DNA from: Thermocrinis sp.
GTDB taxonomy: Bacteria > Aquificota > Aquificia > Aquificales > Aquificaceae
Direction: 5' to 3'
DNA: 64,000 bases
Assembly (NCBI GenBank): GCA_020833645.1
Contig: JAJHRQ010000003.1
Coordinates: forward strand, 1-64,000
Below the pieces are notes generated by a model. The model saw only the letters and a program-made list of their open reading frames with translations, was not told where the DNA came from and did no database searches. Positions 1 through 64,000 of this stretch are shown here, in pieces. The position numbers and the translations under genes were made by a program. Positions within the stretch are counted from its first letter, which is position 1; each line of letters starts with the position of its first letter.

Positions 1-167
1 AGCATTTGACCTTTCCATTCCACCAACGTAAGGCACACACCATTGACCGCCACGCTATCGCCCAACTTTAACTCCCCCAAAGAGCTCCTTACTACCAACC
101 TTGCACCCCCAGGTGTGGGCTTCAGGCTTTCAACGACTCCCACCTCTTCCACTATGCCGGAAAACAT
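1..167 (-). CDS. ribE: riboflavin synthase alpha chain, N-terminal part (runs off the window)
   Basis: Too short for the ORF track. Reading minus from 167 gives MFSGIVEEVGVV, then LGDSVAVNGVCLTLVEW, the typical N-terminal lumazine-binding repeat of riboflavin synthase, which dismutates two 6,7-dimethyl-8-ribityllumazine molecules to riboflavin. About 55 codons are visible; the rest lies beyond base 1. The start is firm because the MFxGIxE beginning is diagnostic of the family. The start A is shared with the TAA stop of upstream pyrK (TAATG), so the two are probably translationally coupled. A flavin-biosynthesis gene directly after a flavoprotein subunit is a sensible pairing, though it may be coincidental. 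Confidence 0.85.
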   Translation of the reverse strand, partial: MFSGIVEEVGVVESLKPTPGGARLVVRSSLGELKLGDSVAVNGVCLTLVEWKGQM

Positions 168-913
168 TATAGAACCACCTCCTCCGCAGGAAAGACAGGT
201 CCCTCGTAGCAAACCCTCAAAAATTTTCCATCTTTTGATGGCACCACACAGCCAAGGCATACACCCCAACCGCAAGCCATGTCCGCCTCCAGAGAAAGAT
301 AAACCTCCCTGCCCTCTGCCATCTCCTTGAGGGCTTTTAGCATCTTTTTAGGACCGCACGCATGAACAACCCAGGATTCATCAAAGTCCTTTAGGGCTTG
401 CAAAACGCTACCCCTTTGCCCCTCGGAACCATCGTCGGTAAAAAGTTTGTGCTCTATGCCATTTTCCTTTAGCCACTCCTTCATTACCAAAAGGTTTGAA
501 CTCCTCGCTCCGTAGCATACAAAGACCTCTTTGCCGAGGGCTTTTAACTCCTTTGCTAAAAGGGAAAGTCCAGGCATGCCTATGCCACCACCTAAAAGAA
601 GATGCCTCTGTCCGTCCAACCTAAAGAGTCTGTTTCCCAGAGGACCAAGAATTTCCACACTGTCGCCTTCCCTAAGCCTTGCCATTAGGGCGGTGCCCCT
701 ACCAACCACTTGGTAGTATATGCTTATGCGGTCCTCTTTTTTGTCCGCAATGGCAAAAGCCCTCCTACCCATAGGGTCAAGCCCACTCCAACCCTTCAAC
801 ATCACAAAATGTCCGGGTTTTATTTCCTCTGGAAAAGGAAACTCCAACTCCATAAGGTAGGTTTGCGGTCCCACCTCTAAGTTTTTTAACACTTTAACCC
901 TTAACTCTTTCAT
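167..913 (-). CDS. pyrK: dihydroorotate dehydrogenase electron-transfer subunit
   Basis: A 248-residue protein of the ferredoxin-NADP reductase fold. It has an FAD-binding RRAFAIAD at about 50-57, an NAD-binding glycine stretch GGGIGMPGL at 108-116, and a C-terminal 2Fe-2S site with cysteines at 214, 219, 222 and 235 (CGWGVCLGC...C), the PyrK spacing. In PyrDB-PyrK enzymes it passes electrons from dihydroorotate oxidation to NAD. pyrD is not in the window. Related SudB/GltA-type subunits share this architecture, so the exact partner is inferred. It overlaps the ABC permease upstream by 20 bases and ribE downstream by one base. Confidence 0.8.
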   Translation of the reverse strand: MKELRVKVLKNLEVGPQTYLMELEFPFPEEIKPGHFVMLKGWSGLDPMGRRAFAIADKKEDRISIYYQVVGRGTALMARLREGDSVEILGPLGNRLFRLDGQRHLLLGGGIGMPGLSLLAKELKALGKEVFVCYGARSSNLLVMKEWLKENGIEHKLFTDDGSEGQRGSVLQALKDFDESWVVHACGPKKMLKALKEMAEGREVYLSLEADMACGWGVCLGCVVPSKDGKFLRVCYEGPVFPAEEVVL

Positions 914-1880
914 TGCTCTTCCTCAAAAGCTGATCTCCAAGCAGGTTAAAGGCAAAGACCACCAAAAAGAGGGCAACACCCGGCGCCAAAAGCCACGGAT
1001 AGGCACTTATCAGAGGAATATTCCTTGCCTCGGACAGCATGTTGCCCCAGCTGGGTACAGGCTCCGAAACACCCAAACCCAAAAGGCTCAAAGCAGATTC
1101 CCCCAAGATAAAGCCCGGGAAGGAAAGAGTGGCAGAAACGATCAGATAGTAGTAGGTGTTCGGAAGGATATGCTTAAAGAGAATACGGAATGTGCCCGCA
1201 CCGTAGGTCTTCGCCGCATAGACAAACTCCTTTTCCCTCAAAGAGAGCACCATTCCCCTGACCACTCGCGCCAGCCCCGCCCATCCCACAAAGGAAAGAA
1301 TGAACACAATGGTAAGAAAGAGCTCAAAGCTACCCATGTTCAAAGGAAAGACAGACCTCAAAGAAAGCATAAGGTAGAAGGTGGGAATAGAAAGAAGTAC
1401 CTCCACAAGCCTCATCAAAATAATATCCACCCTGCCACCCAAAAGACCGGAGATTCCCCCTATAACCGAGCCCAAAATAGAGGTGGTAAGCACCCCCACC
1501 AAACCAATGGTCAAGGAGACCCTTGCCCCATACACAAGCCTTGAGAATATGTCCCTGCCCAGTTTGTCCGTGCCCAAAAGGTAAAGATGACAGGGCTCTG
1601 CCACCGAAAGGAGCTTAAAGCCGTAGGGTGTTTTACGGAAAAGCTCAAGCTTGCAGGTGGTGTTCGTTTTCTCATAGACCTTAAAGAGAGGGTCCTTTAG
1701 CTCATACTTATGCACGTAAGGTAGAGTAGGTCTGCCATCCTTGAAGAAATGAATACGTGTGGGTGGATGGTAAGGTGCCTGTCTGTTCTGCAGGGCGTAA
1801 GGATAGGGGGCTATGAAGTCTGCCAGAAGGGCAAAGATAACGAAGATAAAAATCACCGTGTACGCAAATCTCAAACCCAC
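894..1880 (-). CDS. ABC transporter permease, DppC/OppC type
   Basis: A 328-residue inner-membrane permease of the binding-protein-dependent peptide/nickel family. An N-terminal helix is followed by a ~90-residue extracytoplasmic insert, then five or six membrane segments. The ATPase-contact (EAA) loop reads EFVYAAKTYGAGTFRILFKH at about 218-237. LGTDKLGRDIFSRL just before the core is the usual DppC/OppC signature. No partner permease, ATPase or binding protein lies in the window; they may be upstream in other operons. The substrate cannot be told. Its start lies 19 bases from the start of the divergent coiled-coil gene, so the two promoters must overlap. Confidence 0.8.
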   Translation of the reverse strand: MGLRFAYTVIFIFVIFALLADFIAPYPYALQNRQAPYHPPTRIHFFKDGRPTLPYVHKYELKDPLFKVYEKTNTTCKLELFRKTPYGFKLLSVAEPCHLYLLGTDKLGRDIFSRLVYGARVSLTIGLVGVLTTSILGSVIGGISGLLGGRVDIILMRLVEVLLSIPTFYLMLSLRSVFPLNMGSFELFLTIVFILSFVGWAGLARVVRGMVLSLREKEFVYAAKTYGAGTFRILFKHILPNTYYYLIVSATLSFPGFILGESALSLLGLGVSEPVPSWGNMLSEARNIPLISAYPWLLAPGVALFLVVFAFNLLGDQLLRKSNERVKG

Positions 1881-1899
1881 CGCTTATATTTTAAAACTA

Positions 1900-3111
1900 A
1901 TGCTAACACTGATAAAAGAGCCAATCCTCCTTGCCTTCTTGATAGTCTCCTACAACTTTGCCCTGGTGCAACTGTCCCATATGTTGGATGTTAGGCTCTA
2001 TCCATCCTCTCTGTCTGAAAAACTTCACCTGATCTTCTTTTTATCCGCCCTGTATGTAGCCTGGCTCTTTGGTGAGAGGCTGAGGACTGTGGCGTGGATC
2101 GGTCTTCTGTTTGTGTTTAATGTGCTTTTGCAGGCAGTGGTGGAGCAGAGGTTCAGCGTTGTGTTGGAGCAAATGCCCGCCTTTTTAATAACCCTGCTTG
2201 TAATAAAGCTCTTTGAGTCGCCCGTGGAGAAAAGGTGGAGACAGCTCCAAGAGGAAAAGCATAGACTTGAGGAGGAACTTTCAGAAAACCAAAAGGAACT
2301 GATGGAAGCCCTAAAAACTAAAAAGCTATATAAAGAGTTAATTGAAAAGCTCACCAAAGAAAAGTCCGAGCTTGAAAAAAGAATAGAGAGGCTAACGGAG
2401 GAGGAAACAGCAGAAAAAGAAAGGCTCTTGAAGGAAAAGGAAGACATCGTAAAAAAGTTAAACTCCCTCAAAGAAACCCTTAAAGACTACGAGGAAAGGG
2501 TAGAGAGGCTAAAGGAGGCAAACAGAAGACTCTTTGAGATGTTGGAACTTCAACAGGAGAGAACAACCGATAGAGAAGACAGAGAACTTTCAAAGCTCAG
2601 AAGCGAAAGAAAAAAATTAATGAAGGAGCTTTTGGCTTTGGAGGAGCTTTTGAAGGAAGCCTCAAGGGAAAACTTAAGACTTAAAGAGGAAAAGGAAAAC
2701 TTACGCCATCAAGTGGAAGAATTGCAAAGGAAACTCTCTTTGACCCAGCTTCGCTTGGAGGAGTACGAAAGAACAAAATGCACAAAAAAAGAACTCTACC
2801 AAGAGCTGTTGGATTTGGTCCTCGACCGTATAGAGTGGGAAGATCAAGCCCTTGAGGAATTTATCCAATTGGACCACCAAAGAAAGAAGGAGTTTTTAAA
2901 GGAGCTCATGCTTTTAAACATGAAGGAACTGGGAGAGGTCTTTGAAACCATAAAGGGTGTAAAAAACACCTTTAAGCTAAAGCCAAAGGGTGGTAGGATT
3001 TACTTTACCTATGGCAAAGAAAAAACTTGGCGTATTCTCGGTATTCTTGATGAAGAGGACCAAAAGCACAAAGAGAGGTACATAAAGGAGCTTGCTAAAT
3101 GGAAAGAGTAG
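1900..3111 (+). CDS. membrane-anchored coiled-coil protein, unknown function
   Basis: The ORF is open from 1813, but ATG 1900 is preferred: a TATATT box lies 9 bases upstream, and the earlier start would run into the divergent permease. About 403 residues. Three to four hydrophobic segments occupy roughly the first 110 residues. A long highly charged coiled coil (Glu/Lys/Leu heptads, roughly 120-310) follows, then a folded C-terminal domain of about 90 residues containing LDLVLDRIEWEDQALEEF. No enzyme motif is visible. The architecture suggests a cytoplasmic coiled-coil rod tethered to the inner membrane, possibly a scaffold or sensor; that is inference. It overlaps the next gene by 13 bases. 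Confidence 0.6.
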   Translation: MLTLIKEPILLAFLIVSYNFALVQLSHMLDVRLYPSSLSEKLHLIFFLSALYVAWLFGERLRTVAWIGLLFVFNVLLQAVVEQRFSVVLEQMPAFLITLLVIKLFESPVEKRWRQLQEEKHRLEEELSENQKELMEALKTKKLYKELIEKLTKEKSELEKRIERLTEEETAEKERLLKEKEDIVKKLNSLKETLKDYEERVERLKEANRRLFEMLELQQERTTDREDRELSKLRSERKKLMKELLALEELLKEASRENLRLKEEKENLRHQVEELQRKLSLTQLRLEEYERTKCTKKELYQELLDLVLDRIEWEDQALEEFIQLDHQRKKEFLKELMLLNMKELGEVFETIKGVKNTFKLKPKGGRIYFTYGKEKTWRILGILDEEDQKHKERYIKELAKWKE

Positions 3112-4040
3112 CCATCACCGGTGCCACGGGTTTTGTGGGTAGGTATGTAGTCAAGGAGCTTTTAAACAAAGGATACAAAGTTTATGCACTTGTTAGAAAC
3201 GCCAAGAAAGTAAGGGAAATTTTCCCCCAGGGTGTTGATGCCCTTGAGGTGGATTTTTCCGACAAGGATTCTTTAAGGAAAGCCCTTGAGAAGACTCAGC
3301 CTAATTACGTTATCCATCTAATTGGCATACTAGTTGAAGACAGAAGGTCTGGCTCCACCTTTCAAAGGGTGCATTATCTATATGCAAAGAACTTGTATGA
3401 GCTATTAAGGGAGCTATCTCCCAAAAGGGTGGTTCATATGAGCTCCCTTGGTACCCACAAGGACGCCCCCTCTTTATACCACCAAACTAAGTTCATGGCG
3501 GAGGAGTTTCTGAGGACTTCCGGGCTAAAGCATACTATACTGAGACCTTCCATAGTTCTTGGTCCAGAGCAAAGGCTCTTTGCGGATATGTGGAACATTA
3601 CCAAATATCTGCGGGTGGTAGCCTTGCCCGGAGGTGGTGGGTATCTCTTTCAGCCGGTGGATGTTAGGGATGTAGCCTGTGCCTTTGTGAGCGCCATGGA
3701 AAAGGAGGAAGCAGTCAACAGAACTTACGAGCTATGCGGTCCAGACAGGGTTAGCTTTAAGGAACTCTTAGAAGACATCTTTTCCCACTGGAACAGAAAG
3801 GTTCTCCTTTTGCCCGTGCCAAAGGTTTTTATGTATATTGCGGGAAAAGTGGCGGAAAGGGTCCTCAGCCCACCACCCTTTAGCTCAGACCAAATGCTCA
3901 TGATGTGGAGGGATAACATCTGCGGGCTTGACAAGGATGTGGAGTCAGAGGGCGTTAGAAAGCTATGCAACAAAGAGCCCATACCATACAAAGAAAGCTT
4001 GGAGTGGAGTTTGAGGGAGTTTGCTAAAAGAATGGTATAA
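3099..4040 (+). CDS. NAD(P)-binding SDR epimerase, NDUFA9-like
   Basis: A 313-residue extended short-chain dehydrogenase. The Rossmann motif is GATGFVGRYVVKEL at about 8-21. The active-site region has a serine (HMSSLGTH) and YHQTK, the YxxxK pair, and the middle reads FQPVDVRDVA. These place it with NDUFA9/complex-I-associated and nucleoside-diphosphate-sugar epimerase-like proteins. Bacterial members are usually called NAD-dependent epimerase/dehydratase, and their substrate is generally unknown. It is coupled to the upstream membrane coiled-coil gene by a 13-base overlap, so the two are probably one operon; metE follows after 30 bases. Confidence 0.7.
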   Translation: MERVAITGATGFVGRYVVKELLNKGYKVYALVRNAKKVREIFPQGVDALEVDFSDKDSLRKALEKTQPNYVIHLIGILVEDRRSGSTFQRVHYLYAKNLYELLRELSPKRVVHMSSLGTHKDAPSLYHQTKFMAEEFLRTSGLKHTILRPSIVLGPEQRLFADMWNITKYLRVVALPGGGGYLFQPVDVRDVACAFVSAMEKEEAVNRTYELCGPDRVSFKELLEDIFSHWNRKVLLLPVPKVFMYIAGKVAERVLSPPPFSSDQMLMMWRDNICGLDKDVESEGVRKLCNKEPIPYKESLEWSLREFAKRMV

Positions 4041-4070
4041 TTTTCAGTCCAAATTTGCGGAGGTGTTGGT

Positions 4071-6347
4071 ATGAAAACTTTGGCTTATGGATTTCCAAAG
4101 CTCGGTGAAAAGAGGGAGTTCAAGTCTTTGCTTGAAAACTTTTGGAAAGGTAAGATAGACGAGACTCAGTTTATGGATGGAATGAACAACCTCCGTCGGT
4201 GGATGGTGGAGAACTACAGGCAAAATGTGGATATGATCCCCTCCAACGAGCTATCTTACTACGACTTTGTCTTGGACACTGCGGTGATGCTTTCTGCCAT
4301 ACCCTCCCGTTTTGGACAGTATGAAGGCTTAAAAACCTACTTTGAAATGGCAAGGGGCAAGTATGCCCTTGAGATGACCAAATACTTCAACACCAACTAT
4401 CACTACTTGGTGCCAGAGCTGGAAAATGCAGAGCTAAAGCTCTTGAAGAATTACCCCCTTGAGGAGTACAGGTTCTTTAAAGCTATGGGTGTGGAGACCA
4501 TCCCCAAAATCCTTTCACCCTTCACCTTCTTAAAGCTTTCAAAAGCCCTCAAAAGAAAAGAAGAGGGTCCATTCCCCATCCTTGAGCTTTCAAAAATAGA
4601 AGACCAGGCTACCTTTGAAAAATACTTCAACGCAGTTCTTGGAGTTTATGAGGAGATTTTTAAACAGTTAAAGGAGGAGGGTGTAAAAGAGGTTCTTGTG
4701 GAAGACCCAGCCCTCTGCTTGGAACTCGAAGACTATGAGTGGGACCTGGTGGAGGAGATGTATTCGTGCCTTTCAAAATATTTGGACATATACCTTTTAA
4801 CTTACTACGACAGCGTTTCCGACTACCAAAGGTATATAAAACTACCCGTGAAGGCTCTGGGCTTTGACCTTGTTTCCAACAAGGAAAACCTTGAGAATAT
4901 AAGAAGGTTCGGTTTTCCAGAGGACAAAGTGCTCATAGCGGGCGTTATAAACGGTAGGCAGGTTTGGAGGGCATGCTTGGATGAGAAGGTCCGGCTGGTG
5001 GAAGAGCTTAGCAAACATGCTAAGGATGTTATCATTGCTAACTCCTGCCCTCTCTTTCATCTACCCGTTAGCGTAGAGCCGGAAAATGAGTTGGATGCTG
5101 AGCTAAAAGAAAGGCTTGCCTTTGCAAAGGAAAAGCTTTTTGAACTGAGAACCATAAAGTCCGCCCTTGAGGGCGACCAACAGGCAAAGTTGGAGGTGGA
5201 AAGGGTTAAAAAGCTCCTCTCCATTAAGTTTGGAGAGGTTCCTGAGGTTAGGGAAAAGGTAAAGAATCTGCGGGAAGAGGACTTTGTGAGAGGGGTGCCC
5301 TACCAGCAGAGGATAAAGCTCCAGCAGGACATCCTAAAGCTTCCATTGCTCCCCACCACCACCATAGGCTCTTTCCCACAGACGGAGGAAGTCAGAAGGG
5401 CAAGAACCGAATACCGCAATGGTAAGCTAAGCCCCGAAGAGTACGAAAGGTTTATAAAAGAACAGATAGAGAAGGTCATAAGAATTCAGGAGGATATTGG
5501 ACTGGATGTTTTGGTGCACGGGGAGTTTGAAAGGACCGACATGGTGGAGTTCTTTGCAGAAAAGCTTGGTGGAATTGCCACCACCAAACACGGATGGGTC
5601 CTCTCTTACGGTTCAAGGGTCTATAGACCACCCATCATATACGGAGACGTTTATCGCCCGGAACCTATGACCCTCAAGGAAATCACCTACGCCCAGTCTT
5701 TGACCCAAAAGCCCGTTAAGGGCATGCTAACTGGACCCGTCACCATACTTAACTGGAGCTACTACAGAGAAGACATTCCCAAGGAAGAGATCGCATACCA
5801 GATAGCTTTAGCTTTGCTGGAAGAAGTAAAGGATTTAGAGAATGCTGGCATCAAGATAATACAGATAGACGAGCCCGCCTTTAGGGAAGGGGCACCCTTA
5901 AAGAAAAGGGATTGGCCCCATTACTTTAACTGGGCGGTAAAAGCCTTTAGGCTCTGCTCCAAGGCAAAACCTCAGACCCAAATTCACACCCACATGTGCT
6001 ACTCGGAGTTTAACGAAGTCATAGAGTACATATATCAGATGGATTTTGATGTTATATCCATAGAGGCATCTCGGAGCAAGGGAGAGATCTTATCTGCCTT
6101 TGAAAACTTCAAAGGTTGGGACAGACAGATCGGCATAGGTGTTTATGATATACACTCTCCCGCCATACCGGACAAGAACAGCATAAGGCAAATTTTGGAA
6201 AGGGCTATGAAGGTGTTGCCCGTGGAACTACTTTGGGTAAATCCAGACTGCGGGCTAAAAACAAGAAGGTGGGAAGAGGTGGTGCCAGCCCTCAAAAACA
6301 TGGTGGAATGTGCGGAAGAACTGAGAAAAGAGCTGGTTAGTGTTTAG
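4071..6347 (+). CDS. metE: cobalamin-independent methionine synthase
   Basis: 758 residues, the usual MetE length. It transfers a methyl group from methyltetrahydropteroyl-glutamate to homocysteine without B12. The N-terminal half (about 1-380) is the duplicated barrel that binds folate. The C-terminal half begins at [19 protein letters not shown] and carries the zinc ligands in HTHMCYSEF and DCGLKTR plus the EIDEPA-like segment [11 protein letters not shown] good ribosome-binding site (GGAGG) precedes ATG 4071. Its last four bases overlap the end of the convergent DnaC-like gene. Confidence 0.95.
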
Positions 6348-7000
6348 GAAACATAGACCACTTCGTTCATGTGGAAGAGCTTCCCCACCACCCCGGGGGA
6401 AAGTCTCTCCTCCAAACTGTTTAAAAGGTCTTCCTCGGACTTCTTAAGCTGGTAGTTGGTGGTGATGAGAGTACTAAGTTGATGATTGTAGCGGTATGTG
6501 ATGAGCAAAGAAAGAACCTCTATGCTCCAATCGGAGAGCCTTTCACTGCCTAGGTCATCCAGCACCAAAACAGGAACCCTCATCAAAAACTTTAGCATCC
6601 TACTGTATTTATCTTCCTCGGAGCCTGCGTAAAATCTAAGTTGAAAGAGCATCTCCTTAGTATCAAAGAAAAAGCCTCTTACCCTTTTTTGTTTGTATAG
6701 TGCCTTTAGGATACCCACTACCAAATGGGTCTTTCCCATCTGGGGAGGTCCCACTAAGGTAATGCCCTTGCCCTCCTCGGGATTAAAATTGAAAACAAAT
6801 TCCTTACAGACTTCAAGGGCTCTCCTTTGGGCTGGGGAGATGGGTTGGTAGTTATCAAGCTCCGCACTCCAGAACTTTTTAGGAATGTTTAAAAGCCTTT
6901 GAAAGTTCTCCTCCTTAAACCTACATTGGCACAGTTCAACCACATTACCCTTATCCACAAAGCCCGTTCCCTTACAGATTGGACAGTTTTTGTCTGCCAT
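6344..7000 (-). CDS. DnaC/IstB-like AAA+ ATPase with N-terminal zinc finger
   Basis: 218 residues. An N-terminal cysteine cluster (C6, C9, C24, C26; CPICKGTG then CQC) resembles a small zinc finger. Walker A is GPPQMGKT at 85-92, Walker [10 protein letters not shown] at 145-153, and an arginine-finger region occurs near LEERLSP. This is the architecture of helicase loaders (DnaC/DnaI) and IstB transposition ATPases. With no transposase beside it, a replicative helicase loader is the better guess. No Shine-Dalgarno is visible; a TATAAT lies only three bases before ATG 7000. The N-terminal finger is also seen in other Gram-negative and Firmicute DnaC-like proteins. Confidence 0.75.
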
Positions 7001-7042
7001 GGTATTATATATATATGAGGTTATTCTAAAAATATAAACCTA

Positions 7043-7070
7043 TTGAAAGGTTTTTGGAAAGTGATATAAT
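7043..7070 (+). promoter_or_regulatory. sigma70 promoter inside element copy A
   Basis: TTGAAA at 7043-7048 and TATAAT at 7065-7070, spaced by 16 bases. The same hexamers and spacing recur in copy C although the spacer differs between copies. The predicted transcript start is about 7077, at the base of the first hairpin. Confidence 0.7.
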
Positions 7071-7076
7071 TTTTTC

Positions 7077-7324
7077 CAATGCAAAGCTTTCAGAGCTTGC
7101 TGGATACCCGTTGTGGGGCCACTGGAAGGAACCCTGAAGACGGGAAGGATTGGACAATCCTTGCCATTGTCCAGCAGGTTCTGAAGGTAGCCCTCCTCTT
7201 CCCTGTTCTTGAGAGGAGAATACTCCTCTCCTCCCGCAAGGGAGCGTGGGACAGGGTGATGGAAGGGTTAGTTCCCTTTGAGGCTGGGGGGACGGTCCCG
7301 ATAAGGGATTTTTAGAACAGCCTC
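7077..7324 (+). ncRNA. predicted structured RNA from element copy A
   Basis: The ~245 nt downstream of the internal promoter hold a run of hairpins. First is GCAAAGCT/AGCTTGC. A long-range TGCTGGA/TCCAGCA stem encloses AAGGATT-GGAC-AATCCTT. Then comes a three-way junction CCCTGT[8-bp hairpin][CTCCC-GCAA-GGGAG]ACAGGG, then AAGGG/CCCTT. Last is a 3' stem GAGGCTG/CAGCCTC enclosing TCCC-GATAA-GGGA followed by five T. Stems are invariant and loops vary between copies. Whether it is transcribed, and its function, are not known. It does not match tmRNA, 4.5S, 6S or RNase P motifs that I recognise. A guide-RNA-like relic of a TnpB/IscB element is a hypothesis only. Confidence 0.55.
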
Positions 7325-7356
7325 TGGTATTATATTAATCCCACGGGGAGAAAAAG

Positions 7357-8289
7357 ATGAAAATAGTGATGCTTCTTGCCCTTGCCCTTTTGTCCTCCTG
7401 CACGCCCACTGTAAGGCAGAGCATATTCCCTTACAAAAACAGCAACATAGATGTGGTCAAAAAAGGAAACTTTGGCTTTTCGGAGGAGGAGGAGAGGTTT
7501 TTAGCACGAGAGGCTAAGGTCTTTAACATAGAGATCCCAGACAGAGAAGAAATTAGAAGGTTTGTCAATTACTTTCTAGCAAACAGGCAGTCTTTTGAAA
7601 ATACCCTAAGAAGGGCTAGCTACTACATACCAATAATAGTCCCTATACTGCAAAAGCACGGTCTGCCGGAGGAACTTGCCCTATTGCCCGCAATAGAGAG
7701 TGCCTTCAATCCCTTTGCAGTCTCCCGCGCTGGCGCTGCTGGGCTGTGGCAGTTTATACCCTCTACCGCGAGAAGGTATGGACTTAGGGTAGATGGAGAA
7801 ATAGACGAGAGGTTTGACGTGATAAAATCCACTGAGGCTGCCGCCATGTATCTGAAGGACCTCTACCAGACGTTTAAAAACTGGGAGCTTGCTTTGGCAG
7901 CTTACAACTGTGGAGAAAGTTGCGTAGCAAGGAGGACGGGTGGGGTCAACTTTTGGGAAACGCAGAACTTTCTCCCTCTCGAAACAAAAAATTATGTACC
8001 TGCCTTTTTTGCTGTTTTGCTTCTTACAAGATACCCAGAAAAGTATAGCCTGAACATCAACATGGAAAAGGTCGGCTTGGTGGTAAACAAAGTTCAGGAG
8101 GAAACAAAAGTAGAGAAGGTTTTAACGGACAAGAACCTGAAAGAGAGCGTCTTTAGAGACTTTAACCCTCACATAAGAGGAGATAAAATCCCAGCAGGAA
8201 CTTACATATATTTACCTAAAATGCAGACCGCCCTAAAAGAAGAAAAAACGATCCTACTGGAAAATGGTGCAAAAGTGATAATTAGATGA
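7357..8289 (+). CDS. lytic murein transglycosylase, MltD-like lipoprotein
   Basis: 310 residues. It starts with a lipoprotein signal peptide (MKIVMLLALALLSSC, lipobox LSSC). The SLT/lysozyme-like domain has the catalytic glutamate in LPAIESAFNP, the AGAAGLWQFIPSTAR signature and ALAAYNCGE, as in MltD/Slt enzymes that cleave peptidoglycan glycan strands. The C-terminal ~70 residues (ending GTYIYLPK) resemble a degenerate LysM-like region. ATG 7357 has a weak GGGGAG site. A TATTAT/TATATT-like -10 lies about 25 bases upstream, just after the element. It overlaps bioF by four bases, which suggests a shared transcript. Confidence 0.85.
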   Translation: MKIVMLLALALLSSCTPTVRQSIFPYKNSNIDVVKKGNFGFSEEEERFLAREAKVFNIEIPDREEIRRFVNYFLANRQSFENTLRRASYYIPIIVPILQKHGLPEELALLPAIESAFNPFAVSRAGAAGLWQFIPSTARRYGLRVDGEIDERFDVIKSTEAAAMYLKDLYQTFKNWELALAAYNCGESCVARRTGGVNFWETQNFLPLETKNYVPAFFAVLLLTRYPEKYSLNINMEKVGLVVNKVQEETKVEKVLTDKNLKESVFRDFNPHIRGDKIPAGTYIYLPKMQTALKEEKTILLENGAKVIIR

Positions 8290-9434
8290 TGGATTGGATT
8301 GAGGAGGAGCTACAGAAAATACAACAGCAAAAACTCCTCAGAAGGCGAACCTTAAGGGAGGGCCTAATAGACCTCTGCTCCAACGACTACTTGGGTTTAA
8401 GAGAACATCCAGAGGTAAAAGAAGAAGCCATCAGGGTAATAAAGGATTACGGTGTTGGTAGCGGTGCATCCGCCTTGGTTTCTGGCTACACGATTCACCA
8501 CAGGTCTTTGGAAGAAAAGCTGGCGGATTTTAAAGGAGTTCCCGCCTGCGTCCTCTTTGGCTCTGGATATCTGGCAAACCTGGGCACAATACCCGCCTTG
8601 ATCTCTGAAGGGGACATGATCCTCAGCGACCAGCTCAACCATGCGTCCATCATAGATGGTTGCAGGCTCTCACGGGCAAAGGTATTCGTTTTCCCACACC
8701 TTGATTACGAGAAGGCTGAGGAGATTTTAAAGGAAAACAGAAAGGCTTACAGAAGGTGTCTGTTAATCTCCGACAGCGTTTTTAGCATGGATGGAGACAT
8801 AGCCCACCTTCCCACCCTGCTAAAACTTTCTCTGGAGTACGATTGCATGCTAATGCTTGACGAAGCCCACGCAACGGGCACTTTGGGGGAGAAGGGTAAA
8901 GGAATACTTTATGCCTTCGGTATTCCTTGGCAGGAAAACATTATATTGATGGGGACCCTTTCAAAGGCTCTGGGCTCTTATGGCGCCTTTGTGTGCGGTT
9001 CCCAAAGGCTCGTGGATTACCTCATAAACAGGGCAAGAAGCCTCATCTTTTCTACCTCTTTGCCTCCCTCCCTATGTGCGTCCGCAAAAAAGGCTTTGGA
9101 GATTTTGGAGAGGGAAGAGTGGATGGTGCCCACTTTGAAGAGTGTGGCGGAGGAGATATACAGAAGACTCTTAGAGATTGGCTTCTTTGTGAAGTTCTAC
9201 GGCACTCCCATTTTACCCATAATGCTTTATTCGGAGGAAAAAGCCCTTGAGTTGTCCAAGTATCTACTTGAGAGGGGCGTTTTTCTGCAGGCTATAAGGT
9301 ATCCCACAGTACCAATGGGCGAGGCGAGGCTAAGGCTTACCGCAAGCTTGAAGTACAAAAAGGAGGACTTGGAATACTTCTACACGTTGCTAAAATCCCA
9401 TCTCCCTATTTCCAAGGAGTTTGAGTTAAAATAA
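8286..9434 (+). CDS. bioF: 8-amino-7-oxononanoate synthase
   Basis: 382 residues, the full length of the alpha-oxoamine synthase family. It condenses pimeloyl-ACP (or CoA) with alanine in biotin synthesis, using PLP. The PLP lysine sits in GTLSKALGSYGAF; the substrate region contains LCSNDYLGL and the PLP-binding aspartate LMLDEAHATGTLG. AON synthase and KBL (2-amino-3-ketobutyrate CoA ligase) are close relatives; LDEAHATG and length favour BioF. No other bio gene is in the window. It begins with tandem ATG codons overlapping the end of the transglycosylase. Confidence 0.85.
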   Translation: MMDWIEEELQKIQQQKLLRRRTLREGLIDLCSNDYLGLREHPEVKEEAIRVIKDYGVGSGASALVSGYTIHHRSLEEKLADFKGVPACVLFGSGYLANLGTIPALISEGDMILSDQLNHASIIDGCRLSRAKVFVFPHLDYEKAEEILKENRKAYRRCLLISDSVFSMDGDIAHLPTLLKLSLEYDCMLMLDEAHATGTLGEKGKGILYAFGIPWQENIILMGTLSKALGSYGAFVCGSQRLVDYLINRARSLIFSTSLPPSLCASAKKALEILEREEWMVPTLKSVAEEIYRRLLEIGFFVKFYGTPILPIMLYSEEKALELSKYLLERGVFLQAIRYPTVPMGEARLRLTASLKYKKEDLEYFYTLLKSHLPISKEFELK

Positions 9435-9462
9435 ATAGGTTAAAACTCTTCAGGAGGTGTGC

Positions 9463-10530
9463 ATGAAAACATTGGTGGAGCTTGCCAACAAGGCAAGGGA
9501 GTTAAGCGGAGTAAGGATTTACAAGAGGAATGTGGAAGCGGTACTTTCTGCAGTTTTGAAAAGTGGAGATTTCTGGGAGATAGTAGATATGTCAAGCCTG
9601 CCTGTGCCCGCCGCATCGGGCATAGTGAAGGTTTTAATTGACGAGGGCATCCTCTTTATTGACGATGAAGAGAACATAAAACTGACACAAAAAGGCTTTG
9701 ACTTTGTTAGAGAGCTGGGCATAGAAACCTTTGAAGACCACCTTTGCAAAGCCTGTGAGGGCAGAGGAATACCCTTTTATGCAGACATGGAACTGTACAG
9801 GGAGTTTTTACAGCTAACAAAGGACAGACCAAAGGCTATAAGGGACTACGACCAGGGTTCTGTTACTCCCGAGACTACCATATCTCGGGTACTTTTCATG
9901 GATTCAAGGGGAGACCTAAGAAACAAGGACATCATAGTTTTAGGGGCGGAGGATGATTTAACCGGTCTTGCAATAGCCCTCACCCGGAAGGCAAAGAGCG
10001 TTCTGGTCATAGACATAGACAAAAGGCTCATTGATTTTGACAATCAAATATTCAAAGAGTTGGGCATAGACAACGCTAGGGCGATGGTTTGGGACCTTAG
10101 GAACCCGCTACCTAAGGATATCCTGGGGAATTTTGATGTTTTTGTTTCGGACCCACCGGAAACATTGCCCGCCTTTAGGGCTTTCATAGGAAGGGGCATT
10201 GCTACCCTGAGGGAAGAGGGAGGAGTAGGATACTTTGGGTTGACCCTTAGGGACTCTTCTGTCTTCCGTTGGAGGGACTTTCAGATATCCCTCACGTCCG
10301 AGTTTGGCGTAGCCATCACAGACATAGTGCAGAACTTTAACCATTACATAAACTGGGATTATCACTCGGAGACAAAGGCAGCAGAGTTAGCCCCTGTAAA
10401 GAGGGAACCTAAGACCATATGGTATAAATCCGCTTGGTACAGGATAGAAGCCCTGCCCGGCTTTAAGAGGTGGAACGAACCTATTTCCGATGAAGTCTTC
10501 TATCTTGACGAGGAAGGCTCCACCACTTGA
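9463..10530 (+). CDS. bpsA: N4-bis(aminopropyl)spermidine synthase (branched polyamine synthase)
   Basis: The ORF track starts at GTG 9457, but the AGGAGG at 9452-9457 points to ATG 9463. About 355 residues: an N-terminal winged-helix part, then a SAM-dependent aminopropyltransferase fold. The BpsA markers DYDQGSVTPET and GAEDDLTGLA (dcSAM pocket) and the catalytic-site-like SDPPETLPAFRAF are present. BpsA adds two aminopropyl groups to spermidine to make quaternary branched polyamines, compounds of hyperthermophiles that stabilise nucleic acids. This fits the nearby reverse gyrase. It is followed by an overlapping MnmC-like methyltransferase. Confidence 0.9.
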   Translation: MKTLVELANKARELSGVRIYKRNVEAVLSAVLKSGDFWEIVDMSSLPVPAASGIVKVLIDEGILFIDDEENIKLTQKGFDFVRELGIETFEDHLCKACEGRGIPFYADMELYREFLQLTKDRPKAIRDYDQGSVTPETTISRVLFMDSRGDLRNKDIIVLGAEDDLTGLAIALTRKAKSVLVIDIDKRLIDFDNQIFKELGIDNARAMVWDLRNPLPKDILGNFDVFVSDPPETLPAFRAFIGRGIATLREEGGVGYFGLTLRDSSVFRWRDFQISLTSEFGVAITDIVQNFNHYINWDYHSETKAAELAPVKREPKTIWYKSAWYRIEALPGFKRWNEPISDEVFYLDEEGSTT

Positions 10531-11428
10531 GGAAAGACTGAGGGAAATTTTAGAAAGGGAATATGGAATTTCTGACGAAGGGACCTACCAGGCCCTCCTC
10601 AAGCTAATGAAGGGCTGGCTAAAGCCTTCTGTGCCGGGGGAAGGTATTTCCCTCACAAAGGATGGCTCTTACACCTTAATAGCCAAAGAGTATGGTGAGC
10701 CCTACCATAGCCTTACCGCAGGAGCCATAGGCGAGTGCATAGAGAAGTTTCTAAGACCCTCTGGACTTCTTGAAAGGGCAGAAGGGAGTAGGATAATCAG
10801 GGTGGTGGACGTGGGTTTTGGGCTGGGCTACAATGTGGCGGTCATGCTCAAGCATCTAAGGGATGTGAAAAGGGACATAGCCATTGAAGTTATCTCCTTT
10901 GAAAAGGAGCTACCCAAAGAGGTTCCCCCACCGCCGGAGGAATATTTGCCATACTGGAAGCTACTTTGGGATAACCTACCCTCCTTTGAAAAGGATGGAA
11001 TTTCCTTCAGACTACTTTTGGGGGATGCAAGGGAAAGGGTAAAAGAGGTTGAAGGCTTTGATGCAGATGCCATTTTTCACGACGGGTTTTCTCCTTACAA
11101 AAATCCTGAGCTATGGACCTTGGATTTTTTAGCCTTTCTCACAAAGCTTTTAAAAAGGGATGGTGTGTGGGTCTCTTACACCTCTTCCCTTGCAGTTAGA
11201 AAAGCCCTAAAGCTTTTGGGCTTTAACCTGCAGAGCACTTTTCCTGTAGGAAGGAAGAGGGGAGGGACAAAGGCAGGCTTTGAAATTGAGGAGTCTTTGA
11301 CGGAAGTAGAAGCTCAAAAGCTCAAAAATTCCCCCTTTGCGGTGCCCTTTAGGGATCCCGCTTTGAACAGAGAACCCTTGCACATACTAGCAGATTATGG
11401 GCTTAGGGTGCTTTATAATAAAAGTTAA
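10490..11428 (+). CDS. MnmC2-like tRNA methyltransferase (DUF752)
   Basis: 312 residues. SAM motif I is VVDVGFGLGYN, preceded by the family-typical GEPYHSLTAGA; the later acidic segment AIFHDGFSPYKNPELWT matches the MnmC methyltransferase (DUF752) family. These enzymes methylate 5-aminomethyl-2-thiouridine at tRNA position 34. There is no FAD oxidase (MnmC1) domain, as in stand-alone Aquifex-type proteins. The start is uncertain: ATG 10490 overlaps bpsA by 41 bases, and TTG 10504 is an alternative; neither has a strong Shine-Dalgarno. FBPase follows after 11 bases. Confidence 0.75.
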   Translation: MKSSILTRKAPPLEERLREILEREYGISDEGTYQALLKLMKGWLKPSVPGEGISLTKDGSYTLIAKEYGEPYHSLTAGAIGECIEKFLRPSGLLERAEGSRIIRVVDVGFGLGYNVAVMLKHLRDVKRDIAIEVISFEKELPKEVPPPPEEYLPYWKLLWDNLPSFEKDGISFRLLLGDARERVKEVEGFDADAIFHDGFSPYKNPELWTLDFLAFLTKLLKRDGVWVSYTSSLAVRKALKLLGFNLQSTFPVGRKRGGTKAGFEIEESLTEVEAQKLKNSPFAVPFRDPALNREPLHILADYGLRVLYNKS

Positions 11429-11439
11429 GGAGGTGCATT

Positions 11440-12585
11440 ATGAAGATCACACTGAGCGTAATAAAGGCAGACATAGGGGGATTTGTGGGGCACTCCGGTG
11501 TGCATCCGGAGGTTTTGCAGAAGGTTCAAGAGGTAGGACTTAAAGAAGTGGAAAAGGGCAATCTCATTGATTGTCAAACACTGGTCTGCGGTGACGATAT
11601 TGCCCTGGTTATGACCCATCAGCACGGCGTGGACAGCGAGCTGGTGCACGGCATAGCCTGGAGGGCCTTTGAGGAGGGAACGGCAGTTTCCAAAAAACTA
11701 AAACTGTATGGCGCAGGACAGGACCTGCTCTCGGACACCTTCTCTGGGAATGTTAAGGGTATGGGTCCGGGCGTGGCAGAGATGGAGTTTGAAGAAAGAC
11801 CCTCTGAACCTGTGATCGTGTTTTTTGCGGATAAAACCTCCCCCAGTGCGTGGAACTTGCCCCTTTATGAGATGTTTGCAGACCCAATGGTCTGCGCAGG
11901 CTTGGTCATAGACCCCAAAATGCACGACGGATTTACCTTTGAAGTGTTGGATACCTATACAGGAAAGGCAGTTAAGCTATCAACGCCCGCGGAGCTGTAT
12001 GACCTGCTAGCGCTGATCGGCAGTGTGGAAAGGTATGCGGTCAGGAGCGTGTGGAGGAATTCGGACGGAGAGATTGCGGCGGTTGCTTCCACCCAAAGAC
12101 TCTCCTTTATCGCCGGAAGGTATGTAGGAAAAGATGACCCAGTTCTGATCGTTAGGGTTCAGTCTGGTTTTCCTGCGGTTGGTGAGGTGCTTGAGCCCTT
12201 TGCCAGACCTTGGATCGTGGAAGGCTGGATGAGAGGGTCCCACAACGGACCTCTTATGCCCGTATCCTTTAAGCAGGCAACTCCCACCCGTTTTGATGGA
12301 CCACCGAGGGTAATAGCGGCGGGCTATCAGATCGCCAACGGCAAGCTGATAGGTCCCAGGGACCTCTTTGACGACCCAGCCTTTGACAGGGCAAGGGAAC
12401 AAGCCCAGCTTATCGCAGACATCCTCAGAAGGCAGGGTATTTTTGAACCCCACAGGCTACCCTCCGAAGAGATGGAATACACAACCCTTCCCAAGATCCT
12501 CAAGAAGCTGGAAGATAGGTTATACGAGTTGGAGGAGGGCAAAAAAGCCCCCACTGGCGAAGAGCATCACACAGAAACGGACTGA
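11440..12585 (+). CDS. fbp: fructose-1,6-bisphosphate aldolase/phosphatase (class V)
   Basis: 381 residues, the length of archaeal-type bifunctional FBPA/P. It begins MKITLSVIKADIGGFVGHSG and has conserved GDDIALVMTHQHG and GMGPGVAEMEFEERPSEP. The enzyme condenses triose phosphates and hydrolyses the product to fructose-6-phosphate, making gluconeogenesis unidirectional. It is typical of deep-branching thermophilic autotrophs. A Shine-Dalgarno AAGGAGG precedes ATG 11440. It sits in a plus-strand run bpsA-mnmC2-fbp that probably forms one operon. Confidence 0.93.
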   Translation: MKITLSVIKADIGGFVGHSGVHPEVLQKVQEVGLKEVEKGNLIDCQTLVCGDDIALVMTHQHGVDSELVHGIAWRAFEEGTAVSKKLKLYGAGQDLLSDTFSGNVKGMGPGVAEMEFEERPSEPVIVFFADKTSPSAWNLPLYEMFADPMVCAGLVIDPKMHDGFTFEVLDTYTGKAVKLSTPAELYDLLALIGSVERYAVRSVWRNSDGEIAAVASTQRLSFIAGRYVGKDDPVLIVRVQSGFPAVGEVLEPFARPWIVEGWMRGSHNGPLMPVSFKQATPTRFDGPPRVIAAGYQIANGKLIGPRDLFDDPAFDRAREQAQLIADILRRQGIFEPHRLPSEEMEYTTLPKILKKLEDRLYELEEGKKAPTGEEHHTETD

Positions 12586-12588
12586 AAG

Positions 12589-13017
12589 ATGGAAAAGGTC
12601 TATAGTATAGAAGAAAGGGTGGTCCTCATAGTGGAAGAGTTTCTGGATAATGTAAAGGAAAAGGAGCCTTTTGCCTATTATTTGGAGGATTATCGTTTTA
12701 TGCTCAGGGCAAAGCTGGTGGAACTTTTGGCTACTCCCGTCTTTGACGGTGCCTTGGAGAGTATGTTAAAGTGCATATAAGCCCGTATAAACAGGCTTGA
12801 CCTTGAAAACGAAAAGGAGCTTAGAAGGGTCCTAGAAGCGGTGGAAAAAACCAATGAACTTTTAAAGGAATTCCTTGAAGGAGACAAGGTAAAGGACAAA
12901 ACGGTGCTATCCAAAGTGTCCGGAAGGCTGGGCACCATAGCGGAGGAGCTAAGGCTGGAGGTAAACAGAAGGTTCGGAGGGCTATTCAACAGAATAAAGA
13001 AGCTCTTTGGTAGGTAA
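12589..13017 (+). pseudogene. small helical protein gene with in-frame stop
   Basis: The ORF track lists only 12589-12780 (63 residues), but after the TAA at 12778-12780 the same frame stays open to TAA 13015. The continuation reads ARINRLDLENEKELRRVLEAV onward to FNRIKKLFGR. The whole would be about 142 residues, mostly charged amphipathic helices, with no family I recognise. The codon before the interruption is ATA and one base change (TAT to TAA) would explain it. It starts three bases after fbp and ends three bases before the convergent reverse gyrase. It may be a real nonsense mutation, a sequence error, or two reinitiating peptides. Confidence 0.6.
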
Positions 13018-13020
13018 GCC

Positions 13021-16000
13021 TTATTGCTTTTCTTCCACTTTCACCGCAAGGATTTGGTCGTAAAGCTCCCTTAAAATTTTCACGTAATCCTCTTTGCCCT
13101 CCTCCACCAAGTCCATGAGGGCTTCCAGCTCCTTTGTCCATTCCTCAGAAAGAAACTTTCTTATGCTCTTTTCGGAGCTCAAAAATTCATATACCTTTTT
13201 GCCGAGGTTCGTAGGTATAAGAAAACCTTTCTTTTCTATCACATAACCCCTCTCTATGAGCTTGGCTATTATGGTGGCGTAGGTGGAGGGTCTGCCTATG
13301 CCCCTATTTTTCATCTCTTGAACTAACTCGCCGTGGGTGTAAAGGTAAGCCTTGGGCTGAACCTTTAGCGTCTTTCTATCTTTGACGTCTAACTCACCAG
13401 AAAGTGGAGGTTGCAGTTCAAACCTGAGGATTCTGTTCCAGCCATCCTCCAAAATATCCGTGACTAACTCCCGGGAGATTTCAAATTCCCCCGCCCTTAT
13501 GAGCACATCTACAACCTTAACCTTCACCGGTCTCATCTGGCTTGCCATGAACCTCTTAAAGATGAGCTCATACAACAGGAGGTGATCTTTGTTAAAGCCG
13601 TCCACTGTTAACTGACCGCTGAGCCATAGGGACCTTAGTTCTTCTGGTTCCAAAGCTTTGGTAGGTCTAATACACTCGTGGGCTCCGCCTTCTCCCCACA
13701 CCCTCGGGCTAAAGTACTCTTTTCCAAATTCCTCCTTTATGTATTCACCCGCTAAGGCTATGCCGTAGTCTGAGACCCTAATTGAGTCTGTTCTGTGGTA
13801 GGTTATAAACCCCCATTCAAACAGGCTTTGGGCGAGCTCCATGGTCTTTGGCAGAGAAAACCTGTACTTATCGCTGGCATCCTTTAGCATCGTATCCGTT
13901 CTGTAGGGTGGCGGAGGATTTCTTAGCTCCTCCCTTTCTCCGAGGACTTTTACATCCACCTTTTCCAAGCTTTCAAAGAAGGCTTTTGCTTTATCCTTTT
14001 CCTCAAAGGTAAGCTCAAGCAAAAACTTCCTGCCCTCTTGGGAAAGGTCTATTTGCACCTTATAAACTTTCTGCCTGTATTCCCTTTCCCTTTGTATGAT
14101 CCAACCCAAGACGGGCGTTTGAACCCTGCCCGCAGAGAGCCAGTTTTTGCCAAGGGCACTCCAAAGTCTTTGGGAAAATTCAAAGCCCACCCACCGGTCG
14201 GAGACCCTTCGGACCACCTGAGCCTTAACCTTGTTTTCGTCTATGTCCCTGAGTTCTTTTAGGGATTTGATTATTGCCTTCTTGGTGACCTCGTGAAACT
14301 CCATACGCCTTATGCTTTTGACGAAGGGTCTGAGCAGGTTCGCTATGTCCCAACCGATCTTTTCACCCTCCGCATCCGGGTCTGTGGCTATAAAAACTTC
14401 TTGGCTCTCAAGGGCTAATCTTCTAAGGCTGTTGATCACATCCTCCTTTCCTTCAATTGTCTGATAGATTGGGCTAATATACCCATCCACCAGAACCCCG
14501 TGAAAGCCACCCTCGGGCACCAGATCAAGGACATGCCCCAAAGATGCACTAATCATCAAATACAGGCTCTCGGTGGATGTTTCATAAACCTCATGCCCGT
14601 GTATCCTTCTTCTGACGGGCTTTCCAAAGAAGTTGGCTATGGTGCGCGCCTTGTTGGGAGACTCCACCACCAAGAGGATGGGCTTTAGCAGTGTGTTCCT
14701 TTCTTGAACCTCCTGTCCCTCAAGGAACCTTCTTATCAAAAGCCTATCCCTGTCTATTTCAGCAAGGACACCTTCAAGGTCAATCTGCCCTAGCTCCACA
14801 AACTCTATATCATCGCTGAACCATCGGACCTTTTTCTGTAAATGCATAAAAACCCTTCTGTCATCCACAAGCACCAGGCTTAGACCTTTGCTTATGCCAC
14901 CCGCAAACATACGGGAGGTCCTACCGCTGGCTTGAAGGTAGCCTGTGGCATCGGAAACAAAAAGCTTACCGCCATCCTCTTCAAGCTTAAGGGTAATATC
15001 CTCCGAAGTTTGCAAGAGCTTTGAGACCTCCTCCGAATTGAAAAATTCCTCTATTTCCCTCCTGAGGTTTTCAATCTTTTCCCTAAGCTGAGGTTTATCT
15101 TGCAGAAACTCTTCACTCAGGTATTGGTATTTTTTCAGGGCTGTGAGCCAATTGTCAATTTTTTGAGATAGATGCGGAAGCTTTTTGACGATCTCCGCCC
15201 TTATGCTACTCAAAGCCCAGAGTAGATGTGAGAGGTTCTCCTCAAACCTCAGAGAAACAACGATCTTTGGCACTCCATAAAAGATGGCATACCTTACCAC
15301 GTGAGGCATGTCAAAGCCCCTAGCCAGAGGGTTCCTATAGGACGCAATGCCTATGAGCACATCTACCTCTCCCTTTTCATAACGGGCTAAGTTCTCTTCT
15401 GAGAGCTCTTCGTAGGTTAAGCAGACTATCCCCTTTTGGGAGAGTTCCTCCTTTAGGACATCCACGTACTCCTTCCCTTTGTCGGAGGGAACAAAGACCA
15501 GCCCTCCCTTGCCAAGCTTTCTGATCCACTCCTCCAAGGGCAGTTTGTTTATGTCTTCGTAGGTGTCCAACACGTTCCTAAGGTAAAAGGTGGGAGTTCC
15601 CACTTCAAAGCCCAAAAGTTCCCTAAAGAGCTTGATCCTGCTTGACCTTGGGTTGGAGGTAGCGGAGGACACCACAAGAACGCCCTTTCTCTTTTGGGAC
15701 ACTCTGGCAACTTGTTCAGAGAGTTTCTTTATTTCCTCCCAATCCTCTTGACTCTTGTTTAGTTTTTCCTTCAATCGGATGAGCCATAGGGCTAGCTCTA
15801 TGTCCTCGGGAGAGAAGTTCAGAAGATAGAGGGCTTTGTCTATGTTTTTAGCAGTCTTCAAAAAGGAATCCACATCATCCACAAAGATAAAGGCAAAATC
15901 TTTTGGTAAGCTCTCGTAGTTTCTGTAAAGAAACATGGAGGTGGAAACAAGCACCAAAAAGTTACCCTCCTCTAACCTTTTCCTCTTCTCCCTTTTTTCC

Positions 16001-16458
16001 TTCTCTGTATCGTCTCCAAAATAGAGGATGTGCCTTTCGTCCAATCCAAAGCTTTTTAGCTTCCTTACAGTTTGTTCCACCAACAGCTTGGTGGGAAGGA
16101 TCACATAGGACTTTTTGTTTTTCTTTGCCAAAAAGGAAACCATCGAAAGACCGAAGGAGGTCTTGCCCACACCAGTAGGTGCCAGTAGCCCAAAAGAATG
16201 TCCCATAAGCACCCTCTTTGCCCATGTCCTTTGCAAATCCCACGGCTCCGCAGACACACCCCTTCTGAACTCCTCCACCCATTCTAAGAGTTCTTTTTCC
16301 ACTTGGCAAACTTCCCAAAGGGTCCCCTCTTTTAGACTTTTGCAAGGGTCCCCCTCTTTGGGCATACACCTCTCGCAGGGAAGCCCCTTCTCAAGCCTCT
16401 CTACGCTTATATCTCCACCACAGTTAGGACAAAGCTTGCTAAATATTGCCTTTATCAT
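13021..16458 (-). CDS. rgy: reverse gyrase
   Basis: 1145 residues, complete. It introduces positive supercoils and is the hallmark enzyme of hyperthermophiles. Domains in order: N-terminal zinc finger (C10, C13, C28, C31); SF2 helicase-like module with Walker A APTGVGKT at 93-100 and VDDVDS in place of DEAD; then a type IA topoisomerase half starting near LLVVESPNKARTIANFFG (Toprim, with DPDAEGEKIGWD) and carrying the catalytic tyrosine at about 887 in GFITYHRTDS. A second zinc finger at the Toprim entrance is not evident. No Shine-Dalgarno is present; a TATAAT lies 10 bases before the ATG, suggesting a leaderless or near-leaderless transcript. Confidence 0.96.
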   Translation of the reverse strand: MIKAIFSKLCPNCGGDISVERLEKGLPCERCMPKEGDPCKSLKEGTLWEVCQVEKELLEWVEEFRRGVSAEPWDLQRTWAKRVLMGHSFGLLAPTGVGKTSFGLSMVSFLAKKNKKSYVILPTKLLVEQTVRKLKSFGLDERHILYFGDDTEKEKREKRKRLEEGNFLVLVSTSMFLYRNYESLPKDFAFIFVDDVDSFLKTAKNIDKALYLLNFSPEDIELALWLIRLKEKLNKSQEDWEEIKKLSEQVARVSQKRKGVLVVSSATSNPRSSRIKLFRELLGFEVGTPTFYLRNVLDTYEDINKLPLEEWIRKLGKGGLVFVPSDKGKEYVDVLKEELSQKGIVCLTYEELSEENLARYEKGEVDVLIGIASYRNPLARGFDMPHVVRYAIFYGVPKIVVSLRFEENLSHLLWALSSIRAEIVKKLPHLSQKIDNWLTALKKYQYLSEEFLQDKPQLREKIENLRREIEEFFNSEEVSKLLQTSEDITLKLEEDGGKLFVSDATGYLQASGRTSRMFAGGISKGLSLVLVDDRRVFMHLQKKVRWFSDDIEFVELGQIDLEGVLAEIDRDRLLIRRFLEGQEVQERNTLLKPILLVVESPNKARTIANFFGKPVRRRIHGHEVYETSTESLYLMISASLGHVLDLVPEGGFHGVLVDGYISPIYQTIEGKEDVINSLRRLALESQEVFIATDPDAEGEKIGWDIANLLRPFVKSIRRMEFHEVTKKAIIKSLKELRDIDENKVKAQVVRRVSDRWVGFEFSQRLWSALGKNWLSAGRVQTPVLGWIIQREREYRQKVYKVQIDLSQEGRKFLLELTFEEKDKAKAFFESLEKVDVKVLGEREELRNPPPPYRTDTMLKDASDKYRFSLPKTMELAQSLFEWGFITYHRTDSIRVSDYGIALAGEYIKEEFGKEYFSPRVWGEGGAHECIRPTKALEPEELRSLWLSGQLTVDGFNKDHLLLYELIFKRFMASQMRPVKVKVVDVLIRAGEFEISRELVTDILEDGWNRILRFELQPPLSGELDVKDRKTLKVQPKAYLYTHGELVQEMKNRGIGRPSTYATIIAKLIERGYVIEKKGFLIPTNLGKKVYEFLSSEKSIRKFLSEEWTKELEALMDLVEEGKEDYVKILRELYDQILAVKVEEKQ

Positions 16459-16545
16459 TTAGTTAAAGATTATACAAAACCTCCAAACTTAACCATTTCT
16501 TAACACACACCGCATAATTTCTCAAGTTGAAAGGAGGTGAAAAAA

Positions 16546-16698
16546 ATGAAAAGGTTGATAGTAAAGGACAGAAAGTTAGCCAAGAAGTTGGAAGATAGGC
16601 TAATAAAGAAGGGCTTGGTGGTAGCCCTCTGCGAAGGAGAGGAAAACTCTCCCCTTCTCAAAAAGGCACAGGTGGTTATACAAGTCAAAAACGCTTAA
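16546..16698 (+). CDS. 50-residue basic protein, unknown
   Basis: Below the ORF-track cut-off. ATG 16546 is preceded by a near-perfect ribosome-binding site (AAAGGAGGTGA, seven bases upstream). It gives MKRLIVKDRKLAKKLEDRLI followed by KKGLVVALCEGEENSPLL and a short tail ending KNA. It is rich in Lys/Arg in the first half, with a mixed beta-strand-like second half (QVVIQV). No family is recognised. It lies alone between reverse gyrase (divergent) and pgsA (convergent, 14-base overlap). The strong SD and plausible composition argue for a real gene. Confidence 0.6.
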   Translation: MKRLIVKDRKLAKKLEDRLIKKGLVVALCEGEENSPLLKKAQVVIQVKNA

Positions 16699-17176
16699 AG
16701 AAGTTAAGGGTGTAGTCAAAGGCGGAGAGGTAAGCTAAAAGGACCGAAAACCAAAGCACAGGGCTACCCAAAGGACTACCAAGGGCGAGCAAGACCAAGG
16801 TGGTGAATTCCGCAAAGGTCTTGAGCTTACCAAGGGAGGAAGCACTCATAAGGTAGCCCTTTTCCACCGTGAAACTTCTCAAAAAGGATATGTAAAGCTC
16901 CCTTATTAGCAAAAGGACAAAGGCGTAGGGAGAAACTTGCCCAAGGTAGAGATAGGCAGAAAGGCAAGAAAGTACAAAGACCTTATCCACAAAAGGGTCA
17001 AGGAGAACACCCAACTTGCTTACCTCATTCCTTTTCCGGGCGGTGTCTCCGTCCAACCAATCGCTGAAGGCTCCCAAAAGGATCAGAAGGAGGGCTAACT
17101 TGTGATGTTGGTTCAAGATAGAAGGTACAGCCAGAAAGGTAAGCAGGAATCTAAAGAGGGTTATGTAGTTTGCCAT
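16685..17176 (-). CDS. pgsA: CDP-diacylglycerol phosphatidyltransferase, PgsA-like
   Basis: 163 residues, four or more membrane helices. The CDP-alcohol phosphotransferase motif DGDTARKRNEVSKLGVLLDP with FVD following matches DGxxAR-x8-GxxxDxxxD. It most likely makes phosphatidylglycerol-phosphate from CDP-diacylglycerol and glycerol-3-phosphate; other CDP-alcohol transferases share the motif, so the alcohol is inferred. TATAAT lies eight bases before ATG 17176 with no Shine-Dalgarno, one of the clearest leaderless-type starts here. It is slightly shorter than typical PgsA (about 180). Confidence 0.75.
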   Translation of the reverse strand: MANYITLFRFLLTFLAVPSILNQHHKLALLLILLGAFSDWLDGDTARKRNEVSKLGVLLDPFVDKVFVLSCLSAYLYLGQVSPYAFVLLLIRELYISFLRSFTVEKGYLMSASSLGKLKTFAEFTTLVLLALGSPLGSPVLWFSVLLAYLSAFDYTLNFFKRF

Positions 17177-17263
17177 TTGGGAAGATTATAACACGCAAAA
17201 ATGTGCGTGTACTGATATTATGAAATCTTAGTCTTTTATGCTTAATTTTTTAAACAAGACCCC

Positions 17264-17292
17264 TTGACAAAGATGCAGTGTGTTAATATAAT
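17264..17292 (+). promoter_or_regulatory. groESL sigma70 promoter
   Basis: TTGACA at 17264-17269 and TATAAT at 17287-17292 with an optimal 17-base spacer, 36 bases before groES. No CIRCE inverted repeat (TTAGCACTC-N9-GAGTGCTAA) is present, so HrcA control is not supported; a strong constitutive promoter is the simplest reading. Confidence 0.8.
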
Positions 17293-17328
17293 ATCTATTA
17301 GTAAAACCCCAATAAGGAGGTGGAAGAC

Positions 17329-17622
17329 ATGGCAAAGCTGAAACCACTTTACGACAAGATTGTGGTCAAAAGGCAAGAAGAACAAGAACAAAGAACTGCA
17401 TCAGGAATAATCATACCTGATACCGCCAAAGAAAAGCCACAAATTGGGGAAGTAATAGCAGTGGGAGAGGGCAAACGTCTAAACAATGGTGAGATTGCCC
17501 CCCTAAGGGTAAAGGTGGGGGACAAGGTAGTCTTTAACAAGTATGCAGGTACAGAAATAGAGCTTGACGGTGAAAAGTATCTCATAATGTCTGAAGATGA
17601 AGTTCTAGCAATCCTTGAATAA
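17329..17622 (+). CDS. groES: co-chaperonin GroES
   Basis: About 97 residues. The ORF track starts at GTG 17320, but AAGGAGG at 17314-17320 and the protein [15 protein letters not shown] favour ATG 17329. The mobile loop is recognisable ([15 protein letters not shown]), followed by GEVIAVGEG and [15 protein letters not shown]. It caps the GroEL cage during protein folding. It is followed after 21 bases by groEL. Confidence 0.95.
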
Positions 17623-19284
<1,662 letters not shown>

Positions 19285-19291
19285 CATAGCT

Positions 19292-19314
19292 AGCCCCCAT
19301 CAGGGGGCTTTTTT
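19292..19314 (+). terminator. intrinsic terminator of groESL
   Basis: AGCCCCC-ATCA-GGGGGCT, a seven-base-pair GC-rich stem with a four-base loop followed by a run of T, eight bases after the groEL stop. Confidence 0.85.
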
Positions 19315-19317
19315 AAT

Positions 19318-19842
19318 TTAATCCACCGCATATATTCCCCTCAGGTTCCTACCCTCCTCGTCCCAATCCAAACCGTAGCCCACCAAAAACTTATCGGGCA
19401 CCTCAAAACCCACATAGTCCGCCTTGAGCTCCACCTTCCTCCTTTCTTTTTTATCAAGTAAGACGCAGACCTTGAGCACAGAGGGCTCCTTTTCTCTCAA
19501 AAACTCTACCACTTTCTTTAGGGTGTAGCCCGTGTCTAATATATCATCCACAAGGAGCACCTTTTGGTCTTTTATATCCATAGAAAGGTCCTGAAGGATA
19601 CGCACACTGCCCGAAGATTCCTGAGAGGAACCGTAGCTTGAAACCCACATAAAATCCACCTTTACGGGCACCGAAAACTCCCTTATGAGGTCTGCGGTAA
19701 AGACAAAGGAACCCTTAAGCAAAGACACCACCACAAAGTTTTCTCCCAGATCCTTCTCTATCTCCCTTGCAAGCTCTTTGACCCTCTCTTTTATCTTCTC
19801 CTCCGGAATTAAAAGGCTGAGGGACCTACCTTTTATGTGCAT
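19318..19842 (-). CDS. hpt: hypoxanthine phosphoribosyltransferase
   Basis: 174 residues. The PRPP-binding motif is VLLVDDILDTGYT; LLKGSFVFTADLIRE and VDFMWVSSYGSS are typical of bacterial HPRT. It salvages hypoxanthine/guanine to IMP/GMP. It lies 10 bases downstream of mazG in a minus-strand operon aspS-mazG-hpt. Confidence 0.9.
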   Translation of the reverse strand: MHIKGRSLSLLIPEEKIKERVKELAREIEKDLGENFVVVSLLKGSFVFTADLIREFSVPVKVDFMWVSSYGSSQESSGSVRILQDLSMDIKDQKVLLVDDILDTGYTLKKVVEFLREKEPSVLKVCVLLDKKERRKVELKADYVGFEVPDKFLVGYGLDWDEEGRNLRGIYAVD

Positions 19843-19852
19843 GGTTTAAATT

Positions 19853-20602
19853 TTATTCGTAATCAAAGTTTTTCGCTTCCAGCCAAAGCTTATCCATCTC
19901 TTCCAGGGTCATATCCCTTAGTTCCCTTCCCATCTCCTTTGCCCTTTTTTCCATATATCTAAAGCGCTTTTCAAATCGGTCGTTTGCCTTTTGCAGGCAC
20001 TCCTCCGCATCCACCTTTAAAAACCTCGCCAACTCCACCACTGCAGTAAGCAGGTCTCCAATTTCATGCTCCACATCCCGCTTATCCCCCCTTTGAATTG
20101 CCTCCTTCAGTTCTTCCAGCTCCTCCGCTATCTTTTTAAAAACCTGTTCTATACTTTCAAAGTCAAAGCCAACAAGGCTTGCCCTGTCTTGCAACTTTTG
20201 AGACCTCATTAAGGCAGGAAGGCTCCTTGGCACTCCATCCAGAATGCTTTCTCTATCCTTAGCCTTCTTTTCCTCCCACCTTTTTAAAACCTCTTCCGCA
20301 CTTTCACACCCAAAAACGTGGGGATGTCTGTCTATAAGTTTTTGATTTAACGCCTTTATAACATCCCACACATCAAAGGCTGAACGCTCCTTTGCAATTT
20401 GGCTATGAAAAACCACCTGCAACAGTACATCTCCAAGCTCTTCCTTTAGTTTTTGGTCGTCTTTGCTGTCTATGGCGTCCAAAAGTTCATAAACCTCTTC
20501 AATGGCGTACTTCTTTAAGCTTTCGTGGGTTTGCTTTCTGTCCCAAGGGCACTTTTCCCTCAGGCTCTCCATTATCTTTAAAAGCTCCTCAAAGGGAGTC
20601 AT
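19853..20602 (-). CDS. mazG: nucleoside triphosphate pyrophosphohydrolase MazG
   Basis: The ORF is open to 20680, but the conserved start is MTPFEELLKIMESLREKCPW at 20602, whose ATG overlaps the aspS TGA stop (ATGA). About 249 residues with two MazG-type all-alpha modules. The first has KKYAIEEVYELLDAI and EELGDVLLQVVFHS (ExxE and ExxD metal ligands); the second has EEIGDLLTAVVELARFL-like residues. It hydrolyses NTPs to NMPs, removing damaged nucleotides. Confidence 0.9.
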   Translation of the reverse strand: MTPFEELLKIMESLREKCPWDRKQTHESLKKYAIEEVYELLDAIDSKDDQKLKEELGDVLLQVVFHSQIAKERSAFDVWDVIKALNQKLIDRHPHVFGCESAEEVLKRWEEKKAKDRESILDGVPRSLPALMRSQKLQDRASLVGFDFESIEQVFKKIAEELEELKEAIQRGDKRDVEHEIGDLLTAVVELARFLKVDAEECLQKANDRFEKRFRYMEKRAKEMGRELRDMTLEEMDKLWLEAKNFDYE

Positions 20603-22398
20603 TGGTACTCCACCGTTTTTATGTGCACTTCCTTTAGCTGTTTGGGAGACACATAGTCCGGCGCACCCGTTAGGGGGCATATACCCTTTTGGGTTTTTGG
20701 AAAGGCGATCACATCCCTTATGGAGTCCAGCCCACGCATTATGGCAAGTAAGCGGTCCAAGCCTATGGCTAGACCTCCGTGGGGCGGTGCTCCAAAACCC
20801 AAAGCCCTCAAAAGAAAGCCAAACTTCTCCTCCGCCTCCAAAGGAGATATGTTTAAAAGTTTAAAGACCAGTTCCTGAAGGTCCCTGCGATGGATACGGA
20901 TGGAGCCACCACCCACTTCATAGCCGTTGATGACAAGATCATACGCCCTCGCCCTTACCGAATGCACAAGCCTTTTCCTCTCTTCCAAATCCTCCGTCTC
21001 TAAAGCTTTTTGTAAAATCGGAATATCCTCCTCCCTCGGGGAGGTAAAGGGATGGTGCAAAGACACAAACCTGCCCTCTTCTTCGTCCCACTCCATTAGG
21101 GGAAAGTCTACCACCCAGAGAAAATCAAAGCGGTCCTTTTGCTGAAGGTTAAATAGCTTGGCAAGATGAAGCCTTAAATTTCCAAGGATTTTATAAACCA
21201 TCTCCCTTTTGTCTGCGGAGAACAGGATTGTATCTCCGGGCTTTGCCTTTGTCCTCTCAAGGATTCCCTTGATCTCCTCTTCTTTTAAAAACTTGGTTAT
21301 AGGGGAGGTTAGCTTGTCCTTTTCAACCTTTATCCATGCCAAGCCCTTTGCCCCCAAAGATTGAACGAACTTGGTAAGCTCATCCAGGTCCTTCCTTGAA
21401 AGCTCTCCCAAGTTAAAGTTTATAGCCTTTATTACGCCACCCTTTTCTATGGCATCCCTGAACACTTTAAACTCGGTGTTTTTGAAAAGGTCTGTAAGCT
21501 CCACAAGCTCCAAGCCAAACCTTCTGTCGGGCTTGTCGGAGCCGAACCTCTCCATGCACTCTTGGTAGCTGAGCCTTTCAAAGGGTGTTTTTACCTCAAC
21601 GCCCAAAAGCTCCTCAAAGAGGGTCTTTATCAACTGCTCCGTGATGGCTATAACATCTTCTTCGTCCACAAAGGACATTTCAAAGTCTATTTGGGTGAAT
21701 TCTGGCTGTCTGTCTGCCCGCAGGTCCTCATCCCGCAGACATCTGACGATCTGAAAGTATCTGTCAAAGCCCGCAACCATAAGAATTTGTTTAAAGAGCT
21801 GAGGGGATTGGGGCAAAGCGTAGAACTTACCCGGATGCAACCTTGAGGGCACTATAAAGTCCCTTGCTCCCTCCGGTGTAGATTTGGTCAAGAAGGGCGT
21901 CTCCACCTCCACAAAGCCGTTCTCCACAAAGACCTTTCTTATTATCTGATAAGCCCTGTGCCTGAAGAGGAGGTTTTCTTTCATGCTTTCCCTTCTGAGG
22001 TCCAAGTATCTGTACTTGAGTTTTATCTCTTCTGAGACGGGTGTTTCTTCGTTCACCGGAAAGGGCAAAGGCTCCGCACTGTTTATAAGTTCCACATAGT
22101 TTGCTACAACCTCAAAGTTTCCCGTTTTTAGCTTTGGGTTTTCTGTGCCGGGTGGCCTTCTTCTGACGATCCCCTTTATGCATATAACATCCTCTGAGCC
22201 CAGCTTGTCTGCCACCTCGTAGGCGGAGGGCGAGTTCTGCTCCTCCACCACCACCTGCACTATACCCTCCCTGTCCCTTAGGTCTATGAAGACCACCCCT
22301 CCGTGGTTTCTGACCCTATGGACCCAACCGCAGAGAACAACCTCTTTGTCTAAGTCCTCTTGGGATATTTGCCCGCAGTATTTGGTGCGCTTAATCAT
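20599..22398 (-). CDS. aspS: aspartyl-tRNA synthetase (Asp/Asn type)
   Basis: About 599 residues, bacterial length with GAD insertion. It has an N-terminal OB fold (CGWVHRVRNHGGVVFIDLRD), class II motif 2 (FRCLRDEDLRADRQPEFTQ-like segment QIVRCLRDEDLRADRQPEFT) and motif 3 (GLAIGLDRLLAIM). The track starts at TTG 22404; ATG 22398 is preferred. A TATAAT sits nine bases before it and no SD is present. It heads the aspS-mazG-hpt operon. Because Aquificales often use transamidation for Asn-tRNA, a non-discriminating enzyme is possible; the sequence alone does not settle it. Confidence 0.93.
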   Translation of the reverse strand: MIKRTKYCGQISQEDLDKEVVLCGWVHRVRNHGGVVFIDLRDREGIVQVVVEEQNSPSAYEVADKLGSEDVICIKGIVRRRPPGTENPKLKTGNFEVVANYVELINSAEPLPFPVNEETPVSEEIKLKYRYLDLRRESMKENLLFRHRAYQIIRKVFVENGFVEVETPFLTKSTPEGARDFIVPSRLHPGKFYALPQSPQLFKQILMVAGFDRYFQIVRCLRDEDLRADRQPEFTQIDFEMSFVDEEDVIAITEQLIKTLFEELLGVEVKTPFERLSYQECMERFGSDKPDRRFGLELVELTDLFKNTEFKVFRDAIEKGGVIKAINFNLGELSRKDLDELTKFVQSLGAKGLAWIKVEKDKLTSPITKFLKEEEIKGILERTKAKPGDTILFSADKREMVYKILGNLRLHLAKLFNLQQKDRFDFLWVVDFPLMEWDEEEGRFVSLHHPFTSPREEDIPILQKALETEDLEERKRLVHSVRARAYDLVINGYEVGGGSIRIHRRDLQELVFKLLNISPLEAEEKFGFLLRALGFGAPPHGGLAIGLDRLLAIMRGLDSIRDVIAFPKTQKGICPLTGAPDYVSPKQLKEVHIKTVEYQ

Positions 22399-22419
22399 AA
22401 GCAAAAGATTATAAGGGGT

Positions 22420-23073
22420 TTAAAAGGGTTTTCCGGGCACCTTTTCCCAATCCTTGAGGAAAAGCTCTATGCCTTTGTCAGTTAGCGGATGTTGGAAGAG
22501 TTTTTTCATCACCTCAAAGGGCATGGTGCATATGTCTGCCCCTATGAGCGCTGCCTCCAACACATGCATGGGATGTCTTACGCTTGCCACTATTATCTGA
22601 GTGTCAAAATCATAGTTGTCAAAGATGGTTTTTATATCCCTTATAAGCTTCATGCCCTCGCTTGAGATATCATCCAACCTACCTACGAAGGGAGATACAA
22701 AGGTAGCCCCAGCCTTTGCTGCGATAAGTGCCTGAGTGGGAGAAAAGACCAAAGTAACATTGGTGGGTATTCCCTCAGATTCAAGCTCCTGGACCGCTAT
22801 TATACCTTCCGGCGTCATGGGGATTTTAACAACTACATTATCACCAAGCTCTGCCAACTTCCTTCCTTCTTCCGCCATACCCTTGGCATCCCTTGATACC
22901 GTCTCCAGGCTAACGGGACCATCCACCAACTGCAGTATTTCCTTTACAACTTCCATAAAGGGTCTTCCTGTCTTAGCTATAAGGGTTGGGTTGGTGGTGA
23001 CGCCATCCAGTATGCCCCATTCTAAAGCCTGCTTTATCTCATCCACATTTCCTGTGTCTAAAAAGAACTGCAT
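22420..23073 (-). CDS. tal: transaldolase (short, MipB/FSA type)
   Basis: 217 residues, matching the ~215-residue decameric transaldolase/fructose-6-phosphate aldolase subfamily. Motifs: [32 protein letters not shown], the Schiff-base lysine in [11 protein letters not shown], and [11 protein letters not shown]. It supports non-oxidative pentose phosphate interconversion, needed for ribose synthesis in an autotroph. An SD (AAAGGAGG) lies just before the start, 17 bases after the PDO gene. Confidence 0.9.
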
Positions 23074-23090
23074 AGCAAACCTCCTTTACC

Positions 23091-23759
23091 TTATTTTAAT
23101 TCCTTCTTGATCTTTTCGTAGGCACTCACCAAGTATCCTAGGAAGGCGTTTTCCGGTTGAGCCCCCACAAACTCTGCCACACCTCTGTTTATAACAATCT
23201 TTGGCACACCAACCACCTGATAGACCTCCGCTAGGTCCATGTTCTCGGTAGCATCCATGATCACTGCGCTTATGTAGTCGCTTGCGATGGCAAAGTTCAT
23301 AGCCATCAGCGCAGCAGAGGGACAGTAGCCACAGGATGTGGTCACAAAGACCAAAATTTCCATGGGTATGTCTATGGACTGGAGGATCTCTAAGGTTCTT
23401 TCGCTAAGTCTGGGCTTTCTCTTTGAAACCTGAATGATACCGTTTATAAGGGTTGAAAACTCAAGCCCCGCAGGAAGTCCCACATACCTTATGCCATAAT
23501 CCTTATCTCCCTCTATAACAATGGTAGGCACCCTTTCAATGCCATAGGCGGATGCCTTGTCTTTTTCTATCAACGGTGAGTATATTTCAAGCTTTACCTT
23601 ACCTTGGGATAGGCTTTCCACTTCCTTAAGAAGTTCTTCCGCAGTAGAGCATGTCTCACAACCTATGGCTTGGCTAAAAAGCTTTAGATTCACAGGGTTT
23701 TCAAGCTCCTTTTCGAACATATCCCTCAGTTGAACTCTAGCTTCCAAGCTCAAAAGCAT
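23091..23759 (-). CDS. protein disulfide oxidoreductase, glutaredoxin-like (PDO)
   Basis: 222 residues made of two tandem thioredoxin folds. The N-terminal unit has CETC (residues 34-37) and cis-Pro ERVPTIVIEG; the C-terminal unit has CGYC and VVGVPKIVIN. This two-CxxC architecture is the PDO family found in archaea and Aquifex, used to form intracellular protein disulfides in hyperthermophiles. An SD AAAGGAGG precedes ATG 23759. It is divergent from pdxA. Confidence 0.9.
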   Translation of the reverse strand: MLLSLEARVQLRDMFEKELENPVNLKLFSQAIGCETCSTAEELLKEVESLSQGKVKLEIYSPLIEKDKASAYGIERVPTIVIEGDKDYGIRYVGLPAGLEFSTLINGIIQVSKRKPRLSERTLEILQSIDIPMEILVFVTTSCGYCPSAALMAMNFAIASDYISAVIMDATENMDLAEVYQVVGVPKIVINRGVAEFVGAQPENAFLGYLVSAYEKIKKELK

Positions 23760-23798
23760 TTTTTAACCTCCTTTATGAGTTTATAATTATAAGCTCAA

Positions 23799-24758
23799 AT
23801 GCTTAAAATCGGCATCACCATGGGAGATCCAGCAGGGGTGGGACCAGAAATAATAGTGCGTCTAACGGAACATCTGGACCCACAGTACGCATACATAATA
23901 TACGGAGAGGAGAAGATCTTAAAAGCCTGTGCAAAAGAACTTGGAAGGGATTTTACCGCCAATTTAATAAACAGCCCACAGGAGGTAAATGCTCCAGGTG
24001 TTTATCTCATTGACCTGAACATATGCAACGTAGAAAGACCATCCCCCTCTTACACTTCAGGAAAGGTGGCAGTAGCCTATTTGGGAAGGGCTGTGGTGGA
24101 TGCGGTTTATGGTAACATAGACGGGCTTTTGACCATGCCCATAAGCAAGTTTTGGGCTAAAATGGCGGGCTTTTCTTACGAGGGTCAAACCGAGTTTTTG
24201 GCACAGGCTTTTAGGGTAAGGGATTATGCCATGTTGATGTATTCAGAGACCATAAAAGTTGCCCTGCTCAGCACTCATATACCTCTGAAGGAGGCAATAG
24301 AAAGGGTTAAGAGGGAAAACATAGTAAAAAAGGTCAAACTATTGGCGGAGGAGTTTAAAAGGTGGTTTAAAAAATCCCCCCAGATTGGAGTTTTGGGATT
24401 GAACCCCCATGCGGGAGAGGGTGGAACCATCGGAGAGGAAGATATAAAAGAAATTGCCCCCGCGGTGGAGGAATTAAAGTCTATGGGATACATGGTGGAT
24501 GGTCCCCTATCCCCAGACACTGCCTTTTTAAACAGAGATTACGACCTATTTTTGTGCATGTATCATGACCAAGGGCTAATACCTTTTAAACTTTTAGCCT
24601 TCAGAGAGGGAGTAAATATGACCCTTGGAATCCCCTTTCCAAGGACTTCTCCCGACCACGGAACCGCTTACGATATAGCCTGGAAAGGAATAGCAGATAT
24701 TTCTCCCTCCCTACATGCTCTAAGGCTATGCGAAAGGTTGGCTAAAAACAACAGGTGA
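23799..24758 (+). CDS. pdxA: 4-hydroxythreonine-4-phosphate dehydrogenase
   Basis: 319 residues, normal length. Begins MLKIGITMGDPAGVGPEI; metal-binding histidines in STHIPLKEAI, GLNPHAGEGG and MYHDQGLIPFK. It acts in the DXP-dependent route to pyridoxal phosphate. No SD; a TATAAT lies 11 bases before the ATG. The stop is followed by a GC hairpin shared with the convergent KHEQ-repeat gene. Confidence 0.92.
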   Translation: MLKIGITMGDPAGVGPEIIVRLTEHLDPQYAYIIYGEEKILKACAKELGRDFTANLINSPQEVNAPGVYLIDLNICNVERPSPSYTSGKVAVAYLGRAVVDAVYGNIDGLLTMPISKFWAKMAGFSYEGQTEFLAQAFRVRDYAMLMYSETIKVALLSTHIPLKEAIERVKRENIVKKVKLLAEEFKRWFKKSPQIGVLGLNPHAGEGGTIGEEDIKEIAPAVEELKSMGYMVDGPLSPDTAFLNRDYDLFLCMYHDQGLIPFKLLAFREGVNMTLGIPFPRTSPDHGTAYDIAWKGIADISPSLHALRLCERLAKNNR

Positions 24759-24777
24759 AAGGGGGCGCAAAGCCCCC
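24758..24777 (-). terminator. terminator-like hairpin between pdxA and the KHEQ gene
   Basis: GGGGGC-GCAAA-GCCCCC, a six-base-pair GC stem lying between convergent genes. In the minus direction it is followed by only three T, so termination strength is uncertain; it may serve both strands. Confidence 0.5.
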
Positions 24778-24786
24778 ACAGAAAGA

Positions 24787-25023
24787 TTACTTCTTCTCTT
24801 CCTGTTTTTGTTCCTGCTTTTGCTCGTGCTTTTGTTCGTGCTTCTGCTCATGCTTTTGCTCATGCTTTTGCTCGGCCTTCCTGTGTTTCCTTACCTTCTT
24901 GTGCCCTTGGGCAGCGGGCTTTTCCTCCTTCTTTTGCTCCGCTTGTGCGGGCTGGGTGGCTTGCTCTGCCATTGCGGCACCTGCAAAAGCTACTGCTAAA
25001 AGGGCTGCTAAAAGTTTCCTCAT
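24787..25023 (-). CDS. small secreted Lys/His/Glu/Gln-repeat protein
   Basis: 78 residues. A clear signal peptide (MRKLLAALLAVAFAGAAMAEQ, cleavage after AMA) is followed by a low-complexity tail with tandem KHEQ units (four in a row), decaying to KQEQ/KQEE. At DNA level this is a 12-base repeat in which CAT/CAC and CAG/CAA alternate, so the protein repeat, not just the DNA, has been kept. The His-rich tail could bind metals; that is inference. A strong SD (AAGGAGGTG) precedes the start. The plus-strand ORF over it is a Cys/Phe-rich shadow. Confidence 0.7.
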   Translation of the reverse strand: MRKLLAALLAVAFAGAAMAEQATQPAQAEQKKEEKPAAQGHKKVRKHRKAEQKHEQKHEQKHEQKHEQKQEQKQEEKK

Positions 25024-25083
25024 GGCAACACCTCCTTATAGGGTTTTGATGTGATTTATATTACAGGTTCAAGGATGAAAATT

Positions 25084-25755
25084 TCATGAAAAAATGGCGG
25101 AGCCTATCCTAACTATGGTGGCACCCTCTTCTACTGCCACTTCAAAGTCCCCAGACATGCCCATGGAAAGGTGAGGAAGTTTTATCTTATACAAATCCTC
25201 CAGCTTTTCTTTTAGTTTTCTTAGCTTCACAAAGTAGGGTCTTACTTCCTCTGGGTTTTCCTTGTAAGGAGGAATTGCCATAAGACCGAGAACTCTCAGA
25301 TTTTTTAAACTCAGGCAGTATTCAAAGAGTTTTTCTAAGTCCTCCTCATAAACGCCTCCCTTCGTCTCTTCCTTTCCTACATTTACCTCAATGAGAACAT
25401 CCTGAACCTTTCCGAGCCTTTCTGCCCTCTTTTGAATTTCCTCCGCAAGGGATGGCCTGTCTAAGGAGTGGATGAGGGACACTTTGTCTATGATGTACTT
25501 CACTTTGTTGGTTTGCAAGTTTCCTATGAAGTGCCAGTCTATGGGTAGGTCCTTGAGCTCTTCAAACTTCTTAAGAAAGTCCTGGGCTCTGCTTTCTCCA
25601 AAGGCACGCACGCCACATTGATAAGCTTCCCTTATCTTTTGCGCGTTGGCGTACTTTGATGCACCAAGGAGCAGGACCTCCTCTCTTTTTCTTCCTGCCC
25701 TCTCGCAGGCCTTTGCGAGCCTCTGTTTAATCTCTTGGATTTTGTGGCAAATCAC
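25084..25755 (-). CDS. yggS: PLP homeostasis protein, YggS family
   Basis: 223 residues, a single alanine-racemase-like PLP barrel. It has the lysine in LLGASKYANAQKIREA, the WHFIGNLQTNKVKYI signature and the phosphate-binding LSMGMSGDFEVAVEEGATIVRIG. It buffers free PLP. The start is GTG 25755, with overlapping TATAAT boxes immediately upstream and no SD. It is divergent from tRNA-Leu. Confidence 0.9.
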   Translation of the reverse strand: MICHKIQEIKQRLAKACERAGRKREEVLLLGASKYANAQKIREAYQCGVRAFGESRAQDFLKKFEELKDLPIDWHFIGNLQTNKVKYIIDKVSLIHSLDRPSLAEEIQKRAERLGKVQDVLIEVNVGKEETKGGVYEEDLEKLFEYCLSLKNLRVLGLMAIPPYKENPEEVRPYFVKLRKLKEKLEDLYKIKLPHLSMGMSGDFEVAVEEGATIVRIGSAIFS

Positions 25756-25773
25756 ATTATAATTATATCCTTA

Positions 25774-25857
25774 GCCGGAGTGGCGGAACTGGCAGACGCG
25801 GGAGATTCAAAATCTCCTGCCCGCAAGGGCGTGGGGGTTCGAGTCCCTCCTCCGGCA
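25774..25857 (+). tRNA. tRNA-Leu (anticodon CAA)
   Basis: Acceptor stem GCCGGAG/CTCCGGC with discriminator A. The anticodon arm is GGAGA-TTCAAAA-TCTCC with anticodon CAA (reads UUG). A long variable arm (TGCCCGCAAGGGCG) is typical of class II tRNA-Leu, and the T-loop is TTCGAGT. CCA is not encoded. The gene starts about 19 bases from the divergent yggS start and is followed after 10 bases by queC. Confidence 0.95.
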
Positions 25858-25867
25858 TAAAAAAACG

Positions 25868-26509
25868 ATGAAAAGCATAATAGTTCTCTTTTCTGGAGGA
25901 TTGGACAGCACCACCCTTCTGTGGCTTGCAAAGAAAGAGTTTGACAGGGTTATTGCCATATCCTTTAATTACGGACAAAGGCATAAGGTAGAGCTGAAGT
26001 ACGCAAAGGAGTTAGCAAGGCTGGCGGGCGTTGAGCATCTAATAGTGGATGTGCCATCTTTGAAGGGAATAACCACCTCCGCCCTTTTGGAGGGAGGTCC
26101 AGAGGTACCCTCAGAAGAATACTCCAATGCGCCACCCATTACCACAGTGCCCATGAGAAACCTGATCTTTTTAGCCATTGCGGGGGCTTACGCGGACGCC
26201 TTGGGGATAGACACGGTGGGCATAGCAGTGCATTCTTTGGATACTCCTTATCCCGACTGCAGACCCGAGTTCATAATCTCCGCCCAAAGTGCCCTCACTG
26301 CAGGCTCTATCTTAACTGCTACAAAAAAGGTTCCCATGAAAATTTACGCACCCTTTCTGGGCATGACAAAGAGGGAAATTGCCCTTTTAGGAAAGGAACT
26401 GGGAGTTCCCTTTGAAAAAACATACTCCTGTTATAGGGGCACAGAGCCACCCTGTAGAGAGTGTGCCACCTGCAAACAAAGGGAGGAAGCCTTAAAAGGA
26501 CTTTTATGA
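25868..26509 (+). CDS. queC: 7-cyano-7-deazaguanine synthase
   Basis: 213 residues. The PP-loop SGGLDSTTLLWLA is at the N-terminus; DCRPEF and the C-terminal zinc site (CYRGTEPPCRECATC) are diagnostic for QueC, which converts 7-carboxy-7-deazaguanine to preQ0 in queuosine synthesis. No SD is visible. It directly follows tRNA-Leu and may be read from the same promoter. Its TGA overlaps the next ATG. Confidence 0.93.
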   Translation: MKSIIVLFSGGLDSTTLLWLAKKEFDRVIAISFNYGQRHKVELKYAKELARLAGVEHLIVDVPSLKGITTSALLEGGPEVPSEEYSNAPPITTVPMRNLIFLAIAGAYADALGIDTVGIAVHSLDTPYPDCRPEFIISAQSALTAGSILTATKKVPMKIYAPFLGMTKREIALLGKELGVPFEKTYSCYRGTEPPCRECATCKQREEALKGLL

Positions 26510-27249
26510 ACAGCCTTGAGCCAAGCCACTTACCTCAAGCTTTTATTTTGGTCCTCTTTGCGGTAGCCCTCTCTTACTTTTACAACCTACGGGCAGAAAG
26601 GGATTTACTTGAGAGCTCCATAAGGACTACAGTCCAACTTCTTTTGGTGGGCTATATCCTCCAGTTTGTCTTAAGAGTGCAATCCTTTGCCTTTCTGATG
26701 CTGATCCTCTTTTTGATGTCTATCTTTGGGAGCATAACTGCAGTGGAAAGGCTCAAGCTACAGGGTAGCTTTGTGAGGCTCTTTTTAAAGAGCTACTTAG
26801 CTCTGGTGGTTCCGTCTTCCTTTGTGTTTGTTCTGCTCTATCTGATGGGCTACGTTAGAAAGGACCCGGTTAGTATGATCACCCTTTGGGGATTGGTGCT
26901 TGGCAATTCCCTCAGCAACGTTTCTTTGACCTTTGAAAGGATGAGCTCAGAAGCCTTCAACCGAATAAGGGAGATAGAGGCAAAGGTTGCCTTGAGGGCT
27001 CCGTTAAAGAAGGCTATGGAGGAGATGGTCCAAAACGCCATTAGGGTGTCTATGATGCCAAAATACAACATGCTCAGGTCTGCGGGGCTTGTGCACATAC
27101 CGGGCGTGGCGGTGGGCATGATCGTGGCTGGTGCGGACCCAATCGGTGCAGTGGTCTTTCAGGTGGTGGTGATGTTTGTCTTGCTTTCGGTATCCTTCTT
27201 CACTTCCTTTTTAACAGCCCTTTTGACTTACAGCTCTGTGCTTGGATAG
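26506..27249 (+). CDS. FetB-like (UPF0014) membrane permease
   Basis: About 247 residues. The track ORF begins at 26461; ATG 26506 overlapping the queC stop (ATGA) is preferred because the homologous region begins just after. Six to seven membrane segments, with RTTVQLLLVGYIL early, GNSLSNVSLTFERM in the middle, and MIVAGADPIGAVVFQ late. The UPF0014 family includes E. coli FetB (YbbM), paired with ATPase FetA in iron export. No ATPase gene adjoins it here. Confidence 0.8.
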   Translation: MNSLEPSHLPQAFILVLFAVALSYFYNLRAERDLLESSIRTTVQLLLVGYILQFVLRVQSFAFLMLILFLMSIFGSITAVERLKLQGSFVRLFLKSYLALVVPSSFVFVLLYLMGYVRKDPVSMITLWGLVLGNSLSNVSLTFERMSSEAFNRIREIEAKVALRAPLKKAMEEMVQNAIRVSMMPKYNMLRSAGLVHIPGVAVGMIVAGADPIGAVVFQVVVMFVLLSVSFFTSFLTALLTYSSVLG

Positions 27250-27258
27250 TATAATACT

Positions 27259-29493
27259 ATGCCTGTGGAAGAGGTTTATAAACTTTACGGACTCACAAAG
27301 GAGGAGTATGAGAGTATAGTCAAAAGGCTTGGTAGAGAACCAAACCATGTGGAGCTTGGTATTCTTGGTGCCCTTTGGTCGGAGCATTGCTCTTATAAAT
27401 CTTCAAAGAGGCTTTTGAAGCTCCTTCCCACCCAAGGAGAACACGTAATTCAGGGACCGGGGGAAAATGCGGGCGTTGTAAAGCTTGATGATAAAGTCTG
27501 GCTTGCCTTTAAGATAGAAAGCCACAACCATCCTTCCTTTATAGAACCCTTCCACGGAGCCGCCACGGGTGTGGGTGGGATCATAAGGGATGTTCTCTCT
27601 ATGGGTGCAAGACCTATAGCCTTGATGGATTCTTTGCGGTTTGGTTTGCCACTGGACTCAAGGACAAAGCACATAGTCAAAGGTGTAGTAAAGGGCATAT
27701 CCCACTATGGCAACTCGGTGGGCATTCCCACGGTGGGCGGAGAGACCTTCTTTGAGGAGTGCTACAAGACCAACCCTCTGGTGAATGCCTTTTGCCTTGG
27801 CATAATCCCTGCGGGTAGGATGTTCCGGGCGAGGGCAACAAAACCCGGACAACTGCTCTTTTTAATAGGCTCTTCCACTGGAAGGGATGGCATACACGGT
27901 GCGGTTATGGCGTCCGGTGAGTTCAGCGAGGACACAGAGAGCAAAAGACCCAACGTGCAGGTGGGAGACCCTTACTTTGAAAAAAAGCTCATAGAAGCCC
28001 TTATGAGGATAATAGAGGAAGGTCTGGTGGTGGGTATTCAGGACCTGGGCGCCGCAGGTCTTGCGGGTGCATCCTCCGAGCTGGCAAACAAATCCAAAAT
28101 GGGCGTGGTGCTATATCTTGAAAGGGTGCCTCTCAGAGAAGAGGGAATGAACCCTTATGAAATACTCCTCTCTGAGAGCCAAGAGCGGATGCTTTTGGTG
28201 GTAGAAAGGGACAAGGTTCAAAGGCTGAAGGGGTTGGCAAAGGATTTCCACTTGGAGGGTGAGGTGGTGGGGGAAATGACCGACGATGGTATGTTCCGTG
28301 CCTACTTCCATGGGGAGCTGGTGGCAGAACTGCCCGTAAGTCTAATAACCGAGGAGGCACCCGTCTACGAAAGACCAAGCAGGGAACCCGATTACATAAA
28401 GCAGGTTAGGTCCTTCAAAGAAGAGGAGTTAGAACAGAAGGACATAAGGGATTCCCTTCTTAAGCTTTTGTCCTCTCCCAACGTGTGCTCCAAGGAGTGG
28501 GTTTACAGTCAGTACGACTATCAAGTGGGGACAAACACGGTGTTGGTGCCGGGGGGAGATGCTGCGGTTCTACGTATAAAGTGGGTGGTAAGCCCGGAGA
28601 TAAAAAGCGAAAAGCTCGTAGCTTTGAGCTGTGAAGGGAACGGCAGGATGGTCTTTTTGAACCCTTATGAAGGCGGAAAGTACGTAGTGGCGGAAGCCCT
28701 CAGAAACCTCGCCTGTGTGGGTGCACAGCCTTTGGCCATAACGGACTGTCTGAACTTTGGAAATCCAGAAAGGCCGGAGGTAATGTGGCAGTTGGAGATG
28801 GCAATAAGGGGGATGGCGGACGCCTGCAAGTTCTTTGGGGTGCCCGTAGTAAGTGGAAATGTGTCCCTCTACAACGAGACGGTGGAGGAGAAGGAAATCA
28901 GAAACATATACCCAACTCCCATTTTGGTGGCGGTGGGTGCCATAGAAGGGAAAAGGTTCGTAACCCATAAGTTTGAGGAGGAGGGTAGTCTGGTCTTTTT
29001 GATAGGAGACCTGAAAAGAAGCTGGAGTTTGGGTGGTAGCGAATACTTAAAGGTGGTGCACGGAATTGTAGCTGGAGATGTGCCCGCGGTGGACCTGAAG
29101 AAAGAAAAACTACTGCATGAAACCCTAATAAAGCTAATAAGAGAGGAAATAATCCTTTCCGCCCACGATGTATCCACCGGCGGACTTATTATTGCCCTCT
29201 TAGAGTGCCTCTTTGGCACGGGGCTCGGTCTGGAGCTAAACCTTTACACCGAGGAAGCCCTTGATAGATTCTTCTTCTCTGAAAGTCCCACAAGGGTGGT
29301 AGTTAGCATAGAAAAGGATAAGGAAGAACTTTTGAAAAACTATGTGGAAAGCGTGGGATTGGACTGGCTCCTTTTGGGCAAAGTAAAGGGTGAGCCAGAG
29401 CTTATTGTGAAACTCTACGAAGAGCCCATACTCAAAGAGAATGTTGAAGATCTAGAAAAACTATGGAGAGATTCTTTAGCCAATATGCTTTAA
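27259..29493 (+). CDS. purL: phosphoribosylformylglycinamidine synthase subunit II
   Basis: 744 residues, the small PurL type that works with PurS and PurQ (neither in the window). It makes FGAM from FGAR, ATP and glutamine-derived ammonia. Two AIRS-like halves are visible: LGALWSEHCSYKSSKRLL with FKIESHNHPSFIEPFHGAATGVGG, and a second ATP region near FVGLIGDL-like LVFLIGDLK and SAHDVSTGGL. A TATAAT ends only three bases before ATG 27259, so GTG 27265 is a possible alternative leaderless start. Confidence 0.95.
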   Translation: MPVEEVYKLYGLTKEEYESIVKRLGREPNHVELGILGALWSEHCSYKSSKRLLKLLPTQGEHVIQGPGENAGVVKLDDKVWLAFKIESHNHPSFIEPFHGAATGVGGIIRDVLSMGARPIALMDSLRFGLPLDSRTKHIVKGVVKGISHYGNSVGIPTVGGETFFEECYKTNPLVNAFCLGIIPAGRMFRARATKPGQLLFLIGSSTGRDGIHGAVMASGEFSEDTESKRPNVQVGDPYFEKKLIEALMRIIEEGLVVGIQDLGAAGLAGASSELANKSKMGVVLYLERVPLREEGMNPYEILLSESQERMLLVVERDKVQRLKGLAKDFHLEGEVVGEMTDDGMFRAYFHGELVAELPVSLITEEAPVYERPSREPDYIKQVRSFKEEELEQKDIRDSLLKLLSSPNVCSKEWVYSQYDYQVGTNTVLVPGGDAAVLRIKWVVSPEIKSEKLVALSCEGNGRMVFLNPYEGGKYVVAEALRNLACVGAQPLAITDCLNFGNPERPEVMWQLEMAIRGMADACKFFGVPVVSGNVSLYNETVEEKEIRNIYPTPILVAVGAIEGKRFVTHKFEEEGSLVFLIGDLKRSWSLGGSEYLKVVHGIVAGDVPAVDLKKEKLLHETLIKLIREEIILSAHDVSTGGLIIALLECLFGTGLGLELNLYTEEALDRFFFSESPTRVVVSIEKDKEELLKNYVESVGLDWLLLGKVKGEPELIVKLYEEPILKENVEDLEKLWRDSLANML

Positions 29494-29942
29494 CCTACTT
29501 GGCGGTCTGCTTTTTTGTATTGATGGCAGACCTTTATACAAAACACCTAGCGGAGCAGTTTATAGAGGGAAAGGTCCAAATACTACCTTTTCTCAAGCTG
29601 GTTATGGTCTATAACAAGGGCGTGGCCTTTGGACTCTTTTCCCAAGCTCCCGACTGGCTGAGGCTTCCCATCTTGCTACTTTTCCCACCCATTGCGGTCC
29701 TTATAACCTTTGCATATTCCATCAAACAAAAGGATCCTGTGGTTTCCCTTTGCATGGGTGCTATAGGTGGGGGGGCCCTTGGCAACCTACACGACCGCCT
29801 CTTTTTGGGACAGGTAAGGGACTTTATCTACCTTTCCTATGGGAAATTTTCTTACCCTGCCTTTAATTTGGCGGATGCCTCAATATCCGTTGCCATAGCT
29901 GTCTTTCTTTTTTATGAGTTTTTCAGGAAAAGAAAGGCTTAA
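29463..29942 (+). CDS. lspA: lipoprotein signal peptidase II
   Basis: 159 residues, four membrane helices. Family blocks: YNKGVAFGLFS, GGALGNLHDRLFLGQVRDFI (catalytic Asp) and AFNLADASI (second catalytic Asp). It cleaves prolipoproteins such as those encoded at 7357 and 52306. It overlaps the end of purL by 31 bases. Confidence 0.93.
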   Translation: MERFFSQYALTYLAVCFFVLMADLYTKHLAEQFIEGKVQILPFLKLVMVYNKGVAFGLFSQAPDWLRLPILLLFPPIAVLITFAYSIKQKDPVVSLCMGAIGGGALGNLHDRLFLGQVRDFIYLSYGKFSYPAFNLADASISVAIAVFLFYEFFRKRKA

Positions 29943-30013
29943 TTATCCACGCTGAAAATTTTCATCTTTTATTCATGTAAAAGTCGTAAGCTATAAATTA
30001 AGGAGGTGAAAAG

Positions 30014-30262
30014 ATGAGAAAGTTGGTTTTGGCACTTCTTCTGGTTGTTGGGCTGTCCTTTGCAAAGGATCACGTTTTCTTTTCCGTGGGAATAAACCTA
30101 GGCACTCCTTACCATTGCCCTGAGAAGGTTGTATACGTGGAAAGACCAGTGGTTTATCGTTCCTACTACACTCCCGTCTATTATGTCCCAGTGGAGGAGA
30201 GGATCATCATAATTCACAAACACAAGCACAAACATTGGAAGCACTGGAAAGAGTGGGAGTAA
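30014..30262 (+). CDS. small secreted Tyr/His/Lys-rich protein
   Basis: 82 residues. A signal peptide (MRKLVLALLLVVGLSFA) is followed by a tyrosine/valine/proline segment (YRSYYTPVYYVPVEER) and a His/Lys/Trp tail (HKHKHKHWKHWKEW). A strong SD (AAGGAGGTGAAAAG). No family is recognised. Like the KHEQ protein it is exported, tiny and metal-ligand-rich, and both genes carry a similar TGAAAATTTTCATC-like motif about 50 bases upstream. A metal- or surface-binding role is speculation. Confidence 0.65.
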   Translation: MRKLVLALLLVVGLSFAKDHVFFSVGINLGTPYHCPEKVVYVERPVVYRSYYTPVYYVPVEERIIIIHKHKHKHWKHWKEWE

Positions 30263-30321
30263 TTTAGAAAATTTGACAACCCATATCCTGTGGATTAAGC
30301 TTTTTGGGAAGGGGGTTTATT

Positions 30322-30780
30322 ATGACTGAAATCTACATCAACGGAAAGTTATACAAGGTAAGCTTGCCTGAGGATACTCCTCTTCTTTGGGTGATAAGGG
30401 AGCATATTGGCTTGACTGGCACCAAGTTTGGATGTGGCAAGGGTATATGTGGAGCTTGCACAGTCCTTTTGGAAGAGGAGCCTACTCGCAGTTGCATAAC
30501 TCCCTTAAAGGCGGTGAAGGGTAGGAGGATAACCACCATAGAGGGTATTCCCGCCGACCATCCGGTAAAGAGGGCTTGGGTGGAGTTGAACGTGCCCCAG
30601 TGTGGTTATTGCCAGCCCGGTCAGATAGTGGAGGCTTACGCACTCCTTAAGAAAAACCCAAGGGCGAGCAGGGAGGAGATAGTAAAAACCATGTCTTCCC
30701 ACCTTTGCAGGTGTGGAACCTATCCAAGAATTTTGAGGGCAATACTTAGAGCCCAAGGTATGATGGGGGTTAAAACATGA
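30322..30780 (+). CDS. 2Fe-2S subunit of a molybdenum hydroxylase (IorA/CoxS-like)
   Basis: About 152 residues from ATG 30322 (the track start 30304 is GTG-like and lies upstream of the family start MTEIYINGK). A plant-type ferredoxin cluster CGKGICGACTVLL is followed by the second cluster CGYCQPGQIVEAYALL and CRCGTYPRI, the standard two-cluster small subunit of xanthine-oxidase-family enzymes. It relays electrons from the molybdopterin subunit encoded next, with which it overlaps by four bases. Confidence 0.9.
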   Translation: MTEIYINGKLYKVSLPEDTPLLWVIREHIGLTGTKFGCGKGICGACTVLLEEEPTRSCITPLKAVKGRRITTIEGIPADHPVKRAWVELNVPQCGYCQPGQIVEAYALLKKNPRASREEIVKTMSSHLCRCGTYPRILRAILRAQGMMGVKT

Positions 30781-32894
30781 TAGACAGAAGGGATTTTATA
30801 AAGCTTACTGGTTTGAGTTTGGCACTTGTCTTAACAGAGGGAGGTTTCAAGATAATCAAGGCGACACAAGAAGAAATAATAAACCCAGTCCTCTGGGCAA
30901 ACATAACCAAAGACAACCACCTTGTTCTTTTGATTAACAAATCGGAGATGGGGCAGGGGGTATGGACAGGGCTTGCAATGTTGGTGGCAGATGAACTGGA
31001 CTTCCCTTGGGAGAGGGTAAGGGTAAGGTCTGCACCCGCAGGACCTCAATACATAGACAGAAAGTTGAGCATGCAACTGACGGGTGGAAGCACCAGCGTA
31101 AGGAATATGTACGACTTTTTAAGACAGCTTGGTGCCACAATGAGGGAGATGCTAATAAATTACGCCTCTGAAGAGTGGAAGGTACCAAGGGAAAAGCTAA
31201 AGGCACAGGAGGGCTATGTTTTTGGAGATGGAAAAAGGGCTTCTTACGGAGAGCTTTGGGAAGGGGCGGTAAAGCTTCCTATTCTACATAAGGTTAAACT
31301 AAAGGAGCCCTCCAAGTTTAAATACATTGGCAAAAACATTCCAAGAATAGACGCCAGAGAAAAGGTGGATGGGAGCGCTATCTTTGGTATTGATGTAAGG
31401 CTTAAAGATATGGTCTATGCGGTGGTGGAAAGACCTCCCGCTTTTGGCTGTAAGCTAAAGGGTTTTGACCCAAGTCGGGCAAAGCAGGTGGAAGGAGCGA
31501 TAGATGTGTTTGCCATATCCACTGGGGTGGCATTGTGTGGCAAGGATTTCTACTCAGCCCAAAAGGGAAGGGAGAGCTTAAAGGTAGAATGGACCGAAAG
31601 CCCAATAAAGGATTTTAACGACCAAAAGTTAGCACGCTACTACCTTAATGCCTTAAACAGAGCGGGTGCAGTGGCAAGGCATAATGGAAACCCAGAGGAT
31701 GTAATATCAAAGGCTAAGGTAAAGGTAGAAAGCGTTTATCTTTTGCCATATCTCTACCATGCTACTATGGAACCCATGGCCTGCGTGGCGGATGTGAGAA
31801 AGGATAGGTGTGTGGTTTATGCACCCATTCAATCCCAAACTTGGGCTTTAAAAACCGTCAGCAGAATAACGGGCTTGGACGAAAAAGACGTTGAAATATA
31901 CACCACCTATTTGGGTGGAGGCTTTGGAAGAAAGGCAAACGTGGAGTTTGTAAGAGAGGCAGTGGAGATATCCAAGAAGCTTGGAAGACCAGTAAAGCTA
32001 ATATACACAAGGGAGGATGATGTAAAATCCGGCTGGTATAGACCTATGAACGCCACAAAGTTTGTGGGAGCCTTGGATGAAAAGGGGAGAGTAGTAGCCA
32101 TACACCATAAAATAGCGGTGCCCGCAGTCTTTAAGTGGGCAGGAATGTTTTCAAAAATAGACAGGGCGGCGGTGGAAGGAATAGAAAACATGCCCTATTC
32201 GGTTCCTAACCTGCGTGTGGAGTTTGTAAGAATTGACCTTCCTATACCTGTTTGGTTCTGGCGTTCGGTGGGAAGCTCCCATAATGCCTTCACCCTTGAG
32301 ACGTTCATAAACAGGCTCGCCAAGGCGGGTGGCAGAGACCCAGTGGAGCTAAGGCTTGAACTACTCTCCAAAAATCCAAGGGCTCGGAGGGTAGTAGAGG
32401 TGTGTGCTGAAAAATCGGGATGGGGCAAGGGTTCCCACAGGGGAAGGGATATGGGATTAGCTTATCATTTTTCCTTCGGAAGCCACGTAGCCCAATGTGC
32501 AGAGGTTTCCTTGGACAAAAAAACGGGCAAAATAAGGGTGCACAAGGTTGTATGCGTGATAGATCTGGGTCCCACAGTGGTGCATCCGGATTTGGTGGTT
32601 TCTCAGATGGAGAGCGCCATAGTTATGGGCTTAAGTGCGAGCCTAAAGGAGAGGGTGAGCTTTTCAGAGGGAGGTCCTCAGAGCCTTAACTTTGATACAT
32701 ATCCTCTCCTCACCATGGAAGAGACGCCAGAGATAGAGGTGCATATAGTAAAAGGGCAAGGACCCATGGGTGGCGTGGGAGAGCCCGGTCTTCCACCCAT
32801 AGCACCCGCGGTGGCAAACGCATTACTCTGGGGGTATGGCATAGAGGTCAATCAACTACCCATGACTCCCGATTATGTAAAAACTCTCCTATAA
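30777..32894 (+). CDS. molybdopterin-binding hydroxylase subunit (IorB-like), Tat-exported
   Basis: 705 residues. The N-terminus MIDRRDFIKLTGLSLALVL is a twin-arginine-like signal, so the enzyme probably works in the periplasm. An aldehyde-oxidase-type Moco domain follows (EMGQGVWTGLAMLVADELD; TYLGGGFGRKANVEFVREAV; FWRSVGSSHNAF; catalytic-end GPMGGVGEPGLPPIAPAVANAL). This two-gene, Tat-bearing, FAD-less arrangement is that of isoquinoline 1-oxidoreductase-like and membrane-bound aldehyde dehydrogenases, which feed a cytochrome. The substrate cannot be deduced. No cytochrome or maturation gene adjoins it. Confidence 0.85.
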   Translation: MIDRRDFIKLTGLSLALVLTEGGFKIIKATQEEIINPVLWANITKDNHLVLLINKSEMGQGVWTGLAMLVADELDFPWERVRVRSAPAGPQYIDRKLSMQLTGGSTSVRNMYDFLRQLGATMREMLINYASEEWKVPREKLKAQEGYVFGDGKRASYGELWEGAVKLPILHKVKLKEPSKFKYIGKNIPRIDAREKVDGSAIFGIDVRLKDMVYAVVERPPAFGCKLKGFDPSRAKQVEGAIDVFAISTGVALCGKDFYSAQKGRESLKVEWTESPIKDFNDQKLARYYLNALNRAGAVARHNGNPEDVISKAKVKVESVYLLPYLYHATMEPMACVADVRKDRCVVYAPIQSQTWALKTVSRITGLDEKDVEIYTTYLGGGFGRKANVEFVREAVEISKKLGRPVKLIYTREDDVKSGWYRPMNATKFVGALDEKGRVVAIHHKIAVPAVFKWAGMFSKIDRAAVEGIENMPYSVPNLRVEFVRIDLPIPVWFWRSVGSSHNAFTLETFINRLAKAGGRDPVELRLELLSKNPRARRVVEVCAEKSGWGKGSHRGRDMGLAYHFSFGSHVAQCAEVSLDKKTGKIRVHKVVCVIDLGPTVVHPDLVVSQMESAIVMGLSASLKERVSFSEGGPQSLNFDTYPLLTMEETPEIEVHIVKGQGPMGGVGEPGLPPIAPAVANALLWGYGIEVNQLPMTPDYVKTLL

Positions 32895-32910
32895 ACCGCA
32901 AAAAGCCCAT

Positions 32911-32996
32911 AGGGGTGTGGGGCAGGGTGAGGAGTAGGTTAGTCCCTTTATCCGCTGGAGGCTTTTTGATAAGGGATTTTTGAAAGTATCCTCCAG
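32911..32996 (+). repeat. degenerate 3' part of the dispersed element (relic D)
   Basis: Resembles the last ~90 bases of the full copies: GTGTGGGGCAGGGTGAGGAG, GGTTAGTCCC, then GATAAGGGATTTTT. The terminal stem is CTGGAGG (32955-32961) with CCTCCAG (32990-32996), replacing GAGGCTG/CAGCCTC of the full copies, so both sides changed while pairing was kept. It lies between the molybdopterin subunit and the DUF29 gene. Confidence 0.65.
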
Positions 32997-33020
32997 AAGA
33001 AGGGCTTATATTTAAAACTC

Positions 33021-33527
33021 ATGGAGCTAAAAACCCAAAGCCTAAAAGAACTTTATGAAAAGGACTTTTACCTATGGGTGTTGGAGAACCTAAAGCTTCT
33101 CAAAAATAAAGAGTTTGAGCTTGTAGATTGGGAGAACCTTTTAGAGGAGATAGAGGATATGGGACGGAGATATCTGGACAGTGTTGTTAGCCTGATGGCG
33201 GTAATTTTGGAACACCTTTACAAACGGGAAAACTTTAAGTACAACGAGTATGTAGGGCACAGCTGGATAAAGAGCATAAACAACGCAAGGAATGAGCTTG
33301 ATACCATCTTTGAGAGACACCCAAGCATAAGGAAAAAATCAATGGAGGAACTCTCCATCGCTTGGCGCATTGCTATGAAAAGGCTTACGAGGTGGTTTGA
33401 AGAGCCTCAAAACCACCACATAGCTAAAAAATACTTTGGAAAGCTTCCCACAGAAAAGGATTTTCCACAAGAATGCCCTTATACCTTTGAGCAGGTGATG
33501 GAGTACAAGCCTTGGGTTGATGAGTGA
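33021..33527 (+). CDS. DUF29 family protein
   Basis: 168 residues. It matches the pattern of DUF29: an N-terminal YEKDFYLWVLENLKLLKNKE, then DWENLLEEIEDMGRRYLDSV, a helix with LEHLYKR and a C-terminal ECPYTFEQVME. The family is helical, of unknown function and often multicopy in cyanobacteria and Aquificae. No SD; a TATATT box lies eight bases before the ATG. Element relics lie 24 bases before and 23 bases after the gene, in the same orientation, suggesting the block may have moved as a unit. Confidence 0.75.
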   Translation: MELKTQSLKELYEKDFYLWVLENLKLLKNKEFELVDWENLLEEIEDMGRRYLDSVVSLMAVILEHLYKRENFKYNEYVGHSWIKSINNARNELDTIFERHPSIRKKSMEELSIAWRIAMKRLTRWFEEPQNHHIAKKYFGKLPTEKDFPQECPYTFEQVMEYKPWVDE

Positions 33528-33550
33528 GACTGTCGTTATTCCGCCGGGGT

Positions 33551-33580
33551 ATCCCGATGAGGGATTTTTAGAACAGCCTC
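33551..33580 (+). repeat. short right-end relic of the dispersed element (relic B)
   Basis: ATCCCGATGAGGGATTTTTA followed by GAACAGCCTC is identical in form to the last ~30 bases of the full copies, including the TCCC-GATGA-GGGA hairpin. The preceding sequence does not match, so only the right end remains or was ever present. Confidence 0.65.
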
Positions 33581-33833
33581 AAAAGTCCGTTGCCTGAAAA
33601 AGGCTACTGGCTTATACTTAATCAAAACCTACAAAGGAGTTTTGCCATGAGAGAATGCCTAAGGCTGATAACCGAGAGGCGGTCAATTACATTCTTTGAC
33701 CCAAACAGAGAAGTTCCCAATGAACTTATAAAGGAGATTTTAGAGATCTCCACCACCGCACCCTCCGGATACAACCTCCAACCTTGGGAAGTGGTAGTAG
33801 TAAAGGACAAGGCCGTTCTAAAAAACAAACCTA

Positions 33834-33861
33834 TTGAAAAGTTTCTGGGAAGTGATATAAT
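33834..33861 (+). promoter_or_regulatory. sigma70 promoter inside element copy C
   Basis: TTGAAA 33834-33839 and TATAAT 33856-33861, 16-base spacer, as in copy A. It could also drive the downstream nitroreductase remnant and MFS gene. Confidence 0.7.
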
Positions 33862-33867
33862 TTTATC

Positions 33868-34113
33868 TGTGCAAAGCTTTCAGAGCTTGCTGGATGCCCG
33901 TTGTGGGACCACTGGAAGGAACCCTGAAGACGGGAAGGATTTTAAAATCCTTGCCATTGTCCAGCAGGTTCTGAAGGTAGCCCTCCTCTTCCCTGTTCTT
34001 GAGAGGAGAATACTCCTCTCCTCCCGTGAGGGAGTGTGGGACAGGGTGAGGAAAGGGTTAGTTCCCTTTGAGGCTGGGGGGACGTCCCGATGAGGGATTT
34101 TTAAAACAGCCTC
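33868..34113 (+). ncRNA. predicted structured RNA from element copy C
   Basis: Same predicted fold as copy A. The differences lie mainly in loops: TTAA for GGAC in the 7-bp hairpin, and GTGA for GCAA in the GNRA-capped hairpin, both still GNRA. The AAAGGG/CCCTTT hairpin gains one pair relative to copy A. This pattern supports selection on, or recent shared descent of, RNA structure. Confidence 0.55.
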
Positions 34114-34501
34114 ACATAGTGTTTATCGCAAACCCAAGGGCAGGCTTTGAGCACGTGGATAAGGTTTTGGACAGCTGGGTGGAGCTTGGCTACATACCCA
34201 AAGAAGCAAAGGAGAAGCTAAAAGAGAACATCCAGAGGGGATGGACCGACAGAGAGAAGGCTGTGAGAAAGGCTATAAGGGATACCGCCCTCTTTTGTAT
34301 GACGGTTATGATCGTAGCAAGGGCTTATGGGCTTGAGACCCATCCGATGGAGGGCTTTGACGAAGAGAGATTAAAGGAGTTCTTGGGGGTAGATAAGGAT
34401 AAGGTTATACCCGTTATGCTTGCCATAGGATACAAGGACCCTCAAAGGGAGCTACTTCCAAGGGCATACCGCTTTAAGTTTGAAGAATTTGGCAGGTTTC
34501 T

Positions 34502-35845
34502 ATGAGGTTTATAAACACAGACCTAACCTGCAGGCTTGACGCCCTTCCCTGGACGGGCTTTCACACCAGGTTTGTTTTAGCCCTTGGCATCACTTGGGTC
34601 TTGGACGCCTTTGAAGTAGTCATAGTAAGTGCAGTCCTAAAGCCCATGGCAAAAGCCCTCCAATTTACCACCCAGCAGGCTTCTCTGATGGTAAGCGGTT
34701 TTCTCATAGGTGCCATATTAGGGTCCTTGATCTTTGGCTACTTGGCAGACAGGTTCGGCAGGAAAAAACTCTTTATTCTTACATTACTTCTGTATGCTGG
34801 GGGCACTTTTTTAACGGGCTTTGCCAATAGTTTTGAATCCGCCTTGCTCTTTAGGATCTTGGCGGGTGCTGGCTTGGGTGGAGAGTTTGCAGCGATCCAG
34901 TCCGCAATAGACGAGTTTGTGCCCGCCCGCCACAGGGGAAAGGTGGATGGCACCATCACCGCCCTTTGGAACTTGGGAAGTATTATGGCTTCTTTATCTG
35001 CTTTGTATCTTTTAAAGCAATTTGACGAAGGCTTTGCTTGGAGGATTGCCTTTTTTATTGGTGGTCTTTTGACCCTTTTGATCATATACATAAGGATATA
35101 TGTGCCCGAATCTCCCAGATGGCTCATCTCCAAAGGAAGGCTGAAGGAAGCGGAGGAGATCGTCAAAAAAGTGGAAAGAGAGGCGGGCATCTCTCCAAAG
35201 GTGGAAAGTTGTCAAATTCCCGTTTTTGAGGGTAGCATATGGGATGCCACCAAGCTGATCCTAACCAAATACTGGTGGAGGTTTCTCTTTAGTGCGTCGA
35301 TGAGTTTTACCATACTTACCACCTACTACGGCATGCTCGCCTTTCTACCCTTGGTTCTTTCAAAGGTCTATAATCTTAGCTCCAAGCAGGTCTCCGAGGT
35401 GCTCTTCTTCGGAAGTGTGGGGGGACTGATTGGGGGTCTTGTGGTAGCCTTTTTAAACGACCGAGTGGGTAGAAAGGTGCTTGGGGTTAGCATAAGCGGG
35501 CTCTCCGCTTTGGCGGTTTTTCTGTTTTTGCTAACGGACGCAAACCCTAAAGTTCTTTACTTTTTGTATTCGTTGATCGCTTTTTCCTTTGCCTCTGTGG
35601 CATACGTGATCGCAACGGAGATATACCCATCCTACATAAGGGCATACGCCATAGGGGTGCTCTCCGTTGTGGGAAGGCTCTCGGGTGCCTTTGCACCGGT
35701 GCTTGTGATAGCTTTGGCAAACCAAGACTACCGGCTTGGACTTTTGTGTATATCCCTCTTTTGGCTTGTGGGATTTTTTGCCTTTGTGATATACGCCATC
35801 AAGGGAAAAGAGACCAAGGGCATGCCCATAGAACAGATAAGTTGA
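34502..35845 (+). CDS. MFS transporter, metabolite:H+ symporter type
   Basis: 447 residues with twelve predicted membrane helices. The MFS loop motif is GYLADRFGRKKLF between helices 2 and 3, with the sugar-porter-like PESPRWLISKGRLKEAEEIV in the central loop and a second GRKVLG loop in the C-terminal half. It resembles the aromatic-acid/metabolite:H+ symporters (SV2/KgtP-like group). The substrate is unknown. It begins with an ATGA overlap on the broken nitroreductase gene. Confidence 0.8.
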   Translation: MRFINTDLTCRLDALPWTGFHTRFVLALGITWVLDAFEVVIVSAVLKPMAKALQFTTQQASLMVSGFLIGAILGSLIFGYLADRFGRKKLFILTLLLYAGGTFLTGFANSFESALLFRILAGAGLGGEFAAIQSAIDEFVPARHRGKVDGTITALWNLGSIMASLSALYLLKQFDEGFAWRIAFFIGGLLTLLIIYIRIYVPESPRWLISKGRLKEAEEIVKKVEREAGISPKVESCQIPVFEGSIWDATKLILTKYWWRFLFSASMSFTILTTYYGMLAFLPLVLSKVYNLSSKQVSEVLFFGSVGGLIGGLVVAFLNDRVGRKVLGVSISGLSALAVFLFLLTDANPKVLYFLYSLIAFSFASVAYVIATEIYPSYIRAYAIGVLSVVGRLSGAFAPVLVIALANQDYRLGLLCISLFWLVGFFAFVIYAIKGKETKGMPIEQIS

Positions 35846-35865
35846 GGGTGATTTTCCTCAGTTTG

Positions 35866-35894
35866 TTGACCTGAAGTTCAGCTTATTTTATAAA
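35866..35894 (+). promoter_or_regulatory. sigma70 promoter of the dehydratase/activase-like operon
   Basis: TTGACC 35866-35871 and TATAAA 35889-35894 with a 17-base spacer, 24 bases before ATG 35919. The spacer holds the short palindrome CTGAAGTTCAG, a possible operator. Confidence 0.6.
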
Positions 35895-35918
35895 AAAAAC
35901 CTTTTTAGGAGGGGTATC

Positions 35919-37433
35919 ATGGAAGCGGTAAGCTTTGAGTATAAAGCCTACAAGCCAAGACCCTTTACCAAGGAGGAAAGACCATACACTACCATACTAT
36001 TTGGTGGGCTTACCTTTAAACACGAACGGCTCATAACGGGTGCCTTGGAAAACATGGGCTATAAAGCAAAGCCCTTGCCCAACATAGAGAGGATAGATTT
36101 GGACATAGGGAAGGAATACATAGATGTAGGTGCTTGCTGTCCTACCACCTTCACCGCAGGAAACTTAGCAAGGACCCTTATGGACATTGAAAAGAAAGAG
36201 GGAAGGGAGGCGGTAAGGGATCGGTACGTGTTTGTTACGATCGGTGCCTGCGGACCTTGTAGGTTCGGACAGTATCACGAATCCTACGAGAGGGTCCTTG
36301 AAGGGCTAAACCTACGGGACTTTAGGCTCTTTCTTTTGGACCTTTTGCAGCTTGAACAATCTGTAGAGGGTGGTGGCTTGGAAATAAGCATGCCTCTTAC
36401 CCTTGGGCTCGTCTATGCCATGTTTATGGGAGACCTGATAACCGACATGGAATACGCCACAAGACCTTACGAAGTAAAAAAGGGTCAAACGGACCAAGTG
36501 GTAAAGGACAGTGTAGAAGTGCTTTACGAAAAACTCAAAAAGAGACCCATAGTGGGCAAAAAGCTCGGGAACTTCCTTTGGCACATATTCACCGATTACT
36601 TCGTGGATGCCCTAAAGGAGGTTAAAAAGCTCTGGGATGAGATAGAGGTGGATAGACTTCAGCCAAAGGCAAAGGTAAAGATCACCGGAGAGTTTTGGCT
36701 TCAGACCCACGAAGGAGACGGAAACTACAACATAAAAAGATGGTTGGAGGAACAGGGTGCGGAAGTTATCCCGCCACCAGTAGCGGTCTGGATGGACTAT
36801 CTTATAAACATGGAACTTTTCAAGCTTGAAGACGCCAAGCCCTTTGTAAAGAACTATTACCTTAAAAAATTTGCCATCTCATTTTTTGCGTGGCTATACA
36901 GGAGAACCTACGACAAGCTCAGAAAGGCTTTAAATAACATTCCCAATCCATTGCCCTCCCAGAGGGAACTGAAGGAACTGGCAAGACCTTACTTTTACTA
37001 CAGGCTAACTGGGGGTGAGGGGCATATGCTCATTGGCAAAGCCCTCTACGCACTAAAACACAAGCAAGCCCATATGATCTGCGAGCTGTCTCCCTACGGA
37101 TGCCTTCCCAACACTATGTCTGTTGGTGCCATGGCAAAGGTGCTGGCAGACTATCCAGAGCTCCTGTATGCACCAATAGAAATCAAAGGAGACTCGGAGG
37201 TGCATGCATACTCCCGCTGTCAGATGGTTCTTACAGAAGCCAAGAGGAGGGCAAAAGAGGAGTTTGAACAAGCCTTGGAGAAAACGGGCTTGAGCTTGGA
37301 GGATATCAGAGACTTTGAAGAAAAACATCCACAGCTCAAAAGGGCAACCTACAAGGTGCCAAACTACGGCTATGCGGGAACATCTGCCAACTATGTAATG
37401 CACGTAGCAAAACTCATGGGGAGGCTAAAATGA
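35919..37433 (+). CDS. 2-hydroxyacyl-CoA dehydratase (HgdB/BcrB)-like protein
   Basis: 504 residues, first gene of a three-gene operon. Cysteine-bearing segments recall the FeS-cluster subunits of 2-hydroxyacyl-CoA dehydratase, benzoyl-CoA reductase and double-cubane-cluster proteins: VGACCPTTFTAGN (~70), TIGACGPCRFGQYHESY (~105), CELSPYGCLPNTMSVG (~385) and HAYSRCQM. In those families the component receives low-potential electrons from an ATP-driven activase. A SD (AGGAGGGG) precedes ATG 35919. No CoA-ester pathway genes are nearby, so the substrate is unknown. It overlaps the activase gene by four bases. Confidence 0.75.
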   Translation: MEAVSFEYKAYKPRPFTKEERPYTTILFGGLTFKHERLITGALENMGYKAKPLPNIERIDLDIGKEYIDVGACCPTTFTAGNLARTLMDIEKKEGREAVRDRYVFVTIGACGPCRFGQYHESYERVLEGLNLRDFRLFLLDLLQLEQSVEGGGLEISMPLTLGLVYAMFMGDLITDMEYATRPYEVKKGQTDQVVKDSVEVLYEKLKKRPIVGKKLGNFLWHIFTDYFVDALKEVKKLWDEIEVDRLQPKAKVKITGEFWLQTHEGDGNYNIKRWLEEQGAEVIPPPVAVWMDYLINMELFKLEDAKPFVKNYYLKKFAISFFAWLYRRTYDKLRKALNNIPNPLPSQRELKELARPYFYYRLTGGEGHMLIGKALYALKHKQAHMICELSPYGCLPNTMSVGAMAKVLADYPELLYAPIEIKGDSEVHAYSRCQMVLTEAKRRAKEEFEQALEKTGLSLEDIRDFEEKHPQLKRATYKVPNYGYAGTSANYVMHVAKLMGRLK

Positions 37434-39583
37434 TTTTGGGCATAGATGTAGGAAGCACCACCTGTAAGTATGTTTTGGTGGATGATCGTGGGAACATCTT
37501 AGATAAAGCCTACGAAAGGCACAACACAAAGACCGCAGAGAAGGTGTATGAGTTCTTAAAAAAGCTTGAAGAGAACTTTGGTTTTAAGCCCGGAAGGGAC
37601 AGGGTCTATTTTACCGGCTCTGGTGCTACACTGATCGCTCCGTTGGTAGGAGGAAAGTTTGTTCAAGAGGTGGTTGCGGTATCCATTGCAGTGGAAAAAC
37701 TCCATCCGGATGTGAGGTTTGTTAGCGAAATCGGTGGGGAGGATATGAAGGCGATCTTTTTCAAAGAGGTTGATGGAAAAAGGGTAAAACAGGTCTTTAT
37801 GCAAAACGCCTGTGCGGGAGGAACGGGCACCTTTATAGAAAAGACCGCAAGGAAGCTTGGAATTCCTCAGGAAAAGCTGGGTTCTATGGGATACAAAGGC
37901 TACAACCTCCACAAGGTAAGTGCCAAATGTGGCATCTTCGCGGAGGCGGATGTGAATACCCTGCAAAAGGCTGGAGTGCCACCGGAGGAGATCATGGCTT
38001 CCCTCTTTGACGCGGTGGTCTATCAGAACCTCTCCCAGCTTGCCAAAGGGAACACTCCCATGTGGAAGGTACTACTGTTGGGAGGTCCCAATCTATTCTT
38101 TAGGGGGCTTAGGGAGGCTTGGCGTGTGCACCTTCAGAGAATATGGAAGGAGAAGGGCTTGAGGGATTGCACAGACCAAGAGATGGAGGAACTGGTGGTA
38201 GTTCCTGAAAATTCCCTTTACTATGCAAGCCTTGGCTGTGTCTTTTATGCCATGGAGGAGGAAGGCGGAGTTTACGAGGGCTTGGATAGGCTCAGGTGGT
38301 GGATAGAGGAGGGGCAATATCAGGAAAAACTAAAGGAGGGAAAGAGAGGGCTTGTGTCCTCTGAGGAGGAGCTAAGGGAGTTTTTGAAAGAGTACGAAGG
38401 GCAGTATAAGAAGATCGTTCCCAAGAAGGTTAAAAGGATAGCCATAGGGTGTGATTTTGGCTCCACCACCGCCAAGGCGGTGTGCGTCTCTGAGGAAGGA
38501 GAGCCGGTCTTTTCCTGCTATCAGATCAGCAAGGGCAATCCCATAGAGGATGCCAAAAGCATCTTCAGACAGATAAGGGAATTCTTTGGGGATGATGTAG
38601 AGGTTATAGGCTTGGGGCTTACGGGCTATGGAAAGGACCTTTTGAAGGATGTTTTGGGGGCGGACTGTGCGGTGGTGGAGACGGTTGCCCACGCTACGGG
38701 TGCCATGCACTTTTTTAAGGATGCGGACTGTATATGCGATGTGGGTGGAGTGGATGTAAAGATCCTCATCCTTCGCAACGGCTCTGTGGTAGATTTTAGG
38801 CTAAATTCTCAGTGTTCCTCCGGAAACGGTGCCTTTTTGCAAGGAGTGGCAGAAAGGTTCAACATACCACTGGAGGACATTGCCAAGCTTGCCTTTAGTG
38901 CAAAGGCCATTCCCAATTTTACCATGGGCTGTGGCGTGTTCTTACAAAGCGATATAGTCAATCAGCAGAGGAAGGGTTGGAAGGCGGAGGAGATCCTTGC
39001 GGGGCTATGCGCTGTCCTGCCCTTGAACGTGTGGATCTATGCGGGCAACATAAACAACTTGGCGCAGGTGGGCAAAAAGTTTGTACTTCAGGGTGGAACC
39101 CACAAGAACTTGGCGGTGGTAAAAGCCCAAAGGGACTTTATAAAGTCCAAGGTGCCAGATGCACAGGTATTTGTGCATCCCTACCCGGGAGAGGCGGGAG
39201 CTTTAGGTGTAGCCTTACTTGCCCTTGAGACAAAGGGTAAAAGCCGGTTTAGGGGCTTTGACGCTGTAGAAAACCTAACCTACAGGGCAACCACCTCTCA
39301 AGAGACGGTCTGCAAATGGTGTCCTATGAACTGTCAGAGGACCTTCATAGATGTGTTTGTAGGAGAAGGGGAAGGAAGACCTTGGAGTAAGGTGCCCTTG
39401 GAGAGGGGTTGGCTTAGGCTCATAGTGGGCAACGCATGTCCAAAGGGACTTGTAGAAGACGAAAGCGAGCTCAAGCTCCTTCAACAGGAGTTGAGGAGGG
39501 TGCAGGATGAGTTTCCTAACATTGCCCAAATTGTTAGGAAAACTGCGTTCAAACCAAAAAGGGCAAACCAGAAGGTCCATTAA
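37430..39583 (+). CDS. tandem BcrAD/BadFG-type activase ATPase
   Basis: 717 residues with two ASKHA ATPase domains. Domain 1 starts MILGIDVGSTTCKYVLVD; its cluster cysteines lie in NACAGGTGTF and AKCGIFAEADVNT. Domain 2 starts near residue 338 at GCDFGSTTAKAVCV and has SQCSSGNGAF and GCGVFLQSD. Homologous activases are homodimers holding one 4Fe-4S cluster between subunits, so this protein may be a covalent dimer. A C-terminal extension has further cysteines (CKWCPMNCQRTF; NACPKGL). It is expected to inject electrons, with ATP hydrolysis, into the HgdB-like partner. It overlaps the third gene by 77 bases. Confidence 0.85.
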   Translation: MILGIDVGSTTCKYVLVDDRGNILDKAYERHNTKTAEKVYEFLKKLEENFGFKPGRDRVYFTGSGATLIAPLVGGKFVQEVVAVSIAVEKLHPDVRFVSEIGGEDMKAIFFKEVDGKRVKQVFMQNACAGGTGTFIEKTARKLGIPQEKLGSMGYKGYNLHKVSAKCGIFAEADVNTLQKAGVPPEEIMASLFDAVVYQNLSQLAKGNTPMWKVLLLGGPNLFFRGLREAWRVHLQRIWKEKGLRDCTDQEMEELVVVPENSLYYASLGCVFYAMEEEGGVYEGLDRLRWWIEEGQYQEKLKEGKRGLVSSEEELREFLKEYEGQYKKIVPKKVKRIAIGCDFGSTTAKAVCVSEEGEPVFSCYQISKGNPIEDAKSIFRQIREFFGDDVEVIGLGLTGYGKDLLKDVLGADCAVVETVAHATGAMHFFKDADCICDVGGVDVKILILRNGSVVDFRLNSQCSSGNGAFLQGVAERFNIPLEDIAKLAFSAKAIPNFTMGCGVFLQSDIVNQQRKGWKAEEILAGLCAVLPLNVWIYAGNINNLAQVGKKFVLQGGTHKNLAVVKAQRDFIKSKVPDAQVFVHPYPGEAGALGVALLALETKGKSRFRGFDAVENLTYRATTSQETVCKWCPMNCQRTFIDVFVGEGEGRPWSKVPLERGWLRLIVGNACPKGLVEDESELKLLQQELRRVQDEFPNIAQIVRKTAFKPKRANQKVH

Positions 39584-40643
39584 AGTAGGCATTCCCAAGT
39601 TTTTAAACATCTGGGGCACAGCGCCCTTTTGGGTGGGCTTTTTTGACAGCCTGGGTATGAAAGTGATTTTTAGCTCGGACACTTCCGAGGAGCAATACAG
39701 AACTTACGGCAAGGGTAGGATCACCATGGATAGCTGTTTTCCAGTGAAAGCCCTTGCGGGACACATAGGAGAGCTCCTGCACAAGGACATAGACATCCTC
39801 TTTGTGCCCATGATCTATTCCCTGCCCTCCTTTTTGAGGGGGCATGTGATGGATACACTGTGTTGCACTCGGGTGATGATGGCACCGGAGAACATAAAGG
39901 CGGGCTTTCTTAAAGAGAGGGACGAGTTCAAAGAGAGGGGTATAAAGTACGTTTCTCCCTTTGTGCCCTTTGGGGAGCCAGAGCTTTTGCCCAAGTATCT
40001 TTTTGAAAGCTTAAAGCCAGCGGTGGAGGACCTCACCTACGAAGAGGTGGTAGAGGCGGTAAGGGAAGGCTTTGCATCCCTTGAGGAGTTTGACAAAAGC
40101 ATGCGGGAAAAGTCTTTGGAAATTCTGCGATGGTGCGTCAAAAACAACAGACCTGCCCTCTTGGTGCTGGCAAGACCTTACCATATGGACCCGGGCATAG
40201 GACACGAAATAGACGCAGAGCTTCAGCTTTACGGCTATCCGGTCCTTTGGTACAACTACCTACCGATAGACAAGTGGCTCTTGGACTGGCTTGGCATTTC
40301 CCTTGATATATCGGATGTGTGGACCTCCTCTTACAGCTCTAACACCAACGAGATCATCTGGGGGGCCAAGTTTGCCAGCAGATTTCCCTGGATCACAGGG
40401 GTCATAAGGCTCTCTTCTTACGAATGCGGTATGGACCAGCCAACCTTTACGCCCGTCCAGAGGATCGTAGAGTCCTCCGGCACCCTCTTTTTCAAGTTTG
40501 GGGAGCTGGACGAAACAAAGCCCGCAGGCAGTGTAAAAATAAGGGTGGAGACTATAGTTTATTACCTTGAAAAGTACTCCCAGGACATCATCAAAAAGAA
40601 GCTAAGCAGACTGAGGGAGGTGCCAAAAGAGTTGACACTATAA
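39507..40643 (+). CDS. activase-associated DUF2229-like protein
   Basis: 378 residues. It resembles the DUF2229 domain that in other bacteria is fused C-terminal to tandem activase domains (KVGIPKFLNIWGTAPFW; DSCFPVKALAGHIGELL; MDTLCCTRVMMAPEN; ECGMDQPTFTPVQRIV). The cysteines suggest an FeS cluster and an HgdB-like fold. ATG 39507 has a good SD (GAGGAGGG), so the 77-base overlap with the preceding gene appears real. Together the three genes look like a split and reordered version of the very large fused activase proteins of anaerobes. Confidence 0.7.
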   Translation: MSFLTLPKLLGKLRSNQKGQTRRSIKVGIPKFLNIWGTAPFWVGFFDSLGMKVIFSSDTSEEQYRTYGKGRITMDSCFPVKALAGHIGELLHKDIDILFVPMIYSLPSFLRGHVMDTLCCTRVMMAPENIKAGFLKERDEFKERGIKYVSPFVPFGEPELLPKYLFESLKPAVEDLTYEEVVEAVREGFASLEEFDKSMREKSLEILRWCVKNNRPALLVLARPYHMDPGIGHEIDAELQLYGYPVLWYNYLPIDKWLLDWLGISLDISDVWTSSYSSNTNEIIWGAKFASRFPWITGVIRLSSYECGMDQPTFTPVQRIVESSGTLFFKFGELDETKPAGSVKIRVETIVYYLEKYSQDIIKKKLSRLREVPKELTL

Positions 40644-40666
40644 TTAAGCCCTCATTGTGTGTTACT

Positions 40667-41008
40667 TCAGCCTCCCTCCTCTGGGGTGCATCTATTCACA
40701 TTCCCAAAGCATTGGGGACAAAGGTCAAAGAAAACCAAGAGCCCAAGTCCTCCCAACATCATGTTCACCTGCGTGATCTCCAGGTTTTCCTGCCTTTCCG
40801 GGAGGATTTGATACTTTTCTAACCTTTTCCCGCAGGCAGTCAAAACCCCCTCCTGTCCGAGCTTGTGAAACTGGAATACGAGCCTTCTTGTACGCCTGCA
40901 TTTCATCCACCTTGGCTGTAAGTCAAGCATTACAAAGTTTATCTGAACATTCGGATCCACCAACTGTGCCCTTTGCAACAGCTTTTCATACTTTTCCTTT
41001 TCCGTCAT
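40667..41008 (-). CDS. unknown cysteine-containing small protein
   Basis: 113 residues downstream of ispG, overlapping it by 23 bases. It has spaced cysteines (MKCRRTRR, LTACGKRL, DLCPQCFGNVNRC) and one hydrophobic stretch (MMLGGLGLLVFF). The CPQC pair could bind zinc or a cluster. No family is recognised. Its position suggests a minus-strand operon pgk-ispG-this gene. Confidence 0.55.
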   Translation of the reverse strand: MTEKEKYEKLLQRAQLVDPNVQINFVMLDLQPRWMKCRRTRRLVFQFHKLGQEGVLTACGKRLEKYQILPERQENLEITQVNMMLGGLGLLVFFDLCPQCFGNVNRCTPEEGG

Positions 41009-42050
41009 AGTTTAGTACCTCTTCCAGCAGGGCTTGAACCATCTCCTCTTCGCTAACTCTCTTTATGGGCTTTCCTTCCTTAAATAGCCATGCAAAGCCT
41101 CTTCCGCAGGCAAGACCCAAGTCTGCTTCCCTTGCCTCTCCTATGGCATTAACCACACAGCCCATTATGGCAACCTTTAAGGGCTTTTCAAGACCCTTTA
41201 GCTTTTCTTCCACCTCCTTTACCACCTTTGGTAGATCTACTTCAATCCTTCCGCAGGTGGGACAGGCTATGATCTCTATGCCTCTCCGCCTTAAACCCAA
41301 AGACTGCAAAATGGCGTAAGCGGTTTCCACCTCCACCTCCGGGTCGTCCGTTAAAGAGACCCTAATCGTGTCTCCTATGCCCTTGTAAAGAAGTATGCCT
41401 ATGCCCACCGAGGATTTTACTATGCCCTTCAGTCCCATGCCCGCCTCTGTGATGCCTATGTGCAGAGGAATGTCTGTGTGCTGTGCGAAAAGTTCGTTTG
41501 CCCTGATGTTTTCCAACACATCGGAGCCCTTTATGGAGACCTTAAAGTTATAAAAGCCCCACTTTTCAAACTTTTCCGACCAACGCATAGCACTTTCAAA
41601 GAGCGCCTCCGCCTTCGGATAGCCATACTTTTCCAAGAGGTCCTTTTCCAAAGAGCCCGAATTGACGCCGATCCTTATGGCAACACCCTTCCTCTTTGCC
41701 TCTTGGACGATATCCCGGACGATCTCTTCCTTTCCTATGTTCCCCGGGTTTATGCGGATTCCATGAACGCCCGCCTCCATAGAGCCAAAGGCGTAAGAGG
41801 GTGCAAAGTGTATGTCCGCTACCACTGGTATGGGAGAGTTCTTGACTATATCCGGAAGAGCCTCCAGGTCCTCCCGATGGGGAACCGCAACCCTTATTAT
41901 CTCACAGCCTGCCTTTGCGAGCCTTTTTATCTGAGAAAGGGTCTCTTCCACTTGGTGGGTCTTGGTGGAAGTCATAGACTGCACCACTATGGGGGCATCC
42001 CCTCCAACCTTAACCCATCCTACGCTTATCTGCCTCGTTTTTCTTCTCAT
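40986..42050 (-). CDS. ispG: 4-hydroxy-3-methylbut-2-en-1-yl diphosphate synthase
   Basis: 354 residues, normal for bacterial GcpE. It has an N-terminal TIM barrel (VVQSMTSTKTHQVEETLSQI; VADIHFAPSYAF; IRINPGNIG) and a C-terminal 4Fe-4S domain (IACPTCGRIEVDL; MGCVVNAIGEA). It carries out the penultimate step of the MEP isoprenoid pathway and needs reduced ferredoxin or flavodoxin. It lies 10 bases after pgk. Confidence 0.95.
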   Translation of the reverse strand: MRRKTRQISVGWVKVGGDAPIVVQSMTSTKTHQVEETLSQIKRLAKAGCEIIRVAVPHREDLEALPDIVKNSPIPVVADIHFAPSYAFGSMEAGVHGIRINPGNIGKEEIVRDIVQEAKRKGVAIRIGVNSGSLEKDLLEKYGYPKAEALFESAMRWSEKFEKWGFYNFKVSIKGSDVLENIRANELFAQHTDIPLHIGITEAGMGLKGIVKSSVGIGILLYKGIGDTIRVSLTDDPEVEVETAYAILQSLGLRRRGIEIIACPTCGRIEVDLPKVVKEVEEKLKGLEKPLKVAIMGCVVNAIGEAREADLGLACGRGFAWLFKEGKPIKRVSEEEMVQALLEEVLNYDGKGKV

Positions 42051-42060
42051 AAACTAAAAG

Positions 42061-43263
42061 TTATTCCTCATCGTCCAAAACTTCAATGCAGGGGAGGGTT
42101 TTACCCTCCAAAAGCTCCAAAAAGGCACCACCACCGGTGGAAACAAAGTCTATGGCATTATAAACTCCAGCCCTGTGGATGGCGTGGTCTGTGTCTCCAC
42201 CACCGGCGATGGTTAAAGCGGGAGACTCTGCCAGCATTTTTGCAGTTTGATAGGTGCCATCCTTGAACCGGTCCAGCTCAAAAACACCCATAGGACCGTT
42301 CCAAATTACCGTCTGGGCGTCTGAGAGGATCTCCCTCAGTAGACTGACGGAAACGGGACCTATGTCAAGCCCCATCCAGCCATCAGGAATCTCTTGCCAG
42401 GGAACCACCTTGGTGGGTGTTTTGTCGGACACCTCCGTTCCTATCACAAAATCCACAGGCAGGTAAAACTTGACCTCAAGCTTCTTTGCCACATCCATTA
42501 TGTCCTTGGCGGTTTCTAAAAGTTCCTCCTCCACCAAAGATTTGCCCGTAGGATAACCCAAAGCCCTTATGAAGGTAAAAGCCATGGCTCCACCCACAAA
42601 GAGCTTATCCACCCTCCGCAGAAGGTTTTTCAGAATACCCAACTTGGAGGAGACCTTGGCACCCCCTATGATGGCAACCACCGGTCTTTGGGGGTTGATC
42701 ATTGCCTTTTCAAAGTAGCTTATTTCCTTTTCCAGCAAAAAGCCCATGACTGCGGGCTTGAGAAACTGTGGCACCAAATAAACGGAGGCATGCTTTCTGT
42801 GGCAGGTGCCAAAGGCATCGCTAACGTATATATCTCCGTAGCTTGCCAGCTCCTTGGCAAACTCTGGGTCTTTATCCTCTTCTCCAGGATGAAACCTCAA
42901 GTTCTCCAAAAGCAAAACCTCTCCTTCCTTTAGGTTCTCCACCATCCTCTTGACCTCTTCTCCCACGCAATCTGGTGCCATTTTAACCTCTCGGTTCAAA
43001 TACCTTGAGAGCCTTTTGGCTACCGGCTGTAAGCTGAGCTTAGGGTCCCTTTTGCCATTAGGTCTTCCAAGGTGAGACATCAGAATAACCTTTGCCTTTG
43101 CGTCCAAAAGGTACTCAATGGTGGGCAAAGAAGCTTTTATCCTTGTGTCATCCTCAATGTTTCCAAACTCATCCATGGGCACATTAAAATCCACCCTAAC
43201 CAAAACCCTCTTACCAGAGACGTTTTGACCCCTTAGAGTTTTCTTCCTAAAGGGCATGGGCAT
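42061..43263 (-). CDS. pgk: phosphoglycerate kinase
   Basis: 400 residues. Motifs: RVLVRVDFNVPMD, SHLGRPNGKRDPK, LLLENLRFHPGEE, GGAKVSSKLG, and the nucleotide-binding FVSTGGGAFLELLEG. It interconverts 3-phosphoglycerate and 1,3-bisphosphoglycerate, in gluconeogenesis here. Either ATG 43263 or 43257 (MPMPF repeated) could start it. It follows the 110-residue unknown gene by seven bases. Confidence 0.95.
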   Translation of the reverse strand: MPMPFRKKTLRGQNVSGKRVLVRVDFNVPMDEFGNIEDDTRIKASLPTIEYLLDAKAKVILMSHLGRPNGKRDPKLSLQPVAKRLSRYLNREVKMAPDCVGEEVKRMVENLKEGEVLLLENLRFHPGEEDKDPEFAKELASYGDIYVSDAFGTCHRKHASVYLVPQFLKPAVMGFLLEKEISYFEKAMINPQRPVVAIIGGAKVSSKLGILKNLLRRVDKLFVGGAMAFTFIRALGYPTGKSLVEEELLETAKDIMDVAKKLEVKFYLPVDFVIGTEVSDKTPTKVVPWQEIPDGWMGLDIGPVSVSLLREILSDAQTVIWNGPMGVFELDRFKDGTYQTAKMLAESPALTIAGGGDTDHAIHRAGVYNAIDFVSTGGGAFLELLEGKTLPCIEVLDDEE

Positions 43264-43270
43264 GCCTCAC

Positions 43271-43603
43271 TCAAAAGTCTAAGTCTATGTCCTCGTCGTC
43301 AAACTCGGTATCTGGCTCAGGAGAATAAACGCCCCTCATCTGAAGGGCAAGGTTCTTCAAAAGCTCCAGATAGTAAAGCACATCCTCATAGAGTTCTATC
43401 ATAGACTTGTACTTGGACACTTCCTCATAGGATGCCTTCTTTGTTCTCAAAAGCTTTTTGATGGCGATCCGGGTCATGTATGCCCGGGAGAACTTATCCT
43501 GCCACTCCTTCCAAAAATCCCTTGAGTTCAATGGGGCTTTCACTATAAAATACTCCAGGTTAGAGAGCTCTTCTAGGAGTTGAACATCAAGAGGATTTTT
43601 CAT
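43271..43603 (-). CDS. unknown helical protein with acidic tail
   Basis: 110 residues, all helical in appearance (EELSNLEYFIVKAPLNSRDF; SMIELYEDVLYYLELLKN), ending in a very acidic tail (DTEFDDEDIDLDF). A strong SD (TAGGAGGTG) precedes ATG 43603, so it is probably the first gene of the pgk-ispG operon. No family is recognised. Confidence 0.65.
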   Translation of the reverse strand: MKNPLDVQLLEELSNLEYFIVKAPLNSRDFWKEWQDKFSRAYMTRIAIKKLLRTKKASYEEVSKYKSMIELYEDVLYYLELLKNLALQMRGVYSPEPDTEFDDEDIDLDF

Positions 43604-43689
43604 TTACACACCTCCTAAGGGATATTTTAACTTATTCCTTATAGGCTTCCAACTTTTCCGGCTTAGATTTTAAAATTAAAAAAGGAATA

Positions 43690-45197
43690 ATGGAAAAGCC
43701 CTTAGAGGTTGGCATACTTTCTGTAGTTAATCAAACCGCACGGATCCTTAGCAAAAGCCTGAGCTTTGAAGAGGGTGCGGAGGAGTTTCTCAAAATACTG
43801 TACTCCTTTTGGGACGTGCCCTACAGCTACATAGCCCTCTACGATAAACCCAATAAGGTTCTCAGAATAGTCAAATCTTTTGGCTTGAGTAGGGAGGAGG
43901 CAGAAAGAGGAGTGTTCAAAAGAGGAGAAGGGATCATAGGAAAGGTTTATAAAATGGGCGTGCCGGTCGTGCTCTCTGACCTTCACGTAAGCCAATACCT
44001 AAACAAGACGGGCTTGAGGGATAGGCTGAGCGGAAGGGAAACCTTTGTGGCGGTGCCCATAAAGGTAGGTGAGGAAACTGTGGGTGTGCTGGCGTTTTTT
44101 AAGGAGTTCAAAAGGGAAAGCGTAGAGGAAGGAATAAAACTCGCCATGATCTTAGCAACCATGTTAGGGATGCTGTACAAGATAAGCCAGAGGGTGGAAC
44201 AGGAAAAGCAGGAGTGGGAAGAGGAAAAGAGAATGCTAACGGAAGCCCTCTCGGAGAATTTCCGCATCAAAGGGATCGTGGGCAACAGTCCGGCCATAAG
44301 ACACTTGGCTGAGCTTGTCCGAAAGGTGGCACAAACGGACATAACCGTTTGATCACCGGAGAGAGCGGAACTGGGAAGAGCCTTATTGCCAAGGCTATAC
44401 ACTTTGCAAGCGTCAGAAAATCAAAACCCATAATAACCATAAACTGCTCAGCCATACCCGAAAGCCTCTTAGAGGCAGAGCTCTCCGGATATGAAAAGGG
44501 TGCCTTCACGGGTGCCTATGCGCCAAAGAAAGGAAAGTTTGAGCTTGCCAACGGTGGCACCCTCTTTTTGGACGAAATAGGAGACATGCCCCTGTCTATA
44601 CAGCCCAAGGTCCTGAGGGCCATACAGGACAAAGAGATTGAAAGGCTGGGTGGAGAAAAGACCATAAAGGTGGATTTGCGTATCATACGTGCTACCAACA
44701 AAAACTTGGCGGAGATGGTGGAAAAGGGAGAGTTCAGGGAGGACCTCTTCTATAGGATAAGCGGGTTTCCTATACACATTCCGCCCCTCCGGGAAAGAAA
44801 GGAGGACATTCCTTTGCTCGTGGAACACTTTTTAAGGATCTTCAACCAAAGATACAAAAAGAATGTGCGGATCAGCTGGAGGGCTACGGAAAAGCTGATG
44901 GAGTATCCTTGGTATGGAAATGTGAGGGAGCTGGAGAATTTCATAGAAAGGCTCGTTATTTTGAGGGATGGGTTGCTAACAGAAAAGGATATTCCTGAAT
45001 ACTTTCATCCGGAGCATGGAAAGGTGAGCTTTAAGCACCTGCCGAGCTTTGTAGAGGCCACGGAGAGAGAAGAGATCATAAAGGCTTTGGAAAAAACCGG
45101 ATACGTAAAATCCCGCGCTGCAAAGCTCTTGGGTCTTACCCTAAGGCAACTTGACTACAGAATAAAGAAATACAACATAGAATTGAAAAAGTTCTAA
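43690..45197 (+). pseudogene. NifA-like sigma54 activator, split by a -1 frameshift
   Basis: The two track ORFs form one protein of about 502 residues. An N-terminal GAF domain (~20-165; KRGEGIIGKVYKMGVPVVLSD) is followed by a sigma54 AAA+ domain with Walker A GESGTGK, the GAFTGA loop (YEKGAFTGAYAP) and LFLDEIGDM. A Fis-type helix-turn-helix (RAAKLLGLTLRQLDYRIKKY) ends it. The break is at 44350: ACC GTT TGA TCA, where one more T would give TVLITGESGTGK. TTG 44349 overlaps the stop and could allow reinitiation. It probably controls glnBA, whose promoter has matching sites. Frameshift, sequence error or split expression cannot be told apart here. Confidence 0.8.
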
Positions 45198-45867
45198 ATT
45201 AACCTTCTTAGAAGACTTTCAATAAGCCGGTAATTTCTTTCATACACCCAGTCCTCCACCCGTAGCATGTCTTCCCCGACCTTCTCCTCCTGAAGCTTAT
45301 CGCGGTAAAGCTCCGCCCACTCTTTAACCATACTCTGATCCACCTCTATGTGAAACTGCAAGCCTACAGCCTTTCCATACACAAAGGCTTGGTTTTCATA
45401 CTTTTCGGATGCATAAACCCTTACTGCACCCTTTGGAAGCCCAAAGGTGTCCCCGTGCCACTGAAAGACCTTTAATGTGCTTGGAAACTCTTGGAAAAGC
45501 TCATGCTCTCCCACCTTAAAAACATCCATCCAACCTATTTCCTTCCCCTTATCGCCCTTAAAGACCCTTGCCCCAAAACCTTTGCGAGCATTTGGGCTCC
45601 CAAGCATATGCCCAAAATAGGAATGTTCAATTTCAGGGCTTGTTCCATGAGCCTAAACTCGTAAGAGAGAAAGGGATAAAGGTTCTCTTCGTAAGCACCC
45701 ATATACCCGCCGAGGACAACAAGAAGGGAGTATTCTTCCAAGGGCTCTTTTAAAGTTTCCCCCTTTGCGGTGTCCAGATATTCCACTTTAAAGCCTAAAT
45801 TTCTCAGAGCCCTTTCCATCATTCCCAGGTGTTCCGCAAGCACATGCCTTATGGCTAAAGCCTTCAT
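45194..45867 (-). pseudogene. class I glutamine amidotransferase (GATase1), frameshifted
   Basis: Two track ORFs form one protein of about 225 residues. ATG 45867 begins MKALAIRHVLAEHLG; the catalytic cysteine is in ILGICLGAQML, and the C-terminal half has FQWHGDTFGLP and the His/Glu of LQFHIEVDQ. The frame changes at about 45572-45578: AAG GTT TTG GGG CAA would read KVLGARVFKGDKG with one more G, so a G5 run seems to have lost one base. Such stand-alone GMP-synthase-like amidotransferases have varied or unknown acceptors. Its last four bases overlap the convergent activator. Confidence 0.8.
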
Positions 45868-45868
45868 T

Positions 45869-45952
45869 CTAAAGCGCCTCCATTGGAACTTGCCCTTCCG
45901 CAAAGGCTAAGCTTGAGAGCAGTAGTGGTATAATACTTGCTACGCGACGCAT
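45869..45952 (-). CDS. 27-residue leader-like peptide before the amidotransferase
   Basis: ATG 45952 has an excellent SD (AAAGGAGGAG) and encodes MRRVASIIPLLLSSLAFAEG plus seven residues, which looks like a signal peptide with almost no mature part. Its TAG ends two bases before ATG 45867, so it may couple translation of the amidotransferase. It could be the decayed start of a former secreted protein. Low certainty. Confidence 0.35.
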   Translation of the reverse strand: MRRVASIIPLLLSSLAFAEGQVPMEAL

Positions 45953-45998
45953 TCTATCTCCTCCTTTGCCCCACCTTGGAGGGCGGGGCGGTTTTTTT
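45929..45998 (+). ncRNA. candidate small RNA with extended -10 and intrinsic terminator
   Basis: On the plus strand TGGTATAAT (TATAAT 45929-45934) is followed about 35 bases later by a GC hairpin GCCCC...GGGGC and seven T (45968-45998). There is no plus-strand gene in between. The predicted ~58-nt RNA contains ATCTCCTCCTTTG, complementary to a Shine-Dalgarno, and is antisense to the leader of the 27-residue ORF. No good -35 is present. Confidence 0.4.
45968..45998 (+). terminator. intrinsic terminator, plus strand
   Basis: GCCCC-A-CC-TTGGA-GG-GC-GGGGC followed by GG and T7. It has a strong T tract in the plus direction only, although no annotated plus-strand gene ends here. Confidence 0.65.
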
Positions 45999-46000
45999 AA

Positions 46001-47410
46001 TTAAATGTCAAAGTAAAGTTCAAACTCCTTGGGATGAGGTATGAACCTTATCTCGTCTATTTCCTTTCTCTTGGCTTCTATCCAAGTTTGGATTAGATCC
46101 TCGGTGAAGACACCACCTTTCAGAAGGAACTCAAAATCGTTCTCGAGGGCTTTTAGGGATTCCTCCAAGGAGCCGGGCAGTTGGGGTATGTCCTTTAGCT
46201 CTTCCGGAGGCAGTGAGTATATGTCCTTGTCAAGGGGTTCTCCGGGATGGATTTTGTTCTCTATCCCGTCTATTGCAGCCATCAGTATGGCGGCAAAAGC
46301 CAAGTATGGGTTGCAGGTGGGGTCTGGGAACCTGATCTCAATCCTCTTTGCCTTGGGAGATTGGGAGTAGGTGGGTATTCTTATTGCAGCGGAACGGTTC
46401 CTCGCAGAGTAGGCGAGCCTTACAGGTGCCTCAAAACCGGGCACGAGCCTGTGGTAAGAGTTTATGGTGGGGTTTGTGAAGGCGGTCAGTGCAGGTCCAT
46501 GTTTTAGAATACCACCTATGGCATAAAGGCATATCTCAGAGACACCCGCATACTCGGAGCCAGCAAAGAGGTTTTGCCCATCCTTCCATATGGAAAAGTG
46601 GGTGTGCATACCGTTTCCGTTATCGTTGGGAAGAACCTTGGGCAAGAAAGTGGCAAACTTACCGTGCTTATGAGCCACCATTCTAACCACATATTTGTAG
46701 ATGAACAGCTTGTCCGCCTGATTTACCAAGGAATCGTAGCGTATGTCTATCTCTCCTTGCCCAGCAGTGGCAACCTCGTGGTGGTGCAGTTCTACCACAA
46801 TACCAAGCTGGGACAAAATGGATACCATCTCGTTGCGGAGTGCGTGGGTCTTATCCCAAGGTGGCACTGGGAAGTAGCCCCTCTTGTGAGGTATCTTGTA
46901 GCCAGAAGAAGTAATCTCCCTATTCCACCATCCTTCCTCTGAGTCTACTCTCCAGAAGGCGTAGTTGGCGGAAGTGCCAAACTCCACCGAGTCAAAGATG
47001 AAAAACTCCGCCTCAGGTCCAAAGTAGGCGGTGTCTCCTATGCCCGTTTGTCTCAGATACTGCTCTGCCTTTTGGGCTATATAACGGGTGTCTCTGCCAT
47101 AGCGTTCTCTGGTGATGGGGTCGTAAATGTCGCATATCATCACAAGGGTTTTTGGCTCCATGAAGGGGTCTATGAAGGCGGTGGTTGGGTCGGGAATGGC
47201 GATCATGTCCGACTCGTGTATGGACTGCCAACCCCTTATGGAGGAGCCATCAAAACCTCTACCCTCTTCAAAGGTAGAGAGAGACAGCTCGTAGGCTGGG
47301 ATGGTAAGGTGTTGCCACTGACCAAAAAGGTCAGAGAATCGAAGGTCCACATACTGGACCCCTTCCTGCTCAATGAGGCTCAGCACCTCCTCCGGTGAAT
47401 ACTTTGGCAT
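46001..47410 (-). CDS. glnA: glutamine synthetase type I
   Basis: 469 residues. Blocks: GFDGSSIRGWQSIHESDM, the ATP-site GNGMHTHFSIWKDG, and the C-terminal family region RFPDPTCNPYLAFAAILMA. Makes glutamine from glutamate, ammonia and ATP. Length and an N-terminal QEGVQYVDLRFSDLFGQWQH fit GSI-beta. The adenylylation-type tyrosine region near SLPPEELKDIPQLPGSL is present in outline. An SD (AAAGGAGG) precedes the start, 27 bases after glnB, so the pair is one nitrogen-regulated operon. Confidence 0.96.
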   Translation of the reverse strand: MPKYSPEEVLSLIEQEGVQYVDLRFSDLFGQWQHLTIPAYELSLSTFEEGRGFDGSSIRGWQSIHESDMIAIPDPTTAFIDPFMEPKTLVMICDIYDPITRERYGRDTRYIAQKAEQYLRQTGIGDTAYFGPEAEFFIFDSVEFGTSANYAFWRVDSEEGWWNREITSSGYKIPHKRGYFPVPPWDKTHALRNEMVSILSQLGIVVELHHHEVATAGQGEIDIRYDSLVNQADKLFIYKYVVRMVAHKHGKFATFLPKVLPNDNGNGMHTHFSIWKDGQNLFAGSEYAGVSEICLYAIGGILKHGPALTAFTNPTINSYHRLVPGFEAPVRLAYSARNRSAAIRIPTYSQSPKAKRIEIRFPDPTCNPYLAFAAILMAAIDGIENKIHPGEPLDKDIYSLPPEELKDIPQLPGSLEESLKALENDFEFLLKGGVFTEDLIQTWIEAKRKEIDEIRFIPHPKEFELYFDI

Positions 47411-47437
47411 GCTTTGACCTCCTTTATAAGGATTTTT

Positions 47438-47917
<480 letters not shown>

Positions 47918-47920
47918 CGG

Positions 47921-48334
47921 CTAAAAGCTAACCGTATCAAGAAAGAGCATAAGAAGAACTCCCGCCAAAAAGCCAAGGGTGGTGGCACAAGCATGCTAAC
48001 CACCAAGCCCTCCGGTATATCCTGAAGGGATATATAGCCAAAAAGGCAGTATGCCCTCCTGTCCTATGGTAGGGTGTTCGTGAGGAAAGAGCTTCTCTAC
48101 AAGAGCCATAACTCCAAAGCCAAGAACTACACCCAAGGCGGTTTTGAAAAAGCCACCCTTTTCCACTGCGGGCAGTATAAGGCTTGTAAAGCTGGCGGTT
48201 AGCATTACACCGCCCGCAAAGGACAGGCTAACGTTCAAGGAGGGAGGAGTTTTTCCTCTGAAGAACAAAACCATAAAACTGCCAAGGGCGGTGCCTATTA
48301 CCAAAAGCAAAGAACTCAGCCAAATTTCCATCAA
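47921..48334 (-). pseudogene. ZIP family metal transporter remnant
   Basis: The track ORF (112 residues) is only the N-terminal part: LSFAGGVMLTASFTSLILPAV and EKLFPHEHPTIGQEG, typical of GufA-like ZIP transporters. Beyond it, other frames hold LQDIPEGLVVSM (the metal-site helix) and then GFLAGVLLMLFLDTV followed by F and TAG at 47921, the normal ZIP C-terminus. Compared with a ~240-residue family member, roughly 40 and 70 residues are missing in two internal deletions with frame changes. This is true decay, not a simple sequence error. It follows pyrE with an ATGA overlap. Confidence 0.8.
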
Positions 48335-48873
48335 ATCAACTGGGAGAGCTTAAAAAGAGAATAAAGTTCAATACCCTCTTTACCCAAGTTTTCTTGAGCC
48401 CCCTCCTCTCTATCCACCACCGCAAAAACGCCCACCACCTCCAAGCCTTCCCTTCTGCAAGCTTGCACCGCCTTTAAGGAGGAACTACCGGTGGTGATCA
48501 CATCCTCCACCACCGCCACCCTTTCTCCCGCCATCAGGAGGCCCTCCAGCTGCTTTCCTGTGCCGTGTCCCTTTGGCTCCTTTCTGACCACAAAGGGCTT
48601 TATAGGATTTCCGTCCAAATAGGATACAAAGGCTACCGCGTAGGCTATGGGGTCCGCGCCAAGTGTGAGCCCACCCACTCCTTGAACGCCAAACTGCCTG
48701 ACCAACTCATACATGAGCTTGCCCACCAAATAGGCTCCCTCCGGGTCAAGGGTAACCTGCTTTAGGTCTATGTAGTACCTACTGAGTTTCCCGGAAGAGA
48801 GCATAAAGATGGGCTCCTCTGCCACCTTTAGGGCTCTGCTGAGTATGAGCTCCTTTAACTTATCCGCTGACAT
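48331..48873 (-). CDS. pyrE: orotate phosphoribosyltransferase
   Basis: 180 residues. The PRPP loop is VAVVEDVITTGSSSLKA; the N-terminal SGKLSRYYIDLKQV binds orotate. Converts orotate to OMP in pyrimidine synthesis. It overlaps leuD by 14 bases. Confidence 0.93.
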   Translation of the reverse strand: MSADKLKELILSRALKVAEEPIFMLSSGKLSRYYIDLKQVTLDPEGAYLVGKLMYELVRQFGVQGVGGLTLGADPIAYAVAFVSYLDGNPIKPFVVRKEPKGHGTGKQLEGLLMAGERVAVVEDVITTGSSSLKAVQACRREGLEVVGVFAVVDREEGAQENLGKEGIELYSLFKLSQLI

Positions 48874-49375
48874 TCTTGCTCAGTTTTGCTTTTGCATACT
48901 CCATAAGCCCACCAGCCCGCAGGATCGCCTGAAGCTCCTCCGGAAATTTGGCAGCCTTGTACTCCTTGCCCGTGGTAAGGTTTCTTATTACGCCACTGTC
49001 CAAATCCACCTCCAGCTCATCACCGTGATTTATCTCATCCACCGCCTCTTGTGCCTCTACAATAGGAAGCCCTATGTTTATGGCATTTCTGAAAAAGATC
49101 CTCGCAAAGGACTTGGCAACCACCACAGGAACCCCCGCATACTTTATGGCAATGGGCGCATGCTCCCTTGAAGAGCCGCTGCCAAAGTTTCTACCCGCCA
49201 CTATTATGTCTCCCGGTTGATGTTCCTTGGCAAAGTTGGGATGTTCTGAATCCTCCATAACACGCTGTGCCAGTTCATAAGGGTCCGAGGTGTTCAAATA
49301 ACGGGCTGGTATGATCTGGTCTGTATCCACATTATCCCCAAACTTCCAAACCTTCCCTCTAAAGCGCATGGGCAT
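48860..49375 (-). CDS. leuD: 3-isopropylmalate dehydratase small subunit
   Basis: 171 residues, the short thermophile/archaeal type. Motifs: [34 protein letters not shown], and [16 protein letters not shown]. Works with LeuC (not in the window) in leucine synthesis. Tandem starts (MPMRF) at 49375 or 49369; a TAAAAT box abuts them and no SD is visible. Divergent from dnaN. Confidence 0.93.
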
Positions 49376-49434
49376 ATTTTAACACCGAATTTCTGAATAT
49401 AACCTTCTATTTAATAATGTTATAATCTATTGCT

Positions 49435-50532
49435 ATGCGTCTGTTTGTGGATAGGGTGGAGCTGGAGGATGTGCTTACAAAGGCAAAATCTGCTACGGAA
49501 AAGAAGTCAGCCCTTCCTGTTCTAAACAACTTTAAGCTGTTAGCAACGGAAAATCGGCTGATCATTTACGCCACAGACCTGGAGAACTTCTTGGTTTTAA
49601 ACCTGCCCGCAAGGGTGGAATCTCCCGGAGAGACCTCCGTCAACGCAGACAAGCTGACATCCATAATAAAGAATCTGTCCTCCGCTGAGGTGTATATGGA
49701 GCTGGAAGAGGATAAGCTGATTATCAAAGGAGGAAAGAGCCAGTTCAAGCTGGTTTGTGGTGACCCTTCCGAGTTTCCTGAATTTCCTGAGGTTGTGTGC
49801 AAGGGTGATATTCCGAGCAGTTTGCTTTTAAAGGGTATATCCAAGGTAGACTATGCAATATCCAAAGAAGACACTAGGTATGCCCTTCAGGGCATGTATG
49901 TGGGAAGTAAAGAAGGTAGGCTTCACTTTGTGGGTTCTGATGGACACAGGCTTGCCCTCTATATGCCCGAGGGTGCTTCCTTTGACGAGGAGCTTTTGCT
50001 TTCCCGTAAGAGCCTAAAGGTCTTAGAAAAGCTTTTAAAGGACACTATAGGCTCTGTGGAAGTGGGCAAAGACGAGAATTTTGCCCATGTGAAGGGAGAA
50101 AACTGGTCCCTCTCTGTTAGACTTTTAGAGGGAGAGTATCCCGACTATATGGCAGTTATCCCTACTGAATATACGTTAAACGTTCTTCTTGACAGGACTG
50201 AGTTTGAACGTGCCCTAAAAAGACTTTCTGCAATAGCATCTGCCAAAGCCTTTCCTGTGAAACTTTCATTCTCCTCTGAGGTCATTTTGATGGAGATCTC
50301 TGAGCCCGAGTTTGGTGAAGGTAAGGATGAGGTGGAAATACTGGAGAGCCTTTCCGCCATTGAGCCCATGGACATAGGTTTTAACGGAAAGTATCTTTTA
50401 GAAGCCCTGGGAGAGTTTGACTTTGATAGGGTGTATCTAAAGGCAATAGATGCAGACAGCCCTGTTATACTTGAGAGCGCAAACTTGGAAAAGGATCCCT
50501 ATCTTTGCATAATCATGCCAATGAGACTCTAA
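49435..50532 (+). CDS. dnaN: DNA polymerase III beta sliding clamp
   Basis: 365 residues with three clamp domains. It begins MRLFVDRVELEDVLTKA and has FVGSDGHRLALY and the C-terminal CIIMPMRL, the conserved clamp ending. TATAAT lies eight bases before ATG 49435 with no SD, a model leaderless start. dnaA is not adjacent, as in other Aquificales with scattered replication genes. It overlaps the end of gcvPB by 20 bases (convergent). Confidence 0.95.
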   Translation: MRLFVDRVELEDVLTKAKSATEKKSALPVLNNFKLLATENRLIIYATDLENFLVLNLPARVESPGETSVNADKLTSIIKNLSSAEVYMELEEDKLIIKGGKSQFKLVCGDPSEFPEFPEVVCKGDIPSSLLLKGISKVDYAISKEDTRYALQGMYVGSKEGRLHFVGSDGHRLALYMPEGASFDEELLLSRKSLKVLEKLLKDTIGSVEVGKDENFAHVKGENWSLSVRLLEGEYPDYMAVIPTEYTLNVLLDRTEFERALKRLSAIASAKAFPVKLSFSSEVILMEISEPEFGEGKDEVEILESLSAIEPMDIGFNGKYLLEALGEFDFDRVYLKAIDADSPVILESANLEKDPYLCIIMPMRL

Positions 50533-51933
50533 GGATCGGCTTTCTGTTGGCTTCCGCCTCCTTTATTCTTCTCACCGGTGTATTTTTTGGACTGGTTTTT
50601 ACCTCCTCCAGGTCCTGCTGGAGTATTTCCTTTATGGCGTTGGCAAAAGCCCTTATAGTTCTTGGGCTCTCTGTTTCCGTGGGTTCAATCATGACTGCAT
50701 CCTTGACCACGAGGGGGAAGTATATGGTGGGTGCGTAAAAGCCTTTGTCCAAAAGGGCTTTAGCCAAGTCTAAGGGGCTTATGCCGGTTTTTTGCATAGA
50801 AAAGACCACTTCGTGCATTTTGGGTGAGTTTGGGTATGGATCCCACAGAACATCCTTAAGAAGGCTGTATAAATACCTTGCGTTCAAAACTGCATGCTTT
50901 GATACCTTGTCTATCTCCTTGCCGTAGGACAGGATGTATGCCAGAGCCCTAAGCATCACACCCACATGTCCGTAGAATGTAAGCACCTTACCCACGCTTT
51001 TGGGAATGTTCCAGTTGAGGTAATACCTTTGACCGTCAAACTCCACCTGTGGCACAGGCAGGTAGGGCTTTAACTTTTCTGAAACTCCCACGGGACCAGC
51101 ACCCGGACCACCCCCTCCGTGGGGTGTGGAAAAGGTTTTGTGGAGGTTAAAGTGCATAACATCCACTCCCCAAGTAGCGGGCTTTGCTACACCAACTAAG
51201 GCGTTAAAATTGGCACCGTCCATATAAAGGAGCGCATCCTTTTGATGCAGGGCGTCTGCGAGCTTTTTGACCTTTCTCTCAAAGATGCCCAGGGTGTTCG
51301 GATTTGTTAGCATAAGCCCTGCGGTTCTGTCGTCAAGCTTCTTTATAAAGTCCTCCCAGTCCAACTTCCCGTTTGCGTCGCTTTTTACGCTTACCACCTC
51401 CAAACCACATATGCTTGCAGAAGCTGGGTTTGTACCGTGGGCGGAGTCTGGCACCAATATTTTGTTTTTGTGGGTGTTTCCTTTATCTCTGTAATAGGCG
51501 GTTATGAGGAGTAAGCCAAGGAGCTCTCCCTGTGCACCGGCGGCGGGCTGGAGGCAAACCTCTGCAAAACCACTAAGCTCCTTTAAAAGCTCCTTGAGTT
51601 CGTATATAAGCTTGAGGGTACCCTGGACATAATCTTCTGGCGCAAAGGGATGCATCTGTGTGAAGGCTTCTATCCTAGCCAGTTCTTCGTTGATCTTGGG
51701 GTTGTATTTCATGGTGCAGGAGCCGAGGGGCACCATGGTGGTGTCTATGGCGTAATTTCTCTGGGAGAGCTTTGTGTAATGTCGTATCGGTCAAGCTCCG
51801 AGACCTCCGGAAAGTTCAAGTCCTCCCTGTAGTATTCACCAAGGTACTGGGCTACATCCACCGCCGGCACGTCCAACTTGGGTAGCCTGTAGCCTTTCCT
51901 TCCTTTCTCAGAAAGTTCAAATATCAACTCCAC
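50513..51933 (-). pseudogene. gcvPB: glycine dehydrogenase (decarboxylating) subunit 2, frameshifted
   Basis: Two track ORFs form one P-protein subunit of about 473 residues. The N-terminal part MELIFELSEKGRKGYRLPKL runs to SELDRYDITQ; the true continuation in another frame reads IRHYTKLSQRNYAIDTTMVP then LGSCTMKYNPKINEE. One base is missing after CCG at about 51788. The PLP lysine (NLHKTFSTPHGGGGPGAGP) and LVPDSAHGTNPASASICG are intact. It decarboxylates glycine in the glycine cleavage system. The high conservation elsewhere makes a sequence error, or very recent loss, more likely than old decay. Confidence 0.85.
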
Positions 51934-51949
51934 CTTTCTACCTCTTTTG

Positions 51950-52306
51950 CTATTTTCTTTCTACGGGTTGTTCCAGAGTTCGTGGCAATCTCTCCGTCAA
52001 AGGCTTACAGCTTACTGTATTTATTATAAAGGTATCTCTAGAGGTCGTGTAGCATCCGTAGGCGTTGTATGGCACGCATTCATCAGTTTCCGCCACCACA
52101 AGCCTATTCCTCTGGGGTTCAAAGGTTATCCTGCACCTCCCACACACCTGAGGTCTAAGGCTTTCCTTCTTTAGCAAGCTCTCGCAGTTTTCCACGTTTT
52201 CTATAATCGTAGTACGCAGGCTGTATTTGTAAAGTCCTTCTTCGCCCGTTCTCACCGTTCCACAGGAGGCAGAAAGTATTAACAAAGCTAAGGTTAGCTT
52301 TCTCAT
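51950..52306 (-). CDS. small lipoprotein, unknown
   Basis: 118 residues. Lipoprotein signal MRKLTLALLILSASC (lipobox SASC) followed by a ~100-residue domain with cysteines in ENCESLL, VCGRCRITFEP, TDECVPYNAYGCYTT and SCKPL, probably forming disulfides in the periplasm. No family is recognised. It lies 17 bases before gcvPB on the same strand and is divergent from tyrS. Confidence 0.65.
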   Translation of the reverse strand: MRKLTLALLILSASCGTVRTGEEGLYKYSLRTTIIENVENCESLLKKESLRPQVCGRCRITFEPQRNRLVVAETDECVPYNAYGCYTTSRDTFIINTVSCKPLTERLPRTLEQPVERK

Positions 52307-52347
52307 AACTATAAAAGTTTAACAGAAAAGCGTTTAAAATTTTACCC

Positions 52348-53532
52348 ATGCTCTCTCCTGAAGAACAGTTGAGCATAATAAAAAGGGGCACTGTTGAGAT
52401 CATTGAAGAGGAAGAGCTTTTGAAAAAGCTGAAGGAGGGAAGACCCCTGAGGGTAAAGGCGGGCTTTGACCCAACCGCACCGGACCTGCATCTTGGTCAT
52501 ACGGTTTTGCTTCAAAAACTGAGGCAGTTCCAACAGCTTGGACACGAGGTCTACTTTGTGATTGGAGACTTTACTGCCATGATAGGGGACCCCACAGGCA
52601 GGAGCGAAACAAGGCCTCCCCTCTCAAGGGAGGAGGTGTTGGAAAACGCCAAAACTTACGAGCATCAGGTTTTCAAAATCCTTGACCCAGAAAAAACCAA
52701 CATAGTTTTCAACAGCACCTGGCTTTCCGAGCTTGGAACCGAAGGGATCATAAAGCTGGCAGGAAAATACACGGTGGCAAGGATGTTAGAAAGGGACGAC
52801 TTTTCAAAGCGCTTTAAAGAAGGCATTCCCATATACATTCATGAGTTTATATACCCCCTACTGCAGGGCTACGACTCAGTTTTTTTAAAGGCGGATGTGG
52901 AGCTCGGCGGCACAGACCAGAAGTTTAACCTTCTGGTGGGAAGGGACCTGCAGAGGGCCTTTGGACAGGAACCGCAAGTTTGCATAACCCTGCCACTGCT
53001 TGTAGGCTTAGACGGCGTGAGAAAGATGTCCAAATCTTACCAAAACTACATAGCCATACAGGAAGAGCCAGAAAGCATGTTTGGCAAGATCATGTCCATC
53101 TCAGACGACCTTATGTGGGAGTACTACACCCTCTTAACTGACTACACAGAGGAGGAAATAGAGAACTTTAAGAAAAACTTGCACCCAATGGAGGCTAAAA
53201 AGAAGCTTGCCCACTATATAGTAGAGCGTTTCCATGGCAAAGAGCAAGCGGATAGGGCTTTAGAGTTTTTTGTTAAAACCTTCTCCCAGAGAGAATTTCC
53301 CGAAGATGCCCCCATCATAGAGGTTCCCTATGGTCTTAAAAGGAGGGCTTACGAGCTTTTGTTTGAGCTTGGTATAGAGAGCTCCAAAAACTCCGCCCGA
53401 AGGGTGGTGGAAGGAGGAGGCTTAAGGATAAACGGCACAAAGGTGGAGGACCCAAACCAAGAGATAGAGATAAAAGAAGAACTTCGCCTTCAGGTGGGTA
53501 AAAAAAGATTTTACAGGGTGGTGCCCAAATGA
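52348..53532 (+). CDS. tyrS: tyrosyl-tRNA synthetase
   Basis: 394 residues, the TyrZ-like long form. HIGH motif as HLGHT in [20 protein letters not shown] in [12 protein letters not shown]-terminal S4 domain ([20 protein letters not shown]). TAAAAT lies seven bases before the ATG, no SD. It heads an operon with lpxD, an MBL hydrolase and a glycosyltransferase, all linked by start/stop overlaps. Confidence 0.95.
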
Positions 53533-54500
53533 GGTTTAACTCTAAGGATATTGCAGACTTGGTGGGTGGTTTGCTTTTTGGTGAAAACTTAGAACTTGTA
53601 GGCGTGTCTTCTCTGGAGAACCCAAAGGAGAGAACTTTGATATTTTGCCCTTCTGAGAGGGATGCGGAGAGGGTAAAGGATGTAAAAGACACCACCTTGG
53701 TGGTTTCAAAGCCAGTAGAACATCCAAGCTACATACTGGTAAAAGACACAAAGCTCGCCTTGGCTATTGTTCTGGAAAAGCTATATCCAGAAGAGCATCC
53801 CACGGGCATTTCCGAAAAGGCCCACGTGGAAAGCTCAGCAGCGTTGGGAGAAGATGTCTATGTGGGACCCTTTGCCTACATTGGAAAAAACGTAGTCCTT
53901 GAGAGAGGCGTAAAGGTTTATCCTTTTAGCTACATCGGAGACCACTCCTTTGTGGGAGAAAACACGGTTATCTTCAGCGGAGTTCATATATACCCAAGGA
54001 CCGTTATAGGAAAGAATGTGCGTATCCACAGCGGAGCGGTCATAGGAGCAGACGGCTTTGGCTATCACATAACCAAAGAGGGCATAATCAAGCTGAACCA
54101 TATAGGCAATGTGGTCATTGAGGACAATGTGGAAATAGGCGCAAACACTACCATAGACAGGGCACTGCTTGACAGCACCATTGTGGGAAAGGAAACCAAG
54201 ATAGATAACCTTGTTATGGTTGCCCACAACTGCAGATTGGGAGAGAGAAACCTAATAGTAAGTCAGGTTGGGCTCTCGGGAAGCGTGAAAACTGGCAAAA
54301 ATGTCATTCTTGCGGGGCAGGTGGGTGTGGCAGACCATGTAAACATAGGCGACAACGTGCAGGTTGCCGCAAAGTCCGGTGTCTCAAAGGACTTGGAACC
54401 CAACAAAACTTATGGAGCAAACCTGCCTGCCATAGAGTGGAGCAGGTGGAAGAGGATCTACATCTATCTTTTAAAACTTCCGGAGCTCTTCAAGAAATGA
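53529..54500 (+). CDS. lpxD: UDP-3-O-acylglucosamine N-acyltransferase
   Basis: 323 residues. N-terminal uridine-binding domain followed by left-handed beta-helix hexapeptide repeats; active-site region [20 protein letters not shown] with the catalytic histidine, and [14 protein letters not shown]. Lipid A synthesis, so the cell has an LPS outer membrane. ATGA overlap with tyrS. Confidence 0.94.
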
Positions 54501-55132
54501 TCCTAAAGGTTATCCCTGTGGGACCTTTAAGTTTGAACTGTTCTGTGATAATAGATGAGGACACGGGGCAGTCGGTGGTAATAGACCCGGGGGCAGATTT
54601 GGGGGCGATTTTAAAAGCATTGGAGGGAACCACGCCCAAGTGTATCCTTGCTACCCACGGACACATAGACCATGTAGGACAGGTTAAGGGTTTAAAGGAA
54701 AGGTTGGGTGTTCCCTTTTTGGTGCATAAGGAAGACCTTTTCTTGCTTAACGACCCGATATGGAAGGGCTTTGACCTTTATGTAGGTGCAGACCTGCCCT
54801 GCCCTGAGCCCGATGACTTTTTGGAGGAGGGTATGGAACTTAGCTTTGGAAAGATAAGGTTAAAGGTCCTGCACACACCCGGGCATACACCCGGACACTG
54901 CTGTTTTTATTCAGAAGAAAAACTGCTCATTGCGGGCGACTTGCTCTTTAGGGGTTCCGTAGGACGCTGGGACCTACCGGGTGGTAGCTTGGAGGATTTG
55001 AAAAAATCCTTGCGTAGGGTAGTTTTGGAGCTTCCGGAGGATGTGCGCGTGATCACCGGACACGGAGAGGAGACCACCATAGGAAGGGAGAAAAAGTTCA
55101 ACCCACTGCTGAGGGAGCTCTTGAGCCATTGA
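54497..55132 (+). CDS. metallo-beta-lactamase-fold hydrolase (glyoxalase II-like)
   Basis: About 211 residues from ATG 54497, which overlaps the lpxD stop (ATGA); the track start 54437 is too early. Metal motif THGHIDHVG, then HTPGHTPGHCCFY and the later His in ITGHGEETTIG. This is the short hydroxyacylglutathione-hydrolase-like family; the physiological thioester is unknown. Confidence 0.85.
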   Translation: MILKVIPVGPLSLNCSVIIDEDTGQSVVIDPGADLGAILKALEGTTPKCILATHGHIDHVGQVKGLKERLGVPFLVHKEDLFLLNDPIWKGFDLYVGADLPCPEPDDFLEEGMELSFGKIRLKVLHTPGHTPGHCCFYSEEKLLIAGDLLFRGSVGRWDLPGGSLEDLKKSLRRVVLELPEDVRVITGHGEETTIGREKKFNPLLRELLSH

Positions 55133-55899
55133 TGGGTCTGTCTGTTTTGATCCTAACAAAAAACGAGGAGAAGAACATAAAAAGGGCAATTGAGAGTGTA
55201 AAAGATATTGCCGACGAAATTGTAGTTCTTGATTCTGGCTCCACCGACAGAACGGTAGAAATTGCCAAAAGCCTTGGGGCAAAGGTATTTTTCCACCAGT
55301 GGGACGGATATGCACAACAACTCAATAGAGGTATAGGACTATGCTCAGAGGATTGGGTTTTGGTCTTGGACGCAGACGAGGAAGTTTCGGAGGAGCTGAA
55401 AAATTCCATATCAAAAGCCATATCTTCCCATACTGCTGAGGTTTATATGGTTTGCAGAAAAACCTACTACCTCGGTAAATTCCTTGAGCACACTTGGTAT
55501 CCCGAATGGAGGGTTCGGCTTTTTAAAAAGGGGTTGGTGAGGTTTGAGGGAGATCTCCACGAGCAAGCGGTCTTCAAAGGAAAGGCGCACAAGCTAAAGG
55601 GAGACCTCTATCACTACTCTTATGAGAGTCTGTACCATCAGTATGAAAAGACCTTAAAGTATGCAAAGATAATGGCGGAATCTTACCATAAGAAGGGCAA
55701 AAAGTTTAGGCTTTACAACCTTCTGTTTAATCCACTGTGGAGCTTTTTTAAGGTTTATTTTCTTCAAAGGGGTTTTCTGGATGGTGTTAGAGGCTTTTTG
55801 GTAGCCTTTTCCTCATTTTTTTATACCTTCTTAAAATACCTGTTTCTCCTTGAGCTTGAGCTAAAAGAGAAACACAAAGAGAACCTTTGGAAGAGATAA
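55132..55899 (+). CDS. family 2 glycosyltransferase, WaaE/KdtX-like
   Basis: About 255 residues. ATG 55132 follows TGA in a TGATG overlap; the track uses TTG 55129. GT2 fold: VLILTKNEEKNIKRAIESV, LDSGSTDRT, VLDADEEVSEEL (metal-binding DxD). The rest matches LPS-core glucosyltransferases (HTWYPEWRVRLFKKG; FEGDLHEQAVFKG). A C-terminal hydrophobic region may attach it to the membrane. Being downstream of lpxD supports a role in LPS core assembly. Confidence 0.85.
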   Translation: MGLSVLILTKNEEKNIKRAIESVKDIADEIVVLDSGSTDRTVEIAKSLGAKVFFHQWDGYAQQLNRGIGLCSEDWVLVLDADEEVSEELKNSISKAISSHTAEVYMVCRKTYYLGKFLEHTWYPEWRVRLFKKGLVRFEGDLHEQAVFKGKAHKLKGDLYHYSYESLYHQYEKTLKYAKIMAESYHKKGKKFRLYNLLFNPLWSFFKVYFLQRGFLDGVRGFLVAFSSFFYTFLKYLFLLELELKEKHKENLWKR

Positions 55900-55998
55900 T
55901 TACCTGCTCAGCATACTTCTTAGCCATCTAAAGGCAAAGCCGGAGAGAAAAAGAACAGTTATCAGACCTATGAAAGCTAAGATCAAAAACCACTTCAA
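55900..55998 (-). CDS. 32-residue single-span membrane peptide
   Basis: TTG 55998 overlaps the fumarase stop (CTTTGA) and is preceded by GGAGGTGGAG. It gives (M)KWFLILAFIGLITVLFLSG and a basic tail FAFRWLRSMLSR. One membrane helix with positive C-terminus. It fits exactly between fumarase and the convergent glycosyltransferase. Too short for firm proof, but placement and SD are good. Confidence 0.45.
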   Translation of the reverse strand: MKWFLILAFIGLITVLFLSGFAFRWLRSMLSR

Positions 55999-56843
55999 AG
56001 CTCCACCTCCGCGTGCCTTGATGCATGACATTGAATATTCACCGCTACGGGCAAGGACGCTATATGGCACGGATAAAGCTCCACCTTCACGTCAATGGCT
56101 GTTGTGGTACCACCAAAGCCCATGGGTCCCCATCCGATCTTGTTGATCTCCTCAAGGAGCTCCTCCTCTATCCTTCTCGCTACAGGGTCTTTGCTTCTCT
56201 CTCCCACTGGTCTAAACAGGGCTTTTTTTGCAAGCAAAGCACAATACTCAAAGTTTCCACCTATGCCCACACCCACCGTAAAGGGAGGGCACGCATTGGG
56301 ACCTGCCAGCTTTACCGTTTCCAGGACGAATCTTTTTACTCCCTCCCATCCATCGGCAGGCTTTAGCATTGCCAAGCGTGAAGTGTTTTCTGAACCCGCA
56401 CCCTTTGGAGCAAAGATGAGCTTTAACTTATCGCCGGGAACAACTTCATAATGTATTATGGGTGGTGTGTTGTCCTTTGTGTTCTTTCTTTCAAAAACAG
56501 GGTCATAGACCATAGAAGCCCTAAGGTAGCCTTCCGTGTATGCCCGCCTGACGCCCTCCTCTATAGCATCCCTCAGAGAGCCTCCCACCACGCAGACATC
56601 CTGCCCTATCTCCACAAAAACCACCGCCACACCCGTATCCTGACAGTAAGCCATCTCCTCCTTTTCTGCAGCCTCTGCGTTTAGCAAAATTTGCCTGAGA
56701 ACCTCCCTTCCCAGTTCAGACTCTTCCCTTTCCAAAGCCTGCTGGAAAGCATGGACCACATCTCTGGGCAATTTATAGTTTGCCCTAAGGGCAATTTCCT
56801 TCACTGCTTCCACTATCCTTTCATATTCAATTTCCCTCGGCAT
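55995..56843 (-). CDS. fumA: fumarate hydratase class I, alpha subunit
   Basis: 282 residues, the N-terminal half of iron-sulfur fumarases. Cluster cysteines in MAYCQDTGVAV, GPNACPPFTVG and FEYCALLAKK; substrate region GAGSENTSRLAML. Works in the reductive TCA cycle of Aquificales, converting malate to fumarate. The beta subunit is not in the window. TtdA (tartrate dehydratase) is a close relative; context favours fumarase. Confidence 0.88.
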   Translation of the reverse strand: MPREIEYERIVEAVKEIALRANYKLPRDVVHAFQQALEREESELGREVLRQILLNAEAAEKEEMAYCQDTGVAVVFVEIGQDVCVVGGSLRDAIEEGVRRAYTEGYLRASMVYDPVFERKNTKDNTPPIIHYEVVPGDKLKLIFAPKGAGSENTSRLAMLKPADGWEGVKRFVLETVKLAGPNACPPFTVGVGIGGNFEYCALLAKKALFRPVGERSKDPVARRIEEELLEEINKIGWGPMGFGGTTTAIDVKVELYPCHIASLPVAVNIQCHASRHAEVEL

Positions 56844-56889
56844 AGCTTATATATTAACGCATCATGAGAAATACGCAAGAACGCACCAT

Positions 56890-57861
56890 TTAGTAAAGTC
56901 CCACCGACTTTAAAAACTCTTCCCAACTACTGCGTGTGTATTTTAGCTCATCTATCCTAACCAAGTGCCTTTCTTCTCTTACTACTCCTAAATATTCAAG
57001 TATTTCTCCCTCTTTTCTCAGGTTTTCATCCGAAACTTCAAAATACCCACAAACATAACATGCAAAGTTTGTCTTTATATGACCGCATTGCGCATTGCTA
57101 AACATTCTATTTCTAATGTTATCAACGTAGAAGGCTTCTGGACCTAACCTTTCTTTAGCGAAGTCTAAGAGATTTCTAAAACCACACACCTCAATAAAGA
57201 ACTGCAGAAGAGGATGAAGTGGAACGGAACATTTAACCATTATTCCGTAATCGCATCCTTTATCCGCCTCAGCCCATATACCTGCCAAACTTGGAGAAGT
57301 TTTTATGCTTATAAGTTTATTTGCGTTCTTTATATCGTTTACGTGCCTTTCCCTTTGCGGAGAAATATCCCAGTCCAGCTCCACATTTACATTGAACTGA
57401 TCTTCCAAAAATCTTTTAACTGCAACCTCTCCGAGCTTTCCTACAAATTGATCCACCACTATTGCCTCAAAGCTTCTTCTCCTTTCCCTAAATCCCTTTT
57501 GCATTACAGTAGCCCTACTCTCTCCTAAAAACATGCTATAAGTGATCTCAATAGAAAAGAGTAGTAGCTTAAGAATTTCAGGATCGTCCATCCGTAATAC
57601 TACTGTGTTGGGTATGAGATTTTCCTCTAACCACGCTTTTACTTTTAATTCATCTATATATCTTCTTTTCCCTTTTTTCTTCAGTATGCTATAACTACCG
57701 CTAATATCATCGCATCTAAGAACGGACAGTAAAAGCATTGATAAATCTTCTTCGTCAAAGGGAAGTTTATAATCTGCCTTAAGCTTGGACAAAAAGTTCC
57801 TTAAATCTTCTAACCCCTTAAACTTGTTGGGAGAAGCTAAATGTCCCTTTGTTAAGAACAT
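56890..57861 (-). CDS. putative type II restriction endonuclease
   Basis: 323 residues, five bases after a DNA methyltransferase. A PD-(D/E)XK-like core is suggested by GKLGEVAVKRFLED (E145), an acidic strand VELDWDIS and KLISIKTSP (IxK at about 185-187). A C-terminal CGHIKTNFACYVCG could be a zinc ribbon. No family is recognised; the nuclease call rests on the partner gene and this motif. The DNA is visibly AT-richer than the neighbours, which suggests recent acquisition. Confidence 0.6.
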   Translation of the reverse strand: MFLTKGHLASPNKFKGLEDLRNFLSKLKADYKLPFDEEDLSMLLLSVLRCDDISGSYSILKKKGKRRYIDELKVKAWLEENLIPNTVVLRMDDPEILKLLLFSIEITYSMFLGESRATVMQKGFRERRRSFEAIVVDQFVGKLGEVAVKRFLEDQFNVNVELDWDISPQRERHVNDIKNANKLISIKTSPSLAGIWAEADKGCDYGIMVKCSVPLHPLLQFFIEVCGFRNLLDFAKERLGPEAFYVDNIRNRMFSNAQCGHIKTNFACYVCGYFEVSDENLRKEGEILEYLGVVREERHLVRIDELKYTRSSWEEFLKSVGLY

Positions 57862-57866
57862 CCAGC

Positions 57867-59105
57867 TTATCTCCTTTTCAAAACTACTAAATACTCTCTA
57901 TCCATCCTCTGGTCTTCTATTCCTGTGGCAGGGTTCTTTTCAGTGGAAAACATAACCCTTGATACGATCTTGTCTATGTAAGTTTTTTCATGCACCCAAT
58001 CCTCCTTGCTTTCCATGTGTTCTATGACGATCCGATGTATTGGAATCCTTTGTCCTCTTATTTTTGCTGGTCCCACAAAGATAAACATATAATCCAACAC
58101 TTTCTTGGATAGCCTCTCAAATACAGAAAGAATCGCAAAAAAGTAATTGTCATAAAGTTCAAGCAAATGTTTTTCCTCAATAAGTGTTCTGTAGGTATGG
58201 TATGTATCAGAAAAAATTTCAACTTTTGGAACATCTCTGTATGGAATTTCTTTCTTTGCTAAGCTACGAATATAGTCCTCCTTAAAGCCCAGCCAAAAAA
58301 GTTCTAACTTTGTAGTCCTTATGTACTCCTGAGCTTGCAAGTAGGGTGGAGAGGATATTAGAATATTCACAGGTTCCACTAGGTCCTCCTCCAGAACATC
58401 AACGCCTGCCTTTACCTTGCAATGGACCTTTTTGGGATTCAGGCTTTGATACTCCTTTAGCCTTTGCTCCAGATTTCCGAGTTCCTTTTCAAGTAGGCTA
58501 TAAAATAGTGCTTTGTAATCTTCCTTTAACAGCCTTTCAATCTTCTCTTTGGCATACCTTGATTTATACAGTTTATGAACCTTCTCATCTGCATAAGAGA
58601 AATATTTTGTAAGCTTTAGAAGTGGAACTAGTAGAAGCTTTTTGGTGTATTCGTCCGCAGCCTGATGGTAAAAGCCCCAAGCCTTAGAGAGAAGTGAAAT
58701 AAACTCCACCGGATGCCAGTATTCAAGGTTGGACCAGTCTGGAATAAACTCTTGAGAGTGGGCTTTGATTTTATCAATCAAGCTTTTGTCTAAAGGTTTA
58801 GGTTCTATCTCACAAAGGGAGTGAAAATATTCAAGCAGTGGGTTTAAGTCCCAAAGTTCATACTCAAGTCCATACACCCTTGCGGTATAACCCACCGTTC
58901 CAAACCCTGCAAACGGATCAAAAACCTTCATGCCCTTTTTAGCATAGTTTTCCATCACAAAGGCGGGCACCTGTGGGATGAACTTTGCGGGATACTTGTA
59001 AAGTGAAAACACCCCAAAGTTAGAACTTGGGATTTTTAAAACCGCTTTTCGGAGAAGGATTTCGTATTCCAAAACATTTGACCCAGTTAACAATTTGCCA
59101 AGCAT
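57867..59105 (-). CDS. DNA methyltransferase (N4-cytosine/N6-adenine type)
   Basis: 412 residues. SAM motif I FDPFAGFGTV at 62-71, preceded by KYPAKFIPQVP, which is common in alpha-type amino-methyltransferases. Catalytic motif IV is SSPPY at 251-255, whose serine form is typical of N4-cytosine enzymes but not decisive. A ~180-residue helical insert separates the motifs and probably holds the target recognition. TAAAAT lies nine bases before ATG 59105, no SD. It pairs with the downstream nuclease-like gene. Confidence 0.82.
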   Translation of the reverse strand: MLGKLLTGSNVLEYEILLRKAVLKIPSSNFGVFSLYKYPAKFIPQVPAFVMENYAKKGMKVFDPFAGFGTVGYTARVYGLEYELWDLNPLLEYFHSLCEIEPKPLDKSLIDKIKAHSQEFIPDWSNLEYWHPVEFISLLSKAWGFYHQAADEYTKKLLLVPLLKLTKYFSYADEKVHKLYKSRYAKEKIERLLKEDYKALFYSLLEKELGNLEQRLKEYQSLNPKKVHCKVKAGVDVLEEDLVEPVNILISSPPYLQAQEYIRTTKLELFWLGFKEDYIRSLAKKEIPYRDVPKVEIFSDTYHTYRTLIEEKHLLELYDNYFFAILSVFERLSKKVLDYMFIFVGPAKIRGQRIPIHRIVIEHMESKEDWVHEKTYIDKIVSRVMFSTEKNPATGIEDQRMDREYLVVLKRR

Positions 59106-59180
59106 TTAGTAGAGATTTTAAACCTCAGACCAAGCCCGCTTCAAATAGTTTTCTACCACTCTTAAAAAAGCCTGCCCAAG

Positions 59181-60897
59181 CTAAGAAACTTCTGAGATCC
59201 TTATGCCAGTGCCCTCAAAGTACTCTTCTATGTAGTTTTTCTCTTTTCCCACACCCACGCCCACTACGGGAAACTTCCCCTTAACTTCCCTCACAAGGGA
59301 CCTCAGGGCTTCCCCCTTTAGTCCCCTCGTAGGCTCTCCGTCCAAGAAGGCTATGAGTACGCCCCTAAGATGGTCCTTTTTGCAAAAGAGCTCCAGCTCC
59401 TCCGAGCCTTGAAGTATAGCCTTTTCTAAGTTGGTGCCACCGCCCAAAAGGTTTGGAAGGTTCAAGAGCTTGGATTTAACCTGCTTGTAGTCCTCGTCAA
59501 AGGACTTTAGGCTAAAAACATCCTCGCTAAAGGCAGATATGGAGAAGGGCATGTTTAAGGCGTTCAGTGTTTCACAAAAGAGCAGGAGTGCCTTTAGGGC
59601 GTTTATGGCTTTGTTTTCCTTCTTCATAAAAGAAGAAAGGTCTATTAGAAGCTTAAAGGCGAGCTTTTTTTCCTGTGGCACTTCCCTTCTCATAAAAAAC
59701 TTCCCCCTCTTTATGGGCACCTCCCTTTGAATTCTTTTGTAATCTATCCGCTTGCCGATGGCATAAGAGGATTGCCAACCCTCTTCCTCCTTTGGCAAGA
59801 ACTTTCCAAACTTCCTTTTAAAGGCATCCACATAGATCCTCACATCCTTCAGGAGCCTACTGTAAGTTTTGAATTCCTCCTCGCTTAAGCCATGCTCTTT
59901 AAAGCACTGCTTAGATCCTAAGGCTTTATCAAAAACAGCAAAAAGCCCTTGTGCTCTAAATCTGTCTCCAAGGTTTTGGGCAAAAAGTTTGTTATGAACC
60001 TTAGGTCCCTCTCCACCATATCTAAGTAAGACATCTGTTTTATGTAATCCCTCATCCACTCAGGGAGGTTTTTAAGATGGGCAAGCACCTTTTCCCTTAT
60101 ATCTTCAGGGATCTCTTCAGCCCTGAGTTCTTTGCTATTTTGAATCACCGTCTGCAAACTTTCAGGGAGCTTTTTCAAAATATCGGTCATAATTCTGCCC
60201 TTGTGGGCATCCTTTCTTACCCTTCCCTTTGCCTCTTCCAAAAATAGGTCTATGTAGTTCAACCTTTGGGCTTGCTCAATGTAAGCCCTATATCTGCCAA
60301 AGATTTCACCCATAAGGACTTCGTAGGCGTCCTTGCTTTTGCTCTGCAAATACTGCTGAAGGCTCCTGTAAAGTTCCCTTGAAAGTCCCGAAGAGCCAAG
60401 CCAAGCTCTTGCGAACTCCACCGCAAAACCCTGATGTGGATATAGATCCCTCAGGTTCTTTAGGATCTCCTCCCACCTTTGCTTTAGAGCTCCCTCTGAA
60501 GAAGGATGGCTCCTTAAAATCTCCTCATCCACCCTCAAAGACTCCAAAAGGGAATATAGCACCAAAAAGACAGTGGGCGGGTAGCCAAACTTGAAGACTT
60601 CCCTTTGCCCCAGCCTCCACAAAAAGAGGTCCGTGTGCAAAAGATAGTATATTTCGTGCCTCACTGAGTTTATGGCATAATCTTTGCTCTTTTTTGAAAG
60701 CTCCAACGCATTAAAGACTACACCCTTTGGCACCTTTGCAATGGGGGGATCTCCTCAAGCTCTCCCCTTGCCCACATCTCCAAGAGTGGAACATAAACAG
60801 GGTCATATCCAGCCCCCCAGCCCTCATAAGAGGGTTCCACCATTACGCCCGTTTCCTTCTCCAAAAGGTTGGCGATAGCTTTCCACTTGTCCTTCAT
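59181..60897 (-). pseudogene. VWA/CoxE-like protein with two frameshifts
   Basis: Three frame segments make one protein of about 570 residues. ATG 60897 (SD AAGG) gives MKDKWKAIANLLEKETGVMV and runs to GELEEIPP. The frame shifts at a C6 run (60743-60748), where a seventh C would continue IAKVPKGVVFNALE. It shifts again at a T5 run (59931-59935), where a sixth T would give LLFFDKALGSKQCF. The C-terminal half has a von Willebrand A domain (KLLIDLSSFMKKENKAI, a weak MIDAS; LGGGTNLEKAI; FLDGEPTRG). Such proteins usually partner a MoxR AAA+ ATPase in cofactor insertion. None is in the window. Confidence 0.7.
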
Positions 60898-60903
60898 CCA
60901 ACC

Positions 60904-62397
60904 TTAAAAATATAAGCAAACCCCAAACTGAGAGAAGTTCTTCTTTCTTTTGGTGTCTAACATAAACTTAAAGAGTCTTGATTCAGAGCCTTTATACAGT
61001 TCAAAGGTCTTCAAAGGCGTACAGCGGTCAAAAGAACCAAGCTCAAAGATCACTATTGAACCCTGCTCGGGCGCTTGATCCCTTATGATCTTCCTCTTTG
61101 CATAAAAAGGTAGATTATGGTTAAAGTGTCCCACCTGATAGGTTTTTAGCTCGCCCTTTGGGTCCAGCTCCACTATAAAACTTCCCAGCTCTCTGTAATG
61201 CCTGCGTACTTCTAAGTAAGGAAGGATGGCTCCCAAAAGGAAAAGGTAAAAGACTACCGCACCAAACAGAGGTGCGAGCTTTCTTTCGAAAAGTAGTGCC
61301 AAAAGTGGCACCAAAGAGAGCAAAACCCAACCCTTGGCAAGGTCAAAGTAAAATACACCCAAAAGGATCACCAGCGAAAAGAGAGAACACACAAAGACCG
61401 CCCAGAAGCTTTTGAGCCTTTCCCATGAACCTTCCATCAAAAAGTGGGCGGTAATTATTGCCATGGCAGGATAGGCAGGCATCACATAAACAGGAATTTT
61501 TTGCTTTATCAGGCTAAAAACCAGAAAAAAAGAAAGGGTCCAAACAACCGCAAACCTAAGCTCCCTTCTTGAAAAAGCCCAAATCAAGGCAGGGAAGAAC
61601 AGCACAGAGTAAGGCAAAAAGCTAATTAATGTATCCAAAAGATAGAAATAGATTGGGTCTTCCCCCGCATACACCCTTTTAAGGTTCTCTGAAAGAAAAA
61701 CATTCAAAAAATCCCTTCCATTAACCAAAGCTTGGTATATATGCCACCAAAGACCCAAAAGTAAGGCAAAGGGCGTCAAAAGATAATACTTTTTGTTCAG
61801 AATTTCCCTCCTGTCCTCTAAAAGAAGGAAAATAAAAATAATCAACGCCGGCATTACAAAAGCTACTGGACCCTTTACCAGCATGCCAAGGGAAGAAGAG
61901 AGAAAGGCAAAGACCAAAAGGGCTGTGTTTTTTGTTATGTAATAGCTATACCAGAGGGTCAGATTAAGGGCAACAAAAAAGGCTAAAGGTATCTCCGGAG
62001 ATGCGTAATGGGCATTGGCAAAAAATTGCAAAGAGAGAACCACAACAAGAAAGGAGAGCAGGGCGGTTTTAAGGTTTTTTGTTAAAAGCCACGCCAAAAT
62101 TCCAGACAAAAGCCCAGTGCCAAGCCCCAAAAGGGCATGAAAGAACCTCAGGGCAAACTCATTTACACCAAAGATATAAAAGCCCAAGCTAACTAACCAA
62201 TAGGTTAAGGGAGGCTTTTCTAACCTCAGCTCCCCGTTGTATATGGGCGTTATAAAGTCCTTTGTTTCTAACATACGCCTGCTTGCGTCCGCATAAAAGG
62301 CTTCGTTGGGTTGCCAAACCTGAAAGGCACCAAGGTTGAAAAAGTAAATCAAAAGAGAGAGAATGATCAAAAGGTAAACAGCCATCCTATATATCAT
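60904..62397 (-). CDS. ArnT-like membrane glycosyltransferase (GT83/PMT family)
   Basis: 497 residues with about eleven to twelve membrane helices. The first periplasmic loop has the catalytic acidic motif QPNEAFYADASRRM and LRLEKPPLTYWL, as in ArnT and related lipid-linked-sugar transferases. It probably decorates lipid A or another cell-surface acceptor; the sugar is unknown. It is divergent from accD, and its stop is seven bases before the VWA gene start, suggesting one transcript. Confidence 0.85.
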   Translation of the reverse strand: MIYRMAVYLLIILSLLIYFFNLGAFQVWQPNEAFYADASRRMLETKDFITPIYNGELRLEKPPLTYWLVSLGFYIFGVNEFALRFFHALLGLGTGLLSGILAWLLTKNLKTALLSFLVVVLSLQFFANAHYASPEIPLAFFVALNLTLWYSYYITKNTALLVFAFLSSSLGMLVKGPVAFVMPALIIFIFLLLEDRREILNKKYYLLTPFALLLGLWWHIYQALVNGRDFLNVFLSENLKRVYAGEDPIYFYLLDTLISFLPYSVLFFPALIWAFSRRELRFAVVWTLSFFLVFSLIKQKIPVYVMPAYPAMAIITAHFLMEGSWERLKSFWAVFVCSLFSLVILLGVFYFDLAKGWVLLSLVPLLALLFERKLAPLFGAVVFYLFLLGAILPYLEVRRHYRELGSFIVELDPKGELKTYQVGHFNHNLPFYAKRKIIRDQAPEQGSIVIFELGSFDRCTPLKTFELYKGSESRLFKFMLDTKRKKNFSQFGVCLYF

Positions 62398-62431
62398 AAA
62401 CCTAAACTTCCCTTAAAATTTACTCTTGCAG

Positions 62432-63268
62432 ATGGGCCTTTTAGACAGGTTTAAGAAAAAGGATCAAGAGAAAGAGACACTATGGACCAAATGTCCCTCC
62501 TGCAAGTCTATACTCTATGTGCCAGAGCTAAAGGAGAACCTAAACGTTTGTCCTAAGTGCAACTATCACTTTCCCATGGGTTCAATGGAAAGGGTCAAGT
62601 CCCTACTTTCTGACTATTCCGTGCTCTTTGAGAACATTCTTCCCACGGACCCTTTGAACTTTAAAGACAGCAAACCATACAAAGAAAGGCTAAGCCAAGC
62701 TCAAAAGGAGACAAACCTCACAGAGGCGATTATAATTGCTCGTGGAAAGCTAAAGGATATAGAGCTAATCCTCTGTGTGATGGATTTTAACTTTATAGGT
62801 GGCAGTATGGGTTCGGTGGTGGGTGAAAGGTTTTACAGGGCATGTATGCTAAGCGCAGAGCAAAAGATACCTCTCTTTGCTGTCATAACCTCCGGTGGTG
62901 CAAGGATGCAGGAAGGCATACTTTCCCTTATGCAGATGGCAAAGACCTCCATCGGAGTGGGCTTTTTGAAGGAAAGGAGAGTACCCTACATAACCCTGCT
63001 AACAGATCCCACCATGGGTGGAGTATCTGCCAGCTTTGCCTTCCTCGGAGATATTATCATAGCAGAGCCGGGTGCTTTAATAGGCTTTGCGGGACCCCGG
63101 GTAATAGAGCAGACCATAAAACAACAGCTTCCAGAGGGTTTTCAGACCGCAGAGTTTTTGCTTGAAAAGGGTATGATAGACATGATCGTGCATAGAAAGG
63201 ATATAAAAGATACAGTCTATAAACTCCTTAAGATAGCCACCTACAGGAAAGGATGCCATGCTGTATGA
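62432..63268 (+). CDS. accD: acetyl-CoA carboxylase carboxyltransferase subunit beta
   Basis: About 278 residues from ATG 62432 (track start TTG 62426). An N-terminal four-cysteine zinc ribbon (TKCPSCKSILY...NVCPKCNYH) is followed by the crotonase-like carboxyltransferase domain (TSGGARMQEGILSLMQMAKT; LTDPTMGGVSASFA; GFAGPRVIEQTI). First committed step of fatty-acid synthesis. No SD; TAAAAT lies 12 bases upstream. Overlaps scpA by 11 bases. Confidence 0.95.
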   Translation: MGLLDRFKKKDQEKETLWTKCPSCKSILYVPELKENLNVCPKCNYHFPMGSMERVKSLLSDYSVLFENILPTDPLNFKDSKPYKERLSQAQKETNLTEAIIIARGKLKDIELILCVMDFNFIGGSMGSVVGERFYRACMLSAEQKIPLFAVITSGGARMQEGILSLMQMAKTSIGVGFLKERRVPYITLLTDPTMGGVSASFAFLGDIIIAEPGALIGFAGPRVIEQTIKQQLPEGFQTAEFLLEKGMIDMIVHRKDIKDTVYKLLKIATYRKGCHAV

Positions 63269-63866
63269 AGAAGAGCACCCCTTTGCCATAGCCTACCGGT
63301 TGGTGGAGGAAGGGAAGTTGGACCCTTGGAATGTGGATATAGCACAGCTTGCAAACCTATACATTCGAGAAATAAGAAGAATGGAGCTTCTTGATCTAAG
63401 GGTTCCCGCAAGGGCACTTTCTGCGGCAGTCTTTTTGCTAAAAAAACAGGTGGAAGTTCTCTTTCCAGAACCCAAAAAGAGGAGGGAGAGAAAATACACC
63501 TTGGAAGAAATCGTCCAAATGTTTGAAGAGGAATCTGGAGAATCAACACAGCAGGAAAACCAAACAGACACCAACGGAATTGTGGAGGAACAGATAAAAA
63601 CCATAAAAAGAAAGCTACAGGCTTACAAGAGGGAAGTAAAGAAAAAAGGGAAAAAAATACCCATACATGTATCCAAGTTTGAAGACGCCCTGAGGGAGAT
63701 TGAAGAACTAATAATGAAAGGCATCAGAAGATTTTCCTTTTTGGGCTTTGTGGCAAGCAGAAATCCAGTTCCCTATCTTATTGGTCTGATGGTCCTATAT
63801 CAAGAGGGTAGAGTGAATGCCTACCAAAGAGAGCCATATTCAGACATTGAGGTGGAGGTGATATGA
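63258..63866 (+). CDS. scpA: segregation and condensation protein A
   Basis: 202 residues, a short ScpA. The N-terminal kleisin part starts EEHPFAIAYRLVEEGKLDPW and has the ARALSAAVFLLKKQVEVLF helix; a charged linker and a C-terminal winged helix (SFLGFVASRNPVPYLIGLMV) follow. It bridges the SMC heads. Overlaps accD by 11 and the next gene by four bases. Confidence 0.9.
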   Translation: MLYEEEHPFAIAYRLVEEGKLDPWNVDIAQLANLYIREIRRMELLDLRVPARALSAAVFLLKKQVEVLFPEPKKRRERKYTLEEIVQMFEEESGESTQQENQTDTNGIVEEQIKTIKRKLQAYKREVKKKGKKIPIHVSKFEDALREIEELIMKGIRRFSFLGFVASRNPVPYLIGLMVLYQEGRVNAYQREPYSDIEVEVI

Positions 63867-64000
63867 AACATAAGAAAATTACTGCCGACATTTTTTCTTC
63901 GGTTAGCAGGCATTACGACGCTTTTTTGAACCTTATAACCTTTAGAAGGATCAAAGATTGGCAGAGGACCATGTTGAAAGAAGTTGAAGGAGCAAAGACC
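63863..64000 (+). CDS. menG: demethylmenaquinone methyltransferase, N-terminal part
   Basis: Not in the ORF track because it runs off the window. ATG 63863 overlaps the scpA stop (ATGA) with GGAGGTG upstream. It reads MKHKKITADIFSSVSRHYDA and LNLITFRRIKDWQRTML, the start of UbiE/MenG proteins (IFSxVAxxYDxxN followed by W). It methylates the quinone ring with SAM; Aquificales use menaquinone derivatives. Only 46 codons are visible. Confidence 0.8.
   Translation, partial: MKHKKITADIFSSVSRHYDAFLNLITFRRIKDWQRTMLKEVEGAKT

Follow-up and report, generated by a model that had tools for sequence, protein, structure and literature searches.

A miniature inverted-repeat element of Thermocrinis with a predicted TnpB guide-RNA scaffold

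A 308-bp element in a 64,000-nucleotide stretch of a Thermocrinis sp. genome (assembly GCA_020833645.1, contig JAJHRQ010000003.1, positions 1 to 64,000, hereafter the window) appears to be a miniature, non-autonomous member of a bacterial transposon family that is bounded by terminal inverted repeats (TIRs) and contains TnpB. Judging from sequence comparisons, the element carries a self-promoted guide-RNA scaffold, and we propose that it is both moved and homed in trans; we give this reading a probability of about three in four. The original prediction had described a mobile, self-promoted structured RNA and had considered a relation either to TnpB-associated guide RNAs or to a MITE. Both ideas find support together: the element has TIRs, target-site duplications (TSDs) and partner elements, and it shares a stem, the motif GGAAGGAA and its end position with the RNAs borne on tnpB elements. 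Thermocrinis is a hot-spring bacterium.

Organization of the element

The components of the element and its surroundings are listed in Table 1. The right end is that of the originally predicted span (7024 to 7324), but the TIRs, which in this copy are 17 bp long and 88% complementary, place the left end seven bases further out. With its short length, lack of coding sequence, TIRs, TSD and several copies, the element is a MITE. The helix of the third RNA domain closes exactly at the last base of the element, and the predicted guide segment beyond it matches the empty alleles beside TGCCA.

Table 1. Features of the two MITE copies and their surroundings in the window
Feature	Position	Strand	Basis
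MITE copy 1, whole element, 308 bp	7017..7324	+	Copy search; TIRs; empty allele 100% identical in G006
Left TIR, GAGGTTATTCTAAAAAT	7017..7033	+	Identical TIR on tnpB and DDE elements
Right TIR, ATTTTTAGAACAGCCTC; also 3' strand of the terminal RNA helix	7308..7324	+	
TGCCA, putative TAM or transposase target motif, adjoining the target duplication 5'	6995..6999	+	
Left target-duplication copy, TGGTATTATAT; then 6 extra bases (ATATAT) before the element	7000..7010	+	Empty allele comparison
Right target-duplication copy, TGGTATTATAT	7325..7335	+	Empty allele comparison
Predicted guide segment, adjoining the right end	7325..7344	+	Inferred from TnpB omegaRNA layout
Promoter TTGAAA-16-TATAAT, positioned as the tnpB promoter of the full-length element	7043..7070	+	
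RNA domain 1: long, internally branched stem with covariation	7086..7188	+	
GGAAGGAA motif, shared by almost every omegaRNA in this TnpB clade	7124..7131	+	
RNA domain 2: three-way junction	7189..7269	+	Minimum-energy fold
RNA domain 3: terminal hairpin, helix GAGGCTG (7280-7286) / CAGCCTC (7318-7324)	7280..7324	+	
MITE copy 2; left TIR decayed, no target duplication	33809..34113	+	Same site occupied in G006
Nitroreductase-like gene, 5' piece, interrupted by copy 2 (putative; named from sequence alone)	33647..33808	+	
Nitroreductase-like gene, 3' piece (putative name)	34114..34505	+	
Solo relic of the right end of a family member	33552..33580	+	

Copies, distribution and mobility

A second copy exists in the window as predicted, although it starts upstream of the 33816 first given, in a decayed left TIR; the two copies are indeed nearly identical, at a measured 93% rather than 94%. 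The second copy replaces 66 bp of the nitroreductase-like gene, which is intact in G002, with those 66 bp in place of the insertion. As it is common to the window genome and G006 at one site, copy 2 is the older of the two. The solo relic lies just downstream of an ORF at 33021-33527 and is also present in G006 (L033).

The Thermocrinis genome searched (1.26 Mb in 51 contigs, 88% complete) contains four full-length MITE copies and about 25 partial relatives. Further copies in related genomes, on which the original prediction depended, were found in genomes of the same genus and in one Hydrogenobacter; phage and plasmid collections gave no match. In G004 and G005, both draft genomes of the same genus, MITEs are present and tnpB occurs as fragments only. 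Two records, labelled Candidatus Caldipriscus (L276, with the same right end) and Candidatus Calescibacterium (L277, with both inverted repeats), represent either horizontal transfer or mis-binned contigs.

The element moves, as had been proposed, on the evidence of target duplications and of empty alleles in sister genomes. Many copies are flanked by duplications of 9-13 bp, and many others have none. Gap-free empty alleles were recovered in sister genomes for 10 insertions, and in each a short motif stands directly before the duplicated bases. The empty allele of copy 1 occurs in G002, G004 and G005 as well as in G006, and in G006, G002 and G005 it reads TGCCATGGTATTATATTAATCCC.

The parent element and its predicted nuclease

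A search for inverted repeats revealed pairs of TIRs 1642 bp apart, which delimit tnpB elements of approximately 1640 bp. These have the same TIRs as the MITE, a 523-aa ORF and the same structured RNA at their end. The 523-aa protein scored 55 bits against the NCBIfam model TIGR01766 (TnpB-related; cut-off, 32), and its AlphaFold2 model (pLDDT 81) retrieved Cas12f/TnpB structures as the top Foldseek matches (AsCas12f, E 2e-10; ISDra2 TnpB, 4e-5). Residues D226, E289 and D358, which occupy the RuvC positions, do not vary among 17 related proteins. Taken together, sequence, modelled fold and RuvC D-E-D residues identify the protein as a predicted TnpB/Cas12f-family nuclease. The OrfB_IS605 Pfam domain and a zinc ribbon are typical of TnpB proteins, albeit not universal among them. 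A profile search of the genome with PF01385 (OrfB_IS605) gave no match, and the identification was therefore based on TIGR01766, fold and alignment. Against PF07282 the protein scored below the cut-off, the zinc-ribbon cysteines (CxxC) are absent from the 17-protein TnpB alignment, and a sequence search of solved structures gave a marginal match only.

The tnpB ORF overlaps the structured RNA and stops 9-22 nt before the right end of the element, and the RNA stops exactly at that end. In the parent elements, the RNA thus spans from within the 3' end of tnpB to the right end, which is the position of an omegaRNA scaffold. The MITE retains the promoter at the left end and the terminal ~240 nt, most of tnpB being absent; we take it to be a deletion derivative of the ~1640-bp element. 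Its RNA is only 72-76% identical to those of the resident tnpB elements, so that its loading by TnpB in trans is treated here as an assumption.

The same genome encodes a TnpB of a branch without TIRs (G000:C50:12084-13622; L158), which is 44% identical. TnpB relatives in Caldanaerobacter, Thermus, Ammonifex, Fervidicola and Sulfurihydrogenibium have no such repeats and end in ACCAGG, and the inverted-repeat form therefore looks derived. Within the same family, genera g10 and g11 have this form too, and Candidatus Calescibacterium has it with a 9-bp duplication. Members of the clade without TIRs (L180-L184, L281-L286, L325-L341) often start at or near GGAGG, which resembles a ribosome-binding site, and finish with ACCAGG; Shine-Dalgarno sites may play a part in how they insert.

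A DDE transposase element with the same ends

A 934-bp element (L069) has the same TIRs, a 10-bp TSD and a 258-aa DDE transposase. The latter contains DDE_Tnp_1 (48 bits) and matches IS5 and IS4 models, all below the curated cut-offs, which makes its assignment to an IS family tentative. One complete DDE copy was seen, with an N-terminus that is short relative to the IS5 model. From its sequence, L069 is the predicted autonomous partner with the same ends. In species G001, a T-to-G variant of the TIR (GTTCGAAAAA) is found on both tnpB and DDE-type elements, and the TIRs of the two thus seem to track each other. Because of the identical TIRs and the similar TSD length, the DDE transposase of the 934-bp element is the likely mover of all three elements. 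Both a TnpB and a transposase with the same ends, for which the original prediction suggested a search, are therefore present in the host genome. That prediction was to fall if the element matched a known RNA family or a known IS; an Rfam search gave no match above the gathering threshold, in line with its statement that it recognized no RNA family here, but the TIRs belong to a DDE insertion sequence.

Several arrangements of these elements were also observed. Locus L175 (782-1055) is a hybrid that has the right end of an omegaRNA element on one side and that of a DDE insertion sequence on the other, with TGTCA outside the DDE end; L168 (1-452) holds two adjacent DDE-type MITEs that share one 11-bp flank (AGATTGATTGA); and in L151 (1924) a DDE-type element has inserted ~10 nt away from a -35 box (TTGACA) that belongs to a tnpB element. 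Promoter boxes of this sequence may be preferred sites of insertion in general.

Target motif and orientation

The motif that precedes the duplicated bases, 9-13 nt outside the left end, has the form GNCA (TGGCA, TGTCA, TGCCA). Outside the omega/tnpB elements it was found at 37 of 55 left ends and 2 of 72 right ends (Fisher, 5e-16); the reversed sequence, ACNG, occurred at 1 of 55, and the background is 6.4%. The omegaRNA-bearing elements are thus oriented to GNCA at a ratio of 37:2 (p 3e-9), as would be expected if a TnpB with a guide from the flank has to locate GNCA together with the guide sequence in the empty site. DDE-only elements show (T)GTCA at the same distance at 18 of 43 ends, with no clear bias of orientation (11:5, p 0.21; two misclassed ends left out).

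Since a symmetric transposase should be indifferent to the direction of an element, the strict orientation of the omegaRNA-bearing copies points to the RNA. However, DDE-only elements favour GTCA too, so the motif, in part or as a whole, may come from the transposase, and GNCA is no proof of a TAM. We still consider it somewhat more likely than not that GNCA is a TAM. A plausible alternative, to which we give somewhat less than an even chance, is that GNCA is a target preference of the DDE transposase, the orientation resulting from asymmetric binding of the ends, with no part for TnpB in the location of the element. This alternative bears on the motif alone, and the element could still be an omegaRNA MITE. 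The occurrence of (T)GTCA 9-12 nt outside one end of DDE-only and of distant DDE elements agrees with such a preference, whereas three observations speak against it: the DDE elements have nearly always GTCA (17 of 18) and the omega elements also GGCA, GCCA and GACA (18 of 37; Fisher p 0.002), the strict orientation is confined to omega elements, and the TIRs of the two ends are near identical.

Promoter, RNA structure and conservation

The sigma70 promoter recognized in the original prediction matches the consensus at 11 of 12 positions, and 11 of 18 MITE-like copies have it. Folding is very stable, at -141.8 kcal/mol (z -6.5) for copy 1 and -134.1 kcal/mol (z -6.9) for copy 2, and none of 100 shuffled sequences was as stable in either case. 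The three-way junction described earlier is part of the minimum-energy fold, and the loops of the two copies differ as described (GGAC/TTAA, GCAA/GTGA). A terminator scan identified no intrinsic terminator at the right end of the MITE.

Covariation was assessed in an alignment (A2) of the region around GGAAGGAA at the tnpB 3' end, comprising 50 elements with TnpB identities from ~40% upward. The enclosing stem of domain 1 is paired in 98.7% of the cells, and both sides have changed in a compensatory manner in 8 of 15 pairs. The covariation lies above background, as the original prediction required, with a domain 1 score of 0.441 against 0.232 in shuffled alignments (0 of 500) and at most 0.152 in slid ones, subject to the tool's caveat on relatedness. 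RNAalifold applied to a mixed alignment (A1) that contained shortened tnpB rows gave a weak consensus (-14.7 kcal/mol), and A2 was used instead. Distant members, folded as single sequences, have their three domains in the same order. Secondary structure is thus conserved across the tnpB loci, as in an omegaRNA.

The terminal helix is formed by the final 7 nt of the element and a partner strand located 45-60 nt upstream. It reads CCTGGTC/GACCAGG in Anaerolineae relatives without inverted repeats, in contrast to GAGGCTG/CAGCCTC here. The helix has thus been swapped as a whole: the transposon end also serves as RNA sequence, and the strand with which it pairs has changed along with it. The helix is not clear in some lineages without TIRs and in some MITEs, and some MITEs (L035) have a shortened form of it.

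Variant types in the MITEs are spread evenly over the three codon positions (38, 41 and 37, over 83 sites each). The corresponding variation per site is 0.55, 0.36 and 1.19 in the body of tnpB and 0.48, 0.44 and 0.61 in its RNA-overlapping part. The flat profile indicates that the MITE is kept as RNA or DNA and not as protein; together with the covarying main stem, it upholds the earlier view that the RNA, and not a protein, is conserved.

A dead deletion derivative, whose RNA region is kept only for a right end needed by the transposase and which spread purely as a DDE MITE without guide function, is an unlikely but sizeable alternative. TIRs, TSDs and a DDE insertion sequence with identical ends suffice for mobility, MITEs persist where tnpB is reduced to fragments, and DDE-only MITEs have spread in the same genomes. 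Against this stand the maintenance of ~240 nt over species with flat codon-position variation, the promoter in more than half of the MITE-like copies, and the single orientation of the omega elements to GNCA as opposed to the mixed one of DDE-only elements. Far less credible is an independent RNA with a regulatory or catalytic role (riboswitch, ribozyme or toxin-antitoxin RNA), spread by a MITE and unrelated to TnpB: the strong fold and the promoter would suit it, but homology connects the 3' half of the MITE with the 3' end of the tnpB element, the stem, the GGAAGGAA motif and the end position are common to the omegaRNAs of the clade, and Rfam offers no match. We rejected a small protein in the C-terminal frame of tnpB, a very improbable reading given the equal variation at the three codon positions and the frameshifting indels among copies at the left end, even though the frame is open in most copies (up to ~98 codons, often with an ATG).

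Proposed mechanism

TnpB and omegaRNA are already known, and TnpB is thought to retain IS605 and IS607 elements by cutting their empty sites. For the guide-RNA-bearing MITE, we propose that an internal deletion joined the left-end tnpB promoter to the right-end omegaRNA region. The product would be cut and pasted by its TIRs through a DDE transposase supplied in trans, presumably by the 934-bp element, giving the 9-13-bp duplications. Its own promoter would transcribe the RNA past the right end into the flank, and the guide would start with the TSD and continue into the flanking sequence. TnpB from resident full-length copies may then load the MITE RNA in trans and cut the empty allele at GNCA plus guide match, whereupon repair from filled sister copies would copy the element back, empty-site cleavage driving its retention. 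Recognition of the empty site by TnpB would explain why the motif is on the left in the omegaRNA-bearing copies.

Comparison with known systems

An IS200/IS605 or IS607 element, the ends of which are without TIRs or TSDs, was considered and rejected, since both are present here. Like the IS200/IS605, IS607 and IS1341-type elements, the present family has a TnpB/Cas12f-family nuclease, a guide RNA (omegaRNA or reRNA; predicted here) that overlaps the tnpB 3' end and ends at the right end, and a motif to the left of the insertion. It differs from them in having DDE-type TIRs and 9-13-bp duplications in place of Y1 or serine recombinase ends, in the separation of the candidate motif from the left end by the duplication, and in a TnpB that shows no CxxC zinc ribbon in the alignment. 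The bacterial TnpB literature that we found deals with IS605, IS607 and IS1341 only (PMC9956272), and we found no open-access report in which a bacterial TnpB belongs to a DDE/TIR transposon that also has a self-promoted MITE with the omegaRNA alone.

The element resembles other bacterial MITEs in its short length, TIRs, TSDs, several copies and an autonomous partner with the same ends, but bears in addition a predicted self-promoted omegaRNA scaffold that covaries with those of active-looking nucleases. The 934-bp partner is like IS5/IS4-type DDE insertion sequences in its DDE_Tnp_1 domain and its matches to the IS5 and IS4 models, from which it is set apart by scores that all fall short of the curated cut-offs.

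In eukaryotes, Fanzor1 transposons have inverted repeats and duplications together with a guide RNA (PMC10711439). As in the Fanzor1 / Fanzor2* elements (Yoon et al. 2023, PMC10711439), a predicted RNA-guided TnpB homologue is found here inside a transposon with TIRs and TSDs, and bases of the TIR form part of the predicted guide-RNA scaffold. The likeness is one of layout; the present family differs in being bacterial and in having guide-only MITEs, and its TSD would act as guide and not as scaffold. That the family is a bacterial counterpart of Fanzor, in which a DDE transposon captured a TnpB-omegaRNA unit, the terminal helix was rebuilt around the TIR, and guide-only MITEs home via the nuclease in trans, is a suggestion to which we give only just less than even odds. 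As a thermophilic TnpB that lacks a zinc ribbon, the 523-aa protein is also a candidate small nuclease. A bacterial DDE transposon that had indeed acquired TnpB would make the retention strategy independent of transposase chemistry, in parallel with the eukaryotic Fanzor transposons. Guide-only MITEs would then exploit transposase and nuclease alike as parasites, and their insertion sites would offer a direct record of many natural guides, targets and motifs.
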